Source: an uncultured Opitutales bacterium
GTDB lineage: Bacteria; Verrucomicrobiota; Verrucomicrobiia; Opitutales; Seribacteraceae
NCBI GenBank assembly: GCA_943789375.1
Contig: CALSTX010000010.1
Span: 248,001 to 312,000, forward strand
DNA: 64,000 nt
Direction: 5' to 3'
Shown here: positions 1 to 64,000 of the stretch, in pieces
How positions within the stretch are numbered: position 1 is the first letter of the stretch
Layout: each line of letters begins with the position of its first letter
Translations under genes and position numbers: made by a program
Notes under the pieces: generated by a model
Databases searched by the model: none
Told to the model about the DNA's origin: nothing
Seen by the model: only the letters and a program-made list of their open reading frames with translations

Positions 1-564
1 ATTAACATTTTTGTCAACTTGTGCATTTATTTCTCCAAATGTATCTACACTCCCTTGAACAGTTGTGAAATCTTCACCGATAACACCTTTTTTAGATACA
101 CGGTTGATCAATCCATATGCACCACCAAAACCGGTGACTAGAGCATTGGATCCGCGTAAAACTTCAACTTGTTCAACATTGTAGAGCGGACGATAATACT
201 GAACATCGTCACGAACTCCGTCTAAGTAGAAGTCAGAGGTTGTTCGCTGACCGCGGATTACTGCAGCGTCTCGGTGTCCCTCGCCTTGAGAGGTAACGAC
301 TCCAGGTGTGTAATCAATAATGTCTCCGATACTGTTTAAACCTTGGGCTTTGAACTGTGTGTTTGTCATGACAGATATGCTTTGAGGAATATCTTCGAGA
401 GCACCACTTGACTTAAGCGTTGATGACATTTTTGGTGCCTCAGTCTTTGTATCAACCACACTCATAGCTGAGAGTTCTGGCTTATCTTTTTCTTGTGTGT
501 GTGCTGTCGAAACCAGGGCGAAACTTGCACTTAGGTATAGAAGTAGTTTGTTTTTGTTTTTCAT
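1..564 (-). CDS. TonB-dependent receptor, siderophore-receptor type (N-terminal part)
   Basis: An outer-membrane gated channel for TonB-dependent uptake of iron chelates or other large solutes. The visible 188 codons run off the left edge of the window. They begin with a signal peptide of about 23 residues ending near STAHTQ, followed by a plug domain. Plug hallmarks are DIPQSISVM, IGDIIDYTPGV, VIRGQRTTSDFYLDGVRDD and VEVLRGSNAL, then GLINRVSKK, the usual end of the plug in ferrisiderophore receptors. The barrel is not in the window. A tandem Fur-like operator lies about 25 bases upstream, so iron repression is likely. The siderophore subtype is inferred from plug wording; the ligand cannot be read. 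Confidence 0.88.
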   Translation of the reverse strand, partial: MKNKNKLLLYLSASFALVSTAHTQEKDKPELSAMSVVDTKTEAPKMSSTLKSSGALEDIPQSISVMTNTQFKAQGLNSIGDIIDYTPGVVTSQGEGHRDAAVIRGQRTTSDFYLDGVRDDVQYYRPLYNVEQVEVLRGSNALVTGFGGAYGLINRVSKKGVIGEDFTTVQGSVDTFGEINAQVDKNVN

Positions 565-584
565 AATGGGTTAGGTTTGTTTGA

Positions 585-630
585 TACTGAGACTCAATCT
601 CAATTGATATTGAGACTCATTCTCAATAAA
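585..630 (-). promoter_or_regulatory. Tandem Fur-like operator upstream of the TonB receptor
   Basis: Two near-identical units, TGAGACTCA(A/T)TCTCAAT at 588-604 and 611-627, repeat with a 23-base period. Each is an imperfect inverted repeat (TGAGA...TCTCA) of the kind bound by Fur-family repressors. They lie 25-65 bases upstream of the receptor start codon, where they would overlap its promoter. The sequence pattern is seen; binding by Fur is inferred from the pattern and the gene class. Confidence 0.65.
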
Positions 631-760
631 TTTACCATTTGTCAAACTAAATTGGTGAAAAGATTCTGTTCAATAAGTGATATCTTTTGATTTTCTCTTA
701 GGGCAAGTCCTGAAACTAGCTGTTGGAGATGAAAGTATGAAAGCTTTCTAAAAGCTAAAA

Positions 761-1915
761 TTAGACTGTAGGAAGTTTAAAAATTTCCCTAACCACATTG
801 ACTTGCTCTATTGTTTTCTCGAGAGAATTGTCCATAAAGGTTGCATGGCCCATTTTACGCCCTGCTCGTGCTTCTCTCTTACCGTAAAGATGGAGTGATG
901 CACCTTGGGATGAAGTGATTGGATCCCAGTTGGGGGGCGTATTTTCATCGATCCAGAGATCGCCAAGCAGATTCATCATAACGACAGGCGAAAGAAGCTT
1001 CGTGCTGCCTAAAGGTAGACCTGCAATCGCTCTTGCCTGGTTTTCAAACTGTGAGCAAGTGCATGCATTAAGCGTATGGTGTCCAGAATTGTGAGGCCTT
1101 GGTGCCATTTCATTCACAACTAAGCGGCCATCCGCAGATAAGAAGAATTCAACCGCTAGGATACCAACATATTGAAGAGTATCTGCAATGGACAGGGCAA
1201 TATCTTTAGCTTCAGCTTGTATGCTTTCCGGAATACGGGCAGGAACAATTGAAACATCAAGAATATGATTTCGGTGAATATTTTCTACTGGATCATAGGT
1301 TAAGATTTCACATTTACTACTGCGTGCTACGATAACAGAGAGTTCCGCTTGTAAGGAAATACACTCTTCAATAACCACACGTCCGCCATCAAAAGCTTCC
1401 CATGCTTGAGTAATTTCCTGCTCCGATAAGGATTTATTCAACCTGACTTGGCCCTTTCCATCATATCCGAATTCAGCAGTTTTTACGATTACATCGCAAT
1501 GTAACTCCTGAAGTGCCTGTTTAAAAGTGATCAAATCATGGGCTACTTTAAATTTCGCGCATGCAAACCCATTTTCAGAGAGAAAATTCTTTTCTCTTTC
1601 TCGATGTTGGCAGATTGTTACAGCCTGAGGACTCGGGAAAAGTTTCACTCGATCTTCAACTTTCTCGAGCGTAGTTTGGGGTAAGTTCTCAAATTCAACC
1701 GTGGCAACTTGTACCTTTTTCGTAAATTCATCCAATGCATTGGGGTCATCAAAAGGTGCATCAATGATTTGATCAGCCGTAGCTGCGGCTCCTGATCGGT
1801 CTCCGCCTGTCCATGTTAGAACATTAAAGCCCATTCTTCTGGCATCTAGTGACAGCATCCTTCCAAGTTGGCCACCGCCAAGAACTCCCAACCAATTGTT
1901 TCCTCCAAGAATCAT
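761..1915 (-). CDS. purK: N5-carboxyaminoimidazole ribonucleotide synthase
   Basis: PurK uses ATP and bicarbonate to carboxylate AIR to N5-CAIR in purine biosynthesis. The 384-residue length is normal. The N-terminal GVLGGGQLGRML nucleotide-binding signature is near residue 10. The ATP-grasp core includes VKTAEFGYDGKGQ and VVIEECI in the middle, and VNEMAPRPHNSGHHT carries the metal-binding glutamate and asparagine. It begins 2 bases after purE on the same strand, so the two are almost certainly cotranscribed and translationally coupled. The product is handed to PurE. Confidence 0.96.
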   Translation of the reverse strand: MILGGNNWLGVLGGGQLGRMLSLDARRMGFNVLTWTGGDRSGAAATADQIIDAPFDDPNALDEFTKKVQVATVEFENLPQTTLEKVEDRVKLFPSPQAVTICQHREREKNFLSENGFACAKFKVAHDLITFKQALQELHCDVIVKTAEFGYDGKGQVRLNKSLSEQEITQAWEAFDGGRVVIEECISLQAELSVIVARSSKCEILTYDPVENIHRNHILDVSIVPARIPESIQAEAKDIALSIADTLQYVGILAVEFFLSADGRLVVNEMAPRPHNSGHHTLNACTCSQFENQARAIAGLPLGSTKLLSPVVMMNLLGDLWIDENTPPNWDPITSSQGASLHLYGKREARAGRKMGHATFMDNSLEKTIEQVNVVREIFKLPTV

Positions 1916-1917
1916 AT

Positions 1918-2427
1918 TTATGAAACTGTAGGGGGAAGTTTGCTTATTTCAATTCGTGTTTTTTGACTAGATCTAAAGTCTCTTAATTTTTCGGCAAGTA
2001 TTGTGTCTCCCATAGTTGCAAGCATAGAGATAGCAAAAAGGGCGGCATTAGTTGCTCCTGCCTCACCAATGGCAAATGTGGCTGTGGGAATACCTGCTGG
2101 CATTTGAACAATAGACAGAAGGGAGTCTACACCTTGAAGTGTTTTGGATTTAACAGGAACTCCAAGCACTGGAATTGTAGTTATAGCGGCAGTCATACCA
2201 GGAAGATGTGCGGCTCCCCCTGCCCCAGCGATGATACACTTTAGCCCACGATTTTCAGCTGTCTTGGCATAGTCGTAGAGAAGCTCAGGCGTTCTATGTG
2301 CACTCACAACTTTCGCTTCCCATTTTACCTCAAAATCTTCGAGGGTCTGAGTTGCTTTTTCTAAAGTTGGCCAATCGGATTGGCTTCCCATGATTATTCC
2401 TACGCACGGCGCATTTGAACTAGTCAT
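1918..2427 (-). CDS. purE: N5-CAIR mutase (class I PurE)
   Basis: PurE moves the carboxylate of N5-CAIR to C4 to form CAIR. The 169 residues match the bacterial class I enzyme. The substrate loop [12 protein letters not shown] is at residues 10-21, VVSAHRTP supplies the catalytic histidine, and [14 protein letters not shown] and PVLGVPV are the other signature loops. It is the first gene of a purE-purK pair on the minus strand. I see no strong Shine-Dalgarno sequence upstream of the ATG, as for many genes in this window. Confidence 0.96.
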
Positions 2428-2765
2428 TTAATATTTGATAAGAACGATAGGATAGCAAGCAAGACCAATCATCCACGAGAGGTCTTTTACTGGGGAAATT
2501 ACTTACCGAAAATAGATTACTTTACTACTTTATAACTTTAAATACGCTGACAGAATCAATACAGAGCCATACTAATTAAGCTCTTTGGTAATTTTTTCGA
2601 AAAGTGGAGTGTATTTTTGCGATTATAAGTAAGTTGGAAAAAAGAAGTAGTCGTAGCTAGTCCTGTCTTCAACAATTATCATTCTAACCTTGAAGCGATT
2701 TAGATGATGGTAAAGTTAGTGGACAAAAAATTAATTTTAGCACTATTCATTTTAAAGATTATAGG
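2428..2765. other. Intergenic region upstream of purE
   Basis: This stretch contains no open frame that looks like a gene. It must carry the purE promoter on the minus strand. A 6-bp stem (AAGACC at 2461-2466 with GGTCTT at 2481-2486, 14-base loop) sits in the purE leader but is too weak to call a regulator or terminator. Confidence 0.5.
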
Positions 2766-2927
2766 TTACATCCATTCATTTGAAGTGAGTTTACCAACCA
2801 CCGCCTTCACTGGAGTGATTGCGGCCTTGGTCGCTAGGCCAATTGGCTTGGTTACCATGCTGGCACAAGTGCTAGTTAAGGAGGCACCGACTAACAGCAT
2901 AACAACCAATAAAACTTCTTTGCTCAT
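2766..2927 (-). CDS. Small signal-peptide-bearing protein of unknown function
   Basis: A 53-residue open frame. It has a lysine near the N-terminus, a hydrophobic stretch (VLLVVMLLVGASLTS), then a cysteine at residue 21 and a short basic/alanine-rich tail ending in EWM. This is the layout of a small exported protein or lipoprotein, although TST-C is not a canonical lipobox. A longer open frame on the opposite strand over the same bases (2704-3009) has less protein-like composition. It is not recognised, and no Shine-Dalgarno sequence is evident. Confidence 0.45.
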   Translation of the reverse strand: MSKEVLLVVMLLVGASLTSTCASMVTKPIGLATKAAITPVKAVVGKLTSNEWM

Positions 2928-3052
2928 TGCATTGACAAGTAGTAATCAGCTTGCCTTCCCAAACAAATTCTCATCCTCCCTTAATCTTTTCTATATTTTA
3001 ATTACCTAGAAATTTTCCGCAGATGACCGAAAATTCTTCCTTACTTTTTTAA

Positions 3053-3428
3053 CTCCACTTGATTGCCGCCCATATTGGATTGGCGACCAATTATTTGGCG
3101 ATTAAAATGTTGTTCCATCCGCGTGTACCCAAAAAGATACTTGGGCTTTCCTTTCAAGGCATATTTCCCAAAAGGCAAAACCAGTTTGCGGAAAAGCTGG
3201 GAACTTATGTGGCAAATGAATTAATCTGGATGAAAGATATCGGGTAAAGGATCGAAGAATTGTCTACCCAACCAGAAGCAATGGAAGAATCCATAGATGT
3301 GGAAGCCTTAGTTCGAGGAATTACTGATCGGATTTATGGTGCAACAATTTCGCTTCATCGAAAAAATTGGGGCGGCACTTGGTTTTTTTATCGGATGTGT
3401 CTGGGTTGCGTTGGTGTTAGCCATATGA
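3053..3428 (+). pseudogene. Decayed DUF445 (YheB/UPF0754-like) membrane protein
   Basis: Three pieces of one family can be read. The N-terminal part has IGLATNYLAIKMLFHP, matching the conserved DUF445 motif G-x-x-T-N-x-x-A-I-K-M-L-F, followed by FPKRQNQFAEKLG. After an in-frame TAA at 3245 the frame continues (RIEELSTQPEAMEE). A different frame from 3336 then ends with FIEKIGAALGFFIGCVWVAL, which is the family's usual C-terminal membrane helix. The middle of the protein is missing and an in-frame TAA precedes the first piece. Intact members are several hundred residues long, so this gene is dead. Confidence 0.75.
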
Positions 3429-3483
3429 GCCAGACTTTTTACCAGTTGCCAAAAAAGAAAGAACTTTTAATTTTTAAGGTTGC

Positions 3484-4782
3484 ATGAATGATTTGAGCCT
3501 TGCCCTCACCCAGGTGTGGGAAAACACCTTCCAGTTTTGGACGACTCCATCTGCTCGGATTCAGGCGGCAGTCATCGGACTTTCCATTTTTATCGCCTGG
3601 CTAAGTAGCCAAAGAGCCAAGCCGCAAATCCTTAAATTATTACATGAACCGACCGGACCGGCATGGATTGAAGGTGCGATCTGTATCCTTGCACAGCTCT
3701 TACTTCCCCTCTTCCTTCTGCTTTGCTCCCTTCTGGGTAGAGGCGTACTCGATCGCTTTGGGTTTGCATCGGTAGATTTGCTCAACCCCTTTGTTCATGC
3801 CACGACTGCTTGGTTGATCTACCGTTTGGTGGCAGGCTTAACCCACAACCGATTTTGGCTTCGATTAGCAGCTGTATTGGCTTTCGGAATGGCCGCTCTT
3901 CAAAGCTTTGGCCTCCTTGAACCCACTTTTGATTTTCTAAGTTCTGCGTCCTTCTCAATTGGCAAAAGCACTCTGTCCGTGCTCGATTTGGTAAATGGAA
4001 TATTCATATTACTTTTTTTATTGTGGATGAGTTCCCTTTTGGGAAGTGCGGGAGAAGCACGTATTCGCGAACTCCCCAACCTACCACCCTCCTTACAAGT
4101 CCTGCTTGCCAAGGTTATCCGGGTATTTTTGATTTTTATAAGTTTTCTTGTGGCGATGTCCACCATCGGGCTCGACCTCTCCTCCTTTGCCCTCCTTGGG
4201 GGTGCTATTGGTGTGGGTATTGGATTTGGTCTGCAAAAAGTAGTTTCGAATTTGGTAAGCGGATTGATTCTCTTACTCGACCGATCGATCAAACCCGGGG
4301 ATGTGATTGAAATTGACGATACTTACGGTTGGATCAATTCCCTTCGAGCCCGCTATGCATCTATTATCACTCGCGATGGTAAAGAGCACTTAATTCCCAA
4401 TGAAGACTTAATCACAAATCGCGTGGTTAATTGGTCCTTTAGTGATAAGAATATCCGAGTACGAGTGCCAGTTGGTATATCTTATGATTCCGACCCTCGC
4501 AAAGCCATGAAACTTTGTGTGGATGCCGCCCTTTCATCCGGGCGAGTGCTTAATGATCCTGAACCCCGTTGTCTCGTTAGCGGGTTTGGAGATAACTCTG
4601 TGAATCTTGAACTAAGGTTTTGGATCAATGATCCATCCAACGGAGTGGGAAATGCACGGAGTGAAGTATTACTAAGCATATGGGATCGTTTTCGGGAAGC
4701 TGGAATCTCGATACCCTTCCCCCAGCGAGACTTACACTTACGCAGTGTTCCGGAAGGATTTGGTGAAAGCCTTGAAAAGTAA
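3484..4782 (+). CDS. Small-conductance mechanosensitive channel, MscS family
   Basis: An inner-membrane channel that opens under membrane tension and vents solutes during hypo-osmotic shock. The protein has 432 residues. Several predicted membrane helices precede residue 240. The pore helix signature GGAIGVGIGFGLQKVVSNLVSG is at about 239-260, followed by DRSIKPGD and the beta domain (GWINSLRARYASIITRDGKEHLIPNE) and the MscS C-terminal alpha/beta domain (RVRVPVGISYDSDP). The extra N-terminal helices make it longer than E. coli MscS, nearer to YnaI/YbdG-type paralogues. It starts just after the DUF445 remnant; there is no operon partner. Confidence 0.93.
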   Translation: MNDLSLALTQVWENTFQFWTTPSARIQAAVIGLSIFIAWLSSQRAKPQILKLLHEPTGPAWIEGAICILAQLLLPLFLLLCSLLGRGVLDRFGFASVDLLNPFVHATTAWLIYRLVAGLTHNRFWLRLAAVLAFGMAALQSFGLLEPTFDFLSSASFSIGKSTLSVLDLVNGIFILLFLLWMSSLLGSAGEARIRELPNLPPSLQVLLAKVIRVFLIFISFLVAMSTIGLDLSSFALLGGAIGVGIGFGLQKVVSNLVSGLILLLDRSIKPGDVIEIDDTYGWINSLRARYASIITRDGKEHLIPNEDLITNRVVNWSFSDKNIRVRVPVGISYDSDPRKAMKLCVDAALSSGRVLNDPEPRCLVSGFGDNSVNLELRFWINDPSNGVGNARSEVLLSIWDRFREAGISIPFPQRDLHLRSVPEGFGESLEK

Positions 4783-4814
4783 AAAGTTACTTATTTTGAC
4801 CTGGTTCACAGAAT

Positions 4815-4990
4815 TTAGCTAAGCTGCCTTCCAAGCGTGCCAATCGGACCTAAAAGTAAGCCCAAGTAAGAAACCCATGACCCCTTTATCTTGCCTGAAG
4901 CCAACTAACACTCCAAGTGTACCGAAAATAATGCAAGATATTACTACGATATTCTTCTTACGCCTCAGGGACTCCTTCCCTCTTGTCTTC
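4815..4990 (-). pseudogene. Frameshifted remnant of a small two-helix membrane protein
   Basis: One frame reads RRKKNIVVISCIIFGTLGVL followed by GFRQDKGVMGFLLG. A +1/-1 shift near 4853 then restores LLLGPIGTLGRQLS and a stop at 4815. The joined tail GFLLG-LLLGPIG is a typical motif of short bacterial membrane proteins with two helices. No good start codon remains in the first frame. This looks like a decayed gene, not a functional one; its identity beyond the motif is unknown. Confidence 0.45.
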
Positions 4991-5425
4991 GAGAACTCGC
5001 TTATTGGCGTTTACCAATTCGCAAAGCGTAGTGCCTTCGGGTAGCATTGATACCGCTATTTTTGTATCATTTAGTTGTTCGGGTGTGAGTGAAGTTCTTG
5101 TCTCTCGTCATTCGCTATCCTTGTATGGATTGGGTTTTTCTCGTTCCCACTTTTGTACTAGCTCATGACATTCCCATTCAGAATCGCACTCTTTGTCTAT
5201 GCGTTTATCTTCACCTTTGGGAGTTGCTTGCACCCTAAACTTCTTGTAACCTTTTTCATACCTGAGAATGCTGACCCTAAACACAACCTTTCCAAATTTG
5301 TTCCGACTTTCGATTGTGAACCCTTTGGTTTTTAGAGTTTTTGCATTCTTAGAGTTAGCAAAACATTTAGCAAATACAAGAAAACTGAGGGGAGATTGAG
5401 GGAAGCAATTAACTATTTCCTGCAA
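4958..5425 (-). pseudogene. Interrupted fragment resembling the N-terminal part of a tyrosine recombinase
   Basis: A frame starting at 5425 runs 105 residues to an in-frame TGA at 5108-5110. It then continues in the same frame to 4958. The first part (TKGFTIESRNKFGKVVFRVSI, then KKFRVQATPKGED) and the continuation (LTPEQLNDTKIAVSMLPEG) resemble the arm and SAM-like core-binding start of phage-type integrases in related bacteria. The catalytic R-H-R-Y domain is absent. It lies about 35 bases from tRNA-Arg, a common integration target. The family call rests on my recognition of the pattern and is uncertain; it could be a lineage-specific hypothetical protein. Confidence 0.4.
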
Positions 5426-5460
5426 GGTTGACGCCAGTCGTCAGTATTTATTAGGCTTAC

Positions 5461-5535
5461 GCTCCTGTAGTTCAATGGATAGAACATTGGTCTCCGGAAC
5501 CGAAGATCTGGGTTCGACTCCCAGCGGGAGTGCCA
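5461..5535 (+). tRNA. tRNA-Arg (anticodon CCG)
   Basis: A full cloverleaf can be folded. The acceptor stem GCTCCTG pairs with CGGGAGT. The D arm is GTTC...GAAC and the anticodon stem TTGGT/ACCGA closes the loop CTCCGGA, giving anticodon CCG for CGG codons. The T arm contains GGTTCGACTC. The discriminator is G and the 3' CCA is encoded. A recombinase-like remnant flanks its 5' side and a GC-rich sulfatase gene its 3' side. Confidence 0.95.
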
Positions 5536-5721
5536 GCATCTAAGCGGGTTGTAGCGTTTCGAGTTAATCGCATCAAGAAAATTTTTCGTTAATTGGGCAA
5601 AAAAATTTACACTGCTATTTGAGACTAACTAGAAAAACAAATAAATTCTTAACAATTTTATGAAAGCGACTCATAAACTTGCACCTCCTCTAAACATTCG
5701 GTAAAAAAAGGCTACGATAGA

Positions 5722-7329
5722 ATGATAAGTACTAAAGAAGCTTTAGGAAAATGGCACATCCTGACACACCTTTGTCTCGGTATGATTATGGTGGCGGTGC
5801 TCTGTTGTTCGACGCTCGCAAAAGAGCTTGAGCTCGAGCGCAAGCCGAATATACTGTTCATTTTCTCAGACGACTTGTCTTATCGTGATTTGAGCAGCTA
5901 CGGACAAGAGCAGTTCCTGACTCCCAATCTCGATAATCTGGCAATGAACGGCATCCGGTTCACTCAGGCGTATAGCGGTTCGTCGGAATGCGCCCCATCC
6001 CGGGGAAGCCTGATGACCGGAATGCACATGGGGCATTGCCGTATTCGAGCAAATAGTTCAGTACGGGGACAGGACCACCTGTTGAGTGAGGATATTACGA
6101 TGGCCGAGGTGGTTAAAGGGGCCGGGTACACCACTTGTTTTATTGGCAAGTGGGGCATTGGATTACCCGGCACCGAGGGAGCTCCTGACAAGCAGGGATT
6201 CGACATCTCGTACGGATACTACGATCAGGCACGGGCTCATGGCTTCTTCCCCCACTACCTGATGAGAAATGGGAAGCCGGAGCCGATTCCTGAGAATTAC
6301 GGATTCAACATGAAGCGTGTTAAAACCTACAATGGGCGCCCGCTAGACAGACTGGACGATGTGATGAACATATATGACAAGAACGGGCGCCTCGTTCCTG
6401 ACGGCATCCCGGATGCTGACGCGGCAAAATACTCCGAGAACCTCTTCCAAAAGGAGGCCCTTAATTTCATATCGGAGCACAAGGACAAGCCTTTCTTCCT
6501 CTACTACGCAACCCAACTTCCCCACGGCCCGTGTATCACACCCGACCTTGGAGCCTACAAAGACAAGCCTTGGGGCCTGAAGCACAAGGAATGGGCAGCC
6601 ATGCTCGGCCACCTGGACCGTGGTGTTGGAAGGATGGTTGACCTGATGGAGCAGCTTGAGATCCTGGATAACACCATAATCTTCTTTGCCGGTGACAATG
6701 GATATAGCCAGTGGGGGTACTTCGGTAGACCTCTACATGAGGATGATGCTCTGTTCAAAAACAAAGGTCCATGGCCAAAAGGGAAGTTCGCTTCAACCCA
6801 TGAAGGTGGTATGCGAGTTCCCTTCTTCGTCTATTGGAAGGACAAGATTAAGGCAGGAGAAAATGACCATATCTGCACCCTGTATGATGTTTTGGCAACG
6901 GCGGCCGATCTTGTCGGTGTCATGCCCCCGAAAACAGACGGCATCAGTTTTGCACCGACATTACTCGCAAGGCCAAATGAGCAGCGGACACACGAATACC
7001 TGTACTGGGAAAATGGAACATTTTCGCAGCACGCGCAAAGCGTACGCATGGACCAATGGTGGGCATACAGTGAACATCCCTCCAAGCCGGTAATGTTGTA
7101 TGACATTTCCCAGGACCTAGACTGCCGAAACGATTTGGCAAGAGACCATCCGGACATAATTAACAGAATCTCACAGATCTTTACCGAGGCCCACACGGAC
7201 AGCGAATGGTATGTGAACCCAGGTGAAAGCAAAATGCAGATCGCTGCGAAGCGCAAGAAAGCGGTCGCTTTAGGAGGTATGCAGAGGTCCACCAGTGCAA
7301 ACTCGACCTACAGAGGACGGACCGAATAA
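5722..7329 (+). CDS. Secreted sulfatase, formylglycine-dependent type I
   Basis: Hydrolyses sulfate esters, probably on a marine polysaccharide, in the periplasm. Residues 1-34 form a signal peptide. NILFIFSDD (metal-binding D50, D51) opens the alkaline-phosphatase-like fold. CAPSRGSLMTG at 90-100 is the C-x-P-S-R site whose Cys90 must be oxidised to formylglycine, and FAGDNGYSQ supplies metal ligands D325 and N326. The length of 535 is typical. The coding sequence is visibly richer in G and C than its neighbours, which suggests horizontal transfer. It sits 3' of tRNA-Arg and near GH16 and clan-A-like glycosidases. Substrate specificity cannot be read from sequence. Confidence 0.93.
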   Translation: MISTKEALGKWHILTHLCLGMIMVAVLCCSTLAKELELERKPNILFIFSDDLSYRDLSSYGQEQFLTPNLDNLAMNGIRFTQAYSGSSECAPSRGSLMTGMHMGHCRIRANSSVRGQDHLLSEDITMAEVVKGAGYTTCFIGKWGIGLPGTEGAPDKQGFDISYGYYDQARAHGFFPHYLMRNGKPEPIPENYGFNMKRVKTYNGRPLDRLDDVMNIYDKNGRLVPDGIPDADAAKYSENLFQKEALNFISEHKDKPFFLYYATQLPHGPCITPDLGAYKDKPWGLKHKEWAAMLGHLDRGVGRMVDLMEQLEILDNTIIFFAGDNGYSQWGYFGRPLHEDDALFKNKGPWPKGKFASTHEGGMRVPFFVYWKDKIKAGENDHICTLYDVLATAADLVGVMPPKTDGISFAPTLLARPNEQRTHEYLYWENGTFSQHAQSVRMDQWWAYSEHPSKPVMLYDISQDLDCRNDLARDHPDIINRISQIFTEAHTDSEWYVNPGESKMQIAAKRKKAVALGGMQRSTSANSTYRGRTE

Positions 7330-7390
7330 TCTTCTGTAGGCGACATTCAAAAGGCCGTGCCTGAGGAGTGACGATCTTTAAAAGATTTTA

Positions 7391-7651
7391 GTGCTTCTTA
7401 GAAGAGTGCTTCTTTTAATCATTTGGACTTTTCCATGCACTGGTTTCTTATTTGCTACTTGGACGAATCCGAATTTTGGATATGAAATTGAAGGTAGAGG
7501 TGCATTTTTTGTAATTATGGTTATCGGTGGATTCATACTAGCTTCTGCCATAGCTCATCGAATTTTAAATTGGTTATTTCAAACTCCTCAACCAATTTAC
7601 TGGAGTCGCATAGATAAGTTTTTTGGTTTTGGGAAGGATTCTAGAAAATAG
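7391..7651 (+). CDS. Small two-helix membrane protein, unknown function
   Basis: 86 residues from a GTG start. A first hydrophobic segment (VLLLIIWTFPCTGFLFATW) is separated by a short polar loop from a second (FFVIMVIGGFILASAIAHRI), followed by a polar C-terminus ending KDSRK. I do not recognise a family. It is AT-rich, in contrast to the sulfatase 60 bases upstream, so it is probably not part of a sulfatase operon. Confidence 0.5.
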   Translation: MLLRRVLLLIIWTFPCTGFLFATWTNPNFGYEIEGRGAFFVIMVIGGFILASAIAHRILNWLFQTPQPIYWSRIDKFFGFGKDSRK

Positions 7652-7883
7652 GTGCAAGCGTACGAAAAAAGTTATAAAAAGTTGAAAATTACATCTTTGT
7701 GTTTTAACGATATTATCAATTTCAAGTTGTGGAGCAGCACAATTAAGAAAGTACAACCCTTACCTCAATTGATGTGATAGTATGTTTCTTATTTGGATAA
7801 CTTGAAGCAAACATCCTCTTCTAGTCACGAATGGGTGCCCAAATTAATTTAATCTGTATGACCATATCGAATAAAAAAATATT

Positions 7884-8093
7884 ATGATTGAAGAAAAAGA
7901 ATATAATAAAAAAGGAAATAAACTTGGAATGTGTGCCCTATCACATGCAGTGGTTAGCTGGGGGTGTATGCTCGGAGTCCTTCCCTTAGGACCGCTAGTT
8001 TGGCTTCCTATACTTTTAGTTTCTGCGGTTACTTCTGTTCTTAGCCGGAAGACAGCTTTGGGCAAGGTGGCTATCGTTCTGCTCATTCTCTAA
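7884..8093 (+). CDS. Small hydrophobic protein, unknown function
   Basis: 69 residues starting MIEEKEYNKKGNK. Two hydrophobic segments follow (HAVVSWGCMLGVLPLGPLVW and LPILLVSAVTSVL), then a basic turn and a third short one (GKVAIVLLIL). It may be an inner-membrane protein with two or three helices. There is no recognised family, and its short length and lack of partners leave doubt that it is expressed. Confidence 0.4.
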   Translation: MIEEKEYNKKGNKLGMCALSHAVVSWGCMLGVLPLGPLVWLPILLVSAVTSVLSRKTALGKVAIVLLIL

Positions 8094-8174
8094 ATTCCTG
8101 CATACATTGTGGTTCACGGATTAATCATGAGTCCCAAGACTCTATGATTTTCATTTTTTTACTAATATAAGTGG

Positions 8175-9239
8175 TTACTTTTTGCTAAGTTTAAAGACTC
8201 GCACATAATCAACATACATCTTAGAAGGGAGCTGTTTATCCCTAACTGGCCCACCGGCCCACTGTGCATTTCGCATCGCATAATTTAAATTAACTTGTGC
8301 GTTTAAATTTTTAGGAACTTTCCGTGTCCACTCAAAATCTTCGACTTTTCCATAAGTTCGGTTGTGCACCTTGCCACCGGAAAACTTAAAATAAGGTTCA
8401 GACTTCCATGCAGGTCCGTCTTGGGCAAGATACCAAAAGAATTCACTATCAGTAACCCGTAAACCAAAGGTAAAAAACTCGTAAAAATTGACTGTGTTTC
8501 CTTTGATTTGGTGACCATGTCCGTGATGGGCTTTGTAGACTCTTTGCTTAATAAAGAAATGATCATCTGAACGTTTTACCATAGATTCCTTAGGGATACC
8601 TTGATGAATTTCTTCAGTTCTAAAATCGTGCCACCACAATCCACTCCATAATCTCGTTTTTTGCCTGTCAGCAATAAATTCGAACATATCAATTTCCAGG
8701 AGATCTTCGGGCGACCAGTCTCCAACTTTGTTAGAAATCGTCCAAAAAGCACCATACCCCGCATTATTTTGTGGAAGTTTACAACGCAGTTCTAAATACA
8801 TGTTATTGCGAAGTGCGTAATCTTTCCGGGTATGCACCCCACCGGAGGAATAATTAAAAGTTCTTTCTTTTGACCATGTCTTGCCGGTAATAGGCATGGT
8901 TTCCCGCTTTTGGGTAAAGATAAGTAGTCCATTATCCAAAGTAATATTTTCTAATTTGTAAATACAATCTACGCCCTCGTTTTGAAGATTCTTTTTATTG
9001 ATTCCCAATCCCCAGATTTCTTGGTTAAGCTCAGATCCGGTAAACTCATCTCCAAATGCATACTTGGAGCCTGGTGGGCCTTCAATAGACATCTTGAAAC
9101 TTGCATTTAATGCAAGAGACAAGATGTAAAAAGTAAATGCCAAAACTCCAAGCCATTTCAATTGATGTGGTTGAATATTAATTCTACCTAGCGTAATAAA
9201 AAGGAGAACAAATAAAGGTCTTTTGGAATGATTATTCAT
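8175..9239 (-). CDS. Glycoside hydrolase family 16 (agarase/carrageenase-like)
   Basis: A beta-jelly-roll endo-glycanase acting on beta-linked galactans or glucans. An N-terminal hydrophobic segment (residues 28-46) is a signal or membrane anchor. FGDEFTGSELNQEIW at 62-76 is the usual GH16 entry. The catalytic motif EIDMFE at 182-187 gives E182 as nucleophile, D184 and E187 as acid/base. The strand MYVDYVRVFKL closes the domain. The EID-x-x-E form with the beta-bulge is the laminarinase/agarase/kappa-carrageenase type. The gene is 120 bases from a second glycosidase on the same strand and 850 bases from the sulfatase, pointing to a sulfated galactan, which is inference. Confidence 0.88.
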   Translation of the reverse strand: MNNHSKRPLFVLLFITLGRINIQPHQLKWLGVLAFTFYILSLALNASFKMSIEGPPGSKYAFGDEFTGSELNQEIWGLGINKKNLQNEGVDCIYKLENITLDNGLLIFTQKRETMPITGKTWSKERTFNYSSGGVHTRKDYALRNNMYLELRCKLPQNNAGYGAFWTISNKVGDWSPEDLLEIDMFEFIADRQKTRLWSGLWWHDFRTEEIHQGIPKESMVKRSDDHFFIKQRVYKAHHGHGHQIKGNTVNFYEFFTFGLRVTDSEFFWYLAQDGPAWKSEPYFKFSGGKVHNRTYGKVEDFEWTRKVPKNLNAQVNLNYAMRNAQWAGGPVRDKQLPSKMYVDYVRVFKLSKK

Positions 9240-9359
9240 TCCAATATTTAATAATGACGCTTTTCTCTCGTCAACCGATCTTCTTAAAACTGAAAATACG
9301 ATTTTGGGGAAGAATTGACAGAGTAAATTATTTTCTAAAAGTACTGATTTTAGGCTAGG

Positions 9360-11102
9360 TTAGTGTTTTGGAGACTCAAAAACTAAGGAAGTTAAGCGAC
9401 GGGTATCGGGTAAGCTTACAGTTAGTAGTCCGTCTGTCACAACTACAAGAGAGGAGTTTCCAGATTGTACATTTTTACGATAGCCAGTTTTAGCTTCGAC
9501 ATCTTCTGTTATCCATCTTACCAAAATCTGTTCGCCTTCACTGAAACCTTCCCCTGTAAACTTTTTATCTTGATTATAGCGAGCCCCAATCTGAATGGTT
9601 GCAGGAATCGATATCGTTAAATTATTTGGTGCTTCTTTGGCTTCTCGTTTGGCTAAAAGGACAATAAATCGTTTTGCGGTTCGGTCATATGAACTCATCC
9701 TCATCAATTTATCTTCTTCTATTCCTGTAATCGTTATGTCATTTCCCTCTTCTCCAGCAATTGCGTGATGGATACATTCGTTTTGGCCGGCAGACAATTG
9801 TGCATACCAACGCCATATGTAATAGTGTGTGTGATTGGGGTCGTCTGGTACTGCATAGGGAGCACCAAAATCGCTACCATTAAATGAGGGAGAATTATTT
9901 TTGATGACTAGTTTATTGTCATTCCCAATCAGGTTTAACTTGCGGGTAGCAATCGCAGCACCACCGGTAAAGTTAGGGTTTAATTTTTCACCCAATACTG
10001 CAAGCTGACCATTGTAGTCTAGCCGTTTGGTCAGACCCATGGACCAGGCACTGTGATTGTCTGACCATGGTAGATTCGTTAAACTTAAACCCCGCTGAAT
10101 GCATTCCCCAAAGAGTCGCAAGGTTGATTCTACTGTATCACCACTGCCTTCTGGCCCGTGTGGTGTACGTTCGCCATCCCAGCAGATCCAGCTCTCGGCC
10201 GCCACTAATCCTTTGTCGTCATAGCCCTCTTCCTTGAGTCTCTGGTCCATATAGTCAAGTTGATCCCATACAGAACTTACCCAAGTGAGGAGACCACCTC
10301 CCCAGCCGTTATTAAAGTCGCTGAGATTAATGGCAAAATTATCAATCAGACCCATAAGTTCAGGGTAATCCAATTGAATATCGTACCATTTTTTACAATT
10401 GCGTGATGGGGATAAGCCAGCAGTAGAAACTATCTTCTTATCTCCTGTTTCTTCTGAGTAGTCACGAATTGCTCGAGCTGCCGGTAACATAAACAACTCG
10501 ATTAACTCATCCCATGTACCTTCCCAATACTTTGGATGATTAGCTTCGTGAAAGATAGAATAGTAATCAACATCTTCACCAAACCATGTAACGGTAGCTT
10601 TAACCATATCGTAGATGGCTTGTTCATCGGGCGGGACTTTGTTAAAATCTGCATAGCTTGTTCCTCCATTCATCCACAATGGCACTTGCCACAAAACTAA
10701 TTCCGTTTTGATCCCTTTGCGTTTGCACAGTTTAACTGCATGTCGAATCGCTAAGGCTTCTTTGGATGGATAATTCTTAAAATCTAGGTTTTTCTCCTTT
10801 GGAAGAGTATGAAGCGACATAAACCAAAAGCTAGCATAACTGGCTATACTACCAATTTCTCTTTCTATGTCGGCTACAGAACTTTTTGGTCTACTTTCAT
10901 AGGGTTGCCAACGAAAACCTACATGTAAATGATTCTTGGTAGCCTCGTAAGCAGAAGGTAAGCTTTTATATTCGAAAAGGTCACTCATACCTGGACCCAC
11001 TCGGTACTTGGGATTTTCAGGTACAAGGGTTTCCACACCATGGCAGATATTTTTCGCACTACTTACTAGTACTACCAATAATAGATGAAGGAAAAACTTC
11101 AA
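9360..11102 (-). CDS. Secreted glycoside hydrolase, probably clan GH-A barrel
   Basis: 580 residues with a signal peptide (about residues 1-22). The central part reads like a (beta/alpha)8 barrel. TELVLWQVPLWM (133-144) is a strand with substrate-binding tryptophans. YSIFHEANHP places E186 where clan GH-A enzymes have the acid/base after strand 4. GLVAAESWICW puts E303 as candidate nucleophile after strand 7. The C-terminal 150 residues look like a beta-sandwich accessory domain. I cannot assign a numbered GH family. It is upstream of the GH16 gene on the same strand with a 120-base gap, so possibly cotranscribed. Confidence 0.7.
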   Translation of the reverse strand: MKFFLHLLLVVLVSSAKNICHGVETLVPENPKYRVGPGMSDLFEYKSLPSAYEATKNHLHVGFRWQPYESRPKSSVADIEREIGSIASYASFWFMSLHTLPKEKNLDFKNYPSKEALAIRHAVKLCKRKGIKTELVLWQVPLWMNGGTSYADFNKVPPDEQAIYDMVKATVTWFGEDVDYYSIFHEANHPKYWEGTWDELIELFMLPAARAIRDYSEETGDKKIVSTAGLSPSRNCKKWYDIQLDYPELMGLIDNFAINLSDFNNGWGGGLLTWVSSVWDQLDYMDQRLKEEGYDDKGLVAAESWICWDGERTPHGPEGSGDTVESTLRLFGECIQRGLSLTNLPWSDNHSAWSMGLTKRLDYNGQLAVLGEKLNPNFTGGAAIATRKLNLIGNDNKLVIKNNSPSFNGSDFGAPYAVPDDPNHTHYYIWRWYAQLSAGQNECIHHAIAGEEGNDITITGIEEDKLMRMSSYDRTAKRFIVLLAKREAKEAPNNLTISIPATIQIGARYNQDKKFTGEGFSEGEQILVRWITEDVEAKTGYRKNVQSGNSSLVVVTDGLLTVSLPDTRRLTSLVFESPKH

Positions 11103-11340
11103 GATGCTGAATCTATATGCATTGTATGATATAAGTACAAGCTTAAGCTTGTATGTTGCTGTTACATCTTAAGATTTACGATATTTTAAAAGTACTTCCG
11201 AGGGTTCAGGGCATTACCCTTAATTTGATATTAAGAATTATGAAATATTTAACTTGATCATAACAGATATATGTCAATAATTATTTAGAGTTATTACACA
11301 CAAAGTCTGTAAAAAATAGTCATGAATTCCTTTAAAACAA

Positions 11341-11865
11341 ATGAGTTACACAAAAGAAATAGAGATAATCAAATATAAAAATATAGATCTATTTGATAAT
11401 AGTAATGCAAAGTTCGATCTCTTTTGTAAGTCATTAAACCAAGATATTAAATTGTTGAAATTACAACTTAAATTACTCAGGCGACAAAAAGAAAATGAAA
11501 CTTATGTGTTTAAGAATTTCGAATTCTGGAAGTTACTTATTGAAAATTTTCCAAAGACTGATTTCCCAAAGGTTGATGGCAATTCTCGTTATTTTTATAA
11601 AAAAAATGGGAAAAACTGTTTTAAATTTAAATATTTTGTCTCAGACATGCTCGAGGCAAAGGCGATGGTAGATTGTCCTGAGAATCCCCGCAGTCGGTAT
11701 TCAATGTTGAAGTCTGAACTTTTAAAATATCTTCAGTCTGAAAAGAAGCGTAATATACTGCCGAAATTTAAACAAAAAGAATCGCTTATGCCTACTCCTA
11801 AAAAATCCACTTTTGATGATGAAAGTTTACTTTCGAATCGTTGGGACAATTGGATGAGTAGTTAA
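11341..11865 (+). CDS. Lysine-rich hypothetical protein
   Basis: 174 residues, strongly basic and AT-rich, with a probable helix-forming stretch (DIKLLKLQLKLLRRQKENE) and a C-terminus ending RWDNWMSS. There are no membrane segments, signal peptide or recognised motif. It stands alone between a glycosidase gene and a DUF3050 gene with about 200-base AT-rich gaps on both sides. The continuous frame in AT-rich DNA, where stop codons are common, supports a real gene, possibly acquired. Confidence 0.5.
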   Translation: MSYTKEIEIIKYKNIDLFDNSNAKFDLFCKSLNQDIKLLKLQLKLLRRQKENETYVFKNFEFWKLLIENFPKTDFPKVDGNSRYFYKKNGKNCFKFKYFVSDMLEAKAMVDCPENPRSRYSMLKSELLKYLQSEKKRNILPKFKQKESLMPTPKKSTFDDESLLSNRWDNWMSS

Positions 11866-12092
11866 ATTCTTGAATTTTAATTTAGATATACAGAATCTAA
11901 AATTTAGATTAGATTTTGTATAAAATATTGTTATACATGTTTTTAACTTATAAAAATTTAGTGTAAATATTTAGTGTAGAAATTTTTATTGAGTAAAAAT
12001 ATACAGTTGCATTTCATTCTACTCTACTAGTCATCAACTATTCCTTCTGTTTGGTATTTGGGTAAATGGTTTTTTTTGTTAACCTTCATCTT

Positions 12093-12848
12093 ATGGATAT
12101 TTCTTCATTAACAAATCTAAAGCGTGATCTTGAATGTCATCCAATTTTTACTCGGATCAATTCTCTCTCGGAATTAAGGATATTTATGAGTCACCATGTG
12201 TACGCTGTGTGGGATTTTATGTCTTTACTCAAAAAACTACAACTTGACCTTGTCCCAAGTGGATCACCGTGGCTTCCTAACCCCAATGGTCTCCTCGTCC
12301 GTTTCATTAATGAAATTGTAATGGAAGAAGAATCTGATGTCTCCTTTACACAGTCAAATGATACTTCCTATAAAAGTCATTTTGAAATATATTTAGACTC
12401 TATGAGGGAAGTTAATTGCCCTACGATCAAATTACAGAGATTTTTACAACTTGTAAGTGCTGATGGAATAGAGGTCGCCTTACAATCATCAGACTTACCT
12501 GAACCCTCTCGTTTGTTTATGCAGCATACTTTTGAAACCATCTCTCAGGGTAAAACTCATGAAATAGCGTCTTCATTTGCAATTGCTCGAGAAAGTGTTG
12601 TTCCTTTGATGTTTAAGCGAATTCTTTCTCAAACAGATTTAACATCAAGTGACGTTCCTGTTTTCAAGTATTATCTTGAAAGGCATGCAGTCTTAGACGG
12701 TGATCACCATGGACCAATGGCTCATCGTCTTCTTGATAATTTATGCGATGGTGATTGCCTTAAGGAGAAAGAGGTAATTTCTCAGGCTGAACGTAGTATA
12801 CAAAAGAGGATTGAATTTTGGGATGGCGTTCTGGACGCCTTACCTTGA
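12093..12848 (+). CDS. DUF3050 family protein, heme-oxygenase-like fold
   Basis: 251 residues from the ATG at 12093; a frame extension to 12066 adds nine hydrophobic residues that are probably not translated. LKRDLECHPIFTRINSLSELRIFMSHHVYAVWDFMSLLK at the N-terminus and RHAVLDGDHHGPMAHRLL near residue 210 carry the conserved histidines and acidic residues of DUF3050. That family is related to the TenA/heme-oxygenase-like helical bundles. The metal or substrate and the pathway are unknown. No operon partner is visible. Confidence 0.75.
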   Translation: MDISSLTNLKRDLECHPIFTRINSLSELRIFMSHHVYAVWDFMSLLKKLQLDLVPSGSPWLPNPNGLLVRFINEIVMEEESDVSFTQSNDTSYKSHFEIYLDSMREVNCPTIKLQRFLQLVSADGIEVALQSSDLPEPSRLFMQHTFETISQGKTHEIASSFAIARESVVPLMFKRILSQTDLTSSDVPVFKYYLERHAVLDGDHHGPMAHRLLDNLCDGDCLKEKEVISQAERSIQKRIEFWDGVLDALP

Positions 12849-12872
12849 TTCGCACACTTATAACAAGCAGAT

Positions 12873-13790
12873 TCAAGCAAGTTCGATTTCGATGGTAAAT
12901 TCATCTCGCGCCCCTGGCGCTACCGTACGTGTGGTTTTATTTTCGGTTGAGTTCGGCGGTGACATCCATGGTTCAACACAATAATAGAGTTCGTTTTTCT
13001 TAGTCCAAGACACAAAAGTAAGTCTTGTACCCGTTTCTGGTCCACCAACTTCAGAAATTCTTATAGTTTCTTCTCCGTTGAGAAGAGAGATTTCGGCTTT
13101 TGGCATATTTAATTCATAAAAAACATTATTTACTAACTCTGGATCATTTAACTTTTGCACAGGTGTCTTATTACTTTTCGGCACCATCATACCGCCTTCT
13201 TGATACTTAAACACTTTTTTTGCCTCAATTGAAAGGTTATGATCAGAAAGCGATAAACCTTTTCTCCAGGGAACTTGAAAATAGGGGTGTAGGCCCGCTG
13301 ACCATGGTATTGGCTCACGGCCTTCGTTCTCAAGAACTAAACTGATTTGTAGGGTTAGTTCAAGAAAGTGATATATGACTGTAAAATTGTAATCGAATGG
13401 GTAGAAACTTTTCATTTCCTCTGTTTGGACCATTTCCATTTCAAACCCTGATTTATCAATCGAACGCACTTCAAAATCTGCACGATTGGCAAAGCCGTGC
13501 ATAGGCATTTGTGCATGACGACCGTCAGGTAACTTCCAATAATCCTGCTTACCTTCTAAGTATGATTTTCCTGCGAAGGGAAAGAGTATGGGTATCCCTC
13601 CACCAACCTTATTAAGCTCTTCGCCCTGTATATCTTCAGGCCAGTGAATAACATCGCGTACCGAGCCATCACTCATGTTGACATGCCAATTTAGTAATTG
13701 AGCCCCTTTTTCTGGAGATGCCAAAAAGGTAGAGGGTCCTACATCCCAGCGTCTTATTTCATGGTTTTGATAGGTGATCTTTTCCATCAC
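12873..13790 (-). CDS. Aldose 1-epimerase family protein
   Basis: A galactose-mutarotase-like beta-sandwich of 305 residues that would interconvert anomers of a hexose or hexose phosphate. Typical segments are GGGIPILFPFAGKS (about residue 63), MPMHGFANRADFEV with the conserved histidine near residue 97, and WSAGLHPYFQVP near residue 160 with the second histidine. The GxPILFPF wording is closer to D-hexose-6-phosphate mutarotase-like members than to GalM. It has no obvious operon and could serve sugar use downstream of the nearby glycosidases. Confidence 0.85.
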   Translation of the reverse strand: MMEKITYQNHEIRRWDVGPSTFLASPEKGAQLLNWHVNMSDGSVRDVIHWPEDIQGEELNKVGGGIPILFPFAGKSYLEGKQDYWKLPDGRHAQMPMHGFANRADFEVRSIDKSGFEMEMVQTEEMKSFYPFDYNFTVIYHFLELTLQISLVLENEGREPIPWSAGLHPYFQVPWRKGLSLSDHNLSIEAKKVFKYQEGGMMVPKSNKTPVQKLNDPELVNNVFYELNMPKAEISLLNGEETIRISEVGGPETGTRLTFVSWTKKNELYYCVEPWMSPPNSTENKTTRTVAPGARDEFTIEIELA

Positions 13791-13859
13791 CTATGAATTG
13801 AAGTTTCTTTCGACTTTGCGCAATGCCAATTATAGCATTAGATGTAATTTGACCCCACT

Positions 13860-15359
13860 ATGATACTGAACTTTAAATTCACACCCCATCTTCTCGGGCT
13901 TTTTATGTTGATATTTGTCAACACAGTGAGAGCCGCAATTTCTTCAGAGCCTTTTCTTGATGGAAATGTGAGCGTCAACTCTGACGACAATTCTTCACAA
14001 GCAAAGTCTCATATTGCATATGTTATCCCTGTACAGGATCAAATTGGACCTCCCATTCTTGATATTCTTAGGCGTGGATTGAAGAGTGCGATTCAGGAAA
14101 AAGCTGATATTGTAATATTGGATATGGATACACCAGGCGGAGAACTTGGGGTAACTTTGGAAATAATGGAAGAAATTATTAGTAACCTGGAACGATTTAA
14201 GGGAAAAATCATTACTTATGTTAATGATGAAGCGATTTCAGCAGGTGCTTACATAGCAATTGCTTCTAGTGAAATTGCTTTTTCCCCTAAATCTCAAATT
14301 GGTGCAGCAGAGGCAGTTAGTGGCGGAGGTAGTAATATTGATTCTTCGATGAAGCGGAAAATCAATTCTTATCTCAAAGCAAAAATCAGGAACTATGCGG
14401 GGGATTATCGCTATCGCTCTCTGGTGATGTCTGCGATGATGGATGCAAATGAAAGTTTGATTATCGAAGGTGATCCAATCAAGGCAACTGATGGTAGTCT
14501 TATCAAAAAGAGGGGAGAACTTCTTACATTAACAGGTGAAGAGGCATGCCAACTTTATGGCAGTCCTCCAGCTCCCTTGCTAGGTTTTGGGGTTTTTGAG
14601 ACTTACGATGAAATTTTGCTAAAAAAGTGGGGTGCTGGAAATTATAAGATTATAGAAATGAATGTAAATTGGGCTGAGAAAGCAGGGCTGTGGTTAAATG
14701 GGATCGCACCCCTTGTCTTAAGTATCGGTTTGGTATGCATATTTGTAGAGTTCAAGACTGCTGGTTTCGGGGTCTTTGGGGTATTGGGAATTATTTTGTT
14801 GTTGGTCTTTTTTGGCTCAAAATATGTGGCGGGTCTTGCAGGCCAAGAAGAACTCATCGTTTTTTTGCTTGGAATATGCTTAATCTTGGTAGAAATTTTT
14901 CTTGCTCCAGGTTTGATTATTCCTGGGATTATTGGATTTTTCATGATGATCGGGTCTATTTTTTGGGCAATGGTTGATATTTGGCCTACGCCGGATTTCA
15001 CATGGAGTTTTGAAGTTTTTCGCCTGCCCTTTTGGGAACTTTTACAGTCCTTGGGTATCGCAATAACAATAGGTGTTTTACTTTCTATGATACTGCCTAA
15101 AACTCCATTATGGAATCATCTAGTTTTAAGTGAAACGCTAGGAGATGCTCCATCTAATTCTAAAGCTATAAAATCGGTTTTGAGTACAGAGGGAATGGTC
15201 GGTAGAACAGTTTCAGAATTATTTCCATCTGGTCAGGTGCAAATTAATGGTAAGCGTTATGAAGCCCGAGCGGTTCATGGTAGAATTGCAAAAGGAGAGA
15301 AAATTAAAGTTATTAAAATCGCATCGATGGATTTAATTGTAGAGGAAGTTTCCTCATGA
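13860..15359 (+). CDS. NfeD-type membrane serine protease (ClpP-class domain)
   Basis: 499 residues: signal peptide, ClpP-like protease domain (about 50-270), a membrane block of four or five helices (about 275-420) and an NfeD OB-fold tail. DMDTPGGELGVTLEIMEEI is the family's conserved helix. EAISAGAYIAIAS puts the nucleophile at Ser127, followed by IGAAEAV; the partner lysine is probably in SYLKAKIR (173-175). These proteases process or regulate flotillin-like scaffold proteins. Its stop overlaps the next nfeD gene by 4 bases, and floA follows, a classic operon. Confidence 0.9.
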   Translation: MILNFKFTPHLLGLFMLIFVNTVRAAISSEPFLDGNVSVNSDDNSSQAKSHIAYVIPVQDQIGPPILDILRRGLKSAIQEKADIVILDMDTPGGELGVTLEIMEEIISNLERFKGKIITYVNDEAISAGAYIAIASSEIAFSPKSQIGAAEAVSGGGSNIDSSMKRKINSYLKAKIRNYAGDYRYRSLVMSAMMDANESLIIEGDPIKATDGSLIKKRGELLTLTGEEACQLYGSPPAPLLGFGVFETYDEILLKKWGAGNYKIIEMNVNWAEKAGLWLNGIAPLVLSIGLVCIFVEFKTAGFGVFGVLGIILLLVFFGSKYVAGLAGQEELIVFLLGICLILVEIFLAPGLIIPGIIGFFMMIGSIFWAMVDIWPTPDFTWSFEVFRLPFWELLQSLGIAITIGVLLSMILPKTPLWNHLVLSETLGDAPSNSKAIKSVLSTEGMVGRTVSELFPSGQVQINGKRYEARAVHGRIAKGEKIKVIKIASMDLIVEEVSS

Positions 15360-15838
15360 CTTTAATTTTAAGTATTATAATAATAAGCTATACTCTTATT
15401 GCATTTGAAGCAATTGTTCCCGGGGGATTGCTTGGGATTTTGGGTTTCCTGGGACTGATCGTTGCTGCCTATTATTCCTTCTTAGAGTTTGGGGGGTGGT
15501 TTGCACCTTCTTTAACTTTTCTGTTGAGTGGATTGGGTGCTCTCGCTTTGGTGTTGATTGAGTTTAAATGGTTATCAAAAAGTCCTTTTGGCCAAAACCT
15601 GTTTCTTAAAAAAACCGTTGGAGGCACCAGCAACGCATCAATTGGAGAAGGAGATTTACTTGGCTTGCCTGGGCTTACTGTGACGGATCTTCATCCTGAA
15701 GGGTTGGTGAAAGTAAAAGCTAAGGATTATGATGCTTACAGTGAAAGCGGTTTTTTACCCAAAGGCACGGAAATAAAGGTAACTGGAGTAGATACCTTTA
15801 AAATACTTGTGCAGCAAAAATATGAGGAGAAGGGTTGA
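15356..15838 (+). CDS. NfeD family short membrane protein
   Basis: 160 residues with an N-terminal hydrophobic block (two or three helices, residues 3-70, including PGGLLGILGFLGLIVAAYY) and a C-terminal OB-fold domain with GLPGLTVTDLHPEGLVKVKAKDYDA and KGTEIKVTGVDTFKILV. This is the short NfeD form that accompanies flotillins. The ATG overlaps the preceding protease stop (ATGA), so translation is coupled. Having both long and short NfeD beside floA suggests all three act at one membrane microdomain. Confidence 0.88.
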   Translation: MTLILSIIIISYTLIAFEAIVPGGLLGILGFLGLIVAAYYSFLEFGGWFAPSLTFLLSGLGALALVLIEFKWLSKSPFGQNLFLKKTVGGTSNASIGEGDLLGLPGLTVTDLHPEGLVKVKAKDYDAYSESGFLPKGTEIKVTGVDTFKILVQQKYEEKG

Positions 15839-15889
15839 CCTCGGAACACATTTTAACCATCAAAAGATTTAACTTTAACCCATAGTATT

Positions 15890-16876
15890 ATGTTTGAATG
15901 GATTATTATCGGATTACTCGTGGTCATCGGACTTGTTGTCTCTTTGGTCATCATGTCGTTTTTCAACACTTGGTTGAAAGCTTTTCTTTCAAAGGCAACC
16001 GTTGGGTTCACCACTTTACTTGCCATGAGACTTCGAGGAGTACCAGTTGGCCTAATTGTTGATGCCAGGATTACGGCTGTAAAGGCAGGTATTCCTATTG
16101 AGACCGACCAATTGGAAGCTCATTATCTTGCGGAAGGAAATGTAGTGCAAACAGTTCAAGCTCTAATCGCTGCGTCTAAGGCAAACATTATTTTGGAATG
16201 GGATCGTGCGTGTGCAATTGATTTAGCAACGAGGGGAACAAGCAAATCAGTTTTGGAGGCTGTAAGGACTTCTATTAACCCCAAAATCATTGATTGTGTG
16301 ATTGAAGGCCGCCAAACAATTGATGGCGTAGCTAAAGATGGCATACAAGTAAAAGTAAGGGCAAGGGTAACGGTTCGGAGTAATTTGGATAGATATGTGG
16401 GGAGTGCCCAAGAGGAAACTGTTATTGCCCGAGTTGGGGAGAGTATTGTTTCTACTATTGGTTCTTCAGAAAATTATAAAGTTGTCCTTGAAAATCCAAA
16501 TTCCATTACCGAAAAAGTTTTGGACCGTGGCTTAGATCAAGGAACAGCCTTTGAAATTCTCTCCATTGATATAGCAGATGTTGATTTAGGTGAAAATCGG
16601 GGAGCAGCCTTACGTTCTTCGCAAGCTTCCGCTGACAAAGAGGTTGCGCAAGCCCAAGCTGAAATCAGAAGAGCGGCAGCGGTCGCCTTAGAGCAAGAAA
16701 ATAAAGCTAAGGTTCAAGAAATGCAGGCAAAGCTAGTGGAAGCCGAATCCCAAATTCCGCTTGCTATGGCGGAAGCGTTTAGGAGCGGTAACCTCGGCGT
16801 GATGGATTATTATCGATTGAGAAATGTAGAGGCTGACACTGAAATGAGAGAGAGTATATCTAAAGGTGTAGATTGA
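15890..16876 (+). CDS. floA: Flotillin-like protein FloA
   Basis: 328 residues. The N-terminal hydrophobic hairpin (about 4-30) anchors it to the inner leaflet. The SPFH domain follows ([33 protein letters not shown], then [25 protein letters not shown]). An alanine/glutamate-rich coiled coil with [19 protein letters not shown] occupies about 240-300, ending MDYYRLRNV. It scaffolds functional membrane microdomains, and NfeD partners lie directly upstream. Length and order match the family formerly called UPF0365. Confidence 0.94.
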
Positions 16877-16913
16877 GGAAACTTCTAACTAAATTGCCAG
16901 TCATTTCACTAAT

Positions 16914-17394
16914 ATGCAGGATTTGCCTCTAGATACCCTTTTAATAATTGGTCTAGTTATTGCCTCTTTCATTGGTAAATTAACCAAAAAAAAATCGTCT
17001 GTTCCTCAATCAAATTCAAAGAAAAAAGAATTCGGTCAGGAGGACTCCAAAGGGGAAAGTGCCAGCTTAGAGGATGTGCTTAAAGAAGCTTGGCAGAATT
17101 TTAGTAACCCTTCACAGGTTGATTCTTCCCCCCAATATTCACCAGAAAGCCCACCTCCTCTACCGATTCAAAAAGAAAAAAAAGATGAAAAAGTGCTTGC
17201 TAAAAAAGTCACTCCATCGGCCAGTAATAGGAATGAGGAACGATGTCTTTTCATACAATCAAGAGGTGCAAAAGAGGGAATCTTTTTTTTCGGTTACTGA
17301 GGATTTAAAAATGTCCAATAAATCTCTTCGTAAAGCATTTATACTCAAAGAAATTCTCGACCAGCCGGTATCTATCAAAAAGTCTTCTTTTTGA
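16914..17394 (+). pseudogene. Frameshifted gene following floA
   Basis: The first frame (from ATG 16914) encodes a membrane anchor (LLIIGLVIASFIGKL), then a low-complexity K/S/P-rich linker, and ends at 17300 in IFFFGY. The expected C-terminus sits in another frame, ending NKSLRKAFILKEILDQPVSIKK at 17394. That ending resembles the tails of short anchored proteins found in related genomes. Joining the frames near 17,230 gives a coherent protein of about 160 residues. Either the gene is freshly broken or the sequence has an indel error. No function is known. Confidence 0.55.
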
Positions 17395-17542
17395 TAACTG
17401 ACTTCTCTTTTGCCTTCTTAACTTTTTTATCTTTTAAACTCTCGTTTAAACCTTTTACCATGCACTTTTGGTTCCAATCACAAGTGTTTGGAAATCGACA
17501 TTCCCTAATTGAACACGAAAAAGTTGCTCGTTTTTTATTCAT
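17375..17542 (-). CDS. Small cysteine-rich basic protein
   Basis: A 55-residue frame beginning MNKKRATFSC. It contains four cysteines in CSIRECRFPNTCDWNQKC (spacing C-x4-C-x5-C-x5-C, residues 10-27), followed by a lysine-rich tail. The cysteine pattern suggests a small zinc- or disulfide-stabilised fold; I do not recognise the family. The longer open frame on the opposite strand (17391-17576) has poor composition, so I prefer this one. It overlaps the tail of the frameshifted floA-neighbour convergently by 20 bases. Confidence 0.5.
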   Translation of the reverse strand: MNKKRATFSCSIRECRFPNTCDWNQKCMVKGLNESLKDKKVKKAKEKSVIKKKTF

Positions 17543-17983
17543 CAATGCAAGATATGGGTTTAACTACTGTGGGTAGATTGATTAATTGAATTATGCTGAT
17601 GTATATTCTAATTTAAATCTTAATATTAGATAACTTTTTTCATCGGGGCCAAATACCTTTAGTTTTCATAGCAGCAGGTACCCTATTGCAAATGCCACGA
17701 TCTTTTATTGATAACAGATAATATTCATTATTTATAATTCTCGCCTGAGGGGAATTATGTCGGACTACTTGTACCCTCAGTTTATCGTAAAATAAGAGTC
17801 ACCACGGCTTCCTTTCATGAGAGTGAAGATTCTTTAGTTAAAGCTGAGTATCAAAAGCGAAATATCCATTTGTGTAATATGAAATTTACTTGATAAGAAC
17901 ACTGCGGTTAAGTGCTTGCAAGAAACAAGGGCAACTGATAGTAATAATCGCTTTCATTTTTTCTACACCCCCCCGCAATCATC
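17543..17983. other. AT-rich intergenic region before rplY
   Basis: There is no convincing gene in about 440 bases. One hairpin (ATAATTC at 17734-17740 with GAATTAT at 17752-17758, apex extended by two pairs) stands out. It has no T-run, so it is not a standard terminator. The region should hold the promoter of the rplY-pth-rpsF-ssb-rplI-dnaB run. Confidence 0.5.
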
Positions 17984-18649
17984 ATGTCCGAACTAAGCGA
18001 ATTTACTTTAAAGGTTTCACCACGAGAGAAATCTGGCCGCAACGCCTGCAAAAGCCTTAGGAATTCTGGTAAGATTCCTGTAATCCTTTATGGAAAAGCC
18101 ATAAACAAACCTTATTCAGTGGATGACAAAGAAACCAGGATGCTTCTACGCAATGCTTCTGGTTCAACTTCCCTCTTAAGACTTCTTGGTGAAAACGGAG
18201 AGGATGAGCTTGTTCTCATTAAAGATCTGCAGAAAGACCAAATTAAAGATAAAATTCTTCATATTGATTTTATTCAAGTCACTCGCGGGGAAGATCTTCA
18301 GACTAAAGTTCCGTTGGTCATCACTGGGGAAGCCGAAGGCGTAAAGAGCCAAGGCGGTATCCTTGAGGTTTTATCAAGCGAGATCGAAATCAAATGTCGA
18401 CCCAGTAACCTGCCTTCTCAAGTAACCCTAGACATCAGTTCCCTTGAGCTTGGTTCAAACTTACAAATCAAGGATCTCCCGCAAATTGATGATGTTGAAT
18501 ACGTGGATTCACCTGAAATGATCCTTGCTTCATGTGTTGGCAGTGCAAGCGGAAGATCAGGTGCTGAAGATGAGGAAGATACCGAAGAAGAAGCATCTAT
18601 GGAAGGCGAAGAAACTTCTGAAGCAGAAGATTCCAAGGAAAAAGAGTAA
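17984..18649 (+). CDS. rplY: 50S ribosomal protein L25 (CTC/TL5 type)
   Basis: Binds 5S rRNA in the large subunit. The long form has 221 residues. The N-terminal L25 domain (residues 1-95, with GRNACKSLRNSGKIPVILYG) is followed by the TL5 C-terminal beta domain (VPLVITGEAEGVKSQGGILEV, then IEIKCRPSNLPSQVTLDIS). A strongly acidic Glu/Ser-rich tail runs from about 190. It is first in a run with pth, 22 bases away, the common L25-Pth pairing. Confidence 0.95.
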   Translation: MSELSEFTLKVSPREKSGRNACKSLRNSGKIPVILYGKAINKPYSVDDKETRMLLRNASGSTSLLRLLGENGEDELVLIKDLQKDQIKDKILHIDFIQVTRGEDLQTKVPLVITGEAEGVKSQGGILEVLSSEIEIKCRPSNLPSQVTLDISSLELGSNLQIKDLPQIDDVEYVDSPEMILASCVGSASGRSGAEDEEDTEEEASMEGEETSEAEDSKEKE

Positions 18650-18671
18650 CATCTTTATCTTTCTATGAGCT

Positions 18672-19268
18672 GTGGCAAAATTTGGTATCATAGGTCTTGG
18701 CAATCCAGGCTTAAACTATACGCAAACGCGGCACAATGTAGGCTTTTGGCTCTTAGATGAGTTTGCGAAACAAAATTATACCTTTTTTACCCAAGATAAA
18801 AAGCTCAGTGCAGATATTTGTAAATTCAATTACCGAAGCAGCCACAAAATGCTACTTATCAAACCAACTACTTTCATGAATAATTCAGGAAGTCGATTGC
18901 CATCGCTGCTGAAAAATAATGGTTTTTTTGGTTCAAGTATTGTTGTTGTTCATGATGAATTGACCTTGCCTTTAGGAGTTTTGAAAATTTCGAATACTAA
19001 AGGTGCAGGTGGACATAATGGAGTAAAAAGTATTATGGCTGCTTTAAGTACTCCTCTTATAAGAGTAAGAATCGGTATTGGTAGTAAAACTCTACCCGAT
19101 CAATCCCTTTCTGACTATGTTTTATCTAAATTTTCTCAAATGGAATCTGATTACCTAGGTAAGAGATTGCCCCATTTTGTTAGTGCAATCCACTCTATTA
19201 TTGATTCAGGTGTGGAAAAAACCATGAATATTTTTAATCAAGAAAAACAAATCGAAACAACCTTATGA
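18672..19268 (+). CDS. pth: Peptidyl-tRNA hydrolase
   Basis: Frees tRNA from peptidyl-tRNAs dropped by the ribosome. It has 198 residues from a GTG start. GLGNPGLNYTQTRHNVGFW carries Asn and the catalytic His near residues 11-23. KPTTFMNNSG and VVHDELTLPLG supply the Asn and Asp, and GAGGHNGVKSI the second Asn/His region. The stop overlaps the rpsF ATG by 4 bases, so the two are translationally coupled. Confidence 0.96.
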   Translation: MAKFGIIGLGNPGLNYTQTRHNVGFWLLDEFAKQNYTFFTQDKKLSADICKFNYRSSHKMLLIKPTTFMNNSGSRLPSLLKNNGFFGSSIVVVHDELTLPLGVLKISNTKGAGGHNGVKSIMAALSTPLIRVRIGIGSKTLPDQSLSDYVLSKFSQMESDYLGKRLPHFVSAIHSIIDSGVEKTMNIFNQEKQIETTL

Positions 19269-19555
19269 ATAAGAAAAATTATCTTGCAACAATCGTATTT
19301 GACCCAAGAGGCTCAGACGGCACTTCAGATGAAATGATTCCAAAACTAAGTGAACTTATTCGCGAATCAGACGGAGAAGTTAACAAAGTTGAAAACCAAG
19401 GGAACCACGATTTTTCCTATCCTCAGAAAAACGGATTATCGAGCGGTACATATTTGCAATTCGAGATATCTGGCCTTCCTACGACTCCAGATATACTGAA
19501 GAAAAAACTCAAACTTGAAAAAAAGGTTGATAGAGTTTTGATCGAAAGCTTGTAA
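19265..19555 (+). CDS. rpsF: 30S ribosomal protein S6
   Basis: 96 residues, short but with the S6 ferredoxin-like pattern: NYLATIVFDPRGSDG at the start, a helix, VNKVENQGNHDFSYPQKNG and a closing strand YLQFEISG. The sequence is divergent; the call rests partly on its place before ssb and rplI, the universal rpsF-ssb-rplI order. It binds 16S rRNA with S18, whose gene is not in this cluster. Confidence 0.88.
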   Translation: MNKKNYLATIVFDPRGSDGTSDEMIPKLSELIRESDGEVNKVENQGNHDFSYPQKNGLSSGTYLQFEISGLPTTPDILKKKLKLEKKVDRVLIESL

Positions 19556-19584
19556 TTAATTAAATTACCCTATTCTTTCTTTTC

Positions 19585-20037
19585 ATGGCTTCTCTTAACA
19601 AAGTTTTACTTATTGGAAATCTGACCCGCGATCCGGATGTGAAAATGATGACCAACGGTCGTCCCGTTTGTAACTTTGGCTTGGCTTTAAATAGGTCATA
19701 TAAGGATTCAGAAGGTAACCGAAAAGACGAAACAACCTTTGTTGATGTTGAATGTTTCGGGCCGAGAGCTGAAGCCGTTGGCCGTTTTTTTACCAAGGGT
19801 CGGGCAATATTTGTTGAAGGCAGATTGAAGCTAGATCAATGGGAATCTAAAGAAGGGGAAAAAAGAAGTGCTATTCGTGTAGTCCTCGACAATTTTGAAT
19901 TTGTAGATTCTCGACAGGATTCTCAAACTCAAACAAACCCATCCCCTTCACCTGCCCCAGAAGCCTCGGTACAAGCAGTCAGCCCGGAAGAACCGAAAAC
20001 ATCTGACCCCGATTTAGACGAAGACGTTCCATTTTAA
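19585..20037 (+). CDS. ssb: Single-stranded DNA-binding protein
   Basis: 150 residues. The OB fold begins MASLNKVLLIGNLTRDPDVKMM, with VDVECFGPRAEAVGRFFTKGR and FVEGRLKLDQWE in the middle. A Q/P/S-rich linker leads to the acidic tip DLDEDVPF, the site where partner proteins dock. It protects ssDNA during replication and repair. It lies between the ribosomal protein genes rpsF and rplI, next to dnaB. Confidence 0.97.
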   Translation: MASLNKVLLIGNLTRDPDVKMMTNGRPVCNFGLALNRSYKDSEGNRKDETTFVDVECFGPRAEAVGRFFTKGRAIFVEGRLKLDQWESKEGEKRSAIRVVLDNFEFVDSRQDSQTQTNPSPSPAPEASVQAVSPEEPKTSDPDLDEDVPF

Positions 20038-20054
20038 TTTTACCCACACATATT

Positions 20055-20528
20055 ATGCCACAAACAGAAGTATTACTTGTAGAACATATTGATAACCTTG
20101 GATCTGAAGGAGATGTTGTTAAGGTGCGTCCAGGATTTGCACGCAATTATCTTATTCCAAGAAGTAAAGCCGTTCCACTGAATCATGCGAACAAGAAAAG
20201 GCTCGATGCTCTCAAAGTTGCTCGAGCAGCAAGAGAAACCGAAGAACTACAAAAGTCGCAAGATATTGCTACCAAGCTTAATGACACCTCGATTGCAGTT
20301 GCTGTGAAAACTGGAGCGGGTGGAAAACTTTTTGGCTCTGTGACAGTAGTTCATATCTTAGAGAAGCTTGGCGAAAAAGGTTTCAAACTCGATAAGAGAC
20401 ACTTTTCTAAATTTACTCCGATCAAGGAACTTGGGCAAACGACGGTTAATGTTCTTCTACACAAAGATATTTCCGTCGATATTAAGCTTGAGGTAGTCTC
20501 TGAAAATCCTATCGAGGAAACTAAATAA
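20055..20528 (+). CDS. rplI: 50S ribosomal protein L9
   Basis: 157 residues with the two-domain L9 layout. The N-terminal RNA-binding domain (VLLVEHIDNLGSEGDVVKVRPGFARNYLIPR) is followed by a long connecting helix (NKKRLDALKVARAARETEELQ). The C-terminal domain has AGGKLFGSVT and GQTTVNVLLHKDI. It follows ssb by 17 bases. Confidence 0.97.
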   Translation: MPQTEVLLVEHIDNLGSEGDVVKVRPGFARNYLIPRSKAVPLNHANKKRLDALKVARAARETEELQKSQDIATKLNDTSIAVAVKTGAGGKLFGSVTVVHILEKLGEKGFKLDKRHFSKFTPIKELGQTTVNVLLHKDISVDIKLEVVSENPIEETK

Positions 20529-20559
20529 CAAGTTTTGTTACGGGGAAGTTTATTAGCGA

Positions 20560-22029
20560 ATGCCATCACCTCCTTCTCTTTCCCACAACAATAAGCAATC
20601 AGGATCTAATCGTAATCCAGGCAAATCGACTATGCCTTCTATTGTGGAAGGTAAATCTTTGCCCAGCAATATTGATGCGGAGCAAGGATTATTAGCCGCC
20701 TGTATATTAGACTCCTCTGGAGAAGTGATAGGTCGGTGCATTGAACAGGCAGTTGGCCCTGATCATTTTCATTTTTACAACCATCAGCTTATTTTCGATG
20801 TCCTGATTCAGCTTCATCAAGAAAATAAAGAAGCCGATGAAATACTTATTGCGGAAAAATTATCAGTAGCTGGTAACTTAGAAACAATTGGAGGAAAAGA
20901 TGCTCTTTTTGATCTTTCCGCCAAAATCGATACAACAGCACATGCTCCATATTGGTTAGATATAGTAAAACAAAAAGCCATCCTGAGAAAATGTATTTTA
21001 GTAGCATTTGAAATCATCGATGGTGCCAATCAAATCCAAGGGAATGTCGATGACTTTTTAGCCAGTATGGAGCAACGGGTTTGCTCCCTAGGTGACGAGC
21101 AAAATGTTCGTTCATCGGTGCCATTTAAGGAGCCAATACAACATGCTATGGAGCAAATCCAGCGAATGTTGTCACATGAAGAAATGGATGGACTCCTTTC
21201 AGGTTACAAAGACCTAGACCAACTAACCAATGGCTTTAAGCCTGCAGAAATGATTGTGATTGCCGCCAGACCATCTGTTGGCAAAACAAGTTTGGCAATG
21301 AATATAGTTGAAAATGTTGCGTTTTCTCCCAAGTACCAAGAGTCACCCAAGAACCTTTTGGTTTTCAGCTTGGAAATGAGTGCAACTTCATTGGCAATGC
21401 GAATGATTTGTGGGCGTGCCAAGGTAAACATGAATGATTTAAGGAGAGGCTTTGTCCCTAAAAAAGATGCTGAGACTCTTAACGCTATCAGTCGAGAATT
21501 TCAGGAGGCTTCTTTGTGGGTTGATGATACAAGCGGCTTGAGTATTAATCAAATTCGGGCCAAAGCAAGAAGACTAAAAACACGAAAAAAAATACACCTC
21601 ATTGTCATTGACTATCTCCAACTAATTTCCGGCGATGTAAGAGCCCAGTCGAGAGAAAATCAGATTTCTGATATTTCTCGTGGATTAAAAGCCATGGCAA
21701 AGGAGTTAGATGTGCCCGTGATTGTATTAAGTCAATTAAATCGTGATTCTGAGAAAGAGAGGAGGGACCCAAGACTTTCAGACTTAAGAGAGTCTGGATC
21801 AATTGAACAAGATGCCGACATTGTCATGCTCTTGGGCAAGCAGCGAAAGGGAGAAGATATTAGAGAGGCAGATCAAGACCCTGAAGCGGCGAATTCAGAT
21901 GAAGATTATGAGCCCATTTCACTACTACTTGCCAAGCAAAGAAATGGGCCCACTGGAAGGATTAATCTCGCATTTCGCCGAAAATTTACGAGGTTTGAGG
22001 TTCTTGAAGGAGAGCCACGACTTAATTAA
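20560..22029 (+). CDS. dnaB: Replicative DNA helicase
   Basis: The hexameric helicase that unwinds DNA at the fork. It has 489 residues: N-terminal primase-interacting domain (NIDAEQGLLAACIL near residue 36) and RecA-like domain with Walker A AARPSVGKTSLAMN (about 230-243), Walker B HLIVIDYLQLIS, and RESGSIEQDADIVMLL toward the end. The arginine finger region is in LLAKQRNGPTGR. An internal ATG at codon 25 is an alternative start; the first 24 residues are low complexity. Confidence 0.97.
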   Translation: MPSPPSLSHNNKQSGSNRNPGKSTMPSIVEGKSLPSNIDAEQGLLAACILDSSGEVIGRCIEQAVGPDHFHFYNHQLIFDVLIQLHQENKEADEILIAEKLSVAGNLETIGGKDALFDLSAKIDTTAHAPYWLDIVKQKAILRKCILVAFEIIDGANQIQGNVDDFLASMEQRVCSLGDEQNVRSSVPFKEPIQHAMEQIQRMLSHEEMDGLLSGYKDLDQLTNGFKPAEMIVIAARPSVGKTSLAMNIVENVAFSPKYQESPKNLLVFSLEMSATSLAMRMICGRAKVNMNDLRRGFVPKKDAETLNAISREFQEASLWVDDTSGLSINQIRAKARRLKTRKKIHLIVIDYLQLISGDVRAQSRENQISDISRGLKAMAKELDVPVIVLSQLNRDSEKERRDPRLSDLRESGSIEQDADIVMLLGKQRKGEDIREADQDPEAANSDEDYEPISLLLAKQRNGPTGRINLAFRRKFTRFEVLEGEPRLN

Positions 22030-22034
22030 TTAAT

Positions 22035-24422
22035 ATGATTCATCGAATTCGACCCTTGTTTCCTTTACTAATGCTCTTTTCTGGCATTGCCATCTTATGG
22101 GCCCAAGTTATCCCTGAAGGTAAAAAGATTATATCGATTGAAGTGACCATGGAAGGCCCAAAGACACTGGGTAAATCCTTTTTACTACAAAACTTACAGA
22201 TTGAAGAAGGGATGGCTTACGATCCCTCATCGATTGACAAATCAATTCGTAATCTTGTGGCAACTGGAGCGGTTGATGATGTAAAGGTTTTTTACGATCC
22301 GAAAAACTCTACAGATAAAGGCGTTGCCCTTATTTTTAAAGTTCGGGCAAAGCCAAGAATCAAAAAGATATCTTTTCTAGGAAATAAAAAATTGTCGGAC
22401 AAAAAACTTGAAAAAACAATTTCGCTGAGTGTTGGAGATATGTTTGATGATTCTGATTTTAAAGCTGATCAGGTTCTTATTGAAGAACTTTACACTGATA
22501 AAGGCTATTGGAGCGCAAGTGTATCAAGTGACTTACAGACTGCTAAGACTACCAATGATGTTTCAATTGTTTTTAAGATTACAGAAAACGAAAAGCGCAA
22601 AATAAAACAAATAAAGTTCGTAGGTAATAAGTTACTATCGACTAAATCTCTCTTGGAGGAAATGGAAACAGCACCCTGGAGGTTTTGGAGATTTTGGTCT
22701 AAACGTTCCCGATATCGCCCTACAATTTTAGAGGAAGATTTAAATAATTTAAGAACGGTTTATCGCAACGAGGGTTTTTTAGATGTTGGGATTGATCAGT
22801 CTGGCATACAGGTTAAACCACACGGCAAGAAAAATTTAGATTTAATTATTAAAGTAGAAGAAGGTGAGCGTTCTTATTTCGGTGAACACAAAATCGTAGG
22901 GAACGTAGTCTTAAGCAAAGACTTCTTGATGAATGACTCAGGTTCTGAGGCTGGTGATAAGTTTAAGATTAAAACAGGTGAGCCCTATTCCCCCGCTGTA
23001 ATAAGTGGTGAAATTTCTCGCCTGCGAAGAAAATATGGTGAGAAAGGATACCTTGATGCTAGAGTGCGATCGATCAGAACGCCAAATCTAAAAACTAATC
23101 AAATAGATTTAAAATTTGAAATCACTGAAAATAGTAAATTCAGTGTGAATAGCATCCAAGTTCGTGGTAATGATAAAACTAAAACCATAGCAATTATCCG
23201 AGAACTCGCTTTGGCTCCAGGAGAGACTTTTGATTTAGTCAGGATGGAAACGAGTGAGGCAAGGCTTAAGAATACCCGTTTTTTTGAAAAAGTAAATTTG
23301 GACGATGAACCCATTAATTCTAAGGACCCAGAGCTTCAAAATAGTCGGCGTAATTTAGTTGTTGATGTAGAGGAGGGGAGAACAGGTCATGTTTCTTTTG
23401 GGGTAGGTTTCAGTACTTTAGAAAAGGCAATGATGTTTGCTGAATTTAGACAGGGAAATTTTGATATTATGCGTTGGCGCACCCCCCACCCTTTACAGGG
23501 AGACGGCCAAAAGTTTCGCCTTCGGTTAAAGTTAGGCTCCAGAAGTAATGAAGTTCGTTTAGCGTTGGAAGAACCTTGGTTTTTAAATCGGAGGCTTGCA
23601 GCTGGATTTGAAATATTCCGAGAAAAATCTGATTATTACAGTGCCTACTATGACGAAATGCGTGCTGGCTTTGAAGTGTATTTCAGAAAAAGAATATTTG
23701 AACTAGTTGAGGGTCGTCTTTTTTATCGTTTTGAGGATGTGATGATAGATGATGTAAGTACGGGGGCAGGAGTGCCCTCTTTCATTGAGCCTGTTGATCT
23801 TACGATTTCTAAGGTTGGACTGACCCTTAGTCGGGATACGAGAGACTCTATTCTCTTTCCGTCCGAAGGAAGTATTTTTACGGTTCGTAAAGAGTTTGCA
23901 GGTGGCATATTTGGTGGCGATGCCGATTACGGAAAGCTTGAATTACAAGGAGCCAGATTTTTTAGAACCTTTGATCCCATGGACCAAGTATTTTCCATCA
24001 TGGGTCGAAGCGGCACACTGGGCAGATTTAATGGGAAAGATGCAGATGTTCCATTTTTTGATAAGTTCTTTTTAGGTGGGCCATATAATCTTAGGGGCTG
24101 GGATTATCGAGATGCTGGGCCACAAGACGGAACGGAGCCTAAAGGCGGGAATTCATACTCTTATGCTGGATTAGAATATACTTTTAAAATAGCTGATCCG
24201 CTTAGGTTTGCTCTTTTTTACGATGGTGGATACCTGAGAGAAGGAGACTTTAAGCTTCTACCCGGAGATGATCAAGAGGGTTGGCATGACAATTGGGGGC
24301 TAGGTGTTCGCATTATGGTTATGGGTATGCCCTTGCGCCTTGACCTTGGGTTTCCTATAAGTGATCCTACAAACACCGGTGGTTCTCCCCAATTCCATTT
24401 TTCCGGTGGAACTCGTTTTTAA
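22035..24422 (+). CDS. bamA: Outer membrane protein assembly factor BamA
   Basis: Core of the BAM machine that inserts beta-barrel proteins in the outer membrane. It has 795 residues with a signal peptide to about residue 24. Five POTRA domains cover about 30-435 (for example VRAKPRIKKISFLGNKKLSD and ENEKRKIKQIKFVGNKLLS). The Omp85 barrel follows, with the conserved FFLGGPYNLRGWDYRDAGP loop (RGW for the usual VRGF) and a final aromatic C-terminus ending in F. It starts 5 bases after dnaB and is followed by an OmpH/Skp chaperone and lpxD, the normal order. Confidence 0.96.
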   Translation: MIHRIRPLFPLLMLFSGIAILWAQVIPEGKKIISIEVTMEGPKTLGKSFLLQNLQIEEGMAYDPSSIDKSIRNLVATGAVDDVKVFYDPKNSTDKGVALIFKVRAKPRIKKISFLGNKKLSDKKLEKTISLSVGDMFDDSDFKADQVLIEELYTDKGYWSASVSSDLQTAKTTNDVSIVFKITENEKRKIKQIKFVGNKLLSTKSLLEEMETAPWRFWRFWSKRSRYRPTILEEDLNNLRTVYRNEGFLDVGIDQSGIQVKPHGKKNLDLIIKVEEGERSYFGEHKIVGNVVLSKDFLMNDSGSEAGDKFKIKTGEPYSPAVISGEISRLRRKYGEKGYLDARVRSIRTPNLKTNQIDLKFEITENSKFSVNSIQVRGNDKTKTIAIIRELALAPGETFDLVRMETSEARLKNTRFFEKVNLDDEPINSKDPELQNSRRNLVVDVEEGRTGHVSFGVGFSTLEKAMMFAEFRQGNFDIMRWRTPHPLQGDGQKFRLRLKLGSRSNEVRLALEEPWFLNRRLAAGFEIFREKSDYYSAYYDEMRAGFEVYFRKRIFELVEGRLFYRFEDVMIDDVSTGAGVPSFIEPVDLTISKVGLTLSRDTRDSILFPSEGSIFTVRKEFAGGIFGGDADYGKLELQGARFFRTFDPMDQVFSIMGRSGTLGRFNGKDADVPFFDKFFLGGPYNLRGWDYRDAGPQDGTEPKGGNSYSYAGLEYTFKIADPLRFALFYDGGYLREGDFKLLPGDDQEGWHDNWGLGVRIMVMGMPLRLDLGFPISDPTNTGGSPQFHFSGGTRF

Positions 24423-24445
24423 TAATTTCAAGCTAAAATTTTACT

Positions 24446-24991
24446 ATGAAAATACTCAGACTTCTCATACCAGCATTTTTGTTATGTTTTGGTTCTTTTC
24501 TTAACGCTCAGAAAATAGCTGTCGTGGATGTACAGAAAACATTCGATGGCTATCAGAAAGTCAAGGAAGCTCGCGAAAGACTTGATCGTTCCAAGAAGAT
24601 TGCGGTGGAGGAATTAGAAATTTTTCGTGATGAACTAGAGAAAATTGTAAAAGAACTCAAAGAAATGGAGGAAAAGTTAAAGAATCCAAATATTGAAAGT
24701 TCTGATTTGAAGGTAAAATATCAAGAGAAGTTAAAAAAAGCCAAAGAGAAGCAAGAAGATATGGTTGCTTATGATAAGCGGGCTAAAGCAACAATTTCAC
24801 AACGCCAACGTAACCTGCTTGTTGAGCATTTATCTGATATCCGATCAGCTGTTAAAAAGGTATCTTCCGCTAAAGGTTTGGACTTAGTAATTAATTCTTC
24901 TGAAACTCAACTTGGCGTATTTTATGTTACTGAGAAATTGGACATCACAAATGATGTTATACTTACCCTGAATGCTGCAAAGAATAAGTAA
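24446..24991 (+). CDS. Periplasmic chaperone OmpH/Skp family
   Basis: 181 residues. The signal peptide ends near FLNAQ. KIAVVDVQKTFDGYQKVKEARERL is the usual N-terminal strand and the start of a long lysine/glutamate-rich coiled coil (about 45-125, the tentacle). A C-terminal part (GLDLVINSSETQLGVFYV) returns to the trimer body. It holds unfolded outer-membrane proteins for BamA, encoded 24 bases upstream. This is the Skp/OmpH class in both layout and context. Confidence 0.9.
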   Translation: MKILRLLIPAFLLCFGSFLNAQKIAVVDVQKTFDGYQKVKEARERLDRSKKIAVEELEIFRDELEKIVKELKEMEEKLKNPNIESSDLKVKYQEKLKKAKEKQEDMVAYDKRAKATISQRQRNLLVEHLSDIRSAVKKVSSAKGLDLVINSSETQLGVFYVTEKLDITNDVILTLNAAKNK

Positions 24992-25017
24992 TTAAATTAT
25001 TTCTTGTTTTTTAAAAT

Positions 25018-26049
25018 GTGAAGTTTGATCTAAAGCTTAAAGAAATACTTGGCTTGTTTGCTCAAGCCAGCACAGTTGGAAATTGTAATCTAAAAAGCCT
25101 GTCTGGGATTTCATCCCTAACGGATGGGATTCAGGGAGATATTTCCTTTTTGGGTAATCCAAAGTACAAGCACGAAGTAAGCGGATGCAAAGCATCACTT
25201 GTTCTTGTGCCAATAGATTTTGATAAAGATCCCCAAGAAAATCAAATTTTTATAAAATTAAATGACCCATCCCACGGGTTGGCACTTATTTGCAAATTTA
25301 TTGAAAACTTGATGTATCCGGTGACTGAAGCCGGTATCCACTCAACTGCTTTTGTAGAAGATACAGCAAAAGTTTCACCTTCTGCATCAATTGGACCGTT
25401 TTGTTATATTGGTAAAGAGGCAAGCGTAGGAGCAGGCACTCAAATCTTATCTCATTGTCATATTGGCTTAGCGACAAGAGTAGGTAGTCATTGTAAAATT
25501 CATCCGGGGGTGAAAGTCCTGACTCGCTGTGAGATTGGAAACAATGTGATTTTAAATGCTGGAGTGGTCATTGGTTCTGAAGGATATGGCTTCGAACAGG
25601 TTAAAGGAGAAAATATAAAAACCCCTCACCTTGGGGTGGTCATAGTCGAGGATAATGTCGAAATTGGTGCAAATTCATGCATTGATCGAGCAAGGTTTGA
25701 TAAAAGTCTTATTGGTAGTGGAACTAAAATTGATAACCTTGTACAAATCGGCCATAATGTAAAAATCGGTAAAGATTGCCTCATCGTTGCACAAGTTGGA
25801 ATTGCGGGAAGTGTACGGATGGAGGATCAAGTAATTGTTGGAGGGCAAGCAGGGTTTGCGGGTCATCTAACTATCGGTAGAGGGGCAAGGATTGCCGGTC
25901 AGGCTGGAATTACAAAAGATGTTGCACCAGGTACTTTTCTGAAGGGCAATCCAGCTTTGCCCGTGCAATTAGCTCACAGACTGTCTGTATTACAAAGAAA
26001 ACTCCCAGATTTGTTTAATAGGTTTGCTCAAATGGAAGCCAAGAAGTAG
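25018..26049 (+). CDS. lpxD: UDP-3-O-acylglucosamine N-acyltransferase
   Basis: Adds the N-linked hydroxyacyl chain in lipid A synthesis. It has 343 residues from a GTG start. The N-terminal uridine-binding domain (SSLTDGIQGDISFLGNPKY) is followed by a left-handed beta helix of hexapeptide repeats (about 110-310: SASIGPFCYIGKEASVGAG, then NNVILNAGVVIGSEGYGF and VQIGHNVKIGKDC). The histidine in QIGHN is the expected catalytic base. It shows the cell makes LPS-type lipid A. It follows bamA and the Skp-like gene. Confidence 0.96.
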   Translation: MKFDLKLKEILGLFAQASTVGNCNLKSLSGISSLTDGIQGDISFLGNPKYKHEVSGCKASLVLVPIDFDKDPQENQIFIKLNDPSHGLALICKFIENLMYPVTEAGIHSTAFVEDTAKVSPSASIGPFCYIGKEASVGAGTQILSHCHIGLATRVGSHCKIHPGVKVLTRCEIGNNVILNAGVVIGSEGYGFEQVKGENIKTPHLGVVIVEDNVEIGANSCIDRARFDKSLIGSGTKIDNLVQIGHNVKIGKDCLIVAQVGIAGSVRMEDQVIVGGQAGFAGHLTIGRGARIAGQAGITKDVAPGTFLKGNPALPVQLAHRLSVLQRKLPDLFNRFAQMEAKK

Positions 26050-26057
26050 GGAACATT

Positions 26058-27008
26058 ATGCAAAATGGAACTGGGTTAAAAATATTTAGTGGTAAGTCTA
26101 ATGAACCTTTGGCTAAAGAAATTTGTGAATATTTAGATGTTCCATTGGGAGATGTGTTAGTTACTTCATTTCCCGACAGTGAAAGCTTTGTTCGGTACAA
26201 CGAAAATATTCGAGGAACGGATGTATTTTTAGTGCAGTCAACATCCTCACCAGCAAATCATAATGTCATGGAACTACTGATTATGATAGATGCTGCCAAG
26301 CGAGCATCTGCCGCTAGGGTTACTGCTGTTCTGCCTTTTTTCGGTTATGCTCGACAAGACCGAAAAGATCAGCCAAGAGTGCCGATAACATCCAAATTAG
26401 TAGCAAATTTGCTGGTAGCTGCTGGAGTAAATCGTGTATTAACCATGGACTTGCATGCCCAGCAGATTCAAGGATTTTTCGATATTCCAGTTGACCATCT
26501 TTACGCATCACCAGTCTTTTTTGATGAATTGAAATCAAAAGATGTGAGTAATCTAACAATTTTCTCTCCTGATGTTGGTGGCATGAAAATGGCAAATGCA
26601 TACGCTGAAGTCTTAGGTTGTCCTTTGGGTTTTGTTGCCAAAAGGCGTACGGGTGCAAGTACGGTTGAGGCGATGAATTTAGTTGGTGAGGTAGAAGGCC
26701 GTGAAATTCTTCTCGTAGATGACATGACGGAAACAGCTGGCACCCTTACGGCAGCCGCAAAATTACTAAAAGAGCGAGGTGCACAAAAAGTCAGTGCATT
26801 GGTGAGTCATTGTGTGCTTAACGATACTGGTAAAGATAGGTTGAAACAGGGCAACTTAGATGAATTGATTACTACGAACAGCGTGAGTATGAATACTGCC
26901 GGCCTTCCTATTAGGCAAATGAGTGTTGCACCTTTGTTAGGAGAAGCGATCAAGAGGACTCATACAGATAATAGTATATCTACGCTATTTGAAATAAAAG
27001 GGTTTTGA
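26058..27008 (+). CDS. prs: Ribose-phosphate pyrophosphokinase
   Basis: Makes PRPP from ribose 5-phosphate and ATP for nucleotide, His and Trp synthesis. It has 316 residues, the class I length. KIFSGKSNEPLAKEICEYL opens it. FPDSESFVRYNENIRG and the flexible loop FFGYARQDRKDQPR lead to DLHAQQIQGFFDIPVDHLYASP. The PRPP-binding motif is ILLVDDMTETAGT near residue 215. It is 8 bases after lpxD. It supplies PRPP to PyrE, encoded nearby, and to the purine pathway. Confidence 0.97.
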   Translation: MQNGTGLKIFSGKSNEPLAKEICEYLDVPLGDVLVTSFPDSESFVRYNENIRGTDVFLVQSTSSPANHNVMELLIMIDAAKRASAARVTAVLPFFGYARQDRKDQPRVPITSKLVANLLVAAGVNRVLTMDLHAQQIQGFFDIPVDHLYASPVFFDELKSKDVSNLTIFSPDVGGMKMANAYAEVLGCPLGFVAKRRTGASTVEAMNLVGEVEGREILLVDDMTETAGTLTAAAKLLKERGAQKVSALVSHCVLNDTGKDRLKQGNLDELITTNSVSMNTAGLPIRQMSVAPLLGEAIKRTHTDNSISTLFEIKGF

Positions 27009-27064
27009 TCCTGCGAGCTTTTAACTAGGGAAACAAAAGATCTAGATTTCAACGCTTTAAGAGT

Positions 27065-28450
27065 GTGACCAAGTTTTTCTTATTTCTTTTTGTTTTATCC
27101 ATAAGCCTTTCTGCTAAGCAAAGCCTTACAGTCAAAGTTGATACATCTGATCTCCCGAGAGATTCAAAACGTACCTTACACAGTTATTCGTCGATTCTTA
27201 AAGGGGCAACCCCCGCTGTTGTATCGGTTACGACTCAACAATATGTGCCATTGCGATATGGGGGAAGTGCTAATCCTTTAGAAAATTTTTTACGTCGCTA
27301 CTATGGCTTACCTGAAATTGATCAACCGGTCTTAGAAATGGAAAAAGTTCCCTCAGGGATTGGATCTGGCGTGCTTGTATCTGCTGAAGGTCATGTCATT
27401 ACAAACGCCCATGTTATTACGGATCAACGAACTGGTAATCCCGTTGAAGAGGTTATTGTAAAGCTTGCAACCGACCAAGAATTTGTTGCAGAAATTATTG
27501 GTTTTGATCGATCCACAGATGTTGCAGTTTTAAAGATTGAGGCTGAAGAAGAACTTCCGTTTGTCACCCTTGCCAATAGTGACCTTTTACAAGTTGGGGA
27601 TGTTGTTTTTGCGGCGGGGAATCCCCTCGGTATTGGGCTTACGGTTACCATGGGTATCGTTTCGGCAACTAAAAGAACAGAGTTGGATGTATTCAGAGGC
27701 CAACGAGGAGCCTACGAAAATTTTATCCAGACAGATGCATCGATTAACCAAGGTAATTCAGGTGGTGCTTTACTTGATACCAAGGGAAGGTTGATCGGAA
27801 TTAATACTGCCATTATATCACAAACTGGAGCAAGTATTGGAATAGGTTTAGCGATTCCAGTTAATATGGTTCGGAAAGTGTTAACCGACTTTGTACAAGA
27901 TGGCTCAGTCAGAAGAGGGTTTTTGGGCGTGGAATTGCTCGAAGGTAAGGAAATCGATGGAGCATTAGTAGGGAAGGTAGTTTCCCAAAGTGCAGCAGAT
28001 TTAGCTGGTTTCTTACCAGGTGATATCATCATTCAGGTTGGTAACATTAAGGTTTCTTCAGTAAATGAGTCAAGGTTGGCTATCTCTCAAACTGAACCGG
28101 GCACAACCATTCCAATTATTGTAATCCGTAATAATCGAAAATTAACGCTGAATGTAACCTTAGATCTGCTAGGTAACAGCGAAAAATTACTTATACCAGG
28201 AATCTCTTTGAAAAGTCTAAGTTCGAAAGTGAAAGAAGATTATGGAATTCCTGTTCAAGTACGTGGATTAGTCGTTGAAAAATCAACGGGGGAAGAAAAG
28301 ACTTTTAAAAAAGGCGTTGTCATCGTGGAGATTAATGGTGTGCAAGTTAGCTCCATACAGGAGGTTAATGAACAATTGAAAAAAGGAATCAACAGGTTTT
28401 ATGTATGGTATCGCGGGAAATACTTCTTTCATGCCTACAGAATCCCTTGA
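27065..28450 (+). CDS. DegP/HtrA-type periplasmic serine protease
   Basis: 461 residues from a GTG start, with a signal peptide of about 18 residues. The trypsin-like domain has H116 in VITNAHVIT, D152 in DRSTDVAVLKI and S232 in GNSGGALLDT. The first PDZ domain (about 285-370) has RRGFLGVELLEG and AADLAGFLPGDII; a second degenerate PDZ follows to the end. It degrades or refolds damaged envelope proteins, fitting its place after the BamA-Skp-LpxD genes. It is convergent with pyrE. Confidence 0.92.
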   Translation: MTKFFLFLFVLSISLSAKQSLTVKVDTSDLPRDSKRTLHSYSSILKGATPAVVSVTTQQYVPLRYGGSANPLENFLRRYYGLPEIDQPVLEMEKVPSGIGSGVLVSAEGHVITNAHVITDQRTGNPVEEVIVKLATDQEFVAEIIGFDRSTDVAVLKIEAEEELPFVTLANSDLLQVGDVVFAAGNPLGIGLTVTMGIVSATKRTELDVFRGQRGAYENFIQTDASINQGNSGGALLDTKGRLIGINTAIISQTGASIGIGLAIPVNMVRKVLTDFVQDGSVRRGFLGVELLEGKEIDGALVGKVVSQSAADLAGFLPGDIIIQVGNIKVSSVNESRLAISQTEPGTTIPIIVIRNNRKLTLNVTLDLLGNSEKLLIPGISLKSLSSKVKEDYGIPVQVRGLVVEKSTGEEKTFKKGVVIVEINGVQVSSIQEVNEQLKKGINRFYVWYRGKYFFHAYRIP

Positions 28451-28475
28451 GTCATTTGAAAAATTTCCAACTACC

Positions 28476-29045
28476 TTAACTACCTGGTTTAATCGCAGGA
28501 ATAGAAGATAATTCTTCTGGCAGTGAGTCAGGGGCATAAGTGGGAAAATCCATTTTCAACATTCCGAAATATGGAGCATTGAGTTGAAGGTCTGTTGTGG
28601 AGCGATCCACTAAACTAGTTACTCCAACTAAAGAGCACTCAAAAGAATGAATAATTTCAATAGCTTCCTTAACTCTTCCACCTTTTGTCACAACATCCTC
28701 AACAAGTAAAACCCGATCTTGCTTGTTAAAAGTAAAATTCCGACGTAAAGCGAGGCGGTCCTCAATTTTCTCTAGAAATAAGAAACGAGCGTTTAATTGC
28801 CTAGCCACTTCTTGACCGATTACGAGACCACCCATAGCGGGAGCAACAATAGTATTGATATTTGTAAAAGGAATTTCCTCTATCATAATCGTTGCAAGGC
28901 GAGATACTTTATCCATGTACTGACATACCTTGGCGCACTGGAAAAAATGCCCACTTCTCATGCCAGATCGAAGAATAAAATGCCCACGTAAGAGGGCTTT
29001 TGTTTCTTCAAAGATCGAGTAAATTTCTTCGTTATATTTGGACAT
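28476..29045 (-). CDS. pyrE: Orotate phosphoribosyltransferase
   Basis: Joins orotate to PRPP to make OMP in pyrimidine synthesis. It has 189 residues. GHFILRSGMRSGHFFQCAKV is the N-terminal orotate-binding region with RSGxHS-like wording. TIVAPAMGGLVIGQEVARQL forms the middle, RFLFLEKIEDRLALRR is the flexible loop, and the PRPP motif VLLVEDVVTKGGRV is near residue 118. It is a single gene, convergent with the protease gene. Confidence 0.95.
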   Translation of the reverse strand: MSKYNEEIYSIFEETKALLRGHFILRSGMRSGHFFQCAKVCQYMDKVSRLATIMIEEIPFTNINTIVAPAMGGLVIGQEVARQLNARFLFLEKIEDRLALRRNFTFNKQDRVLLVEDVVTKGGRVKEAIEIIHSFECSLVGVTSLVDRSTTDLQLNAPYFGMLKMDFPTYAPDSLPEELSSIPAIKPGS

Positions 29046-29129
29046 TAGAAAGTTGTGATGAGTTCTAGAAAATAATTGAATTTGAGAATAACAGAAAATT
29101 TTGAAAAATCGATTAGAATAGTGTGTTTC

Positions 29130-29669
29130 TCAGTTTGGTAAGCTTGCCCATCCTAGATTAACTTCTGGCCAAATAGATTTAAGTTTTTCGAAGTTTTGCT
29201 TGAAGCCGTACTTCCTTCTTTGATTTTCTCATCACAGGACCGACATCGTCTGTTACATTTGTTTTAGCAAGATTGAGCCAAAGCAGCTGTGCAGCTATGG
29301 GAAGAAGAATTTGCGCTGTCTTATCATTAAATATTTATCTAAATAAGATACGTTTACATTTAAGGTTTTTGTATCGGTGGCATTGCCTCTTCATCCTGAA
29401 GTTGAAGGGTAATTCTGTAAACTTAGTTCACTTGCTTCAACATTACCACTTACGATGATTTCTGATTCTGCACTTCTTAAACCTTTAAGAGGCAAATCTT
29501 TGGAATCCATACGGAGTTTCCCTTTGCCTTTTTGGGGTCCATGGCAGTGTTGGCATCTAACTTCAAATACCGGCTGATTAAATGATCAAAAACCTTAAGG
29601 CTTGGTTTGGGGGAATCAAAATACAGGTTGGAAATAAAAAACAAACAATGTGGGTGATAAATATTTCAT
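29130..29669 (-). pseudogene. Decayed planctomycete-type cytochrome c / leucine-rich-repeat protein
   Basis: An ATG at 29669 starts a signal-peptide-like sequence (MKYLSPTLFVFYF). A different frame then gives FEVRCQHCHGPQKGKGKLRMDS, a c-type heme site (CQHCH) in planctomycete cytochrome context. After a frameshift near 29,400 comes QDEEAMPPIQKP, the usual MPP motif of that domain. Further on, AAQLLWLNLAKTNVTDD is one leucine-rich repeat of the type paired with this cytochrome. The end reads FEKLKSIWPEVNLGW before a stop at 29130. All pieces are in the family's order, but in several frames and much shortened. The gene is dead. Confidence 0.75.
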
Positions 29670-29721
29670 ATCGTTATTGGAAAATTAGTGATCAGTTCTA
29701 TAATTAAACTGCAATCAAGTT

Positions 29722-30018
29722 ATGCAAGATACTAAGAATGATAAAATTGAATTAATTGACTGGAGTCGAGAATTGTGGTTCGCCCTTCTTTTTATATGCA
29801 TTGGCTGGACCGTTTGGCCTTTAATGGTTTATTTTCTCAGTCGAGCCCTCGAGATTGAATACTTCATGAATATAACCTTGAGGGTTTGGGCGGAAGATAA
29901 AGTATATGGTCCAATTACAGATGGTGGTCTTAGATCAGTTTCTAGGATTTGTTTTCTTTTTTTTCCATGGGGATTCTCCTTCTGCCTGCGATTTCTGCTT
30001 AATTTCTCAAGGAAATAA
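29722..30018 (+). CDS. Hypothetical two-helix membrane protein
   Basis: 98 residues. A polar start (MQDTKNDKIELIDW) leads into a hydrophobic helix (LWFALLFICIGWTVWPLMVYFL). A loop of about 35 residues follows, then a second helix (ICFLFFPWGFSFCLRFLL). There is no recognised domain. It ends 8 bases from the convergent ABC transporter gene. The composition is consistent with a real inner-membrane protein, function unknown. Confidence 0.5.
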   Translation: MQDTKNDKIELIDWSRELWFALLFICIGWTVWPLMVYFLSRALEIEYFMNITLRVWAEDKVYGPITDGGLRSVSRICFLFFPWGFSFCLRFLLNFSRK

Positions 30019-30025
30019 GTTGTCA

Positions 30026-31780
30026 TTAATTGATTAAGTTACCTTGGTGACTGCAGAATGATGAATATTTCCCGGATTTTTTTATGAGAGTCTCGTGGTT
30101 TCCATGTTCCATAATTTTCCCATTTTCTAAAAAGATGATTTGGTCTGCTTCCCGGATAGTGCTAAGCCGGTGAGCGATGATTAATGTCGTTTGATTCATA
30201 ATTAAGCGAGATAGAGCAAGCTGAATTTCTCTCTCTGTTTCTACATCAACACTGGATGTTGCTTCGTCTAATATCATGATTGGAGGCGACTTTAAAATTG
30301 CCCGGGCCAGTGTTAAGCGCTGTTTTTCCCCCATACTTAATCGTATGCCCCTTTCCCCAATAGAAGTATCAATACCAGATGGTAGTTTAGAAACAAAGCC
30401 CATAGCGTTGGCTGCTATTAATGCATTTTCGATTTCTTGTAGACTAGCTTGCGGTGAAGCAAGGGTAAGATTTTTTCTGATAGTAGTATCAAATAAAAAC
30501 GGATCTTGGGAAACAAGACCGATGTTTTCTCGGAGTTTATCTAAAGCAAGTGTCCGAACATTGGTTCCATTGATTGTGACTTCACCTCCACTCACATCGT
30601 AATAGCGTAGAAGTAAGTTCGCAATAGTACTTTTCCCGGCTCCTGTTGGACCAACAAGAGCAGTAGTTGAGCCATGAGGAATCTTAAAATTTAATCTCTC
30701 GACGATATTACCCCTTTGATTGTAAGAAAAGGTAACATTAGAAAAAGAAATTGCATGATTATTCTCTGGAAATGGTTTTGGATTACTTGGGTTGTTAATC
30801 TCAACTTTTGTGTCAAGAATTTCAAAGACTCTATCGCCAGAAGCTTTCCCAGCTGCAATAAGGTTGTTGATCGAAACTAATTGCCTAACGGGTTCGTAAA
30901 ACATGTTTGCATAAAGTAAAAATGCAAAAAATTGCCCAGTTGTAAAATTGGGGTCTGTTTTGAGCAAGTGAGCTCCCATGCCAACCACGGCTAGTATACC
31001 CAGTGAAGAAGTAAAACTTGCAGTTGGTCCCTGAATGGACCACCTGTACATCGCTTTAAGTGACCTCTTTTGAAGTTCAAGGCCGATTTTTCGAAACCGT
31101 TTTTTTTCTCTTTCAGCAAGCGAGAATGAATGAATCAACCGATTCGCCTGAATATCTTCTACGAGCAATGCATTCAGTTCTCCTGATGTTTGCCTAACGG
31201 CTTTCCAATTTCTTTTGGAAACTTTTGCATAGCGAAATGCCATGACAACCAGAATGGGGAGTGGCAGGAAAACTAAAGCGGCTAATCGCGGTTCTTGGCC
31301 AAACATCATAATTGTCACTCCTAAGAGAGTAAGCACGGCAATGATCCCCTGCTCTGTTCCATCAAGAATAGCTCTTTCTACATTTTGGACATCCTCAACC
31401 ACACGTGAAGAGATATCCCCGCTTTTTCTTTTGTCATAAAAGCTGATAGGTAGATGCAACAGTTTTGTATGTAGATCTTCTCTAAGTTTAAGTATAACTT
31501 TCTGTTCAAGTTTGTTATTAAAACGGATTCGAAGGCAATTTAAGATTTCTTTAGAAAAGAAAAGAAAGGCAATTAAAGAAACGCCTTCAACAAACGTGAA
31601 TCTGGAGGAATCATATTCGTAAAAAATAGAGTCCAAGACCTTTTGTATGAATGTAGGCACGAGTACTGCCAATATGGTAATTAAACCAGCAAGAAAAAGG
31701 GTCGTGAAGAAAAGAAACTTGTGTTCGAATAGATACGAGCTAACTCTTCGTATGACCTGTGGATTATTTTGTGTCGGCAT
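30026..31780 (-). CDS. ABC exporter, fused permease-ATPase (MsbA/lipid A type)
   Basis: 584 residues. Six membrane helices cover about 1-320. The ATPase domain follows with Walker A LVGPTGAGKSTIANL, Q-loop VSQDPFLFD, signature LSMGEKQRLTLARAI, Walker B PIMILDEATSSVD and the H-loop IIAHRLSTI. It works as a homodimer. The order and wording match the MsbA-like half-transporters that flip lipid A-core, but drugs or peptides are also possible substrates. It is divergent from the DUF5069 gene. Confidence 0.9.
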   Translation of the reverse strand: MPTQNNPQVIRRVSSYLFEHKFLFFTTLFLAGLITILAVLVPTFIQKVLDSIFYEYDSSRFTFVEGVSLIAFLFFSKEILNCLRIRFNNKLEQKVILKLREDLHTKLLHLPISFYDKRKSGDISSRVVEDVQNVERAILDGTEQGIIAVLTLLGVTIMMFGQEPRLAALVFLPLPILVVMAFRYAKVSKRNWKAVRQTSGELNALLVEDIQANRLIHSFSLAEREKKRFRKIGLELQKRSLKAMYRWSIQGPTASFTSSLGILAVVGMGAHLLKTDPNFTTGQFFAFLLYANMFYEPVRQLVSINNLIAAGKASGDRVFEILDTKVEINNPSNPKPFPENNHAISFSNVTFSYNQRGNIVERLNFKIPHGSTTALVGPTGAGKSTIANLLLRYYDVSGGEVTINGTNVRTLALDKLRENIGLVSQDPFLFDTTIRKNLTLASPQASLQEIENALIAANAMGFVSKLPSGIDTSIGERGIRLSMGEKQRLTLARAILKSPPIMILDEATSSVDVETEREIQLALSRLIMNQTTLIIAHRLSTIREADQIIFLENGKIMEHGNHETLIKKSGKYSSFCSHQGNLIN

Positions 31781-31861
31781 TTTTATTTATTTCATACAAT
31801 TCACTATAATTTGAATAACAACAAAATTACTAAACTAAGACATGGACCAACAGGGGCAACT

Positions 31862-32275
31862 ATGTTGGACATACCTTCCCCTTACCAGGCTCACTCGAAC
31901 GGCCTTCTTCATTTGCCCCGTTTTCTGGCAAAGATTAAAAAGTTTTTAAAGGGAGAGCTTCCGAAAAGTTATCAAAGAAATTTTACAAAAGGTTTTGATG
32001 GATTCTTATGCTTGCATCTAGGAGTTGAGCCAGAAGATGTAATTGAGTGTGTCAAAAATAGCAAAAGTGATGCTGAGATCGATCAAAATCTTACTGATTT
32101 ATTTCCCAAGGAGTTGCATTCCCACATTTGGAACCGAAAAGTAGTTCAGATGGGTATGTCCGACTTGGCTCGAGAAAAACTCAACGATGTAAAAAGAAAT
32201 CTTGCAGCTGAAAAACGAGAAGATTTAGTTTCCTTTGCAGATGTAATTGATTTTGATGAAGGAAAAATCAGCTAA
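31862..32275 (+). CDS. DUF5069 family protein
   Basis: 137 residues from the ATG at 31862. An upstream extension to 31769 would overlap the divergent ABC transporter start and has poor composition. SPYQAHSNGLLHLPRFLAKIKKFLKGELP and the FDGFLCLHLGVEPEDVIECV segment match DUF5069, a family seen mainly in Verrucomicrobiota and relatives. No catalytic residues are obvious. Function is unknown. Confidence 0.75.
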   Translation: MLDIPSPYQAHSNGLLHLPRFLAKIKKFLKGELPKSYQRNFTKGFDGFLCLHLGVEPEDVIECVKNSKSDAEIDQNLTDLFPKELHSHIWNRKVVQMGMSDLAREKLNDVKRNLAAEKREDLVSFADVIDFDEGKIS

Positions 32276-32285
32276 ATAAAGAAAT

Positions 32286-33725
32286 CTAAACGCGTTTAAC
32301 CGTCAGCAATGTTAGGTCATCTCGATCAGAATCAGCAGTTGCAAACTTTTCCATATTCTCGAGAATCTTTGAATTTAATCCGCCCGCAGTTAGTCCGCCA
32401 GAGGTTTCCAAGCATTCTTTGAGCCTAGTTGCACCAAACTCTTCCTGTTCTTGATTTTCGGCTTCAGTAATTCCATCCGTGTACAGTGTAAGAGTATTCC
32501 CTGGTGTAAATTCTACAGAGTAGTCCTCGATCATTTCCTCGAAAACTTCTTGAGGGACCATACCAACCGCCATGCCATTGCCATCTAGTTTATTGACTTT
32601 AGAAGGATTGGACCCAACTGAAAGGAGTGCGGGTTCATGGCCTGCTCGGGAGTAGGTAAGAGTGTTGTCCTGGGTGTCAATAATAGCAAGGAATACAGTA
32701 ATGAACATGTCATCCCGAATACGATTTTCAAGTTCGCTATTTAACTTCTTCAAGACATCGGATGGGTGTCTAGATTTAGTGAGGTAGTGCCTTAAGTTTG
32801 TTTGGCACAACGCCATAAGCAAAGAGGCCGGAACTCCTTTTCCAGAGACATCTGCAATCGAGACGGCAAACCTATGCGTACTAAGCTTTTTGAAGTCATA
32901 AAAGTCCCCGCCAACCTGTGCGGAGGGTACATAATGAGCACTAATGTCTAAACCTTTACAGTCAGGGAAATGCTGGGTCAGGAAAAGCTCTTGTACTTCG
33001 CTGGCTAGCCTTAAGTCAGAATCCATTCTAGACTTAGAAAGGCGTAAATTCATGGCGTCAGCGTTACGTATGGCTAATGCAGATTGTTCTGCAATTGAGT
33101 TTACTAAAGAGAAATCAGTCTCAGAGAAGGCAAGCCCATTAGCAGGGTTAGCTACTGCAAGAACCCCCATTGTTTTATCATTATAAACTAAAGGAGAAAA
33201 AATGATCGAGCGAACTGCTAGGGATGGGTCTGAATGCTTTATAATACGAGGGTCTCCGATGGCATTTTCAATGTATACGGGTTTTCCTGTTTTTGAAACT
33301 TGACCAATGATCCCTTCACCCTCCTCGAGTACTTCGGAATTTAAAACTTTTTCAAGAAAGCGTGCTCTGGGCTCAATAGAATTTTCATCCACCGTTTTTT
33401 TAATCCCGCGCTGGGGAGGAAATAGTCCCTCTACGGCAACGCCTTGTAATCTTTTATTTGGTAACTTTTCATAAATACAGGCACTCATCGCACCTGTGGT
33501 TATGACGGCAGTGTGGGCTATACGGTGATATAAATCTTTTTTGGCAATGCCCTCTCCAATGGCAACAGCAAGGTTATGCATGAAATTAACGACAATTTCT
33601 TTTTCCTGTTCTAACCGAACTATTCGATCTGTTAAATCGTTGCAGGTTTTGCGGTATTTTTTGTGTTGGTAGAGCCAAAGAAGTGAAGCTACAACAATAC
33701 CCAAAAAGGCTGATAAGATCTCCAT
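32286..33725 (-). CDS. GAF-SpoIIE serine phosphatase (RsbU-like)
   Basis: 479 residues. An N-terminal membrane helix (ILSAFLGIVVASLLWLY) is followed by a coiled coil, then a GAF domain (about 50-210, with FSPLVYNDKTMGVLAVANP). The SpoIIE PP2C domain (about 240-479) has QVGGDFYDF and SIADVSGKGVPASLLMALCQ with metal-binding aspartates, then LTLYTDGITEAEN. It would dephosphorylate a STAS antagonist, and exactly such a protein is encoded 10 bases upstream. Together they form a partner-switching module, but no HPK-type anti-sigma kinase is in the window. Confidence 0.92.
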   Translation of the reverse strand: MEILSAFLGIVVASLLWLYQHKKYRKTCNDLTDRIVRLEQEKEIVVNFMHNLAVAIGEGIAKKDLYHRIAHTAVITTGAMSACIYEKLPNKRLQGVAVEGLFPPQRGIKKTVDENSIEPRARFLEKVLNSEVLEEGEGIIGQVSKTGKPVYIENAIGDPRIIKHSDPSLAVRSIIFSPLVYNDKTMGVLAVANPANGLAFSETDFSLVNSIAEQSALAIRNADAMNLRLSKSRMDSDLRLASEVQELFLTQHFPDCKGLDISAHYVPSAQVGGDFYDFKKLSTHRFAVSIADVSGKGVPASLLMALCQTNLRHYLTKSRHPSDVLKKLNSELENRIRDDMFITVFLAIIDTQDNTLTYSRAGHEPALLSVGSNPSKVNKLDGNGMAVGMVPQEVFEEMIEDYSVEFTPGNTLTLYTDGITEAENQEQEEFGATRLKECLETSGGLTAGGLNSKILENMEKFATADSDRDDLTLLTVKRV

Positions 33726-33734
33726 ATTAGATGA

Positions 33735-34238
33735 CTAAGCCCCTTCTTCTTTTTTTTGCTCAAGAAACTTTACAACATCGCAGAAAAGTTTTTGATTTTT
33801 TTGATTCAAGTCCATTAAAGTTTTATGGGCTTCATAAATTAAATGGGACGAGGCTTTCATTTCTTCATTTATTGGCTTTATGTCCTGAATGCCATCTATA
33901 TCCTTGAAAGACTCCGTGCTTACAATGGCAATTTTATGAATGCCTAAATTTTGGACTGTTTCAAGATTTCTATCGCGCAAGTTGAGCAAACTGAGGCTCC
34001 CAGAGGATTTTACCTTGATTGCTAAACTGACCAAAATACCAAGAAAAGTACTGTCTAAGCTTCTACAATTATCAAAATCAACAACAAAATTGAGCTGCCC
34101 TGCTTCTAAGCGATTTAGAATAAAATCACGAACGGGGCTACAATTTAGATAGGAAGCTTTGTCCGAAACGCGAATAAAGCTTCTTTCAGGTGTGTCGTGG
34201 ACTTGATAAGCAATGTTTTTGTCCACGATGATGTGCAA
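33735..34238 (-). CDS. STAS-domain anti-sigma factor antagonist-like protein
   Basis: 167 residues. The STAS domain covers about 15-115. FDNCRSLDSTFLGILVSLAIKV has the Asp-Ser-Thr motif whose serine is reversibly phosphorylated in SpoIIAA/RsbV proteins. LLNLRDRNLETVQNLGIHKI follows. The C-terminal 45 residues are helical and charged, longer than in simple antagonists. It is directly upstream of the SpoIIE phosphatase, so that enzyme is the likely partner. Confidence 0.88.
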   Translation of the reverse strand: MHIIVDKNIAYQVHDTPERSFIRVSDKASYLNCSPVRDFILNRLEAGQLNFVVDFDNCRSLDSTFLGILVSLAIKVKSSGSLSLLNLRDRNLETVQNLGIHKIAIVSTESFKDIDGIQDIKPINEEMKASSHLIYEAHKTLMDLNQKNQKLFCDVVKFLEQKKEEGA

Positions 34239-34301
34239 AGAATTAGGACCAGTTTGCTAGAATGATCATGCCTTTTGGGCCTAGTAATGAAGACGTATTA
34301 T

Positions 34302-34769
34302 TTAAATTGCTGCTTTCAGAGAATCAAAGTCAGGCAACTGTTTTGGATCATCTGAAGACCAAGCATAAACAACATTTCCCTCTTTCGAGATAACAAAAGC
34401 TGCCCGCTTTGAAACTCCAGAAAAACCTATAAACTCATCATATAAAACTCCATAATCTGAAGAGGTTGTCTTATTGAAGTCGCTAAGTAAAGGGAAGTTT
34501 AGGTTTTCATTATTAGACATAACTTCCTGTGCGAAAGGGCTATCTACGCTTATTCCAAATACTTTTGCATTAAGACTTTCGTAAGAGGAAAGGTCATCAC
34601 GTACCGAGCAAGCTTCAGTGGTACATACACCAGTAAAGGCAAATGGAAAGAATAGTAGGACAACGGAATTCTGACCAATGTATTCGCTAAGTTTAACATC
34701 GCTAAGTCCGTCTGGCGTTTTAGTTTTTAAAGTGAAGTCAGGAGCTTTTGTGCCAATTTCTAATGTCAT
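34302..34769 (-). CDS. Peroxiredoxin, AhpC/TSA family (BCP/AhpE-like)
   Basis: 155 residues reducing hydroperoxides. KAPDFTLKT begins the thioredoxin fold. FPFAFTGVCTTEACSVRDD places the peroxidatic cysteine at C49 and a possible resolving C54 five residues later, as in atypical 2-Cys BCP proteins. The GISVDSPFAQ and LLSDFN segments follow. It is a single gene, divergent from tyrS, with a 156-base gap holding both promoters. Confidence 0.93.
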   Translation of the reverse strand: MTLEIGTKAPDFTLKTKTPDGLSDVKLSEYIGQNSVVLLFFPFAFTGVCTTEACSVRDDLSSYESLNAKVFGISVDSPFAQEVMSNNENLNFPLLSDFNKTTSSDYGVLYDEFIGFSGVSKRAAFVISKEGNVVYAWSSDDPKQLPDFDSLKAAI

Positions 34770-34925
34770 GAAGAGGAATAATTATAGGGTTAATACTACT
34801 TATTTGGTACTATGAAGTAGTTTTAAAGCAAGTCCAATCATAACTAAGAAAACAAAGAAAGTAAATTCTTCGCTCGTAGTCTATGATTTATCATTGTAGG
34901 AGGTATATTTAGTATTCAAAAATCT

Positions 34926-36095
34926 ATGGAATTATTTGCAAACACCGAGATTGTTATTGGTAAAGATGAGTTAGCCGAGAAAGTGGCAAAGGGGGAGAAA
35001 TTAAGAGTGAAGTTTGGAGTTGATCCAACTCGCCCTGACCTAACCTTTGGTCATATGGTTGTTTTTAACAAATTGAAACAATTTCAAGATGCCGGGCATG
35101 AGGCAATACTACTCATTGGGGATTATACTGCGAGAATTGGGGATCCTAGTGGGCGTTCAGAATTAAGGCCTGAACTCACCGAAAACGAGGTTAATCAAAA
35201 TGCCAGCACATATCTAGAGCAAGCCTTTAGAATATTAGATAAATCAAAAACAACTGTTCGGCGTAACAGTGAATGGTTTTCTAAGATGTCTTTTGCTGAT
35301 TCGTTAAATCTAACCAGAAAAATGACGGTTGCTCGTATGCTTGAGCGTGATGATTTCAAAAACCGTTTTGATTCCAACCAGCCAATTTCAATGGTGGAAT
35401 TTATGTATCCTCTTATTCAGGGTTATGATTCTGTGATCTTGAACTCCGATATTGAAATAGGGGGAAGTGATCAACTCTTCAATATGCTTGTTGGGAGAAC
35501 ATTACAAAAAGACATGGGGATGAACCCACAAGGAGTTCTCACAATGCCATTACTAGTGGGGCTCGATGGCACCAGGAAAATGTCAAAAAGCTATGATAAT
35601 TATATTGCGTTTAACGATTCAGCCAAAAATATTTTCGGAAAAACAATGTCAGTATCCGATGAGGCAATGTCCGAGTTTTACCGCCTTCTTTTAAACCTAA
35701 CTGACCTAGAACTTGGAGAGTTGAAAAATCAACACCCAATGGATGTAAAGAAAAAGTTAGCTTTTGAATTAACGGCAAAATTCTTCGACGAAGTCACAGC
35801 CCAAAAAGAGCTAGATGAATTTTCAAGCGTATTTTCAAAAGGAAGGCTTCCAGAAGACATGCCAAGTTTTTCTGTTACAAAATTAAACTTAGAAAAATCT
35901 TCTGTACTGAATATTTTGGCGGCAACTGATCTTTTTCAGTCAAAGGGAGAAATCCGTCGTCTCATTTTGCAGGGGGCAGTGAAATTAAATGGAACTCGCG
36001 TGGAAGATCCAGAATGCATTATGACACCAAATGATGCCTCGAGTGATCAAATTATAAAAGCTGGAAAAAAAATCTTTATTAGGATTACGGAATAA
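34926..36095 (+). CDS. tyrS: Tyrosyl-tRNA synthetase
   Basis: Charges tRNA-Tyr. It has 389 residues. VKFGVDPTRPDLTFGHMVVFNKL carries the HIGH-type motif (FGHM). IQGYDSVILNSDIEIGGSDQLFN is the tyrosine/ATP site and GTRKMSKSYDNYI the KMSKS loop near residue 220. A C-terminal S4-like RNA-binding domain (SKGEIRRLILQGAVKLNGTR) completes it. A good Shine-Dalgarno (GGAGG) is present about 20 bases upstream. Its 3' end overlaps the convergent uvrA by 11 bases. Confidence 0.96.
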   Translation: MELFANTEIVIGKDELAEKVAKGEKLRVKFGVDPTRPDLTFGHMVVFNKLKQFQDAGHEAILLIGDYTARIGDPSGRSELRPELTENEVNQNASTYLEQAFRILDKSKTTVRRNSEWFSKMSFADSLNLTRKMTVARMLERDDFKNRFDSNQPISMVEFMYPLIQGYDSVILNSDIEIGGSDQLFNMLVGRTLQKDMGMNPQGVLTMPLLVGLDGTRKMSKSYDNYIAFNDSAKNIFGKTMSVSDEAMSEFYRLLLNLTDLELGELKNQHPMDVKKKLAFELTAKFFDEVTAQKELDEFSSVFSKGRLPEDMPSFSVTKLNLEKSSVLNILAATDLFQSKGEIRRLILQGAVKLNGTRVEDPECIMTPNDASSDQIIKAGKKIFIRITE

Positions 36096-39000
36096 GCCTT
36101 CTTATGAAACTTGATGTCGGGCTTGTATCGCACTTCGCCAATTCCACTGGAGTTCCCTGGAAAACCTGTCTGCCTCCATGCAAGCCACCTCCCGGGCCCA
36201 TTTCAAAAACATAGTCAGCGTTTGCTATAAGGTCTACATCATGCTCGATAACGATAATGGTATTCCCTTCATCAACTAACCGCCTTAATAAGCAAAATAA
36301 TTTGGTTCTGTCCGCGTGATGTAATCCAATGGTAGGTTCTTCCAAAACGAAAAGAGTAGGTTTACTTTTAGGTTTCTTAGAGATCTTAGATTTATCAATG
36401 GACTTGGTTAACTCTGATGCCAATTTTAGCCTTTGTGCTTCGCCTCCAGATAGAGTGGGAGAAGCTTGTCCAAGTTTTATGTATCCAAGTCCAGTTTCAG
36501 TCATGAGCTCAAAGGTGTGCTGAAGAAAGTAATCAAACTGAAAGAATTCTACTGCTTCTTCCATGGACAAATCTAAAATTTGGGAAATATTTTTGTTATT
36601 CCACTTTAGTGCAAGTATTTCATCTTTATATCTTGAACCATTGCAACTCGTGCAGGTGACATATGCATCAGGGAGAAAATTCATTTCTAACTTAATTCTT
36701 CCATTACCCTTACATATTTCACATCTGCCACCCTTTACATTAAACGAAAAAGTACTTGGGGTAAGACCCAGAGCTTTTGATTCTGGTAGTTGTGAAAATA
36801 AGTTCCGTATGCGGTCCCAAATGCCTAGGTAGGTAGCAGGAGTGGAACGAGAGGTTTTACCAATGGGCTTTTGGTCAACTTCAATTGCCTGCCCAAAACT
36901 GTTACCGCGAACAAGTACGCCCTTTTCAGTAATTAGCTTTGGCTTATCTTCAAGTATAGCTTGTTTTACATTTTCGAAAATAATACCCCGCACAATCGTT
37001 GATTTTCCTGATCCAGATATACCACAGCAAACGGTTAAATAACCAAGAGGGATATCAACCGAAGCATCTTGAATGTTACGAAACTTAGCTTTTTTTAATC
37101 TTAACCAGTTTACACTTTTAGGATTTTGTTTACCTGAAGGTAGTGTTGATTTATGCTGATTATCCTTCGCGAAATAAGAGTCTTTGTAAGGTAAAAAAAT
37201 TTCTTTTATTTTAGACTTATTTACTTTTAGAGATTGGACTATTTCACCGCCTTCTTTCCCGGCAAGAGGACCGACTTCGATGAGGTAATCAGCTTGTTCT
37301 ATTGTTTCCTGATCATGTTCGACCACAAGCAGGGAATTTCCTTTGCGCTGGAGTGATCTTAGTGAGCTCAGTAACCTTTGATTGTCACAAGGGTGAAGAC
37401 CAATTGAAGGCTCGTCTAGAACATATAAAACGCCCGAAAGATTTGACCCCAATTGCCCAGCAAGTCTTATGCGTTGTGCTTCTCCTCCAGAAAGCGATGA
37501 GGTTTCCCTGTTTAAACATAAGTAATCAAGACCAACTTGATTCATGAAATTTAGACGTTCATTAATTTCAGGTATAGTACTATCCAGTATTTTTTGCTCA
37601 AATTTATCTGCTTTTATATGGCGTAAAAATTGCAGCACAAGCTCGGGAGGTAAGGCGAGTAGTTCAGGGAGAGAGAGTTTATCTCCAGTTTTATTAACTA
37701 GAACAACGTTTCTCGCTATTTGACCAAGTCGGGTACCTTGGCATTTTGGGCAGATGGAACCATCTTCAATTTTCCACCATTCTCCACTAGCTGGTAGATC
37801 ATCTTTCATCCAGTCAAAAATTTTTCCATATCCCTTACAATATGAACATCTTCCTTTGGAGGAATTCCATGAGAAAAAAGAAGGTTCTAGTTCCGGGTAA
37901 GACATCCCAGTTAAGGGGTCTACTCTTTTGGTAGAAAACCAAGTCTCGCATTTTGAATTTATATCTGCGAGCAGGCATCGACCTTTACCTACTTCAAGAG
38001 CATATTGTACAAAGCTTTTGATTTGTCCTGGGGATGGTATTTTGTCCCATTCTGTTACGACAACTTCAATATCATGGATGCTGTATCTATCAAGACCCAT
38101 GAAATTTTTAATTTGGAAAATTTCTTTATCGCACCGAACTTGTTCGAACCCTTTATTGCCCGCCCAATTTACAATGGGTTTGTGATGCCCTTTTCTTCCG
38201 TTAATGATGGGAGAAAGTAAGAATTGCTTCCGTAAACCGTTTCTAAAATTTTCTTTTACTTGTTTCTGAACTTTTTTTTCAATTTGTGAAACACTTGTCT
38301 TTTCTAGTGGTTGCTGTTCGTCATTTAATTGTATTCCTATTCTTGCATAAAGAAGTCTAAGGTATTGAGTGACTTCAGTTATTGATCCAACCGTAGATTT
38401 GCGAGAACCACGGGTTATTCTTTGTTCCAGAGCCACAGTTGGCGGCATGCCTTCAATTCTATCAACATTTGGTTTACCCATTTGCTCGATGAACTGTCGA
38501 GCGTAGGAGGACATAGATTCCATAAATCGTCTCTGCCCTTCTGCAAAAATAACATCAAATGCAAGGGATGATTTACCAGAACCAGACGGGCCTGTGATTA
38601 CTACAAATTGCTTGTGGGGTATCTCAAGTGAAACATTTTTCAGATTGTTTTCATTGGCACCAATAATCTTAAGTGTTTCATTTGATTTTCGGTGTAATCT
38701 TTTGGTTGATTTGGAAAATTTAATCGGTTCAAAAATTTGTTTTCGAGCGAATAGAAATTTAGCAGTTTCAGTTTTTTTCTTCTTGTATGAATGGGGTGTT
38801 CCTTCAGCCACAACTTTTCCACCCTTTGAACCTGCCTCCGGTCCAATTTCAAGAATCCAGTCAGAAGACATTAGAAGCTGGGTGTTATGTTCGATAACAA
38901 TTAAGGAGTGACCTGCATCGACAATGGTGCGCAGCGCACCGATTAAATTACCTACATCCTCCATGTGAAGCCCAGTGGTTGGCTCATCGATAAGTAAAAG

Positions 39001-41502
39001 TGAAGGAGTAGTCACTTTCTTTAATCCACCCATGTACTTAACTAACTTTAGCCTTTGGGACTCTCCTCCTGACAGAGTGTTTAGCGGTTGTCCAAGCTTT
39101 AGATATCCTAAACCAACATCATGTAATAATTTTAACTTTTTAAAAGTCTTAGGAAAGCTACTGAATTGTTCTATTGCTTGGTTTACCGATAAATTTAGAA
39201 TATCGAACACAGATAATTTACCTAATTTTACTGAGAGTATGTCTTCTTTAAACCTCATACCATCACAGTAACTGCATGGAATTTGGACATCGGAAAGAAA
39301 TTGCATTTCCACCACATTATAACCTAATCCCATACATTCTTCACATCGACCGTTTCCTGCATTGAAAGAAAAATCAGAGGAAAAATAACCAAGCCTTTTT
39401 GCATCGTCGCTTCTTCCGAGTGCTTCCTTGATAGGACTCCAACCGTCTGCATACAATATAGCATTCGATCGGGGTGTTTTGGAGATGGTATTCTGGTCAA
39501 CAAGTAATACATCATTAAAATGTTCGTCAGATTGAACCGATTTTGATGGATTTGGTTCCGAAAGTGCTTGATAGACGATTTCGTTAATGAGTGTAGATTT
39601 TCCTGATCCTGAAACTCCTGCTACACAGACTAGTTTACCCAATGGAATATTTACGGAAACATTTTTAAGGTTGTGAAGGGAAACCTTATTAATTCTTACA
39701 AATCCCCTAGTGGCATTGTTTTGAGTTACCTTTGGGGTTAGTTTTTCATATTTATTATCATAATTTAACCACCTTGAAGTAACGGATTTTTTGGAATTTA
39801 ATAATTCTGGCAGCGAACCATGAAATATTAAATGCCCACCTTCCATCCCAGGCTTTGGTCCAATTTCAATGACTTTGTCAGCACAACGTATGACCTGTTC
39901 ATCGTGTTCCACCACACAGACACAATTGCCAGCTGCAGCTAATTTTTTTAAAATGCCAATCAGCTTGCCAATATCTTTACCGTGCAGGCCTATAGTTGGT
40001 TCATCTAAGGCAAAAAGTGCATCGGTGAGAGCTGATCCAAGGCATGTCGTTAAATTGACTCTTTGGGTTTCTCCACCGCTTAATGTTTTGGACGGTCGGT
40101 CAAGTGAGATGTACCCAAGCCCAACATCTTGAAGATATTTTAATCTGGTATGTATCCCATTCAGGGCGAGATTCTTCTTCGAATTATCATCTTTCTTACT
40201 TTCGGGAATGAGAGAAACCAGTTTTTCGACTGGCATTGCATAGAGTTCCGGAAGTATATAACCCTTCCATTTCCAGCATGTTGATTCTTCTACTAGTCTA
40301 GTGCCATTGCATTGGTGGCATTTAAAGTATCCTCTATATTTTGAAAGAAAAACCCTAATGTGCATTTTATAGGTCTTTTTTTCTAGCCAAGAAAAAAACC
40401 TGAAAATTCCATACCACAATTGGTCGTCTTTCTCATAATTTATATCTCCATCCCAGATAAAACGGAGTTCTTCTTCAGAAAGGTCTGAAAAGGGTTTGCT
40501 TGGATCTACCCCTTGTTCTTTGCAAAAAATAAGAAGATCTTCCCTGCAGTGACTATATACTTTCCCCGTAAAGGCTTTAATGGCCCCGCCTTGAATACTC
40601 AATGTCTCATCAGGCACAACTTTTTGAGGATCAATGGAGATAGTTTTACCAAAGCCTTTGCAGCTTGGGCACGCACCTTGAGCAGTATTGAAAGAAAAAA
40701 GGTTTGGTTGTGCTTCCTTAAAAATTCTTAGGTTTTGCTTTGACCTCAATCCATGGACGATTGTTTCAAGTTTAATCCCTTCTGAATTTCTAAGTTCTGC
40801 TACGCCTTTTCCTGACTCCAAAGAAATCTGGATAGACTCCTGAATTCTTTTATGATGAACATCTTTTGCTTGAATCCTATCAACAACCACAAAAATTTTT
40901 TCATTTGAATCTTGTGGTTTTTTTAGGGAATCAAGTCTTTGGTAAGAGCCATCCATAAAGACTCGAGTATGCCCAGCCTTTAGTAAAATTCCGAAAAAAT
41001 CTTTTACCTCTACACTGGAAGGCTTTTCACAAGCAAAACCTATGTAAAGGGAAGAATCTTGATGTGCAGCAAGTACACCATTCGTTATGCTTTTAGGAGA
41101 TTGGGCAATGATCCGTTCACCATTAATCGGGTCAAATAAAGAAGATGATTCAGAAAACCAGACTTTAAAATAGTCACAAAGTTCGGTCATCGTTCCAACG
41201 GTTGAGCGAGAATTTCGAATTGAGTTTTTTTGTTCTACCGCAATGGAAGGTCTTGCGTTATGAATCGCATCGACTTCGGGACGTGGAAGCGTATCTAGAA
41301 ACTGCCGCACATAGGGACTAAATGTTTCAACATATCTTCTTTGCCCTTCCGCATGTAATACATCAAAAAGTAGAGTTGACTTACCAGTACCACTTAGACC
41401 GGTGATAACGGTTAACTCTCCAGGAGTAACATGTAAACTAATACTCTTTAAGTTATTATGCGTTGCTCCTTGTATGATAATGTCGGGCGATTTTTGTGAC
41501 AT
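36085..41502 (-). CDS. uvrA: Tandem-duplicated UvrA, excinuclease subunit A
   Basis: DNA-damage sensor of nucleotide excision repair. It has 1805 residues from the ATG at 41502 (a frame extension to 41538 is unlikely). It is two complete UvrA copies in one chain. Four P-loops can be read: GLSGTGKSTLLFD, GVSGSGKSTLINE, GPSGSGKSSLAFD and GISGSGKSTIVRG. The ABC signatures LSGGE occur with them, and zinc-finger CxxC pairs appear in both halves (ACPSCKGFGK, RCEECMGLGY, RCSYCKGYGK, RCEICKGNGR). The second copy starts at about residue 920. Normal UvrA is about 940 residues and works as a dimer, so the fusion would act as a built-in dimer. Chlamydiae have the same arrangement. Confidence 0.95.
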   Translation of the reverse strand: MSQKSPDIIIQGATHNNLKSISLHVTPGELTVITGLSGTGKSTLLFDVLHAEGQRRYVETFSPYVRQFLDTLPRPEVDAIHNARPSIAVEQKNSIRNSRSTVGTMTELCDYFKVWFSESSSLFDPINGERIIAQSPKSITNGVLAAHQDSSLYIGFACEKPSSVEVKDFFGILLKAGHTRVFMDGSYQRLDSLKKPQDSNEKIFVVVDRIQAKDVHHKRIQESIQISLESGKGVAELRNSEGIKLETIVHGLRSKQNLRIFKEAQPNLFSFNTAQGACPSCKGFGKTISIDPQKVVPDETLSIQGGAIKAFTGKVYSHCREDLLIFCKEQGVDPSKPFSDLSEEELRFIWDGDINYEKDDQLWYGIFRFFSWLEKKTYKMHIRVFLSKYRGYFKCHQCNGTRLVEESTCWKWKGYILPELYAMPVEKLVSLIPESKKDDNSKKNLALNGIHTRLKYLQDVGLGYISLDRPSKTLSGGETQRVNLTTCLGSALTDALFALDEPTIGLHGKDIGKLIGILKKLAAAGNCVCVVEHDEQVIRCADKVIEIGPKPGMEGGHLIFHGSLPELLNSKKSVTSRWLNYDNKYEKLTPKVTQNNATRGFVRINKVSLHNLKNVSVNIPLGKLVCVAGVSGSGKSTLINEIVYQALSEPNPSKSVQSDEHFNDVLLVDQNTISKTPRSNAILYADGWSPIKEALGRSDDAKRLGYFSSDFSFNAGNGRCEECMGLGYNVVEMQFLSDVQIPCSYCDGMRFKEDILSVKLGKLSVFDILNLSVNQAIEQFSSFPKTFKKLKLLHDVGLGYLKLGQPLNTLSGGESQRLKLVKYMGGLKKVTTPSLLLIDEPTTGLHMEDVGNLIGALRTIVDAGHSLIVIEHNTQLLMSSDWILEIGPEAGSKGGKVVAEGTPHSYKKKKTETAKFLFARKQIFEPIKFSKSTKRLHRKSNETLKIIGANENNLKNVSLEIPHKQFVVITGPSGSGKSSLAFDVIFAEGQRRFMESMSSYARQFIEQMGKPNVDRIEGMPPTVALEQRITRGSRKSTVGSITEVTQYLRLLYARIGIQLNDEQQPLEKTSVSQIEKKVQKQVKENFRNGLRKQFLLSPIINGRKGHHKPIVNWAGNKGFEQVRCDKEIFQIKNFMGLDRYSIHDIEVVVTEWDKIPSPGQIKSFVQYALEVGKGRCLLADINSKCETWFSTKRVDPLTGMSYPELEPSFFSWNSSKGRCSYCKGYGKIFDWMKDDLPASGEWWKIEDGSICPKCQGTRLGQIARNVVLVNKTGDKLSLPELLALPPELVLQFLRHIKADKFEQKILDSTIPEINERLNFMNQVGLDYLCLNRETSSLSGGEAQRIRLAGQLGSNLSGVLYVLDEPSIGLHPCDNQRLLSSLRSLQRKGNSLLVVEHDQETIEQADYLIEVGPLAGKEGGEIVQSLKVNKSKIKEIFLPYKDSYFAKDNQHKSTLPSGKQNPKSVNWLRLKKAKFRNIQDASVDIPLGYLTVCCGISGSGKSTIVRGIIFENVKQAILEDKPKLITEKGVLVRGNSFGQAIEVDQKPIGKTSRSTPATYLGIWDRIRNLFSQLPESKALGLTPSTFSFNVKGGRCEICKGNGRIKLEMNFLPDAYVTCTSCNGSRYKDEILALKWNNKNISQILDLSMEEAVEFFQFDYFLQHTFELMTETGLGYIKLGQASPTLSGGEAQRLKLASELTKSIDKSKISKKPKSKPTLFVLEEPTIGLHHADRTKLFCLLRRLVDEGNTIIVIEHDVDLIANADYVFEMGPGGGLHGGRQVFQGTPVELAKCDTSPTSSFIRRLIP

Positions 41503-41539
41503 GATAATGCGTTGTAGGTCGCATTGGAAAGAAAGCAAA

Positions 41540-41616
<77 letters not shown>

Positions 41617-41736
41617 AGTTGAGAATTTACCATACTGACAAAAAAATTATTTTCCGCAAGTGCAAAGGCTCGATGAATTTCATTTCGTCAATGTTTGACT
41701 TTATTAAACCCTTGTTTATCATCAAACGCTTTTCAA

Positions 41737-41892
41737 ATGAAACCTACCTACAACCCATCCAAGATCAGGCGAGCACGCAAATTTGGCTTTCGCAGCCGTA
41801 ATTCAACCAGTGCAGGCCGAAAAGTTTTGAGAAACCGTCGCCGTAAAGGGCGTGCTAAACTCACCGCATCTGTTCCAAGACGTTTTCGCTAG
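41737..41892 (+). CDS. rpmH: 50S ribosomal protein L34
   Basis: 51 residues starting [20 protein letters not shown]. It is basic throughout, with the family's [14 protein letters not shown] ending. The start at 41737 is fixed by the conserved MK-TYNPS opening; the frame extends upstream to 41695 but the extra residues are not part of L34. The 3' end overlaps the start of rnpA, followed by yidC: the classic rpmH-rnpA-yidC order. Confidence 0.96.
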
Positions 41893-42268
41893 AACACTCG
41901 ATGATAGCTTGAAGATTTCTCGTCAATGCTTTTCGCAAGACTATCGATTGCGGAAAAGTTTTGAGTTCAAAAGAATCAAGCATCATGGAATGAAGCATAA
42001 AGCCCATGCATTTTGGATGCAGGTTTTATGTGATGTTGACTCTTCTAAGCCAAAATTGGGAATAATTGTCACGCGAAAATTTGGAAATGCCGTTTTCCGT
42101 AATCGTGCTAAAAGAATTTTTAGGGAGATTTTTCGCAAGAATTTACATAACATACCGACTAATTATCAAATCATTATCCTTCCTCGAAAGATGATGCATT
42201 CCTTCCCCTTCAACAGATTGGAGAGTAGTTTTATGCTCGCCCTCGCCAAATTTTCCGAAAAATTATGA
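41852..42268 (+). CDS. rnpA: Ribonuclease P protein component
   Basis: Protein cofactor of RNase P, which trims the 5' ends of pre-tRNAs. [15 protein letters not shown] near residue 32 is the usual entry. [27 protein letters not shown] is the RNR signature helix. The GTG at 41852 gives 138 residues and a 41-base overlap with rpmH; a TTG at 41909 would remove the overlap and begin nearer the conserved domain, so the start is uncertain. The stop overlaps the yidC ATG by 4 bases. Confidence 0.92.
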
Positions 42269-44322
42269 GAAATTACATTATTGGATTCGCACTCCTACTG
42301 CTTGCCTTCTACATGATGGTTCAGCAAGAACCATATCAAGAAGTTTCCAAAGATCTGCAGGGGTTCGATGCAAATCAAACTGTTGAATATCGCGAGAGAT
42401 CATCCGAAGTAACAAGTGAAGATCTTGTGAGCGTTGTATCTTCACCACAATCAACGGAAACTTTTAAGACGACAACCGCTGTTAGTAAAGAAGTAATATC
42501 CGATGGTCTGAGCAATCAGTTTTCAAGTCTTCAATTTTCGAATCAAACAGGTGGAGTTAGAAACATTACGCTTCACCAGCACTATCGTTTGAATAAAGAA
42601 TTCTCTTTGAAGCAAGAGGGAAAAACATTTTTAGGGCTTTCATTTGAGGATACTAATGGAAACCCATTGGAATCTAAAATTCCTGATCCGCGTGCTTTTA
42701 AAAACATAAAAGTTTCTGATACGCAAAAAATTGTTTATCAGTGGAAATCAAAGCAAAATTTACTTATCGAAAGATCATATTGGAGGGATTCAAATGATTC
42801 GTATGTCTTTCACCACCAAACTAAATTTTCTAACCTTGGTGATCAGCCAATAAATCTTGAACGGATAAGATTACATCTTGGATCTGCTTTTCAGATTCCG
42901 AGGATGTATAATCCATTTGATAATGCGTCAACATATCTGAATGTTGGTTATTATAATGCAGGTCCTGCCATTCCTGAAGGTTGTTCCTGTGCGACTTGCA
43001 GTGGCCGGATCGATGGAGAGGCAGATGAATTTATACAACTTAATGAAATGGGTCCGAGCGGGAAAATGGATGTCCGCTATCTTTCTCAGGCGCGCTGGGC
43101 ATGCGTAAATAATCAGTTTTTTGTTAATCTTATTCGCCCGGTAGGGGATATGGCAGATGTTCGAATATACGGAAGTTCCTTGCAGAGAATTGAAGATCAG
43201 AATGGTACAGAAATTATGGGAATTGAAGGTGCGATGTCTTTCCCAGTAGGCCTATTGGAGGCAGGAAGGTCGAAATCCTATAACTTTGATATTTATTCTG
43301 GCCCCAAAGATTACATGGGTTTGAAGAGTCTGGGTGGAGAGCAAAAAAAGGTAATGCAATTCGGGGTCTTTTGGTGGATTTCCGAACCATTGAGCTGGGC
43401 ATTGAATTATTTAAGCACATTATTTGGAAGTTACGGTTTTGGTATTATTGCCCTCACAATTATTGTAAAACTTTTACTTTGGCCTCTAACTGCTCAGGCA
43501 ACCCGATCGCAGAAAAAAATGCAGGCTTTGCAAGGACCTATGTCCAAATTACGAGAGAAACACAAAGGTAACTCTCAGAAGATTAATCAGGAGATGATGA
43601 AGTTCTATAAAGAACATAAAGTTAATCCTTTTGCTGGCTGCTGGCCGATTTTAATCCAAATACCAATCTTTTTAGGAATGTTTTGGATGCTTCGCTCCGC
43701 TTCCGAGCTTTATGGACAAAACTTTCTTTGGGCCAATGATCTTTCAGAGCAAGATAATGTTTCTACCATTCAGGGCTTTTCCCTCAATGTCCTCCCAATT
43801 TTTATGGTTGCGACACAATGGTTCCAGATGAGGTTAAATCCAATGCAAATGGGGCCACAAATGAGCGAAGCTCAACGAATTAATGCAAAAATGATGAGAT
43901 TCATGCCTTTCATGTTTCTTGTTTTCCTATATTTCTTTTCTTCTGCCCTGGTGCTTTATTGGACGATTCAAAACCTGATGACAATTTTGCAAACCTTGAT
44001 CACGAAGACAAATCATGAGATTCCTGAGCAAGTAGCTGAAGTTGCCTCCAAGAGTAGAAAAGACCTTGAAGGCAGTGCCCCTTCAATTTCTGTTGATATT
44101 TCTGATGATGAAAGAAGATACAGGAATTTGCTTGGTTTAAAGATCAAGGGATCGATTAACCTTAAAAAGCTGGAAGAAAATTATAAAACCCGGATGCTTA
44201 ATTACGAAGAAAAAAAACTTGCACAAATGAGTGCGAGTAAGCGAAGAATCTCGATGGAGAAAAAGGACCGACTACAAGAAGCCTACGATTACCTAAAGGA
44301 TATGTCGGACAAGCAATCTTGA
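42265..44322 (+). CDS. yidC: Membrane protein insertase YidC with J-like C-terminal extension
   Basis: Inserts and folds inner-membrane proteins. It has 685 residues: an N-terminal helix (4-22), a large periplasmic P1 domain (about 75-350) and a conserved core with FGSYGFGIIALTIIVKLLLWPLT (about 388-410), KYKEHKVNPFAGC-like loop and FFSSALVLYWTIQNLMTILQ (about 555-575). Two oddities stand out. P1 contains C240-x-C242-x2-C245 (CSCATC). From residue 614 the tail (YRNLLGLKIKG, then EENYKTRMLNYEEKKLAQM, then LQEAYDYLKD) matches the helix layout of a J-domain but has YEEK in place of YHPD. The core call is firm; the J-like call is inference. Confidence 0.95.
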   Translation: MRNYIIGFALLLLAFYMMVQQEPYQEVSKDLQGFDANQTVEYRERSSEVTSEDLVSVVSSPQSTETFKTTTAVSKEVISDGLSNQFSSLQFSNQTGGVRNITLHQHYRLNKEFSLKQEGKTFLGLSFEDTNGNPLESKIPDPRAFKNIKVSDTQKIVYQWKSKQNLLIERSYWRDSNDSYVFHHQTKFSNLGDQPINLERIRLHLGSAFQIPRMYNPFDNASTYLNVGYYNAGPAIPEGCSCATCSGRIDGEADEFIQLNEMGPSGKMDVRYLSQARWACVNNQFFVNLIRPVGDMADVRIYGSSLQRIEDQNGTEIMGIEGAMSFPVGLLEAGRSKSYNFDIYSGPKDYMGLKSLGGEQKKVMQFGVFWWISEPLSWALNYLSTLFGSYGFGIIALTIIVKLLLWPLTAQATRSQKKMQALQGPMSKLREKHKGNSQKINQEMMKFYKEHKVNPFAGCWPILIQIPIFLGMFWMLRSASELYGQNFLWANDLSEQDNVSTIQGFSLNVLPIFMVATQWFQMRLNPMQMGPQMSEAQRINAKMMRFMPFMFLVFLYFFSSALVLYWTIQNLMTILQTLITKTNHEIPEQVAEVASKSRKDLEGSAPSISVDISDDERRYRNLLGLKIKGSINLKKLEENYKTRMLNYEEKKLAQMSASKRRISMEKKDRLQEAYDYLKDMSDKQS

Positions 44323-44355
44323 CATATACCATTTAAAACCTTCAAACTTTTCTTT

Positions 44356-45108
44356 ATGTCAGGACACAGTAAATGGGCTACAACGAAAAGACACAAAGCA
44401 GCAGTTGATGCCAAAAGGGGCAAAATCTTTAGTGTAATAAGTAAGGAAATTACTTTGGCTGCAAGAGACAGCGGTAAGGATGCGGAATTTAATCCTCGGC
44501 TCAGAACTCTCATCACCAAGGCAAAGCAAGCAAATATGCCTGCCGATAATATTGATCGAGCAATCAAAAAAGGAACCGGGGAACTCGGAGGGGTAATTAT
44601 TGAAGAATTACTCTATGAAGGATATGCTCCAGGAGGCGTTGGGCTAATGGTGGAAGTAACGACCGACAATAAAAACCGATCAGCGTCTGAGGTTCGAAGT
44701 ACATTCTCTAAAGGCGGGGGTAATTTAGCTGGTGCAGGAGCTTTAGCGTTTAACTTTAAACGAAAAGGACAATTCCTCGTTTCGAGAGAAAAAATTGATG
44801 AAGATACAATTACTGAGCTAGCCCTAGAAAATGATGCTGAAGATATAATTTCTGAAAAAGAACATTATGAGGTTATTTGTGAAACAAGTGAATATGATAG
44901 CCTTGCAGATGCCTTTGAAAAAGCTGGAATTACTGCAGAATCATCTGAATTGGCTTATCTTCCCAATAATGTTGTTCCGATCACGGATGAGGGTGTAGCC
45001 CGCAAAATCTTTAAATTAATTGATGCACTTGAAGAACTCGAAGATGTGAAATCTGTGCATGGCAATTATGACATAGAGGATACTTTGCTGCAGAAAATAA
45101 TTTCTTAA
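44356..45108 (+). CDS. YebC/PmpR family protein
   Basis: 250 residues. MSGHSKWATTKRHKAAVDAKRGKIFSVISKEI is the universal YebC opening. NPRLRTLITKAKQANMPADNIDRAIKKGTGE and GYAPGGVGLMVEVTTDNKNRS follow, and the final part has VKSVHGNYDI. Members have been described as transcriptional regulators and, more recently, as ribosome-associated factors helping translation of proline stretches. It sits between yidC and metXW with short gaps. Confidence 0.95.
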   Translation: MSGHSKWATTKRHKAAVDAKRGKIFSVISKEITLAARDSGKDAEFNPRLRTLITKAKQANMPADNIDRAIKKGTGELGGVIIEELLYEGYAPGGVGLMVEVTTDNKNRSASEVRSTFSKGGGNLAGAGALAFNFKRKGQFLVSREKIDEDTITELALENDAEDIISEKEHYEVICETSEYDSLADAFEKAGITAESSELAYLPNNVVPITDEGVARKIFKLIDALEELEDVKSVHGNYDIEDTLLQKIIS

Positions 45109-45152
45109 CCTAATGAGGTTGCCACTCCCAATGCGAAGGTAATCCTACTAAC

Positions 45153-46949
45153 ATGACAGCCAATAAGAAATCAGAAGAGAATGAATTTGATGGAGTCGGC
45201 TTAGTGAAAGAGGAAAGATTTCATTATCAAAAGCCTTTCTCACTTGAAGGCGGAGAATTAGAAGAGCTTGAGCTGGTCTATGAAACTTATGGAGAACTTA
45301 ATGATAATGGTACAAACTGTGTACTTGTCTGCCACGCCTTAACCGGAGATCATCATGCTGCAGGATATCATACAGACAAAAGTGAAAAACCAGGTTGGTG
45401 GCATCATTTGATCGGACCTGATAAGCCTATTGATACAAACCTTTTTTTTGTGGTTTGCTCAAACTGTTTGGGTGCTTGTTCCGGATCAACTGGACCGGCT
45501 ACTCATCATCCTCAATTTCCGGAAAAAACTTACGGCATGACTTTTCCCGATTTTACGATTGCCGATATGATTCTCGCCCAAAAGCTGTTGCTAGAGTTCT
45601 TGCAGGTCCAATGTATTGAAGTTGTTATTGGGGGAAGTATGGGAGGTATGCAAGCCCTTCAGTGGATTGTTGACTACCCAAACTATGTTAAAAAATCATT
45701 AGTAATTGCTGCGACTCCTCGACATAGTGCTCAAACCATCGCCTTTAATGAAGTTGGAAGGAGATCTATTCTTGGAGATCCTCATTGGCAAGATGGAAAA
45801 TATTCTAAAGATGCAGGTCCAAATATTGGCTTGGCGGTTGCTCGAATGATGGCTCATATCACCTATCTTTCGGACGAAGGAATGGAAGAAAAATTTGGAA
45901 GAGACCAACAGTTAGATTCCAGCAATGCTTTTGAGTTTAAAGTTGAAAGCTATTTAGACCATCAAGGTCGAAAATTTGTCGACCGATTTGATGCTAACAC
46001 TTACCTTAAATTAACCAAAGCGCTTGATCGCTTTGATTTGGTCGGAAAAGATGGGCTTGAAAAAACATTTCACAATGTAAAATCCAGAGTGCTCGTGATT
46101 GCTTTTACGAGTGATTGGCTTTACACACCCGAACAAAATAAGGCGATTGTTACTGCTTTGCATCGCTTGGGAAAAGTGGCTTCCTACCTCGAGCTGGATC
46201 ATATGCATGGGCATGACTCATTCCTTATCAATTCCGATGAATTCCTGAGAACTGTGCGTGCGTTTATGTTGGGTATGGATGAAAATGAGCAGAAATATCA
46301 ATCGGAAGATAGAACTGGAAGATCACCAACTCGATACGATGTAAAAAAAGAAGCTGATTTCAAAGTAATTGACGAATGGGTAAAGCCTTCTGAGAGAGTT
46401 CTAGATTTAGGATGTGGGACGGGACATTTATTAGAGTATCTTCGGGACAATAAAAATGTCTTTGGTCTTGGTGTTGACTTTGACCTCAATAAAGCGACAG
46501 CCTGTGTTGCCCGGGGAGTCAATGTGTATCAAGATGACATACGAAAAGTGCTTTCAGGTTTAAAAGATAATTCTTTCGACTGGGTAATCTTTTCGCGTAT
46601 GGTTGAAGAGTTGGACCAACCAGGGAAAGTCATTATGGAGGCTTTACGTGTAGGCAAACGAGTAGCTGTTAGCTTTGTTAATTATGCATACTGGAAGAAC
46701 CGATATCATTTTCTCAGATCTGGAGTTCGTATCAAAAATGATGTTCATCCTAATAATTGGGAGTCGAGTGATTTGCGTAATTATTTTTCCGTCCGAGACT
46801 TTGAGTTGTTTTGCAAAGAGGCTAACCGTAAAGATCTTACCTTTACAGTAGGCAGAAAAGTTTTTCACCGTGGAGATTGGATGAAAACATGTAAGATATT
46901 TCCAAACTTTCGTGCGGGTTTGGCTATTTACGAACTTATAAAAAAATAA
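45153..46949 (+). CDS. metXW: Fused homoserine O-acetyltransferase-MetW protein
   Basis: 598 residues, two enzymes in one. Residues 1-385 are MetX, an alpha/beta hydrolase that acylates homoserine for methionine synthesis: CHALTGDHHAAG, the nucleophile elbow GGSMGGMQALQW, then TSDWLYTPEQ and DHMHGHDSFL with catalytic Asp and His. Residues 400-598 are MetW, a methyltransferase-like domain (ERVLDLGCGTGHLLEYL near 412, then DDIRKVLSGL and RVAVSFVNYAYWKNR). In many bacteria metX and metW are adjacent and cotranscribed; here they are joined without a stop. No SAM riboswitch fits in the 44-base gap upstream. Confidence 0.93.
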   Translation: MTANKKSEENEFDGVGLVKEERFHYQKPFSLEGGELEELELVYETYGELNDNGTNCVLVCHALTGDHHAAGYHTDKSEKPGWWHHLIGPDKPIDTNLFFVVCSNCLGACSGSTGPATHHPQFPEKTYGMTFPDFTIADMILAQKLLLEFLQVQCIEVVIGGSMGGMQALQWIVDYPNYVKKSLVIAATPRHSAQTIAFNEVGRRSILGDPHWQDGKYSKDAGPNIGLAVARMMAHITYLSDEGMEEKFGRDQQLDSSNAFEFKVESYLDHQGRKFVDRFDANTYLKLTKALDRFDLVGKDGLEKTFHNVKSRVLVIAFTSDWLYTPEQNKAIVTALHRLGKVASYLELDHMHGHDSFLINSDEFLRTVRAFMLGMDENEQKYQSEDRTGRSPTRYDVKKEADFKVIDEWVKPSERVLDLGCGTGHLLEYLRDNKNVFGLGVDFDLNKATACVARGVNVYQDDIRKVLSGLKDNSFDWVIFSRMVEELDQPGKVIMEALRVGKRVAVSFVNYAYWKNRYHFLRSGVRIKNDVHPNNWESSDLRNYFSVRDFELFCKEANRKDLTFTVGRKVFHRGDWMKTCKIFPNFRAGLAIYELIKK

Positions 46950-46973
46950 AAACTCTGCTGGCGAGGAATTGCT

Positions 46974-47834
46974 TTATCCTCGATTCCATTTGAAAGCAGA
47001 GGCGTAGCCCCATGCAAGACCAACAATAAGCCCACCTGCATGAGCAAGGTTTGCAATATTTCCGAATATTCCGAAGAAGCAAAGGAAGAAAAAACCAAAC
47101 ATTATGATTGCGATTGTAGAATCGAGCTGAAATCCATCAGCAGGGTCGAGTTTACACTTTATCCATACATACCCAAATAAGCCATAAACCACTCCGGACA
47201 TTCCGCCAAAAGAAGGGCCAGAATAAAGATATTGGCATAGGTTGGAGCAAACAGCTAACAATATGACAAAAGTTATAAAGAATTTAGAACCTTTCTTGTT
47301 TTCAACTTGGCTGCCCAAATCGTATAACCACCACATATTAAAAAAAATGTGGAAGATCGTGAAATGTAAAAATATGGGGGTAATGAGCCGCCAAATTTGT
47401 CCATCCTTAATGCTCGAGTTGATCTTAAGAGGATTGGTAATTAAAGGGTTTTCGCCCATGCTAGAGACAAGGAAAAACGCAACGGAAGTAATGATCAATG
47501 CAAGGGTGAATATTCCTGGTTTTCGATCTTGATTTCTCCATTGTTTACTTAGGTCAAATTGCTTGAACCCCTTTGGTTTAATGAGTTTTTCCAATCGCTC
47601 ATCCTCTTTTGGAACTGGTCGCGGATTTGTTACATCAAACTGTTGATGCATTGGGTTTTTACGAAAAATCTCTAAATCAGCCTGGGTAGGCTGAAGTTGA
47701 TCTTCTTCTGCAACCCAAATGGACCATTCAGTCTCGGACTCTTCTTCAAGGGAGGAATCTACCCCTTTTTCTTTGAGATAATTCCAGAAGCGAAGTGCTT
47801 CTTTTTCTAATTCAAATATTCCAATTCTACGCAT
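46974..47834 (-). CDS. Rhomboid intramembrane serine protease (GlpG-like)
   Basis: 286 residues. A cytoplasmic N-terminal domain (1-105) resembles the GlpG N-domain. Six membrane helices follow. HFTIFHIFFNMWWLYDLG has the H-x-x-x-N loop signature, GPSFGGMSGVVYG gives nucleophile Ser213, and NLAHAGGLIVGLAWG gives His265. It cleaves membrane proteins within helices. It is 8 bases from the M50 protease gene on the same strand, so two intramembrane proteases are probably cotranscribed. Confidence 0.93.
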   Translation of the reverse strand: MRRIGIFELEKEALRFWNYLKEKGVDSSLEEESETEWSIWVAEEDQLQPTQADLEIFRKNPMHQQFDVTNPRPVPKEDERLEKLIKPKGFKQFDLSKQWRNQDRKPGIFTLALIITSVAFFLVSSMGENPLITNPLKINSSIKDGQIWRLITPIFLHFTIFHIFFNMWWLYDLGSQVENKKGSKFFITFVILLAVCSNLCQYLYSGPSFGGMSGVVYGLFGYVWIKCKLDPADGFQLDSTIAIIMFGFFFLCFFGIFGNIANLAHAGGLIVGLAWGYASAFKWNRG

Positions 47835-47841
47835 GATTTTT

Positions 47842-48513
47842 TTATCCTAATATGAGAGCAAAGAAGCCGAAAAACTGAGCTGTGAGTAAAGTGAGAGTCT
47901 GGTAAAAAAAAGTAGTGAATGCTTCAACATTGATTAATACTAATAACAAGAAAAATCCATAACGCGAAAATTTAATGAAAGTACTATCACTCATTCCGAC
48001 AGCTCTCTTGAGTAGATGAGAACCATCAAGGGGGGGTATGGGTAAGAGGTTAAAAAGGAAAAGAAGGCAATTTAAATTTACAATGATTGAAAGGAGGTGG
48101 AGTAAGGAATCACTGAGATGTAGGAATTGTGCGAGCACACCAAAGCCTAAGATTGCAAAAAAGGCTAGGCAGAGATTAGAAAAAGGACCTGCTAAAGTTA
48201 TCAATATATCGTCTCTCGACCGAGTTTTATGGTTAGGTAAAGATACACGAACGGGTTTCCCCCACCCTAATATGGCAAAGCCTGGGCTCAAAAAAATCAC
48301 AATTAAAGGAATGATAATTGTTCCAAGTAAATCGATATGAACCATTGGGTCCAAGGTTACTCGACCTTCTTTTCTTGGAAGAGGATCACCGAGTTTATCC
48401 GCACAAAAGGCGTGAGCCCATTCATGTATAGATATACTTATTACAAGAATGAAAAATAAGAGAACCTTTTCGAGAATAACATCCTGAGAAAACAATGCGT
48501 CACTCCAAGTCAT
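47842..48513 (-). CDS. Site-2 protease family M50 metalloprotease
   Basis: 223 residues, mostly hydrophobic. ISISIHEWAHAFCADKLGDP supplies the zinc ligands H30 and H34 with E31 as base. LDPMVHIDLLGTIIIPL and NLLPIPPLDGSHLL (third ligand Asp) complete the rhomboid-neighbour type of short M50 protease without a PDZ domain. It sits between the TPR protein gene (15 bases upstream) and the rhomboid gene. The substrate is unknown; regulated release of an anti-sigma factor is the usual role. Confidence 0.93.
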   Translation of the reverse strand: MTWSDALFSQDVILEKVLLFFILVISISIHEWAHAFCADKLGDPLPRKEGRVTLDPMVHIDLLGTIIIPLIVIFLSPGFAILGWGKPVRVSLPNHKTRSRDDILITLAGPFSNLCLAFFAILGFGVLAQFLHLSDSLLHLLSIIVNLNCLLFLFNLLPIPPLDGSHLLKRAVGMSDSTFIKFSRYGFFLLLVLINVEAFTTFFYQTLTLLTAQFFGFFALILG

Positions 48514-48528
48514 TGAAAGAGGGCTAAG

Positions 48529-49665
48529 CTATTTAGCTGTATTAGAAAGAGTTGTACTCAAAAATTCTAGCTTTACCTTTCCTGCCTTATCTAATCTTGC
48601 TTTCAGTACATCCAGGGTTAATTCAGAGAGAAGTTTTTCTTCCTTCAACCGAGATGAGACAGATTGCATCCGTTTTAGATGTTTGTCTGTCGGGAAAATA
48701 AATCCTGTTTTAAGGGCTTCTTGACTGGACTTAGTAGAAGATTTTATTGGCAGTGCTTTACTCTTGGTATTCGTCGCTTGTTGGAGCAAAGAGAGCTTGG
48801 ATTTGCTAAGACTTTTCGATGATACGCTCTGAATTAGTTTTTTCGCTTCTCTCTTACGGTTCAACTCAATGAGAATTCGGGCTTTACATAATTTTATGTA
48901 ATCTATTTCCGCTTTGGATAAATTGGAGAAGTTCGTTAATATCGAATCCCATTGGCTTAATGCTTCTTGTTTTTCATAACTTGGACAATCGAAAAAACAT
49001 TGGGCATATCGGAGTGCATATTCAAATTTTTTAGGGGACAAGATCGATGCCGTTTTAAAAGACTCAAGCATCAAGGCAGATGATGCATCAGGAGCTAATA
49101 TTTTTTCCTGAGCCAATTCGGTAGAAAATAAATAAATAAAAGTACCTAGCTCAAAATGATAATTAGCTACCTTCGGGTTGAGTTGGACTGCCATAAGGAA
49201 AAAAGGGAAGGCATCAACTGCTTTACCACTTTCAACAAGGTAATTAGCAATTTGTTGCTTAATAACAGCCAACTTAGGTTCCAAGAGGTCAGCCTTCAGG
49301 AAGTAATCGATTGCCCGTTTATTTTGGCCAACTTTTTGTAAGAATTTTCCAAATAAAATGAGTCCATTTACATCCTTTGGGTTTTCTGCAAGGTGAGCTT
49401 CGTACGCGGAAACAACATTTTGTGCTTTTCTTGTAAGTTCAGCCTCTTGGTCATTAGAGCATTCTTTAGCATATTCGAAAAATGCAAACTGTTCTTGAAT
49501 TACTTTGGCGAGGTTGTGTTCAGCAAGGGAATATCCGTCTGGATCCGCATTTATTTTTGCGACAGTTAAAAAGGCCAGCAGAATCCAGGTATGGGTTGAA
49601 TGGAGAAATCGCACGGTAGCTATATACAACCATACATAGTGCAGCCTTTTCAAGCTTGGAAGCAA
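48529..49665 (-). CDS. TPR-repeat protein, secreted or membrane-anchored
   Basis: 378 residues. An N-terminal hydrophobic segment (about 11-38) is a signal or anchor. The middle has TPR-like pairs: NGLILFGKFLQKVGQNKRAIDYFLKA, then IANYLVESGKAVDAFPFFLMAV and ALRYAQCFFDCPS. The C-terminal 100 residues are lysine/serine-rich and helical. It likely mediates protein contacts in the periplasm. It heads the run TPR-M50-rhomboid, and it is divergent from a Sel1-repeat gene. Confidence 0.75.
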   Translation of the reverse strand: MLPSLKRLHYVWLYIATVRFLHSTHTWILLAFLTVAKINADPDGYSLAEHNLAKVIQEQFAFFEYAKECSNDQEAELTRKAQNVVSAYEAHLAENPKDVNGLILFGKFLQKVGQNKRAIDYFLKADLLEPKLAVIKQQIANYLVESGKAVDAFPFFLMAVQLNPKVANYHFELGTFIYLFSTELAQEKILAPDASSALMLESFKTASILSPKKFEYALRYAQCFFDCPSYEKQEALSQWDSILTNFSNLSKAEIDYIKLCKARILIELNRKREAKKLIQSVSSKSLSKSKLSLLQQATNTKSKALPIKSSTKSSQEALKTGFIFPTDKHLKRMQSVSSRLKEEKLLSELTLDVLKARLDKAGKVKLEFLSTTLSNTAK

Positions 49666-49690
49666 TCGAGCAACATCTTAGGTTAGTGTA

Positions 49691-50854
49691 ATGCTCACCA
49701 AGAATCTTATCTTTCTGTTTTTTATCTGCCTAAGTTCATTTCTTTTTGCACAAAAAGCCGTGCAATCTATGTGGAGCCCCAATCTCTCTTACAGTGACAT
49801 TGTGAAAAAAGCACAAAGCGGGGATCCATATCATCAAGGTTTACTTGGAATCTATCTTCGGTCTGGTGAGGCTGGTTGTGCTGTTAATCTGAAGCTAGCT
49901 GGTGATTGGTCTCGAGTATCGTGGATGAAAGGACACCCCTTCGGGGCCTATAACTTAGCCAACCTTGCAATCTTAAGAGGAGACTTTGAAAAAGCTACTC
50001 AGCTTTATCAGGATGCTGCCCTACTTTTACAGCGAAAAGCATCGGACGGTGACGCAGTGGCAATGTACTGCATGGGCGAGATTGATTTTCAAGTTATTCC
50101 AACTAATGTCAAAAGAGCGATCGAATTTTTTAAAAGGTCTGCGGAAATTGGTTACCCTCCAGCCCAAGCTACGATTGGCACTTTATACTTAAAAGGATTA
50201 CCGGGTTTGTTGGAAAAAGATTATCGTAAAGGGATATCGATGCTCTCCGAAGCAGTGAACCAGAAATCGTTAACTGCCCGTTTTAATTTGGGAATGGCCT
50301 ATTATAACGGCGATGGAGTACCAAAAGATGAGCTAAAAGCTTCTCAATGGTTGGAGGTAGCGGTCCGCCAAAATTTTTCGGAAGCGCAGTACACATTAGG
50401 TACCATGCTGGTCGAGGGTAATGGAATAAAAAGAAACACAAATAGAGGGCTTTCTCTGTTAGAAGCTGCTTCGTCTCAAGGTCATAAATTGGCTTCAAAT
50501 TATTTACGTAAAAGGAATGGATCAGATCATCAAGTAAAACCAACTGCTTCAAAGATAATATCATCAGATAACCTTTCTGCATTAGATGATGAAAAAGTTC
50601 TTCAACAGGCGCGGAAATACTATACTGGTGTCGGATATCCACGAAATTATGAAAAGGCCTATCAGCTTTTTTTACCCATTGCAAAAGGCGGAAATCCGGA
50701 AGCGTGTCGTTTTATTGGGTTAATGAAATTAACGGGTAAGGGGACCCCCAAAAGTCCACCTTCAGCGAAACAATGGTTATCCCTCGCTTCTCAAAAGGGA
50801 GATAAGGTAGCAACAAGAATGCTTTCTGAATACAGTGCTCTGTTTAAACCGTGA
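49691..50854 (+). CDS. Sel1-repeat (TPR-like) secreted protein
   Basis: 387 residues with a signal peptide (about 1-20, ending LFAQ). Repeats of the A-x-x-x-L-G-x-x-Y-x-x-G type follow, for example AQATIGTLYLKGLPGLLEKD, ARFNLGMAYYNGDGVPKD and AQYTLGTMLVEGNGIKRN; further repeats follow after residue 290 (CRFIGLMKLTGKGTPK). Sel1 proteins are adaptors. The partner is unknown. The start lies 26 bases from the divergent TPR gene, so the two may share a promoter region. Confidence 0.85.
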   Translation: MLTKNLIFLFFICLSSFLFAQKAVQSMWSPNLSYSDIVKKAQSGDPYHQGLLGIYLRSGEAGCAVNLKLAGDWSRVSWMKGHPFGAYNLANLAILRGDFEKATQLYQDAALLLQRKASDGDAVAMYCMGEIDFQVIPTNVKRAIEFFKRSAEIGYPPAQATIGTLYLKGLPGLLEKDYRKGISMLSEAVNQKSLTARFNLGMAYYNGDGVPKDELKASQWLEVAVRQNFSEAQYTLGTMLVEGNGIKRNTNRGLSLLEAASSQGHKLASNYLRKRNGSDHQVKPTASKIISSDNLSALDDEKVLQQARKYYTGVGYPRNYEKAYQLFLPIAKGGNPEACRFIGLMKLTGKGTPKSPPSAKQWLSLASQKGDKVATRMLSEYSALFKP

Positions 50855-50940
50855 GAGTATTAAACTGCCCTTCTTTATTTGCTGTGGATGAGTAAAAGCT
50901 AACTATTAAAGAGGCTTTAAGGTTTAGATAGATCAAGATT

Positions 50941-53439
50941 GTGCTTACCATACAAGACTTGCCTGTTGTCAAAGAGTTTTTCAAATTTGAGAAACTTTGG
51001 AGCCAAACGAATAATTTTGCCCTGCAAGCTCCCACTGGCTCTGGCAAGTCACTGGGTTTACCTTGGTCGCTTCTGCAGTCAAAATTATTGGACGGCCAAG
51101 TTCTTATTGTTCAACCTCGGAGAATTGCTGCTGTATCTTTAGCGAGAACATTGTCCGGTATTCTTAATTCAAAAATTGGAGAGTCCGTGGGTTATCAAAT
51201 CCGCTTCGATAATAAAAGCAATGAGTATACAAAGGTTATTTATGTGACCGATGGAATCTTGTTTCGACTACTGGAGTCTGATCCTACCCTGTCACGCGCT
51301 GGGCTTGTGATTTTTGATGAGTTCCATGAGAGAACACTGAAAATGGATGCTAGTCTTGCCCTGCTAAAAAAAGTTCAAAAAGACATCCGGCCAAATCTTA
51401 AATTACTTTTAACATCTGCCACAATTGATCTTGATAAGGCTTCAAACTCTTTACCAGACTGTGTGAAATTATCGGTTTCCGGGCGGACTTTTCCTGTGGA
51501 TATAAAATACAGGCACAATGTAGAGAACCTAGTACTTTGGAAGCAAATCGAAAAGGAAGCGAAAAAAGGGATGGCAGCATATCCTGGAGACCTTCTTGTT
51601 TTTGTAGATGGTGTTGCGAATATAAGAAAAGTCATTCGTGAAATTCAGTTTCAAAAATGGTCTAATGGATGCCTGGTGCTTGGACTTTTTGGGGATATGC
51701 CAAAAGAGCAACAGGATAAAGTTTTTGAACAAAATTCAGCTAGAAAAATTATTGTGGCGACCAATATTGCTGAAACCTCGTTGACGATTCCCGGGGTCCG
51801 TATCGTGATTGATTCTGGAATATCCAAGGTCATGCAATATGATTCCTTGCGGAGTATCAACAGCTTGCTGCCCCAAAAAATTAGTAAAAGCTCTGCTGAT
51901 CAACGAAGTGGAAGGGCAGGAAGATTGTCTCCTGGTGTTTGTATCCGACTATGGAGTGAATCAGATCACAGGCTTAGAAATGAATACCAAGAGCCAGAAA
52001 TTAAACGCTTAGATTTATCAGAATTATGCCTAGGCTTAATATCAAGAGGGTTAAAGCCTGAAGTACTAGGTTGGTATGACTCGCCTTCTCATTCCCATTG
52101 GGAGAAAGCGAGAAAACAACTTATCAATCTATCACTACTTGAGCAAGATGGCAGGATTACAACAAAAGGACTAGCCATTGCACAAGTGCCGCTTCAACCA
52201 AAATTGAGTCTTGCTTTAGACCATGCAGCTTCAATTAACTGTCTTTCAGAATTAGCTATTATCCTTTCGATAGCTGAGTCGAGGAATCCTTTTTCGGATG
52301 AATTTATTAAGTCTCAAAAAGATGCAAATCCGCATTGCAGCTCAGATTTAGGTCTTTTGTTAGAATCTTATTATTTCACTAGGAATAATAAGATTTCATT
52401 AGATTTTGGTCGCACTTATGGAATTAATCTGAAGAGATTACAGGAGTGTGAAAGAGTTGCTAGCCAATATTGCTCTTATTTCAATCAATCTTTTAATCCT
52501 CAAAATCTTCACCACGATGAAATCACCAAAATATTACTTCATCTCTTTCCCGATAATGTAGTCCGCTGTAAAAGCCAGGGTAGAAAATTATACGAGAATA
52601 CAAAAGGAAACCATTTTTTTGCCTCGCCCCATTCAACAATTGGAGATGTTGAATGGGCATTTCCTTTAATCGTTACCGAAAAATTTTTCAAAGGAAGAGT
52701 GCAGACCCAAATGGATCTGTTATCGGAAATTAAAGAAGAATGGATTCTGGATGCACTCCCCGTAGGAACAAAAATTACCAGAAATTCTTATTTGGACCCT
52801 CATTCAAGGAAGGTTATAGTAGAGAGTTTCATTCCATTTGGTGTTCATAAATTAAATCTGAAGCGAGAATATGACCCTAACAAAGAGGATATAGCACAAG
52901 CTTATGCTCAATCTATCTTGAATGGAGACCTGTCTTTAAAAAATTGGTCTGATAAAGTGGATCAATTATTTGAGAGACTTAATTTTCTAGCCGTTACTTT
53001 TTCTGATTTAGGATTAAAACCATTGGATTCCGACGATATGCAAATGATTGTAGAACAGATTTGTCTCGGAAAGAAAAGTTGGAAAGAAATAAAGAATGCA
53101 GATGTTTTCCCCGCCTTGAATGAATATTTGGGCGATGAGACTTTACATCTATTAAATTATCATGCTCCCACCCACATTTCATTGGGTAATAAATCTAGAA
53201 GTGTGGCTTTACACTATTTGAATTGCATGGTAACAATGAAAATTAAGCTTCAAGAACTTTACGACATTGATAAACATCCACATTTGTTAAATGGAGACTT
53301 TCCCATTATTGTTGAAATTCTCGCTCCTAATGGCAGGCATATACAGCGAACGAGTAATATTATGGACTTCTGGGACAGTTCTTATGTGGCAATAAAAAAA
53401 GAGCTAGCAGGCCGGTACCCCAAGCATGAATGGAGATAA
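50941..53439 (+). CDS. hrpB: DEAH-type ATP-dependent helicase HrpB
   Basis: 832 residues from a GTG start. Walker A is LQAPTGSGKS (about 28-37), motif II IFDEFHERT, motif III LLTSATID, and VATNIAETSLTIPGVRIVIDSG plus QRSGRAGRLSPG are motifs V and VI. The long C-terminal half, with DALPVGTKI and PFGVHKLNL, matches HrpB and not the related HrpA. It is an RNA helicase homologue whose cellular role is poorly defined. The 3' end overlaps yraN by 14 bases. Confidence 0.92.
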   Translation: MLTIQDLPVVKEFFKFEKLWSQTNNFALQAPTGSGKSLGLPWSLLQSKLLDGQVLIVQPRRIAAVSLARTLSGILNSKIGESVGYQIRFDNKSNEYTKVIYVTDGILFRLLESDPTLSRAGLVIFDEFHERTLKMDASLALLKKVQKDIRPNLKLLLTSATIDLDKASNSLPDCVKLSVSGRTFPVDIKYRHNVENLVLWKQIEKEAKKGMAAYPGDLLVFVDGVANIRKVIREIQFQKWSNGCLVLGLFGDMPKEQQDKVFEQNSARKIIVATNIAETSLTIPGVRIVIDSGISKVMQYDSLRSINSLLPQKISKSSADQRSGRAGRLSPGVCIRLWSESDHRLRNEYQEPEIKRLDLSELCLGLISRGLKPEVLGWYDSPSHSHWEKARKQLINLSLLEQDGRITTKGLAIAQVPLQPKLSLALDHAASINCLSELAIILSIAESRNPFSDEFIKSQKDANPHCSSDLGLLLESYYFTRNNKISLDFGRTYGINLKRLQECERVASQYCSYFNQSFNPQNLHHDEITKILLHLFPDNVVRCKSQGRKLYENTKGNHFFASPHSTIGDVEWAFPLIVTEKFFKGRVQTQMDLLSEIKEEWILDALPVGTKITRNSYLDPHSRKVIVESFIPFGVHKLNLKREYDPNKEDIAQAYAQSILNGDLSLKNWSDKVDQLFERLNFLAVTFSDLGLKPLDSDDMQMIVEQICLGKKSWKEIKNADVFPALNEYLGDETLHLLNYHAPTHISLGNKSRSVALHYLNCMVTMKIKLQELYDIDKHPHLLNGDFPIIVEILAPNGRHIQRTSNIMDFWDSSYVAIKKELAGRYPKHEWR

Positions 53440-53887
53440 AACTTCAAGGGAGAAACTGAGGCTTTTATATTTTTGGTATCTCTATTATTTAAAGAAAAAG
53501 ATACCCAAAGATAGTAAATTGAGAGGTGAATATGGTGAGTGGTTGGCAGAGCGATATTTACTCAAAAAAGCTTATACATGCCTCCACCGAAATTGGAGAA
53601 GTAAGCAGGATAGAAGAATGGAGTTAGATCTTGTTTGCTTGCAGGATAACCACTTAGTTTTTGTTGAAGTGCGGGCACGCTCCAGTAATGCCATGGTCAA
53701 TGGTTGGCAATCTTTGAGTCCTCGAAAAAGAAAAGCATTATTAACTTCAAGTAAGCATTATCTGCAAGAAGAGAAGAGATTTCTTGAGTCCTACAGGTTT
53801 GATCTTGTTGAAATTGATATCCCTGAGAATTCTTTTACAGAATTTAGGCTTTTCCATCATGAAAACATTGCCATTTATAAGAGATGA
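53426..53887 (+). CDS. YraN family (UPF0102) nuclease-like protein
   Basis: 153 residues. GEYGEWLAERYLLKKAYTCLHRNWR near residue 35 and the core MELDLVCLQDNHLVFVEVRARS match the restriction-endonuclease-like fold of UPF0102: E-x-D...E-V-R/K. This family is often found near hrpB-like or rnhB genes and is presumed to act on DNA. It overlaps hrpB at its start and is followed by zwf 19 bases later. Confidence 0.9.
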   Translation: MNGDKTSREKLRLLYFWYLYYLKKKIPKDSKLRGEYGEWLAERYLLKKAYTCLHRNWRSKQDRRMELDLVCLQDNHLVFVEVRARSSNAMVNGWQSLSPRKRKALLTSSKHYLQEEKRFLESYRFDLVEIDIPENSFTEFRLFHHENIAIYKR

Positions 53888-53906
53888 ATTCATCTTTGAG
53901 TATTTT

Positions 53907-55451
53907 ATGATTCATAAACCAAATTCTTCGATAGGCCCTTTAGTAACAGGTAAAACACCTCCAACCATTGTGGTTATATTTGGTGCATCAGGTGATCTCA
54001 CGGCCAGAAAGCTTGCACCTGCCATTTATAACCTTTCGATGGACAATCTTCTGCCTAGCTCATGTTTTCTGATTGGATATGGGAGAAAAGAAATTAGTAA
54101 CGATGCATTTAAAAATTACATTATTGAATCTATAAATAAGCATTCTCGAAGAAAGATCTCAGGCAAGGCTTGGGATGCTTTGCATGACAAGGTTAGCTTT
54201 CATGCTGGGGCATATGATAATCTAGAAGACTTTCAATCCCTTAAAAACGAGATAGAAACGATAGAAAAGAAGCTCAAAAAGCCCGTTCAGTGCCTCTTTT
54301 ATATCTCAACTCCACCAAGTGTTTTCAAGCCAATTTTGGAGAATCTCGGTATTAGTGGTCTAGCTAAAAGACATAGGAATAGAGAGGAGGAATCAAAGGT
54401 AATTATCGAAAAGCCATTTGGTCACGACCTTGCTTCTGCAAATGATTTAAATGCGATTATCAATCGTCGCTTTGAAGAAACTCAGGTTTTTCGTATCGAT
54501 CATTACTTGGGTAAAGAAACAGTACAGAGCTTATTGGTTCAAAGGTTTGCCAATTCAATTTTTGAGCCTATTTGGAATAGGAATTATGTATCAAGTGTTC
54601 AGATAACAGTTTCAGAAAATTTAGGAGTAGGAAGTCGGGGAGGTTATTATGATCGAAGTGGTGCCTTGCGAGATATGATACAAAATCATGTCATGCAACT
54701 TCTTGCACTTACTGCTATGGAGCCCCCCTCTTCCCTTGATCCTGAATCTATTCGCAATGAAAAAGTAAAAGCTCTACAAGCCTTAAAACCACTCGTGCTC
54801 AACGGAGATAATCCAGAAGTTGTTCGTGGTGTATATTCTCAAGGATTGGTAGACGGAGAAAAAGCAATCGGCTATTTACAAGAAATGGGAATACCCGAAC
54901 AATCGATTACGGAAACCTATGCTTCCTTATGCCTGCATATTGAAAATTGGCGATGGAAAGGAGTGCCTTTTTATTTAAGGTCAGGAAAACGATTAGCTAA
55001 AAAAGCGAGTGAAATTGTCGTCCAATTTAAAAGACCTCCTGAAATACTTTTTGGCAAGGATTCAAAGTACGCGGTTAGCCCCAATTTGTTAGTTATACGA
55101 ATCCAACCCAACGAAGGCATAACTTTATACCTTAACTCTAAGACACCTGGACTGGAAACTAAATTACAACCTATTGAGTTAGCTTTTGGCTATGAAACTA
55201 CTTTCGGCTCCAATACTCCAGAAGCATACGAAAGGCTTATTCTGGACGCACTTAATGGTGATGGCACCCTTTTTATTCGAGGCGATGAAGCAGAAACTTC
55301 ATGGGGTCTCTTGTCCCCTGTCTTGGATTATTGGCAAGACGAAGGGAAAAAGGGATTAGAAAATTATGCTTCTGGTACTTGGGGGCCACTTTCTGCAGAT
55401 AAACTACTTTTAGCTCGCGGACATGAATGGTTAACTGGAAATGTAGTGTAG
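53907..55451 (+). CDS. zwf: Glucose-6-phosphate 1-dehydrogenase
   Basis: First step of the oxidative pentose phosphate pathway, making NADPH. It has 514 residues from the ATG at 53907; a frame extension to 53784 overlaps yraN and is not part of the family. VVIFGASGDLTARKLAPAIYNL is the NADP site. VIIEKPFGHDLASA and FRIDHYLGKETVQ carry substrate and catalytic residues (His in IDHYLG). LRDMIQNHVMQLLALTAMEPP and the C-terminal FGYETTFGSNTPEAYERLILDAL follow. msrA begins 2 bases after its stop. Confidence 0.96.
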   Translation: MIHKPNSSIGPLVTGKTPPTIVVIFGASGDLTARKLAPAIYNLSMDNLLPSSCFLIGYGRKEISNDAFKNYIIESINKHSRRKISGKAWDALHDKVSFHAGAYDNLEDFQSLKNEIETIEKKLKKPVQCLFYISTPPSVFKPILENLGISGLAKRHRNREEESKVIIEKPFGHDLASANDLNAIINRRFEETQVFRIDHYLGKETVQSLLVQRFANSIFEPIWNRNYVSSVQITVSENLGVGSRGGYYDRSGALRDMIQNHVMQLLALTAMEPPSSLDPESIRNEKVKALQALKPLVLNGDNPEVVRGVYSQGLVDGEKAIGYLQEMGIPEQSITETYASLCLHIENWRWKGVPFYLRSGKRLAKKASEIVVQFKRPPEILFGKDSKYAVSPNLLVIRIQPNEGITLYLNSKTPGLETKLQPIELAFGYETTFGSNTPEAYERLILDALNGDGTLFIRGDEAETSWGLLSPVLDYWQDEGKKGLENYASGTWGPLSADKLLLARGHEWLTGNVV

Positions 55452-55453
55452 GT

Positions 55454-56065
55454 ATGAAATGTAAGATTTTTCTCTTTTTCTCTTTTTTACTTTTATCGTT
55501 GATCATGCACTCTAAAAACGAAAGTCCACAAACAACAGAAAAAGATAGCACGGATAATCAGCCAGAGTTTGCTATCTTAGGAGGGGGATGCTTTTGGTGT
55601 ACCGAAGCTGTGTTTGAAAAGATTAAGGGCGTTGCCAGTGTCGTTTCTGGGTACGCAGGCGGAGATTCAAAAAACCCAACTTACAAAGAGATTTGTACTG
55701 GTAAATCTGGTCACGCTGAGGTTATAAAAATAAAATATAACCCACAAATCATTGGTTTTGGAAAGATTTTAGAAATTTTCGGAAAGTGCCATGATCCAAC
55801 AACCTTAAATCGTCAAGGTGCTGATGTTGGTACACAGTATCGTTCAACTATTATGTATCTTACGAAAGAACAAAAGGCTCTTGCCGAGCAGTGGAAGCGT
55901 GAACTAAGTGCCGAATTACCTTCTCCAGTGGTAACTGAAATTGTGCAAGCTCCAGTCTTTTACGAAGCTGAAGAATATCATCAAAATTATTACGAAAGAA
56001 ACCCTAATCAAGGATACTGTAATTTCGTAATTCGCCCTAAATTAAAAAAGCTAGATTTAGAGTAG
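55454..56065 (+). CDS. msrA: Peptide methionine sulfoxide reductase MsrA, exported form
   Basis: Reduces S-methionine sulfoxide in proteins. It has 203 residues from the ATG at 55454. An N-terminal hydrophobic segment (KIFLFFSFLLLSLIM) looks like a signal peptide, so the enzyme is probably periplasmic. The active site GGGCFWCTEAVFEKIKGV has Cys46, with SGYAGGDSKNPTYKEIC and GHAEV following. The end EEYHQNYYERNPNQGYC is typical. It is directly coupled to zwf, which supplies NADPH for reducing power; that link is inference. Confidence 0.94.
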   Translation: MKCKIFLFFSFLLLSLIMHSKNESPQTTEKDSTDNQPEFAILGGGCFWCTEAVFEKIKGVASVVSGYAGGDSKNPTYKEICTGKSGHAEVIKIKYNPQIIGFGKILEIFGKCHDPTTLNRQGADVGTQYRSTIMYLTKEQKALAEQWKRELSAELPSPVVTEIVQAPVFYEAEEYHQNYYERNPNQGYCNFVIRPKLKKLDLE

Positions 56066-56361
56066 CGGTTTTGTTGAAAAGTATTGAAAGTCAATAAATT
56101 TGACTGAGAGGAAGTGTTGCGAAATGTAAATTTTTCTTTTGTTCTTTTTTTTAGGATAAAAGCCTCAGTAAATTACCTTTTTTTGAATTTTTTGGGACCT
56201 TTTTAAATTTAAAGAAATATAAGTCATTGATTGTCAGTAATAAAGAATAAATATATATCAAATATTCAACTTATATTTTTTTTATGATTTAGTAATAAAA
56301 AACAATAACATGAAAATATATTTTTATTGTATTATGAAAAAAATGTCACTATTGTAATAAA
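56066..56361. other. Very AT-rich intergenic region
   Basis: About 300 bases of strongly A+T-rich DNA with runs of A and T and no gene-like open frame. It separates msrA from the PAS-AraC regulator gene and must contain that gene's promoter. I see no clear operator or hairpin. Confidence 0.6.
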
Positions 56362-57135
56362 ATGAAAACTCCTTTGAGCCCAAGATTAAATAAATGGTTT
56401 AGTGAGCAAGATTGCGACCCGATGCAGATTTGTCAGATCTTCGAAAATATACCTGGCATTTCATTTTTCATTAAAGATACAAACCACCGCTTGTTACATA
56501 TAAACAAGCGTTTCCTGCCGCGCCTTGGAGTTTCTTCAAATGATGAACTGTATGGTAAAACTGATTTTGACCTTTTCCCTCCTCGCTTAGCCGAACATTT
56601 TCGTAAAGACGACAGAACGGTGATCGATACTAAGCAACCAATGCTTAACATATTGGAACTTGTGTTTAATAGCCAGGGTCTCCCCGATTGGTATCTAACC
56701 AACAAATATCCGCTTTTGAATGGTGACGGCAATGTGGTTGGGGTTATCGGTACAGTCCGACCATACGGTGAAGAAAACCCTGTCCATAACCAAGACTTGA
56801 AATGGGAGCGCGATGACGAGATCGGACGAGCGGTAAGCTATATTCGCGGAAACTTTCGTACTAATCTAGAAATTGCCAATCTTGTTGAAGTGTCTGGATT
56901 GAATCACAGAAAACTTCATCGTGGATTTATTGAACTTTTTGGAGTGGCACCTATGCAGTTTATCACGAGAACTCGAATTGAGGCTGCGTGTGATGATCTT
57001 TTAACCACGAAGAAAAAACTTTCTCAAATTGCGGAGGATAATGGATTTTATGACCAGAGTTCTTTCACTCAGCATTTCCGGCGTCAAATGAAGGTTACGC
57101 CGTTGAAATATAGAAAACAAAAAGGGTTCGCTTAA
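56362..57135 (+). CDS. PAS-domain AraC-family transcriptional regulator
   Basis: 257 residues. The N-terminal PAS fold (about 25-135) reads ENIPGISFFIKDTNHRLLHIN, LYGKTDFDLFPPRLAEHFRKDD and VIGTVRPYG, so a small ligand or redox signal may bind. The AraC double helix-turn-helix (about 155-255) has NLVEVSGLNHRKLHRGFIELFGVAPMQF and IAEDNGFYDQSSFTQHFRRQMKVTPLKYR. No target is visible. It is convergent with the pseudopilin-like gene 9 bases away. Confidence 0.93.
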   Translation: MKTPLSPRLNKWFSEQDCDPMQICQIFENIPGISFFIKDTNHRLLHINKRFLPRLGVSSNDELYGKTDFDLFPPRLAEHFRKDDRTVIDTKQPMLNILELVFNSQGLPDWYLTNKYPLLNGDGNVVGVIGTVRPYGEENPVHNQDLKWERDDEIGRAVSYIRGNFRTNLEIANLVEVSGLNHRKLHRGFIELFGVAPMQFITRTRIEAACDDLLTTKKKLSQIAEDNGFYDQSSFTQHFRRQMKVTPLKYRKQKGFA

Positions 57136-57143
57136 CTTTTTAC

Positions 57144-58283
57144 CTAAATAGAGCTAGAAAAGATTTTGATTCTTCTGGTGTAAACATCTGAATTTTCTTC
57201 AGCCAACTTCCACCAGTATTCTCCTTCATCGTATCCCTCAGGTATGGGTGTGAGTCCCTCCTCGAGTGCACTTACAGCAGACTCCCCTTCGCTAGTTAAC
57301 ACTCGAATCATAACATCAACAACCTCGGGAAAAGCATTGAAGGAAGCATCGCTTGGATTCGAACGATAACCTGAATGTGTGCTCGCAATAAATTCATCTT
57401 CATGGTTCATGTTTTCAGTCATCGGGAATAATTGCTTTAGGTATCTCTTTCCTAGACTATTTTTTTGGTAGATATATGCCCGAAGGCCAAAATCGACTAT
57501 GTTCGATGCAAGAGAAAAACTTGTTGGGGATTCCCCTAAAGTTTCTTGCGAAATTGGGTTTTTAATAATGTTAGCACCGCGAAGATTACTGGCTTTATTT
57601 GCATTATAATTACCATCTACAGGGTGTAGGTTGAACCCAGCGGCGAATGTATTTTCTGCACTTACATCTGATCTAAATAGTTGGTAACGAGGCCGAGAAG
57701 TGTCTGCTCCTGTTAAACCGTACCTAACAATCTGATAGGCGATGGCCCGAACCTCTCCCTTATTTTGAATGTTACTGTCAAGCTCTGGAGCCTGTGAGAA
57801 AAATCTTAACCAAGTGCCCCCAATCCCATAGCGTGATTCAATAAGTGGACCTTGTTGGTTTGCTTCCGCAAGTTCTTTAGCTTCTTTACCCTTTTGGTCA
57901 CTTAGCCACACTTCGTCAGGCCAATCATCGATAAAGACTCTTTTAGATTCTTCCTTTGGTTTAGCTACAGATTTTGAACTTACCCAAGAACTACTCGTGA
58001 GCTCATCGGTAAGAATTTTGGCCGCCATCCAAACATTTCCATCATTTCTTGAAATAGCGCATTGTAAATCTTCTTGTATTCTATCCAGTATAAATTGGGC
58101 AATTTGGTTCGTTTCTAAATCTCCTGATGCTTTGGTTTGCGTAGATACAACTTGAGAGGTTATATTTAAGAGCATAGCCGCCAATAAAGCTGTGACTGAT
58201 ACGGCTACAAGTAGCTCTAAAATTGTGAATCCCGAATGCGAATTTCGTAGTTTGATCCGACTGAGGAAACCCATATATTTCAT
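57144..58283 (-). CDS. Pseudopilin-like Verru_Chthon cassette protein C
   Basis: 379 residues from the ATG at 58283 (frame extends to 58313, overlapping psd by 8 bases). HSGFTILELLVAVSVTALLAAMLLNI is a type IV pilin-like signal, with cleavage after Gly, Phe at +1 and Glu at +5. The rest is globular and secreted, with QIAQFILDRIQEDLQCAI soon after. This layout matches the Verru_Chthon cassette protein C family of Verrucomicrobiota, whose role is not established. A cassette protein A gene lies 4 kb away on the other strand. Confidence 0.75.
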   Translation of the reverse strand: MKYMGFLSRIKLRNSHSGFTILELLVAVSVTALLAAMLLNITSQVVSTQTKASGDLETNQIAQFILDRIQEDLQCAISRNDGNVWMAAKILTDELTSSSWVSSKSVAKPKEESKRVFIDDWPDEVWLSDQKGKEAKELAEANQQGPLIESRYGIGGTWLRFFSQAPELDSNIQNKGEVRAIAYQIVRYGLTGADTSRPRYQLFRSDVSAENTFAAGFNLHPVDGNYNANKASNLRGANIIKNPISQETLGESPTSFSLASNIVDFGLRAYIYQKNSLGKRYLKQLFPMTENMNHEDEFIASTHSGYRSNPSDASFNAFPEVVDVMIRVLTSEGESAVSALEEGLTPIPEGYDEGEYWWKLAEENSDVYTRRIKIFSSSI

Positions 58284-58305
58284 AAGTTGTAAGCGGTAAC
58301 CGATT

Positions 58306-59211
58306 TCAATCAATCGAAATTTTTTGTGTTCCCATTATTTCCCCCATTTTAGCATACAACTCCAGACCTTTGTCGGAGGCATCCAGGAGATCTTGGGCAA
58401 GTGAAACTTTATCTTTTTCAAAAAGGGTAATTACACATGAGCCTCCAAAAGAAAAATAACCCCATTCATCTCCCTTTTTAACTTCTTTGTAATCATCAAT
58501 AGTGAATTTTGCAGAACCTACGCAAGTGGCTCCCACTGCAACCTGTGCCATTTGACCAAGAGATTTGCTTGCGAGAACTGACAGGTATCTTTTATTTTGC
58601 CAAAAAAAGGAAATATTTTTCTTTAGAGCAATGGGACTGACGGAATATAATGAACCATTGATTACATGAGTATTCTTGTATTCGCCTTTAGCGGGAAAAT
58701 GGAACCTGTGATAATCAACCGGGCATAACCTGCTTATCACCAAGCTGCCACCCTCGAATATCTTCGCTAATTGAGAAGATTGAAGAAAGCTTTTCAAGTC
58801 AAAGGATTGCCCCTTTACATAAATTCCATTCACCTTGGAGATATCCTGGAATCCTAAATGTCGACCATCCGCGGGAAAAACAACAGCATGCTTGCCTTCA
58901 TCGATGGGTCGAGCTTCTGGTTTTAATTTTCGATAAAAGAATTCATTGAAAGTCTGAAAGTTCTTCGAAAGATCAAGGAATTCATTTTGATTTACTTTGA
59001 ATTTTTCAATAAAGGGCTGGATTTTAGATTTACTGTGAGAACTATTTGCCCGATATCCGTACCACGCTGAAAAAAGCTTTCGCTTAACAAGTAGCCATAG
59101 AAAAAATTTTCCGATTGGCTTTTCGTAGGTGAAACGAAGCCAATTTTCACCATAGATATTTTCTACTTCAATCTTGCCAGTGGCACGATTAAGATAATGA
59201 ACTTCCTCCAC
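58306..59211 (-). CDS. psd: Phosphatidylserine decarboxylase proenzyme
   Basis: Makes phosphatidylethanolamine. It has 301 residues. VFPADGRHLGF, YVKGQSFDLKSFLQ and CPVDYHRFHFPAKGE (His168, His171) are family motifs. WGYFSFGGSCVITLFEKDKV holds the self-cleavage site, with Ser258 becoming the pyruvoyl group; GGSC replaces the usual GGST but the serine is kept. It is anchored to the inner membrane. It lies between rpmB and the pseudopilin gene on the same strand. Confidence 0.94.
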   Translation of the reverse strand: MEEVHYLNRATGKIEVENIYGENWLRFTYEKPIGKFFLWLLVKRKLFSAWYGYRANSSHSKSKIQPFIEKFKVNQNEFLDLSKNFQTFNEFFYRKLKPEARPIDEGKHAVVFPADGRHLGFQDISKVNGIYVKGQSFDLKSFLQSSQLAKIFEGGSLVISRLCPVDYHRFHFPAKGEYKNTHVINGSLYSVSPIALKKNISFFWQNKRYLSVLASKSLGQMAQVAVGATCVGSAKFTIDDYKEVKKGDEWGYFSFGGSCVITLFEKDKVSLAQDLLDASDKGLELYAKMGEIMGTQKISID

Positions 59212-59254
59212 TTAAATGAAATACAGTAGCTGTGGAGAGCAGCTAAAGGAATGA

Positions 59255-59485
59255 TTAGGCTTTGAGGATTTTTCCAGCCTTTATAGCCTTGGCAGCAACC
59301 CACATGCGTTTAACTTGTCCTGATGGAAGCTTAACTCGGATTCGCTGCAAATTGGGGCGAAACTTACGTTTGTTGTTTTTGACCAACTGTAAGCCGATTC
59401 CACCAGCTTTTTTGCTGACACCTTTATGAATAATCCTACCACCTGTAACAGGGCGTTTTCCAGTAATTGCACAAATTCTTGACAT
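59255..59485 (-). CDS. rpmB: 50S ribosomal protein L28
   Basis: 76 residues from the ATG at 59485 (a frame extension to 59506 adds seven residues not in the family). MSRICAITGKRPVTGG is the L28 opening with its Cys and the ITGK motif. KRKFRPNLQRIRVKLPSG and MWVAAKAIKAG follow. It lies just upstream of psd on the same strand. Confidence 0.95.
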   Translation of the reverse strand: MSRICAITGKRPVTGGRIIHKGVSKKAGGIGLQLVKNNKRKFRPNLQRIRVKLPSGQVKRMWVAAKAIKAGKILKA

Positions 59486-59546
59486 ATCTAGTAATTGGGT
59501 AAGCAATCTTAATGTATTATTTTTACCACGGTTACAAGTTTAAAGC

Positions 59547-60566
59547 TTATCGTTTACTTTTGTACTGGTCTAGTTTTTTTAATCCATTTTTTTGAGTAAT
59601 AAAAAAGGCCGCATCAATTTCATATTGCGGAAATATTTTTTTTGAAAAATCGGGGCCACAGATCAATGCAGCTGAGGCCATGGAGTCCGCCACTTTTCCA
59701 CTATTTGCAATGACGGTGACTTGATTTCTTCCATTAAGCCCAATTCCACTACGAGGATTAATAATATGGGAGTATACTTTTCCATTGAGCATGACAAATT
59801 GTTCAATATCACCAGAGGTGGCAACGGCACAATTTGATAGGTTGAAAGTTGGGAGTTCTGGATGTTTATCTCCCCCAATTTTTATTTCCCATCCTGTTTT
59901 GCCTCCCGGTGCCTGTCCAATAACTAGATCCCCACCCGTATCGATCAAGCTACGGTGAAGCCCATGCTTTTTTAAGAGTAATAGCATTTGGTCCCCTGCA
60001 TATCCCTTGGCTATACTTCCGAAGTCTAGCAGCATACCTTCTTGGCGTAGGCACACTTTTGACTCAACCGGATGCAGAATCATTTTTTTATATCCTATTC
60101 TTGAGAGTGCATTTTTTATCTTGTAGGCCTTGGGCATTGTCTTTCTAAATCGAGCAATTCTCCAAAGGCGAGAGGCTGGTCCGACGCTGACATCAAATTT
60201 ACCATTAGTTTTTGCGGAGAGATTAAAGCAAAATTTGAGAATCTTAAAAAATTCAGAAGATACCTCTTGAAATTGATGACCTTGATTGGTGTAGGAGGAA
60301 CCAGACAAAGTGGAAGCCTCACTATTTGAAAGGTAATCACTAAACATGAGATCTAACCGATGGGCTTCATCAAAAGCTTGTTGGGCAGCTAACTTACACA
60401 GCGACTTATTTACATCATCTATGATAATTTTAAATTCTGTCCCCATACACTTTTCAGAAAAAGTTAAGTAATCGCTTCCTTTCGCTTTCAGGAAGAATAT
60501 GAAAAATAGTAGCGATATAACCCTAAACTTTGAGTAAAAGTGAGCCTTACTAAAAGGGGTTGTCAC
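59547..60566 (-). CDS. apbE: FAD:protein FMN transferase
   Basis: Attaches FMN covalently to threonine of periplasmic flavoproteins such as NqrC/RnfG. It has 339 residues with a signal peptide (about 1-31). The segments MGTEFKIII, the DFGSIAKGYAGDQML flavin-binding helix (about 195-210), SLIDTGGDLVIGQAPGG, SGDIEQFVML, and SHIINPRSGIG are diagnostic. It is divergent from the cytochrome c-FGE gene; no Rnf/Nqr genes are in the window. Confidence 0.94.
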   Translation of the reverse strand: MTTPFSKAHFYSKFRVISLLFFIFFLKAKGSDYLTFSEKCMGTEFKIIIDDVNKSLCKLAAQQAFDEAHRLDLMFSDYLSNSEASTLSGSSYTNQGHQFQEVSSEFFKILKFCFNLSAKTNGKFDVSVGPASRLWRIARFRKTMPKAYKIKNALSRIGYKKMILHPVESKVCLRQEGMLLDFGSIAKGYAGDQMLLLLKKHGLHRSLIDTGGDLVIGQAPGGKTGWEIKIGGDKHPELPTFNLSNCAVATSGDIEQFVMLNGKVYSHIINPRSGIGLNGRNQVTVIANSGKVADSMASAALICGPDFSKKIFPQYEIDAAFFITQKNGLKKLDQYKSKR

Positions 60567-60638
60567 AAGTTGAATATCCTTTTCATTTGCTTTAAATTTT
60601 GAGATAAGGACTTAATTATTATAAATTTACATTTTCTT

Positions 60639-62363
60639 ATGAAATTGCATATCTCACTTTTTACTAGTCTCCTTATCTTCAGCTTACAAGCGGTAAACGC
60701 TAGCATTGATTTTGTTAGAGATGTACAACCCATTTTAGAGCACAATTGTGTGAGTTGCCACCGGGCAGACAATGCGAAGGGTGATATTCGCTTAGATAAA
60801 AAGAAATTTGCTTTCGAAAGTGAAGACTTGATCATTCCCGGTAACGCAGAGGATAGTTCTCTTTATTGGACTACAACCCTACCTCAGGATGATGAGCTAT
60901 TTATGCCGCCGATCAAGAACGAGGAAAAAGACTATCCTCTTACTAATGCGGAGAAAGCTGTTCTTAAGCAATGGATTGATGATGGGGCAGACTGGCCGGA
61001 CGGAATTGTGCTGGAAACAAAGAAAAGGCTTCCTAAAGAAATTTCTTTTGTTGAAGATATTCAACCCATTCTTGAACTCAATTGTGTGGCTTGTCATTAT
61101 GACGGTAAAGTGAAAGGAGATTTAAGGTTGGATACATATGAGCATGCGTTTGCCTCCGATCATATTATTGCTCCAGGCAAGCCCTTAGATAGTGATTTGT
61201 ATGTTCTCTGTACATTGCCCCAAGAGGATGAAATGTTCATGCCCCCGGAAGGTAATGACCCCCTTTCCTCCACAGATTTGTTTATGTTGCGACGTTGGAT
61301 TGAAGAAGGTGCGGATTGGCCGCAGGGTGTCACCCTTGTTCCCCAAAAGAAAAGTTTTACTCTCTTGGGTACATTGCCCAAGGATTTGTATAAAGAATTA
61401 GGCTTTAAAAGTGGAGAGGTACAAGATGATTTCACATCTTACCATCAATCCATCAAAACATCTGACTTAGATTTTGAGATGATGCCGGTCAAAGGTGGTC
61501 AATTTAGCATGGGAAGCCAAGCAGATGATGGGGACCGTGGTGAAAATGAACATGTGGCTCATCCAGTAAAAGTTTCAGACTTTTGGATGGGGAAGTATGA
61601 AGTTACCTGGGACGAGTATGAATTGTGGATGATCAACTTGGATAAAGATAACCGCGAGTACAATAAGGTTGAGTCCACCCCTGCGGATGAATTGTCCGAT
61701 GCTGTAACCAAACCAACATCTCCATACACTGACATGAGTTTTGGGATGGGGAAGAGAGGATACCCGGCCATATGTATGACGCAACTTTCAGCTAAAATGT
61801 ACTGCATGTGGTTAAGTGCCCGAACAGGGAAGTTCTACCGTTTGCCTACAGAAGCAGAGTGGGAGTATGCCTGTAAGGCTGGTACAAATACAGCTTACAG
61901 CTTCGGGAATGACGCCAGTGAATTATCAAACCATGCCTGGCACCTAGGAAACAGTAGGTTTCAATACCAAAAAGTTGGCCAAAAATCACCTAACCCTTTG
62001 GGACTGTATGACATGCATGGAAATGTCTGGGAGTGGGTGCTAGACAAATTTTCTCCTCCATCTAAAACAGCGCCAGCAGAAGTTTTAGTTGATCCACTCA
62101 ATTTGCCAGACACTCTTTATTCCAGGACTGTCAGAGGAGGATCCTGGGATGATGGGGCAAAAAGCCATCGTAGTGCAGCCCGTTTGGGCTCCGAAGAGTC
62201 ATGGAAGCAACAAGACCCTCAAATTCCTAAAAGTGTTTGGTACCATACGGATGCATTATTTGTTGGTTTTCGGGTTGTTCGCCCCCGGACTATTCCGAGT
62301 GTAGATGATATCGAAAAGTTTTGGCCCTCAGAGGCAGACATTAGCGCAATCCCTTCCCGTTAA
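60639..62363 (+). CDS. Two planctomycete-type cytochrome c domains fused to an FGE-sulfatase-like domain
   Basis: 574 residues with a signal peptide (about 1-21). Two similar cytochrome domains carry heme motifs CVSCH (37-41) and CVACH (149-153). Each has KGDIRLD/KGDLRLD, a PG-NA/KP linker, LPQDDELFMPP/LPQEDEMFMPP and an IDDGADWPDG or IEEGADWPQG end. From about residue 280 comes a formylglycine-generating-enzyme-like domain (MMPVKGGQFSMGSQADD, EVTWDEYE, LPTEAEWEYACKAG, GLYDMHGNVWEWV, RTVRGGSWDD). Redox plus FGE-like parts suggest an exported enzyme of unknown substrate. Whether this domain matures sulfatases is doubtful; the cysteines of true FGE are not evident. Confidence 0.85.
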   Translation: MKLHISLFTSLLIFSLQAVNASIDFVRDVQPILEHNCVSCHRADNAKGDIRLDKKKFAFESEDLIIPGNAEDSSLYWTTTLPQDDELFMPPIKNEEKDYPLTNAEKAVLKQWIDDGADWPDGIVLETKKRLPKEISFVEDIQPILELNCVACHYDGKVKGDLRLDTYEHAFASDHIIAPGKPLDSDLYVLCTLPQEDEMFMPPEGNDPLSSTDLFMLRRWIEEGADWPQGVTLVPQKKSFTLLGTLPKDLYKELGFKSGEVQDDFTSYHQSIKTSDLDFEMMPVKGGQFSMGSQADDGDRGENEHVAHPVKVSDFWMGKYEVTWDEYELWMINLDKDNREYNKVESTPADELSDAVTKPTSPYTDMSFGMGKRGYPAICMTQLSAKMYCMWLSARTGKFYRLPTEAEWEYACKAGTNTAYSFGNDASELSNHAWHLGNSRFQYQKVGQKSPNPLGLYDMHGNVWEWVLDKFSPPSKTAPAEVLVDPLNLPDTLYSRTVRGGSWDDGAKSHRSAARLGSEESWKQQDPQIPKSVWYHTDALFVGFRVVRPRTIPSVDDIEKFWPSEADISAIPSR

Positions 62364-62420
62364 GTTTATCTTTTTAAAAGTTGCGAAAGCCAGTAAAAGG
62401 GCTCAAGTTTTACTTGCCCT

Positions 62421-64000
62421 ATGTTTGAATCCAATCCTCTTTACAGTCAAAAATGTAAGAAGCAAGGATTTGCTTTAGTTCTAGCACTTGCTCTATTGAG
62501 TCTTGTTTTTTTGTTGGTCATTTCCCTGGTCAATTTAGTAAGCACAGATCTAAGTTTAGTTGAAGCAAGAAAAGAGAAAATTCTAGCTCAAGTTCATGCC
62601 CGAATGGGTATGAAGGTTGCAATTGGGGAGATCCAAAAACATCTAGGGCCCGATATGCGTATTTCGGGTACTGCTGATCTTCTTGATGAACGGATTGAGT
62701 CGGGAAGGAACTTCTTAGACCAAGCTTATGAAGAGGATCAGATTTCTCAGACCGGAGTTGATCTTAATGAAGACGGCAAGATTGATGCACTACCATTTGG
62801 CCAAAGGTATTGGACTGGCGTATGGAAGCAGCGTGGTCGGGATCGTGGTGTTGACCAAAATAAATTAGGGGCTAAACCTTTGCCTGAGAATTTGGATACT
62901 GGAGATAAGTATCCGGAGGAAAAGAATTCAGACCCAATGACAAGTTCAGAGTTTGATCCTCACCCTGCAATTGAAATTGCATGGTTAGTCAGCGGTAATG
63001 AAGGATTTAGCCATAAGATGTACTTTGGAAATGGCCCTAATCAACTTGCAGAATTTGTCGAAATACCGGATGGAAATATTTGGGATCCAGACCAACCTGA
63101 TAATGGTCGTGGCTTTATTAAAGGAGGAGTCTACGGATCGGCAGAGAATCCGTGGGAGGATTACGCCAACAGCCTCCTAAATTCTAGCAGTTCTCCAGTT
63201 CTTCGTGGTTTAAACAATAATCTCCCCGGCTATAATCATCCACTTTACGACCTGCCAGACCCTGAAACATCTGAAGATGTGGAGTGGATCCTTAAGGCAC
63301 CTTTAATGAAAGAAGGTTATGATCCAAAAAATCCAGAAAAGTGGGAAGATTTTCTTGGGGCAGAACCAGTAAAAGTGAGAAAGACTCGCATACAAAATAA
63401 CCAGAAAGAGAATCAGGAAAGCAAGTACGGAGCCTATGCTTATTGGGTTGGAGATGAAGGAGTCAAAGCCAATATGACTATATTCAATCCGAATAAGAAA
63501 AGTGCGGACCTCGACCAAAAAAAAGATAATCTTAGTGTGGCAACTGAGCCAAATTTGGCATTTGCTTACGAGGGTAGTGGAAGCTCCAATGATTTGAAAA
63601 GTGGATTTGGCTTGGAGTGGGACGCCGAATTTTCTGATGCCAAGCGAAGTAATATTTTTTCATTGGGTATGCTAGCCAATGAAGTGGCAGAAAGCACGAG
63701 CATAAAACCTCATTATCACTCCCTTACCACGGACTCTTTCGGCGTACTCAGTGATGTGAGGACAGGAGGTTTAAAAAGGGATTTAAGCAGTGCCTTCGCC
63801 AATGAAGATGATTGGGGAAACCTTGCGGACATTTCTGATGCATGGGCTGATGATTTTAGTAATTACATTTATAAACAGCGGATCTACTACCAAAAAAGCG
63901 TACCCTTACAGATTAATGCTATTTTAAATGATTGGCGTACTAGTAGTAGTGATCAACTTATGCTTGAAGAGCACGCTTTGCTAGCTGGGCCAAGGTGGTC
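62421..64000 (+). CDS. Verru_Chthon cassette protein A (5' part)
   Basis: 526 codons are visible before the window edge; no stop is reached. KKQGFALVLALALLSLVFLL is a pilin-like N-terminal helix with Gly/Phe at the cleavage point. The polar Glu of pilins is absent, as in type II secretion GspK-like minor pseudopilins. A following helix has LVEARKEKILAQVHARMGMKVAIGEIQKHLGPD, which is diagnostic of the family. The rest is a large exported domain. Cassette proteins A to D are usually clustered; here only C is nearby. Function is unestablished. Confidence 0.82.
   Translation, partial: MFESNPLYSQKCKKQGFALVLALALLSLVFLLVISLVNLVSTDLSLVEARKEKILAQVHARMGMKVAIGEIQKHLGPDMRISGTADLLDERIESGRNFLDQAYEEDQISQTGVDLNEDGKIDALPFGQRYWTGVWKQRGRDRGVDQNKLGAKPLPENLDTGDKYPEEKNSDPMTSSEFDPHPAIEIAWLVSGNEGFSHKMYFGNGPNQLAEFVEIPDGNIWDPDQPDNGRGFIKGGVYGSAENPWEDYANSLLNSSSSPVLRGLNNNLPGYNHPLYDLPDPETSEDVEWILKAPLMKEGYDPKNPEKWEDFLGAEPVKVRKTRIQNNQKENQESKYGAYAYWVGDEGVKANMTIFNPNKKSADLDQKKDNLSVATEPNLAFAYEGSGSSNDLKSGFGLEWDAEFSDAKRSNIFSLGMLANEVAESTSIKPHYHSLTTDSFGVLSDVRTGGLKRDLSSAFANEDDWGNLADISDAWADDFSNYIYKQRIYYQKSVPLQINAILNDWRTSSSDQLMLEEHALLAGPRW

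Follow-up and report, generated by a model that had tools for sequence, protein, structure and literature searches.

How did a broken integrase gene come to lie on the 5' side of a tRNA-Arg(CCG) gene, with a gene of foreign composition on the other side? The question is raised by a stretch of 64,000 nt (hereafter the window; G000:C10:248001-312000) from an uncultured Opitutales bacterium, whose 2.73-Mb genome was assembled in 27 contigs. The tRNA reads the codon CGG and is the sole copy found in this genome, which is 92% complete. The genomes compared with it are mostly fragmented assemblies. The features of the locus, in window coordinates, are the following.

1918-2427, minus strand: purE, part of the host flank and located directly before tRNA-Arg in five relatives
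3059-3487, plus strand: broken DUF445 gene (PF04286, 3.8e-10, over 3059-3247)
3484-4782, plus strand: gene for an MscS-type mechanosensitive channel, by family match
4815-4957, minus strand: frameshifted small membrane peptide, which comes after the integrase remnant
4958-5425, minus strand: tyrosine integrase remnant, an N-terminal piece of some 155 codons interrupted by a single TGA stop, homologous to the intact integrase of G008
5426-5460, plus strand: putative element-side arm adjoining the tRNA; the upstream alignment with G026 reaches about -300
5461-5535, plus strand: tRNA-Arg(CCG), one of two tRNAs within the window
5536-5598, plus strand: right-hand arm of the tRNA, similar to its counterpart beside the intact tRNA of G014 and weakly similar to those of G001 and G026
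5599-7384, plus strand: horizontally acquired cassette holding the sulfatase gene (5722-7329, 535 aa)
7391-8093, plus strand: two small ORFs (7391-7651 and 7884-8093) with no significant family match and no match at the compared loci
8175-9239, minus strand: gene that we take to be GH16-like, without a Pfam match; at the same place in G026, with 84% DNA identity
9360-11102, minus strand: gene of unknown family, at the same place in G026
11341-11865, plus strand: small ORF, at the same place in G026
12066-12848, plus strand: DUF3050 gene (PF11251, 1.5e-81), part of the host flank

Direct searches of the fragment at 4958-5425 against Pfam and PHROGs gave no recombinase match; its identity was revealed only through intact homologues. 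A search of 57 genomes, including its own, found matches in 20 of them at E values up to 1, most of them weak. The fragment corresponds to the N-terminal part of two open frames, an intact one of 420 aa in G008 (E 1.6e-14, 39% identity) and one of 443 aa in G028 (1.8e-10, 38%). The match in G021 reached 2.2e-33 with 51% protein identity; this homologue and those in G022 and G026 were good matches, and all three are stop-interrupted. Weaker matches were found in G046 (a frame of about 382-383 aa, 2.2e-4) and G055 (481 aa, 0.004). The G008 protein matched phrog_1, named 'integrase', at 1.8e-21 and PF00589 at 5.3e-5, with 23.5 bits under the curated cut-off of 27.1. Its match to the N-termini of intact frames, the G008 one being an integrase, identifies the fragment as what is left of a broken tyrosine integrase gene, namely the N-terminal third. 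An earlier note on this DNA had described a stop-interrupted, integrase-like fragment with a frameshifted small membrane protein beside it; both were recovered, the former with its single TGA and the latter at about 4815-4957, and the similarity to recombinases on which that description depended exists in the match to the G008 integrase. The remnant is located 5' of the tRNA and is oriented away from it; the intact G008 homologue occupies the same site. A search of viral contigs with the G008 integrase gave two stretches fitting a pattern, neither of which encodes a relative.

The arrangement at undisturbed sites was obtained from 30 fetched loci (L104-L132 and L140) carrying tRNA-Arg(CCG) or half of it. 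The DUF3050 gene lies within about 150 bp past the tRNA in 15 of the 30, and purE lies directly before it in five (L105, L113, L120, L121, and L122), with a gap of about 130-245 bp. The corresponding distances in the window are 6.5 kb from the tRNA to DUF3050 and 3 kb from purE to the tRNA. The nearest relative by purE (95%) is G026, which has in common with the window the integrase remnant and the genes at 8175-11865; window positions 5263-5561, comprising the integrase N-terminus, the arm, and the tRNA, match it at 75.6%. The sulfatase, DUF445, and MscS genes are not present at the tRNA-Arg site of G026, and window positions 2798-5262 gave no blastn match to this genome. The MscS-type gene had no match anywhere in the G026 genome at E 0.001, and is itself the only match within its own genome at that threshold. 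The DUF445-MscS pair (3059-4782) was observed at other sites in the three congeners looked at (L141-L143). The genes at 8175-11865, between the tRNA and DUF3050, are common only to G026 among the compared loci, and are possibly cargo of an older element.

Displaced tRNA halves in the relatives indicate which part of the gene was replaced. In G021, the integrase remnant has tRNA nucleotides 1-38 (92%) on its left and, 2.2 kb from that half, the intact tRNA on its right; DUF3050 follows the intact tRNA directly. Displaced 5' halves occur at other loci of the order as well: G046 (L135) carries an intact integrase and, at a distance of 4.6 kb from its tRNA-Arg(CCT), a copy of nucleotides 1-40 of that tRNA at 100%, and a tRNA-Arg(CCG) in G291 (L189) has a copy of nucleotides 1-38 at 100%, 7.0 kb away. 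The integrase frames of G046 (about 382-383 aa) and G291 (386 aa) are open and whole beside the tRNA. The locus of G014 shows both halves displaced: nucleotides 1-40 are on a separate contig, the integrase is left of the intact tRNA, and a copy of nucleotides 32-75 lies 3.1 kb to the right, before DUF3050. The 3' half is also displaced at this locus in G001, where it lies 1.3 kb downstream of the intact tRNA, and in G008, where the order is intact integrase, tRNA 3' half, and DUF3050. Two kinds of insertion have thus used this tRNA: type A, which replaces the 5' half, and type B, which replaces the 3' half. A divergent integrase beside an intact tRNA was found in G021, G022, G026, G028, G046, and G291 and at a tRNA-Thr locus of the window's own genome; no 5' relic was found in G022, G026, or G028.

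The tRNA-Thr(CGT) locus harbors a second type A island of 8.0 kb in the same genome (G000:C6:56319-64356; L139:1320-9357), with a displaced 5' half (nucleotides 1-38 at 97%), a frameshifted integrase, and a serine resolvase. Displaced 5' halves are accordingly seen in five genomes of one order (G021, G014, G046, G291, and the window's own), and concern tRNAs for both Arg and Thr. The flank downstream of this tRNA-Thr matched that in G026 with a score of 162 (shuffle maximum 29 of 500), and the region upstream of the relic was unmatched in congeners (20 against G026; shuffle maximum 26). The latter region resembled the one upstream of the intact tRNA-Thr of the same genome (45; shuffle maximum 29 of 500), and the likeness suggests two successive type A insertions. 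Separately, G015:C260:2437-2474 is the 5' half of a tRNA-Thr(CGT), followed by a similar element end, and G018:C147:7395-7443 is a 3' half of the same tRNA; this tRNA looks like a repeated target too.

The flanks of intact and displaced copies were then compared, as 80-bp stretches without tRNA letters, with those of 15 undisturbed loci, using 300 shuffles each. The regions upstream of the 5' relics in G021 (best score 36) and G014 (44, against G013) and upstream of the intact tRNA in G001 (29) gave scores that none of the 300 shuffles reached. Upstream of the intact tRNAs, the best scores were 19 in G021, 21 in G014, 18 in the window, and 23 in G026, reached by 173, 180, 135, and 21 of 300 shuffles, respectively. 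Downstream of the 3' relics, the scores for G014 (56, against G013) and G008 (92) were reached by no shuffle; that for G001 (18) was reached by 259 of 300 and fits ill with the type B reading. The flank downstream of the intact tRNA of G021 is of the undisturbed type (best 30, 7/300; mean 18.9, 1/300). Downstream of the intact tRNAs of G014, G001, the window, and G026, the undisturbed level was reached by 84, 106, 149, and 243 of 300 shuffles, with a best score of 19 for the window. Neither the upstream nor the downstream flank is like the undisturbed flanks in the window and G026.

Because relatives with the same arrangement displace the 5' half of the tRNA, we consider it likely that a 5'-replacing (type A) integrative element, since decayed, left its right-hand end here. 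In the relatives, the ends of the displaced halves show that the crossover takes place in the anticodon loop of the tRNA. The element there carried its own tRNA 5' half and upstream region beside a divergent integrase gene; after integration the working tRNA joins this 5' half to the 3' half of the host, and the original 5' half with its old upstream region is found at the far end of the element. In the window, the same event would have been followed by loss of the far end and the relic and by decay of the integrase; the DUF445-MscS pair would have been inserted, a 3'-replacing type B element probably entered on the other side of the tRNA at some stage, and the sulfatase cassette would have arrived. 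The present promoter of the tRNA would, to judge from position, lie in the element-side arm. When the DNA directly before the tRNA was scanned for consensus signals, no sigma-70-type promoter emerged, and a weak hairpin resembling a terminator was located at 5427-5445. The dead fragment may persist because its deletion would remove the upstream region and the 5' half of the tRNA.

The type A event in the window is deduced by homology, since searches of the window and G026 revealed neither a 5' relic nor any significant trace of the former upstream region. A repeat search of the window with either tRNA half gave none (best other match E 0.16), and no 5' tRNA fragment at a far end was found in the window or G026. 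None of ten comparisons for the old upstream region in these two genomes exceeded the shuffle maximum; one, G016 against the window, exceeded the 95% shuffle level (25; level 23, shuffle maximum 28). The queries of this search included 40 nt of the tRNA, and the scores of 52-86 obtained with the G021 relic are therefore not proof of an upstream region. The upstream DNA of the window and G021 is only weakly similar (23), so that the case for their homology comes from the integrase fragments, which are 51% identical as proteins. It counts against the type A reading that the closest intact integrase, that of G008, lies at a junction of the other polarity.

The right side of the tRNA has a history of its own. 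The flank after the tRNA in the window resembles, near register, those in G014 (42, 0 of 1000 shuffles), G026 (25, 0 of 1000), and G001 (25, 2 of 1000); the flanks of G014 and G001 resemble each other (45, 0 of 1000), and those of G026 and G014 do not (14, 532 of 1000). G014 also retains a C-terminal remnant of a G008-like integrase (E 1.5e-4) between the intact tRNA and the 3' relic. The likeness of the right arms and this remnant suggest that element sequence probably lies on both sides of the tRNA in the window, which would then be a composite of two dead elements, its 5' half coming from element A and its 3' half from element B. The second step is a deduction, because the tRNA halves are alike in sequence and no relic remains.

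These right-side findings bear on the reading implied by the earlier note, namely an ordinary island at the tRNA 3' end, in which an element entered the 3' half and brought the sulfatase as cargo. In its favor, the right arm is like those of two genomes with a displaced 3' half, G014 and (weakly) G001; the tRNA and DUF3050 are separated by 6.5 kb of additional DNA, and the sulfatase is indeed foreign in composition, as the note had stated from its GC content. The gene product (PF00884, 1.6e-48) is encoded by the strongest composition outlier among the 34 window genes of at least 200 aa (codon fit z -4.97; GC3 0.602 against a mean of 0.348). Its best long matches in the genus are 38-42% identical, with partial ones at about 52%; G053, in the same order, has a 128-residue C-terminal match at 62%, and the closest proteins among 387 genomes of the phylum are 78-84% identical and belong to two genomes of one other family. 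Named matches are a contig of 'Opitutales bacterium isolate AM_1811' (86% at the protein level) and Lentisphaera marina (78%). The DNA similarity to the AM_1811 contig (L250) spans window positions 5599-7384 (1.8 kb) at 88%, and in that 4.9-kb contig the stretch has other neighbours and no tRNA. The cassette at 5599-7384 is foreign, acquired horizontally as a separate insertion placed just past the arm; its source is a distant bacterium.

An ordinary 3'-end island is improbable. The integrase stands 5' of the tRNA and faces the opposite way, and the window yielded no second copy of the tRNA 3' half; the cassette starts at 5599, just past the arm, with other neighbours in L250, and G026 has other right-side genes at this place and no sulfatase. 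The sulfatase is not shown to be cargo of the integrase element: the tRNA separates the two, the G026 site lacks the gene, and its neighbours in AM_1811 are different. A direct repeat of the tRNA 3' end, the expected companion of such an island, was searched for in the window and yielded nothing beyond chance-like matches, with none downstream; an 18-nt match of 78% inside the MscS gene (4454-4471), within the best 20 of 45 repeat families, was taken as chance. What stands of the earlier proposal is an old tRNA site with a dead integrase and a foreign gene, and the gene order does differ among relatives at the sulfatase. The usual geometry did not hold, and the sulfatase, absent at the G026 site where the integrase remnant is kept, is not established as part of the same island.

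It is quite unlikely that the element carried a complete tRNA-Arg(CCG) without rebuilding the host gene, as in the tRNA-dependent integration of some actinophages. Such an element could account for G014, where an intact tRNA is accompanied by both displaced halves, the 5' one on a separate contig. Both flanks of the G014 tRNA are unlike undisturbed flanks, though, and look like element ends; G021, G046, G291, and the own tRNA-Thr locus show only a displaced 5' half with the intact tRNA at the integrase end, and in G021 DUF3050 follows the tRNA directly with a flank of the undisturbed type. Placement of an integrase pseudogene beside the tRNA by chance or by an unrelated rearrangement, with which the lack of a relic in the window would agree, is hardly credible given the same divergent placement at the seven loci listed above and the 5' relics at four of them (G021, G046, G291, and the own tRNA-Thr locus).

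To return to the 5'-replacing element, its integrase family was surveyed across the order. The G028 integrase alone, at E 1e-25, matched only G008 and G028 among 372 genomes. A five-row integrase profile was used instead, and at E 1e-20 it found matches in 168 of the 372. We examined 66 loci, being the first 65 of the places listed and the own tRNA-Thr locus. A tRNA lies just upstream of the integrase in the same direction in 24 (one of which, L215, has a second, divergent tRNA farther away), a divergent intact tRNA is present in six (L134, L135, L136, L139, L189, and L206), and no tRNA was found within 900 bp in 36. Three of the six divergent loci have a displaced 5' half (L135, 100%, 4.6 kb; L189, 100%, 7.0 kb; L139, 97%, 8.0 kb), and in the other three the contig ends at most 5.5 kb beyond the integrase. 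Among the 36 loci without a tRNA, a divergent T-loop motif was found at most 700 bp from the integrase start in 19, which by eye mostly follow a tRNA half starting in the anticodon arm (type B); three have a same-direction motif and 14 have none. An intact tRNA copy was found at the far end of one of ten type B loci checked (L192, tRNA-Ala, 8.4 kb).

A tree (LG+G4 without mixture) was built from 50 integrase rows, comprising 49 of the 66 loci and L123. Seventeen loci were left out by hand, without a formal rule (L197, L199, L212, L220, L221, L224, L227, L228, L230, L234, L236, L238-L241, L243, and L244). The two polarities interleave on it with at least four changes between A and B, a count that includes one long row (L123), the doubtful L136, and the relic-less L134 and L206. 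L136 (tRNA-Thr TGT) was entered as type A, and this label is doubtful because a tRNA-Lys-like sequence intervenes between its integrase and the tRNA. L134 (type A, without a relic) and L130 (type B) are sisters at 100/100.

Some further features of these loci were noted. The integrases of L198 and L199 (G087, C42 and C43) have equal scores of 292.2 and the same adjoining 18-20 bases, and abut the 3' halves of two different tRNAs, apparently Arg and Pro, as if one element type used several tRNA isotypes. Within the 7.0-kb type A island of L189, positions 4188-4925 gave a sub-threshold match to REP_ORF2-G2P (E 4.6e-5), and positions 13065-13712 of L135, within its 4.6-kb island, gave a weak DUF match only and look Rep-like. 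Both are possibly proteins of replication, and the two small islands may be integrated small replicons.

Islands that replace the 5' half are a known kind, and rare; a foreign sulfatase and a decayed island are ordinary. According to passages of the Islander paper (PMC4383910), 3760 of 3919 islands have a 3' fragment and 159 a 5' fragment, and 2083 have an anticodon-centred site. Like the 5'-fragment islands of those passages, the loci described here have a tyrosine integrase and are bounded by an intact tRNA on one side and, in the relatives, by a 5' fragment on the other; the window itself has the integrase gene (its N-terminal third only) and the intact tRNA at the integrase end. The window differs in that its copy is dead, the relic is gone, and a probable second, 3'-replacing element lies on the other side, and the loci differ in that both polarities interleave on one integrase tree. 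Lacking the far-end 5' fragment, the window copy is a remnant related to such islands and not a complete member. Standard 3'-fragment islands have the site and the integrase family in common with it, whereas the side and direction of the integrase and the half replaced are all opposite.

Of two papers on pTN3-like elements (PMC8371274 and PMC5495485), one, a review, states that rebuilt bacterial tRNAs use the original promoter with very few exceptions and that among archaeal integrases only the pTN3-like ones use the 5' half. As in the elements of these papers, the rebuilt tRNA here would be cut off from its original promoter; unlike pTN3, where integration splits the integrase gene, the intact type A integrases are whole beside the tRNA (L135 and L189). 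The tRNA-dependent lysogeny described in part of PMC10865867 is similar in having its site in a tRNA gene and in the dependence of the host on element-borne tRNA sequence, but there the phage carries a tRNA gene and no functional tRNA is rebuilt at a junction, whereas here the junction is the tRNA. In titles, openings of abstracts, and excerpts of open-licence papers, we met no mention of related integrases that switch polarity or of islands of this kind in Opitutales.

This case contributes related integrases of opposite polarity, a tRNA that is probably composite, and an element end that has outlasted its element. Bacterial islands that replace a tRNA on its promoter side are reported to be rare, and because integrases of types A and B can be close relatives, as in L134 and L130, the switch between 5' and 3' replacement is open to direct study. 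We suggest, tentatively, that the CGG-reading tRNA may have been rebuilt piecewise from mobile elements by an integrase lineage that switches the half replaced, and that dependence of the host may protect the dead ends. If so, the upstream region and the 5' half would come from one dead element and the 3' half and the downstream flank from another, and the reliance of the host on element-borne tRNA sequence would shield the element ends from deletion long after their death. Dead integrase ends may thus persist beside essential tRNAs for a simple reason: the cell depends on the sequence.
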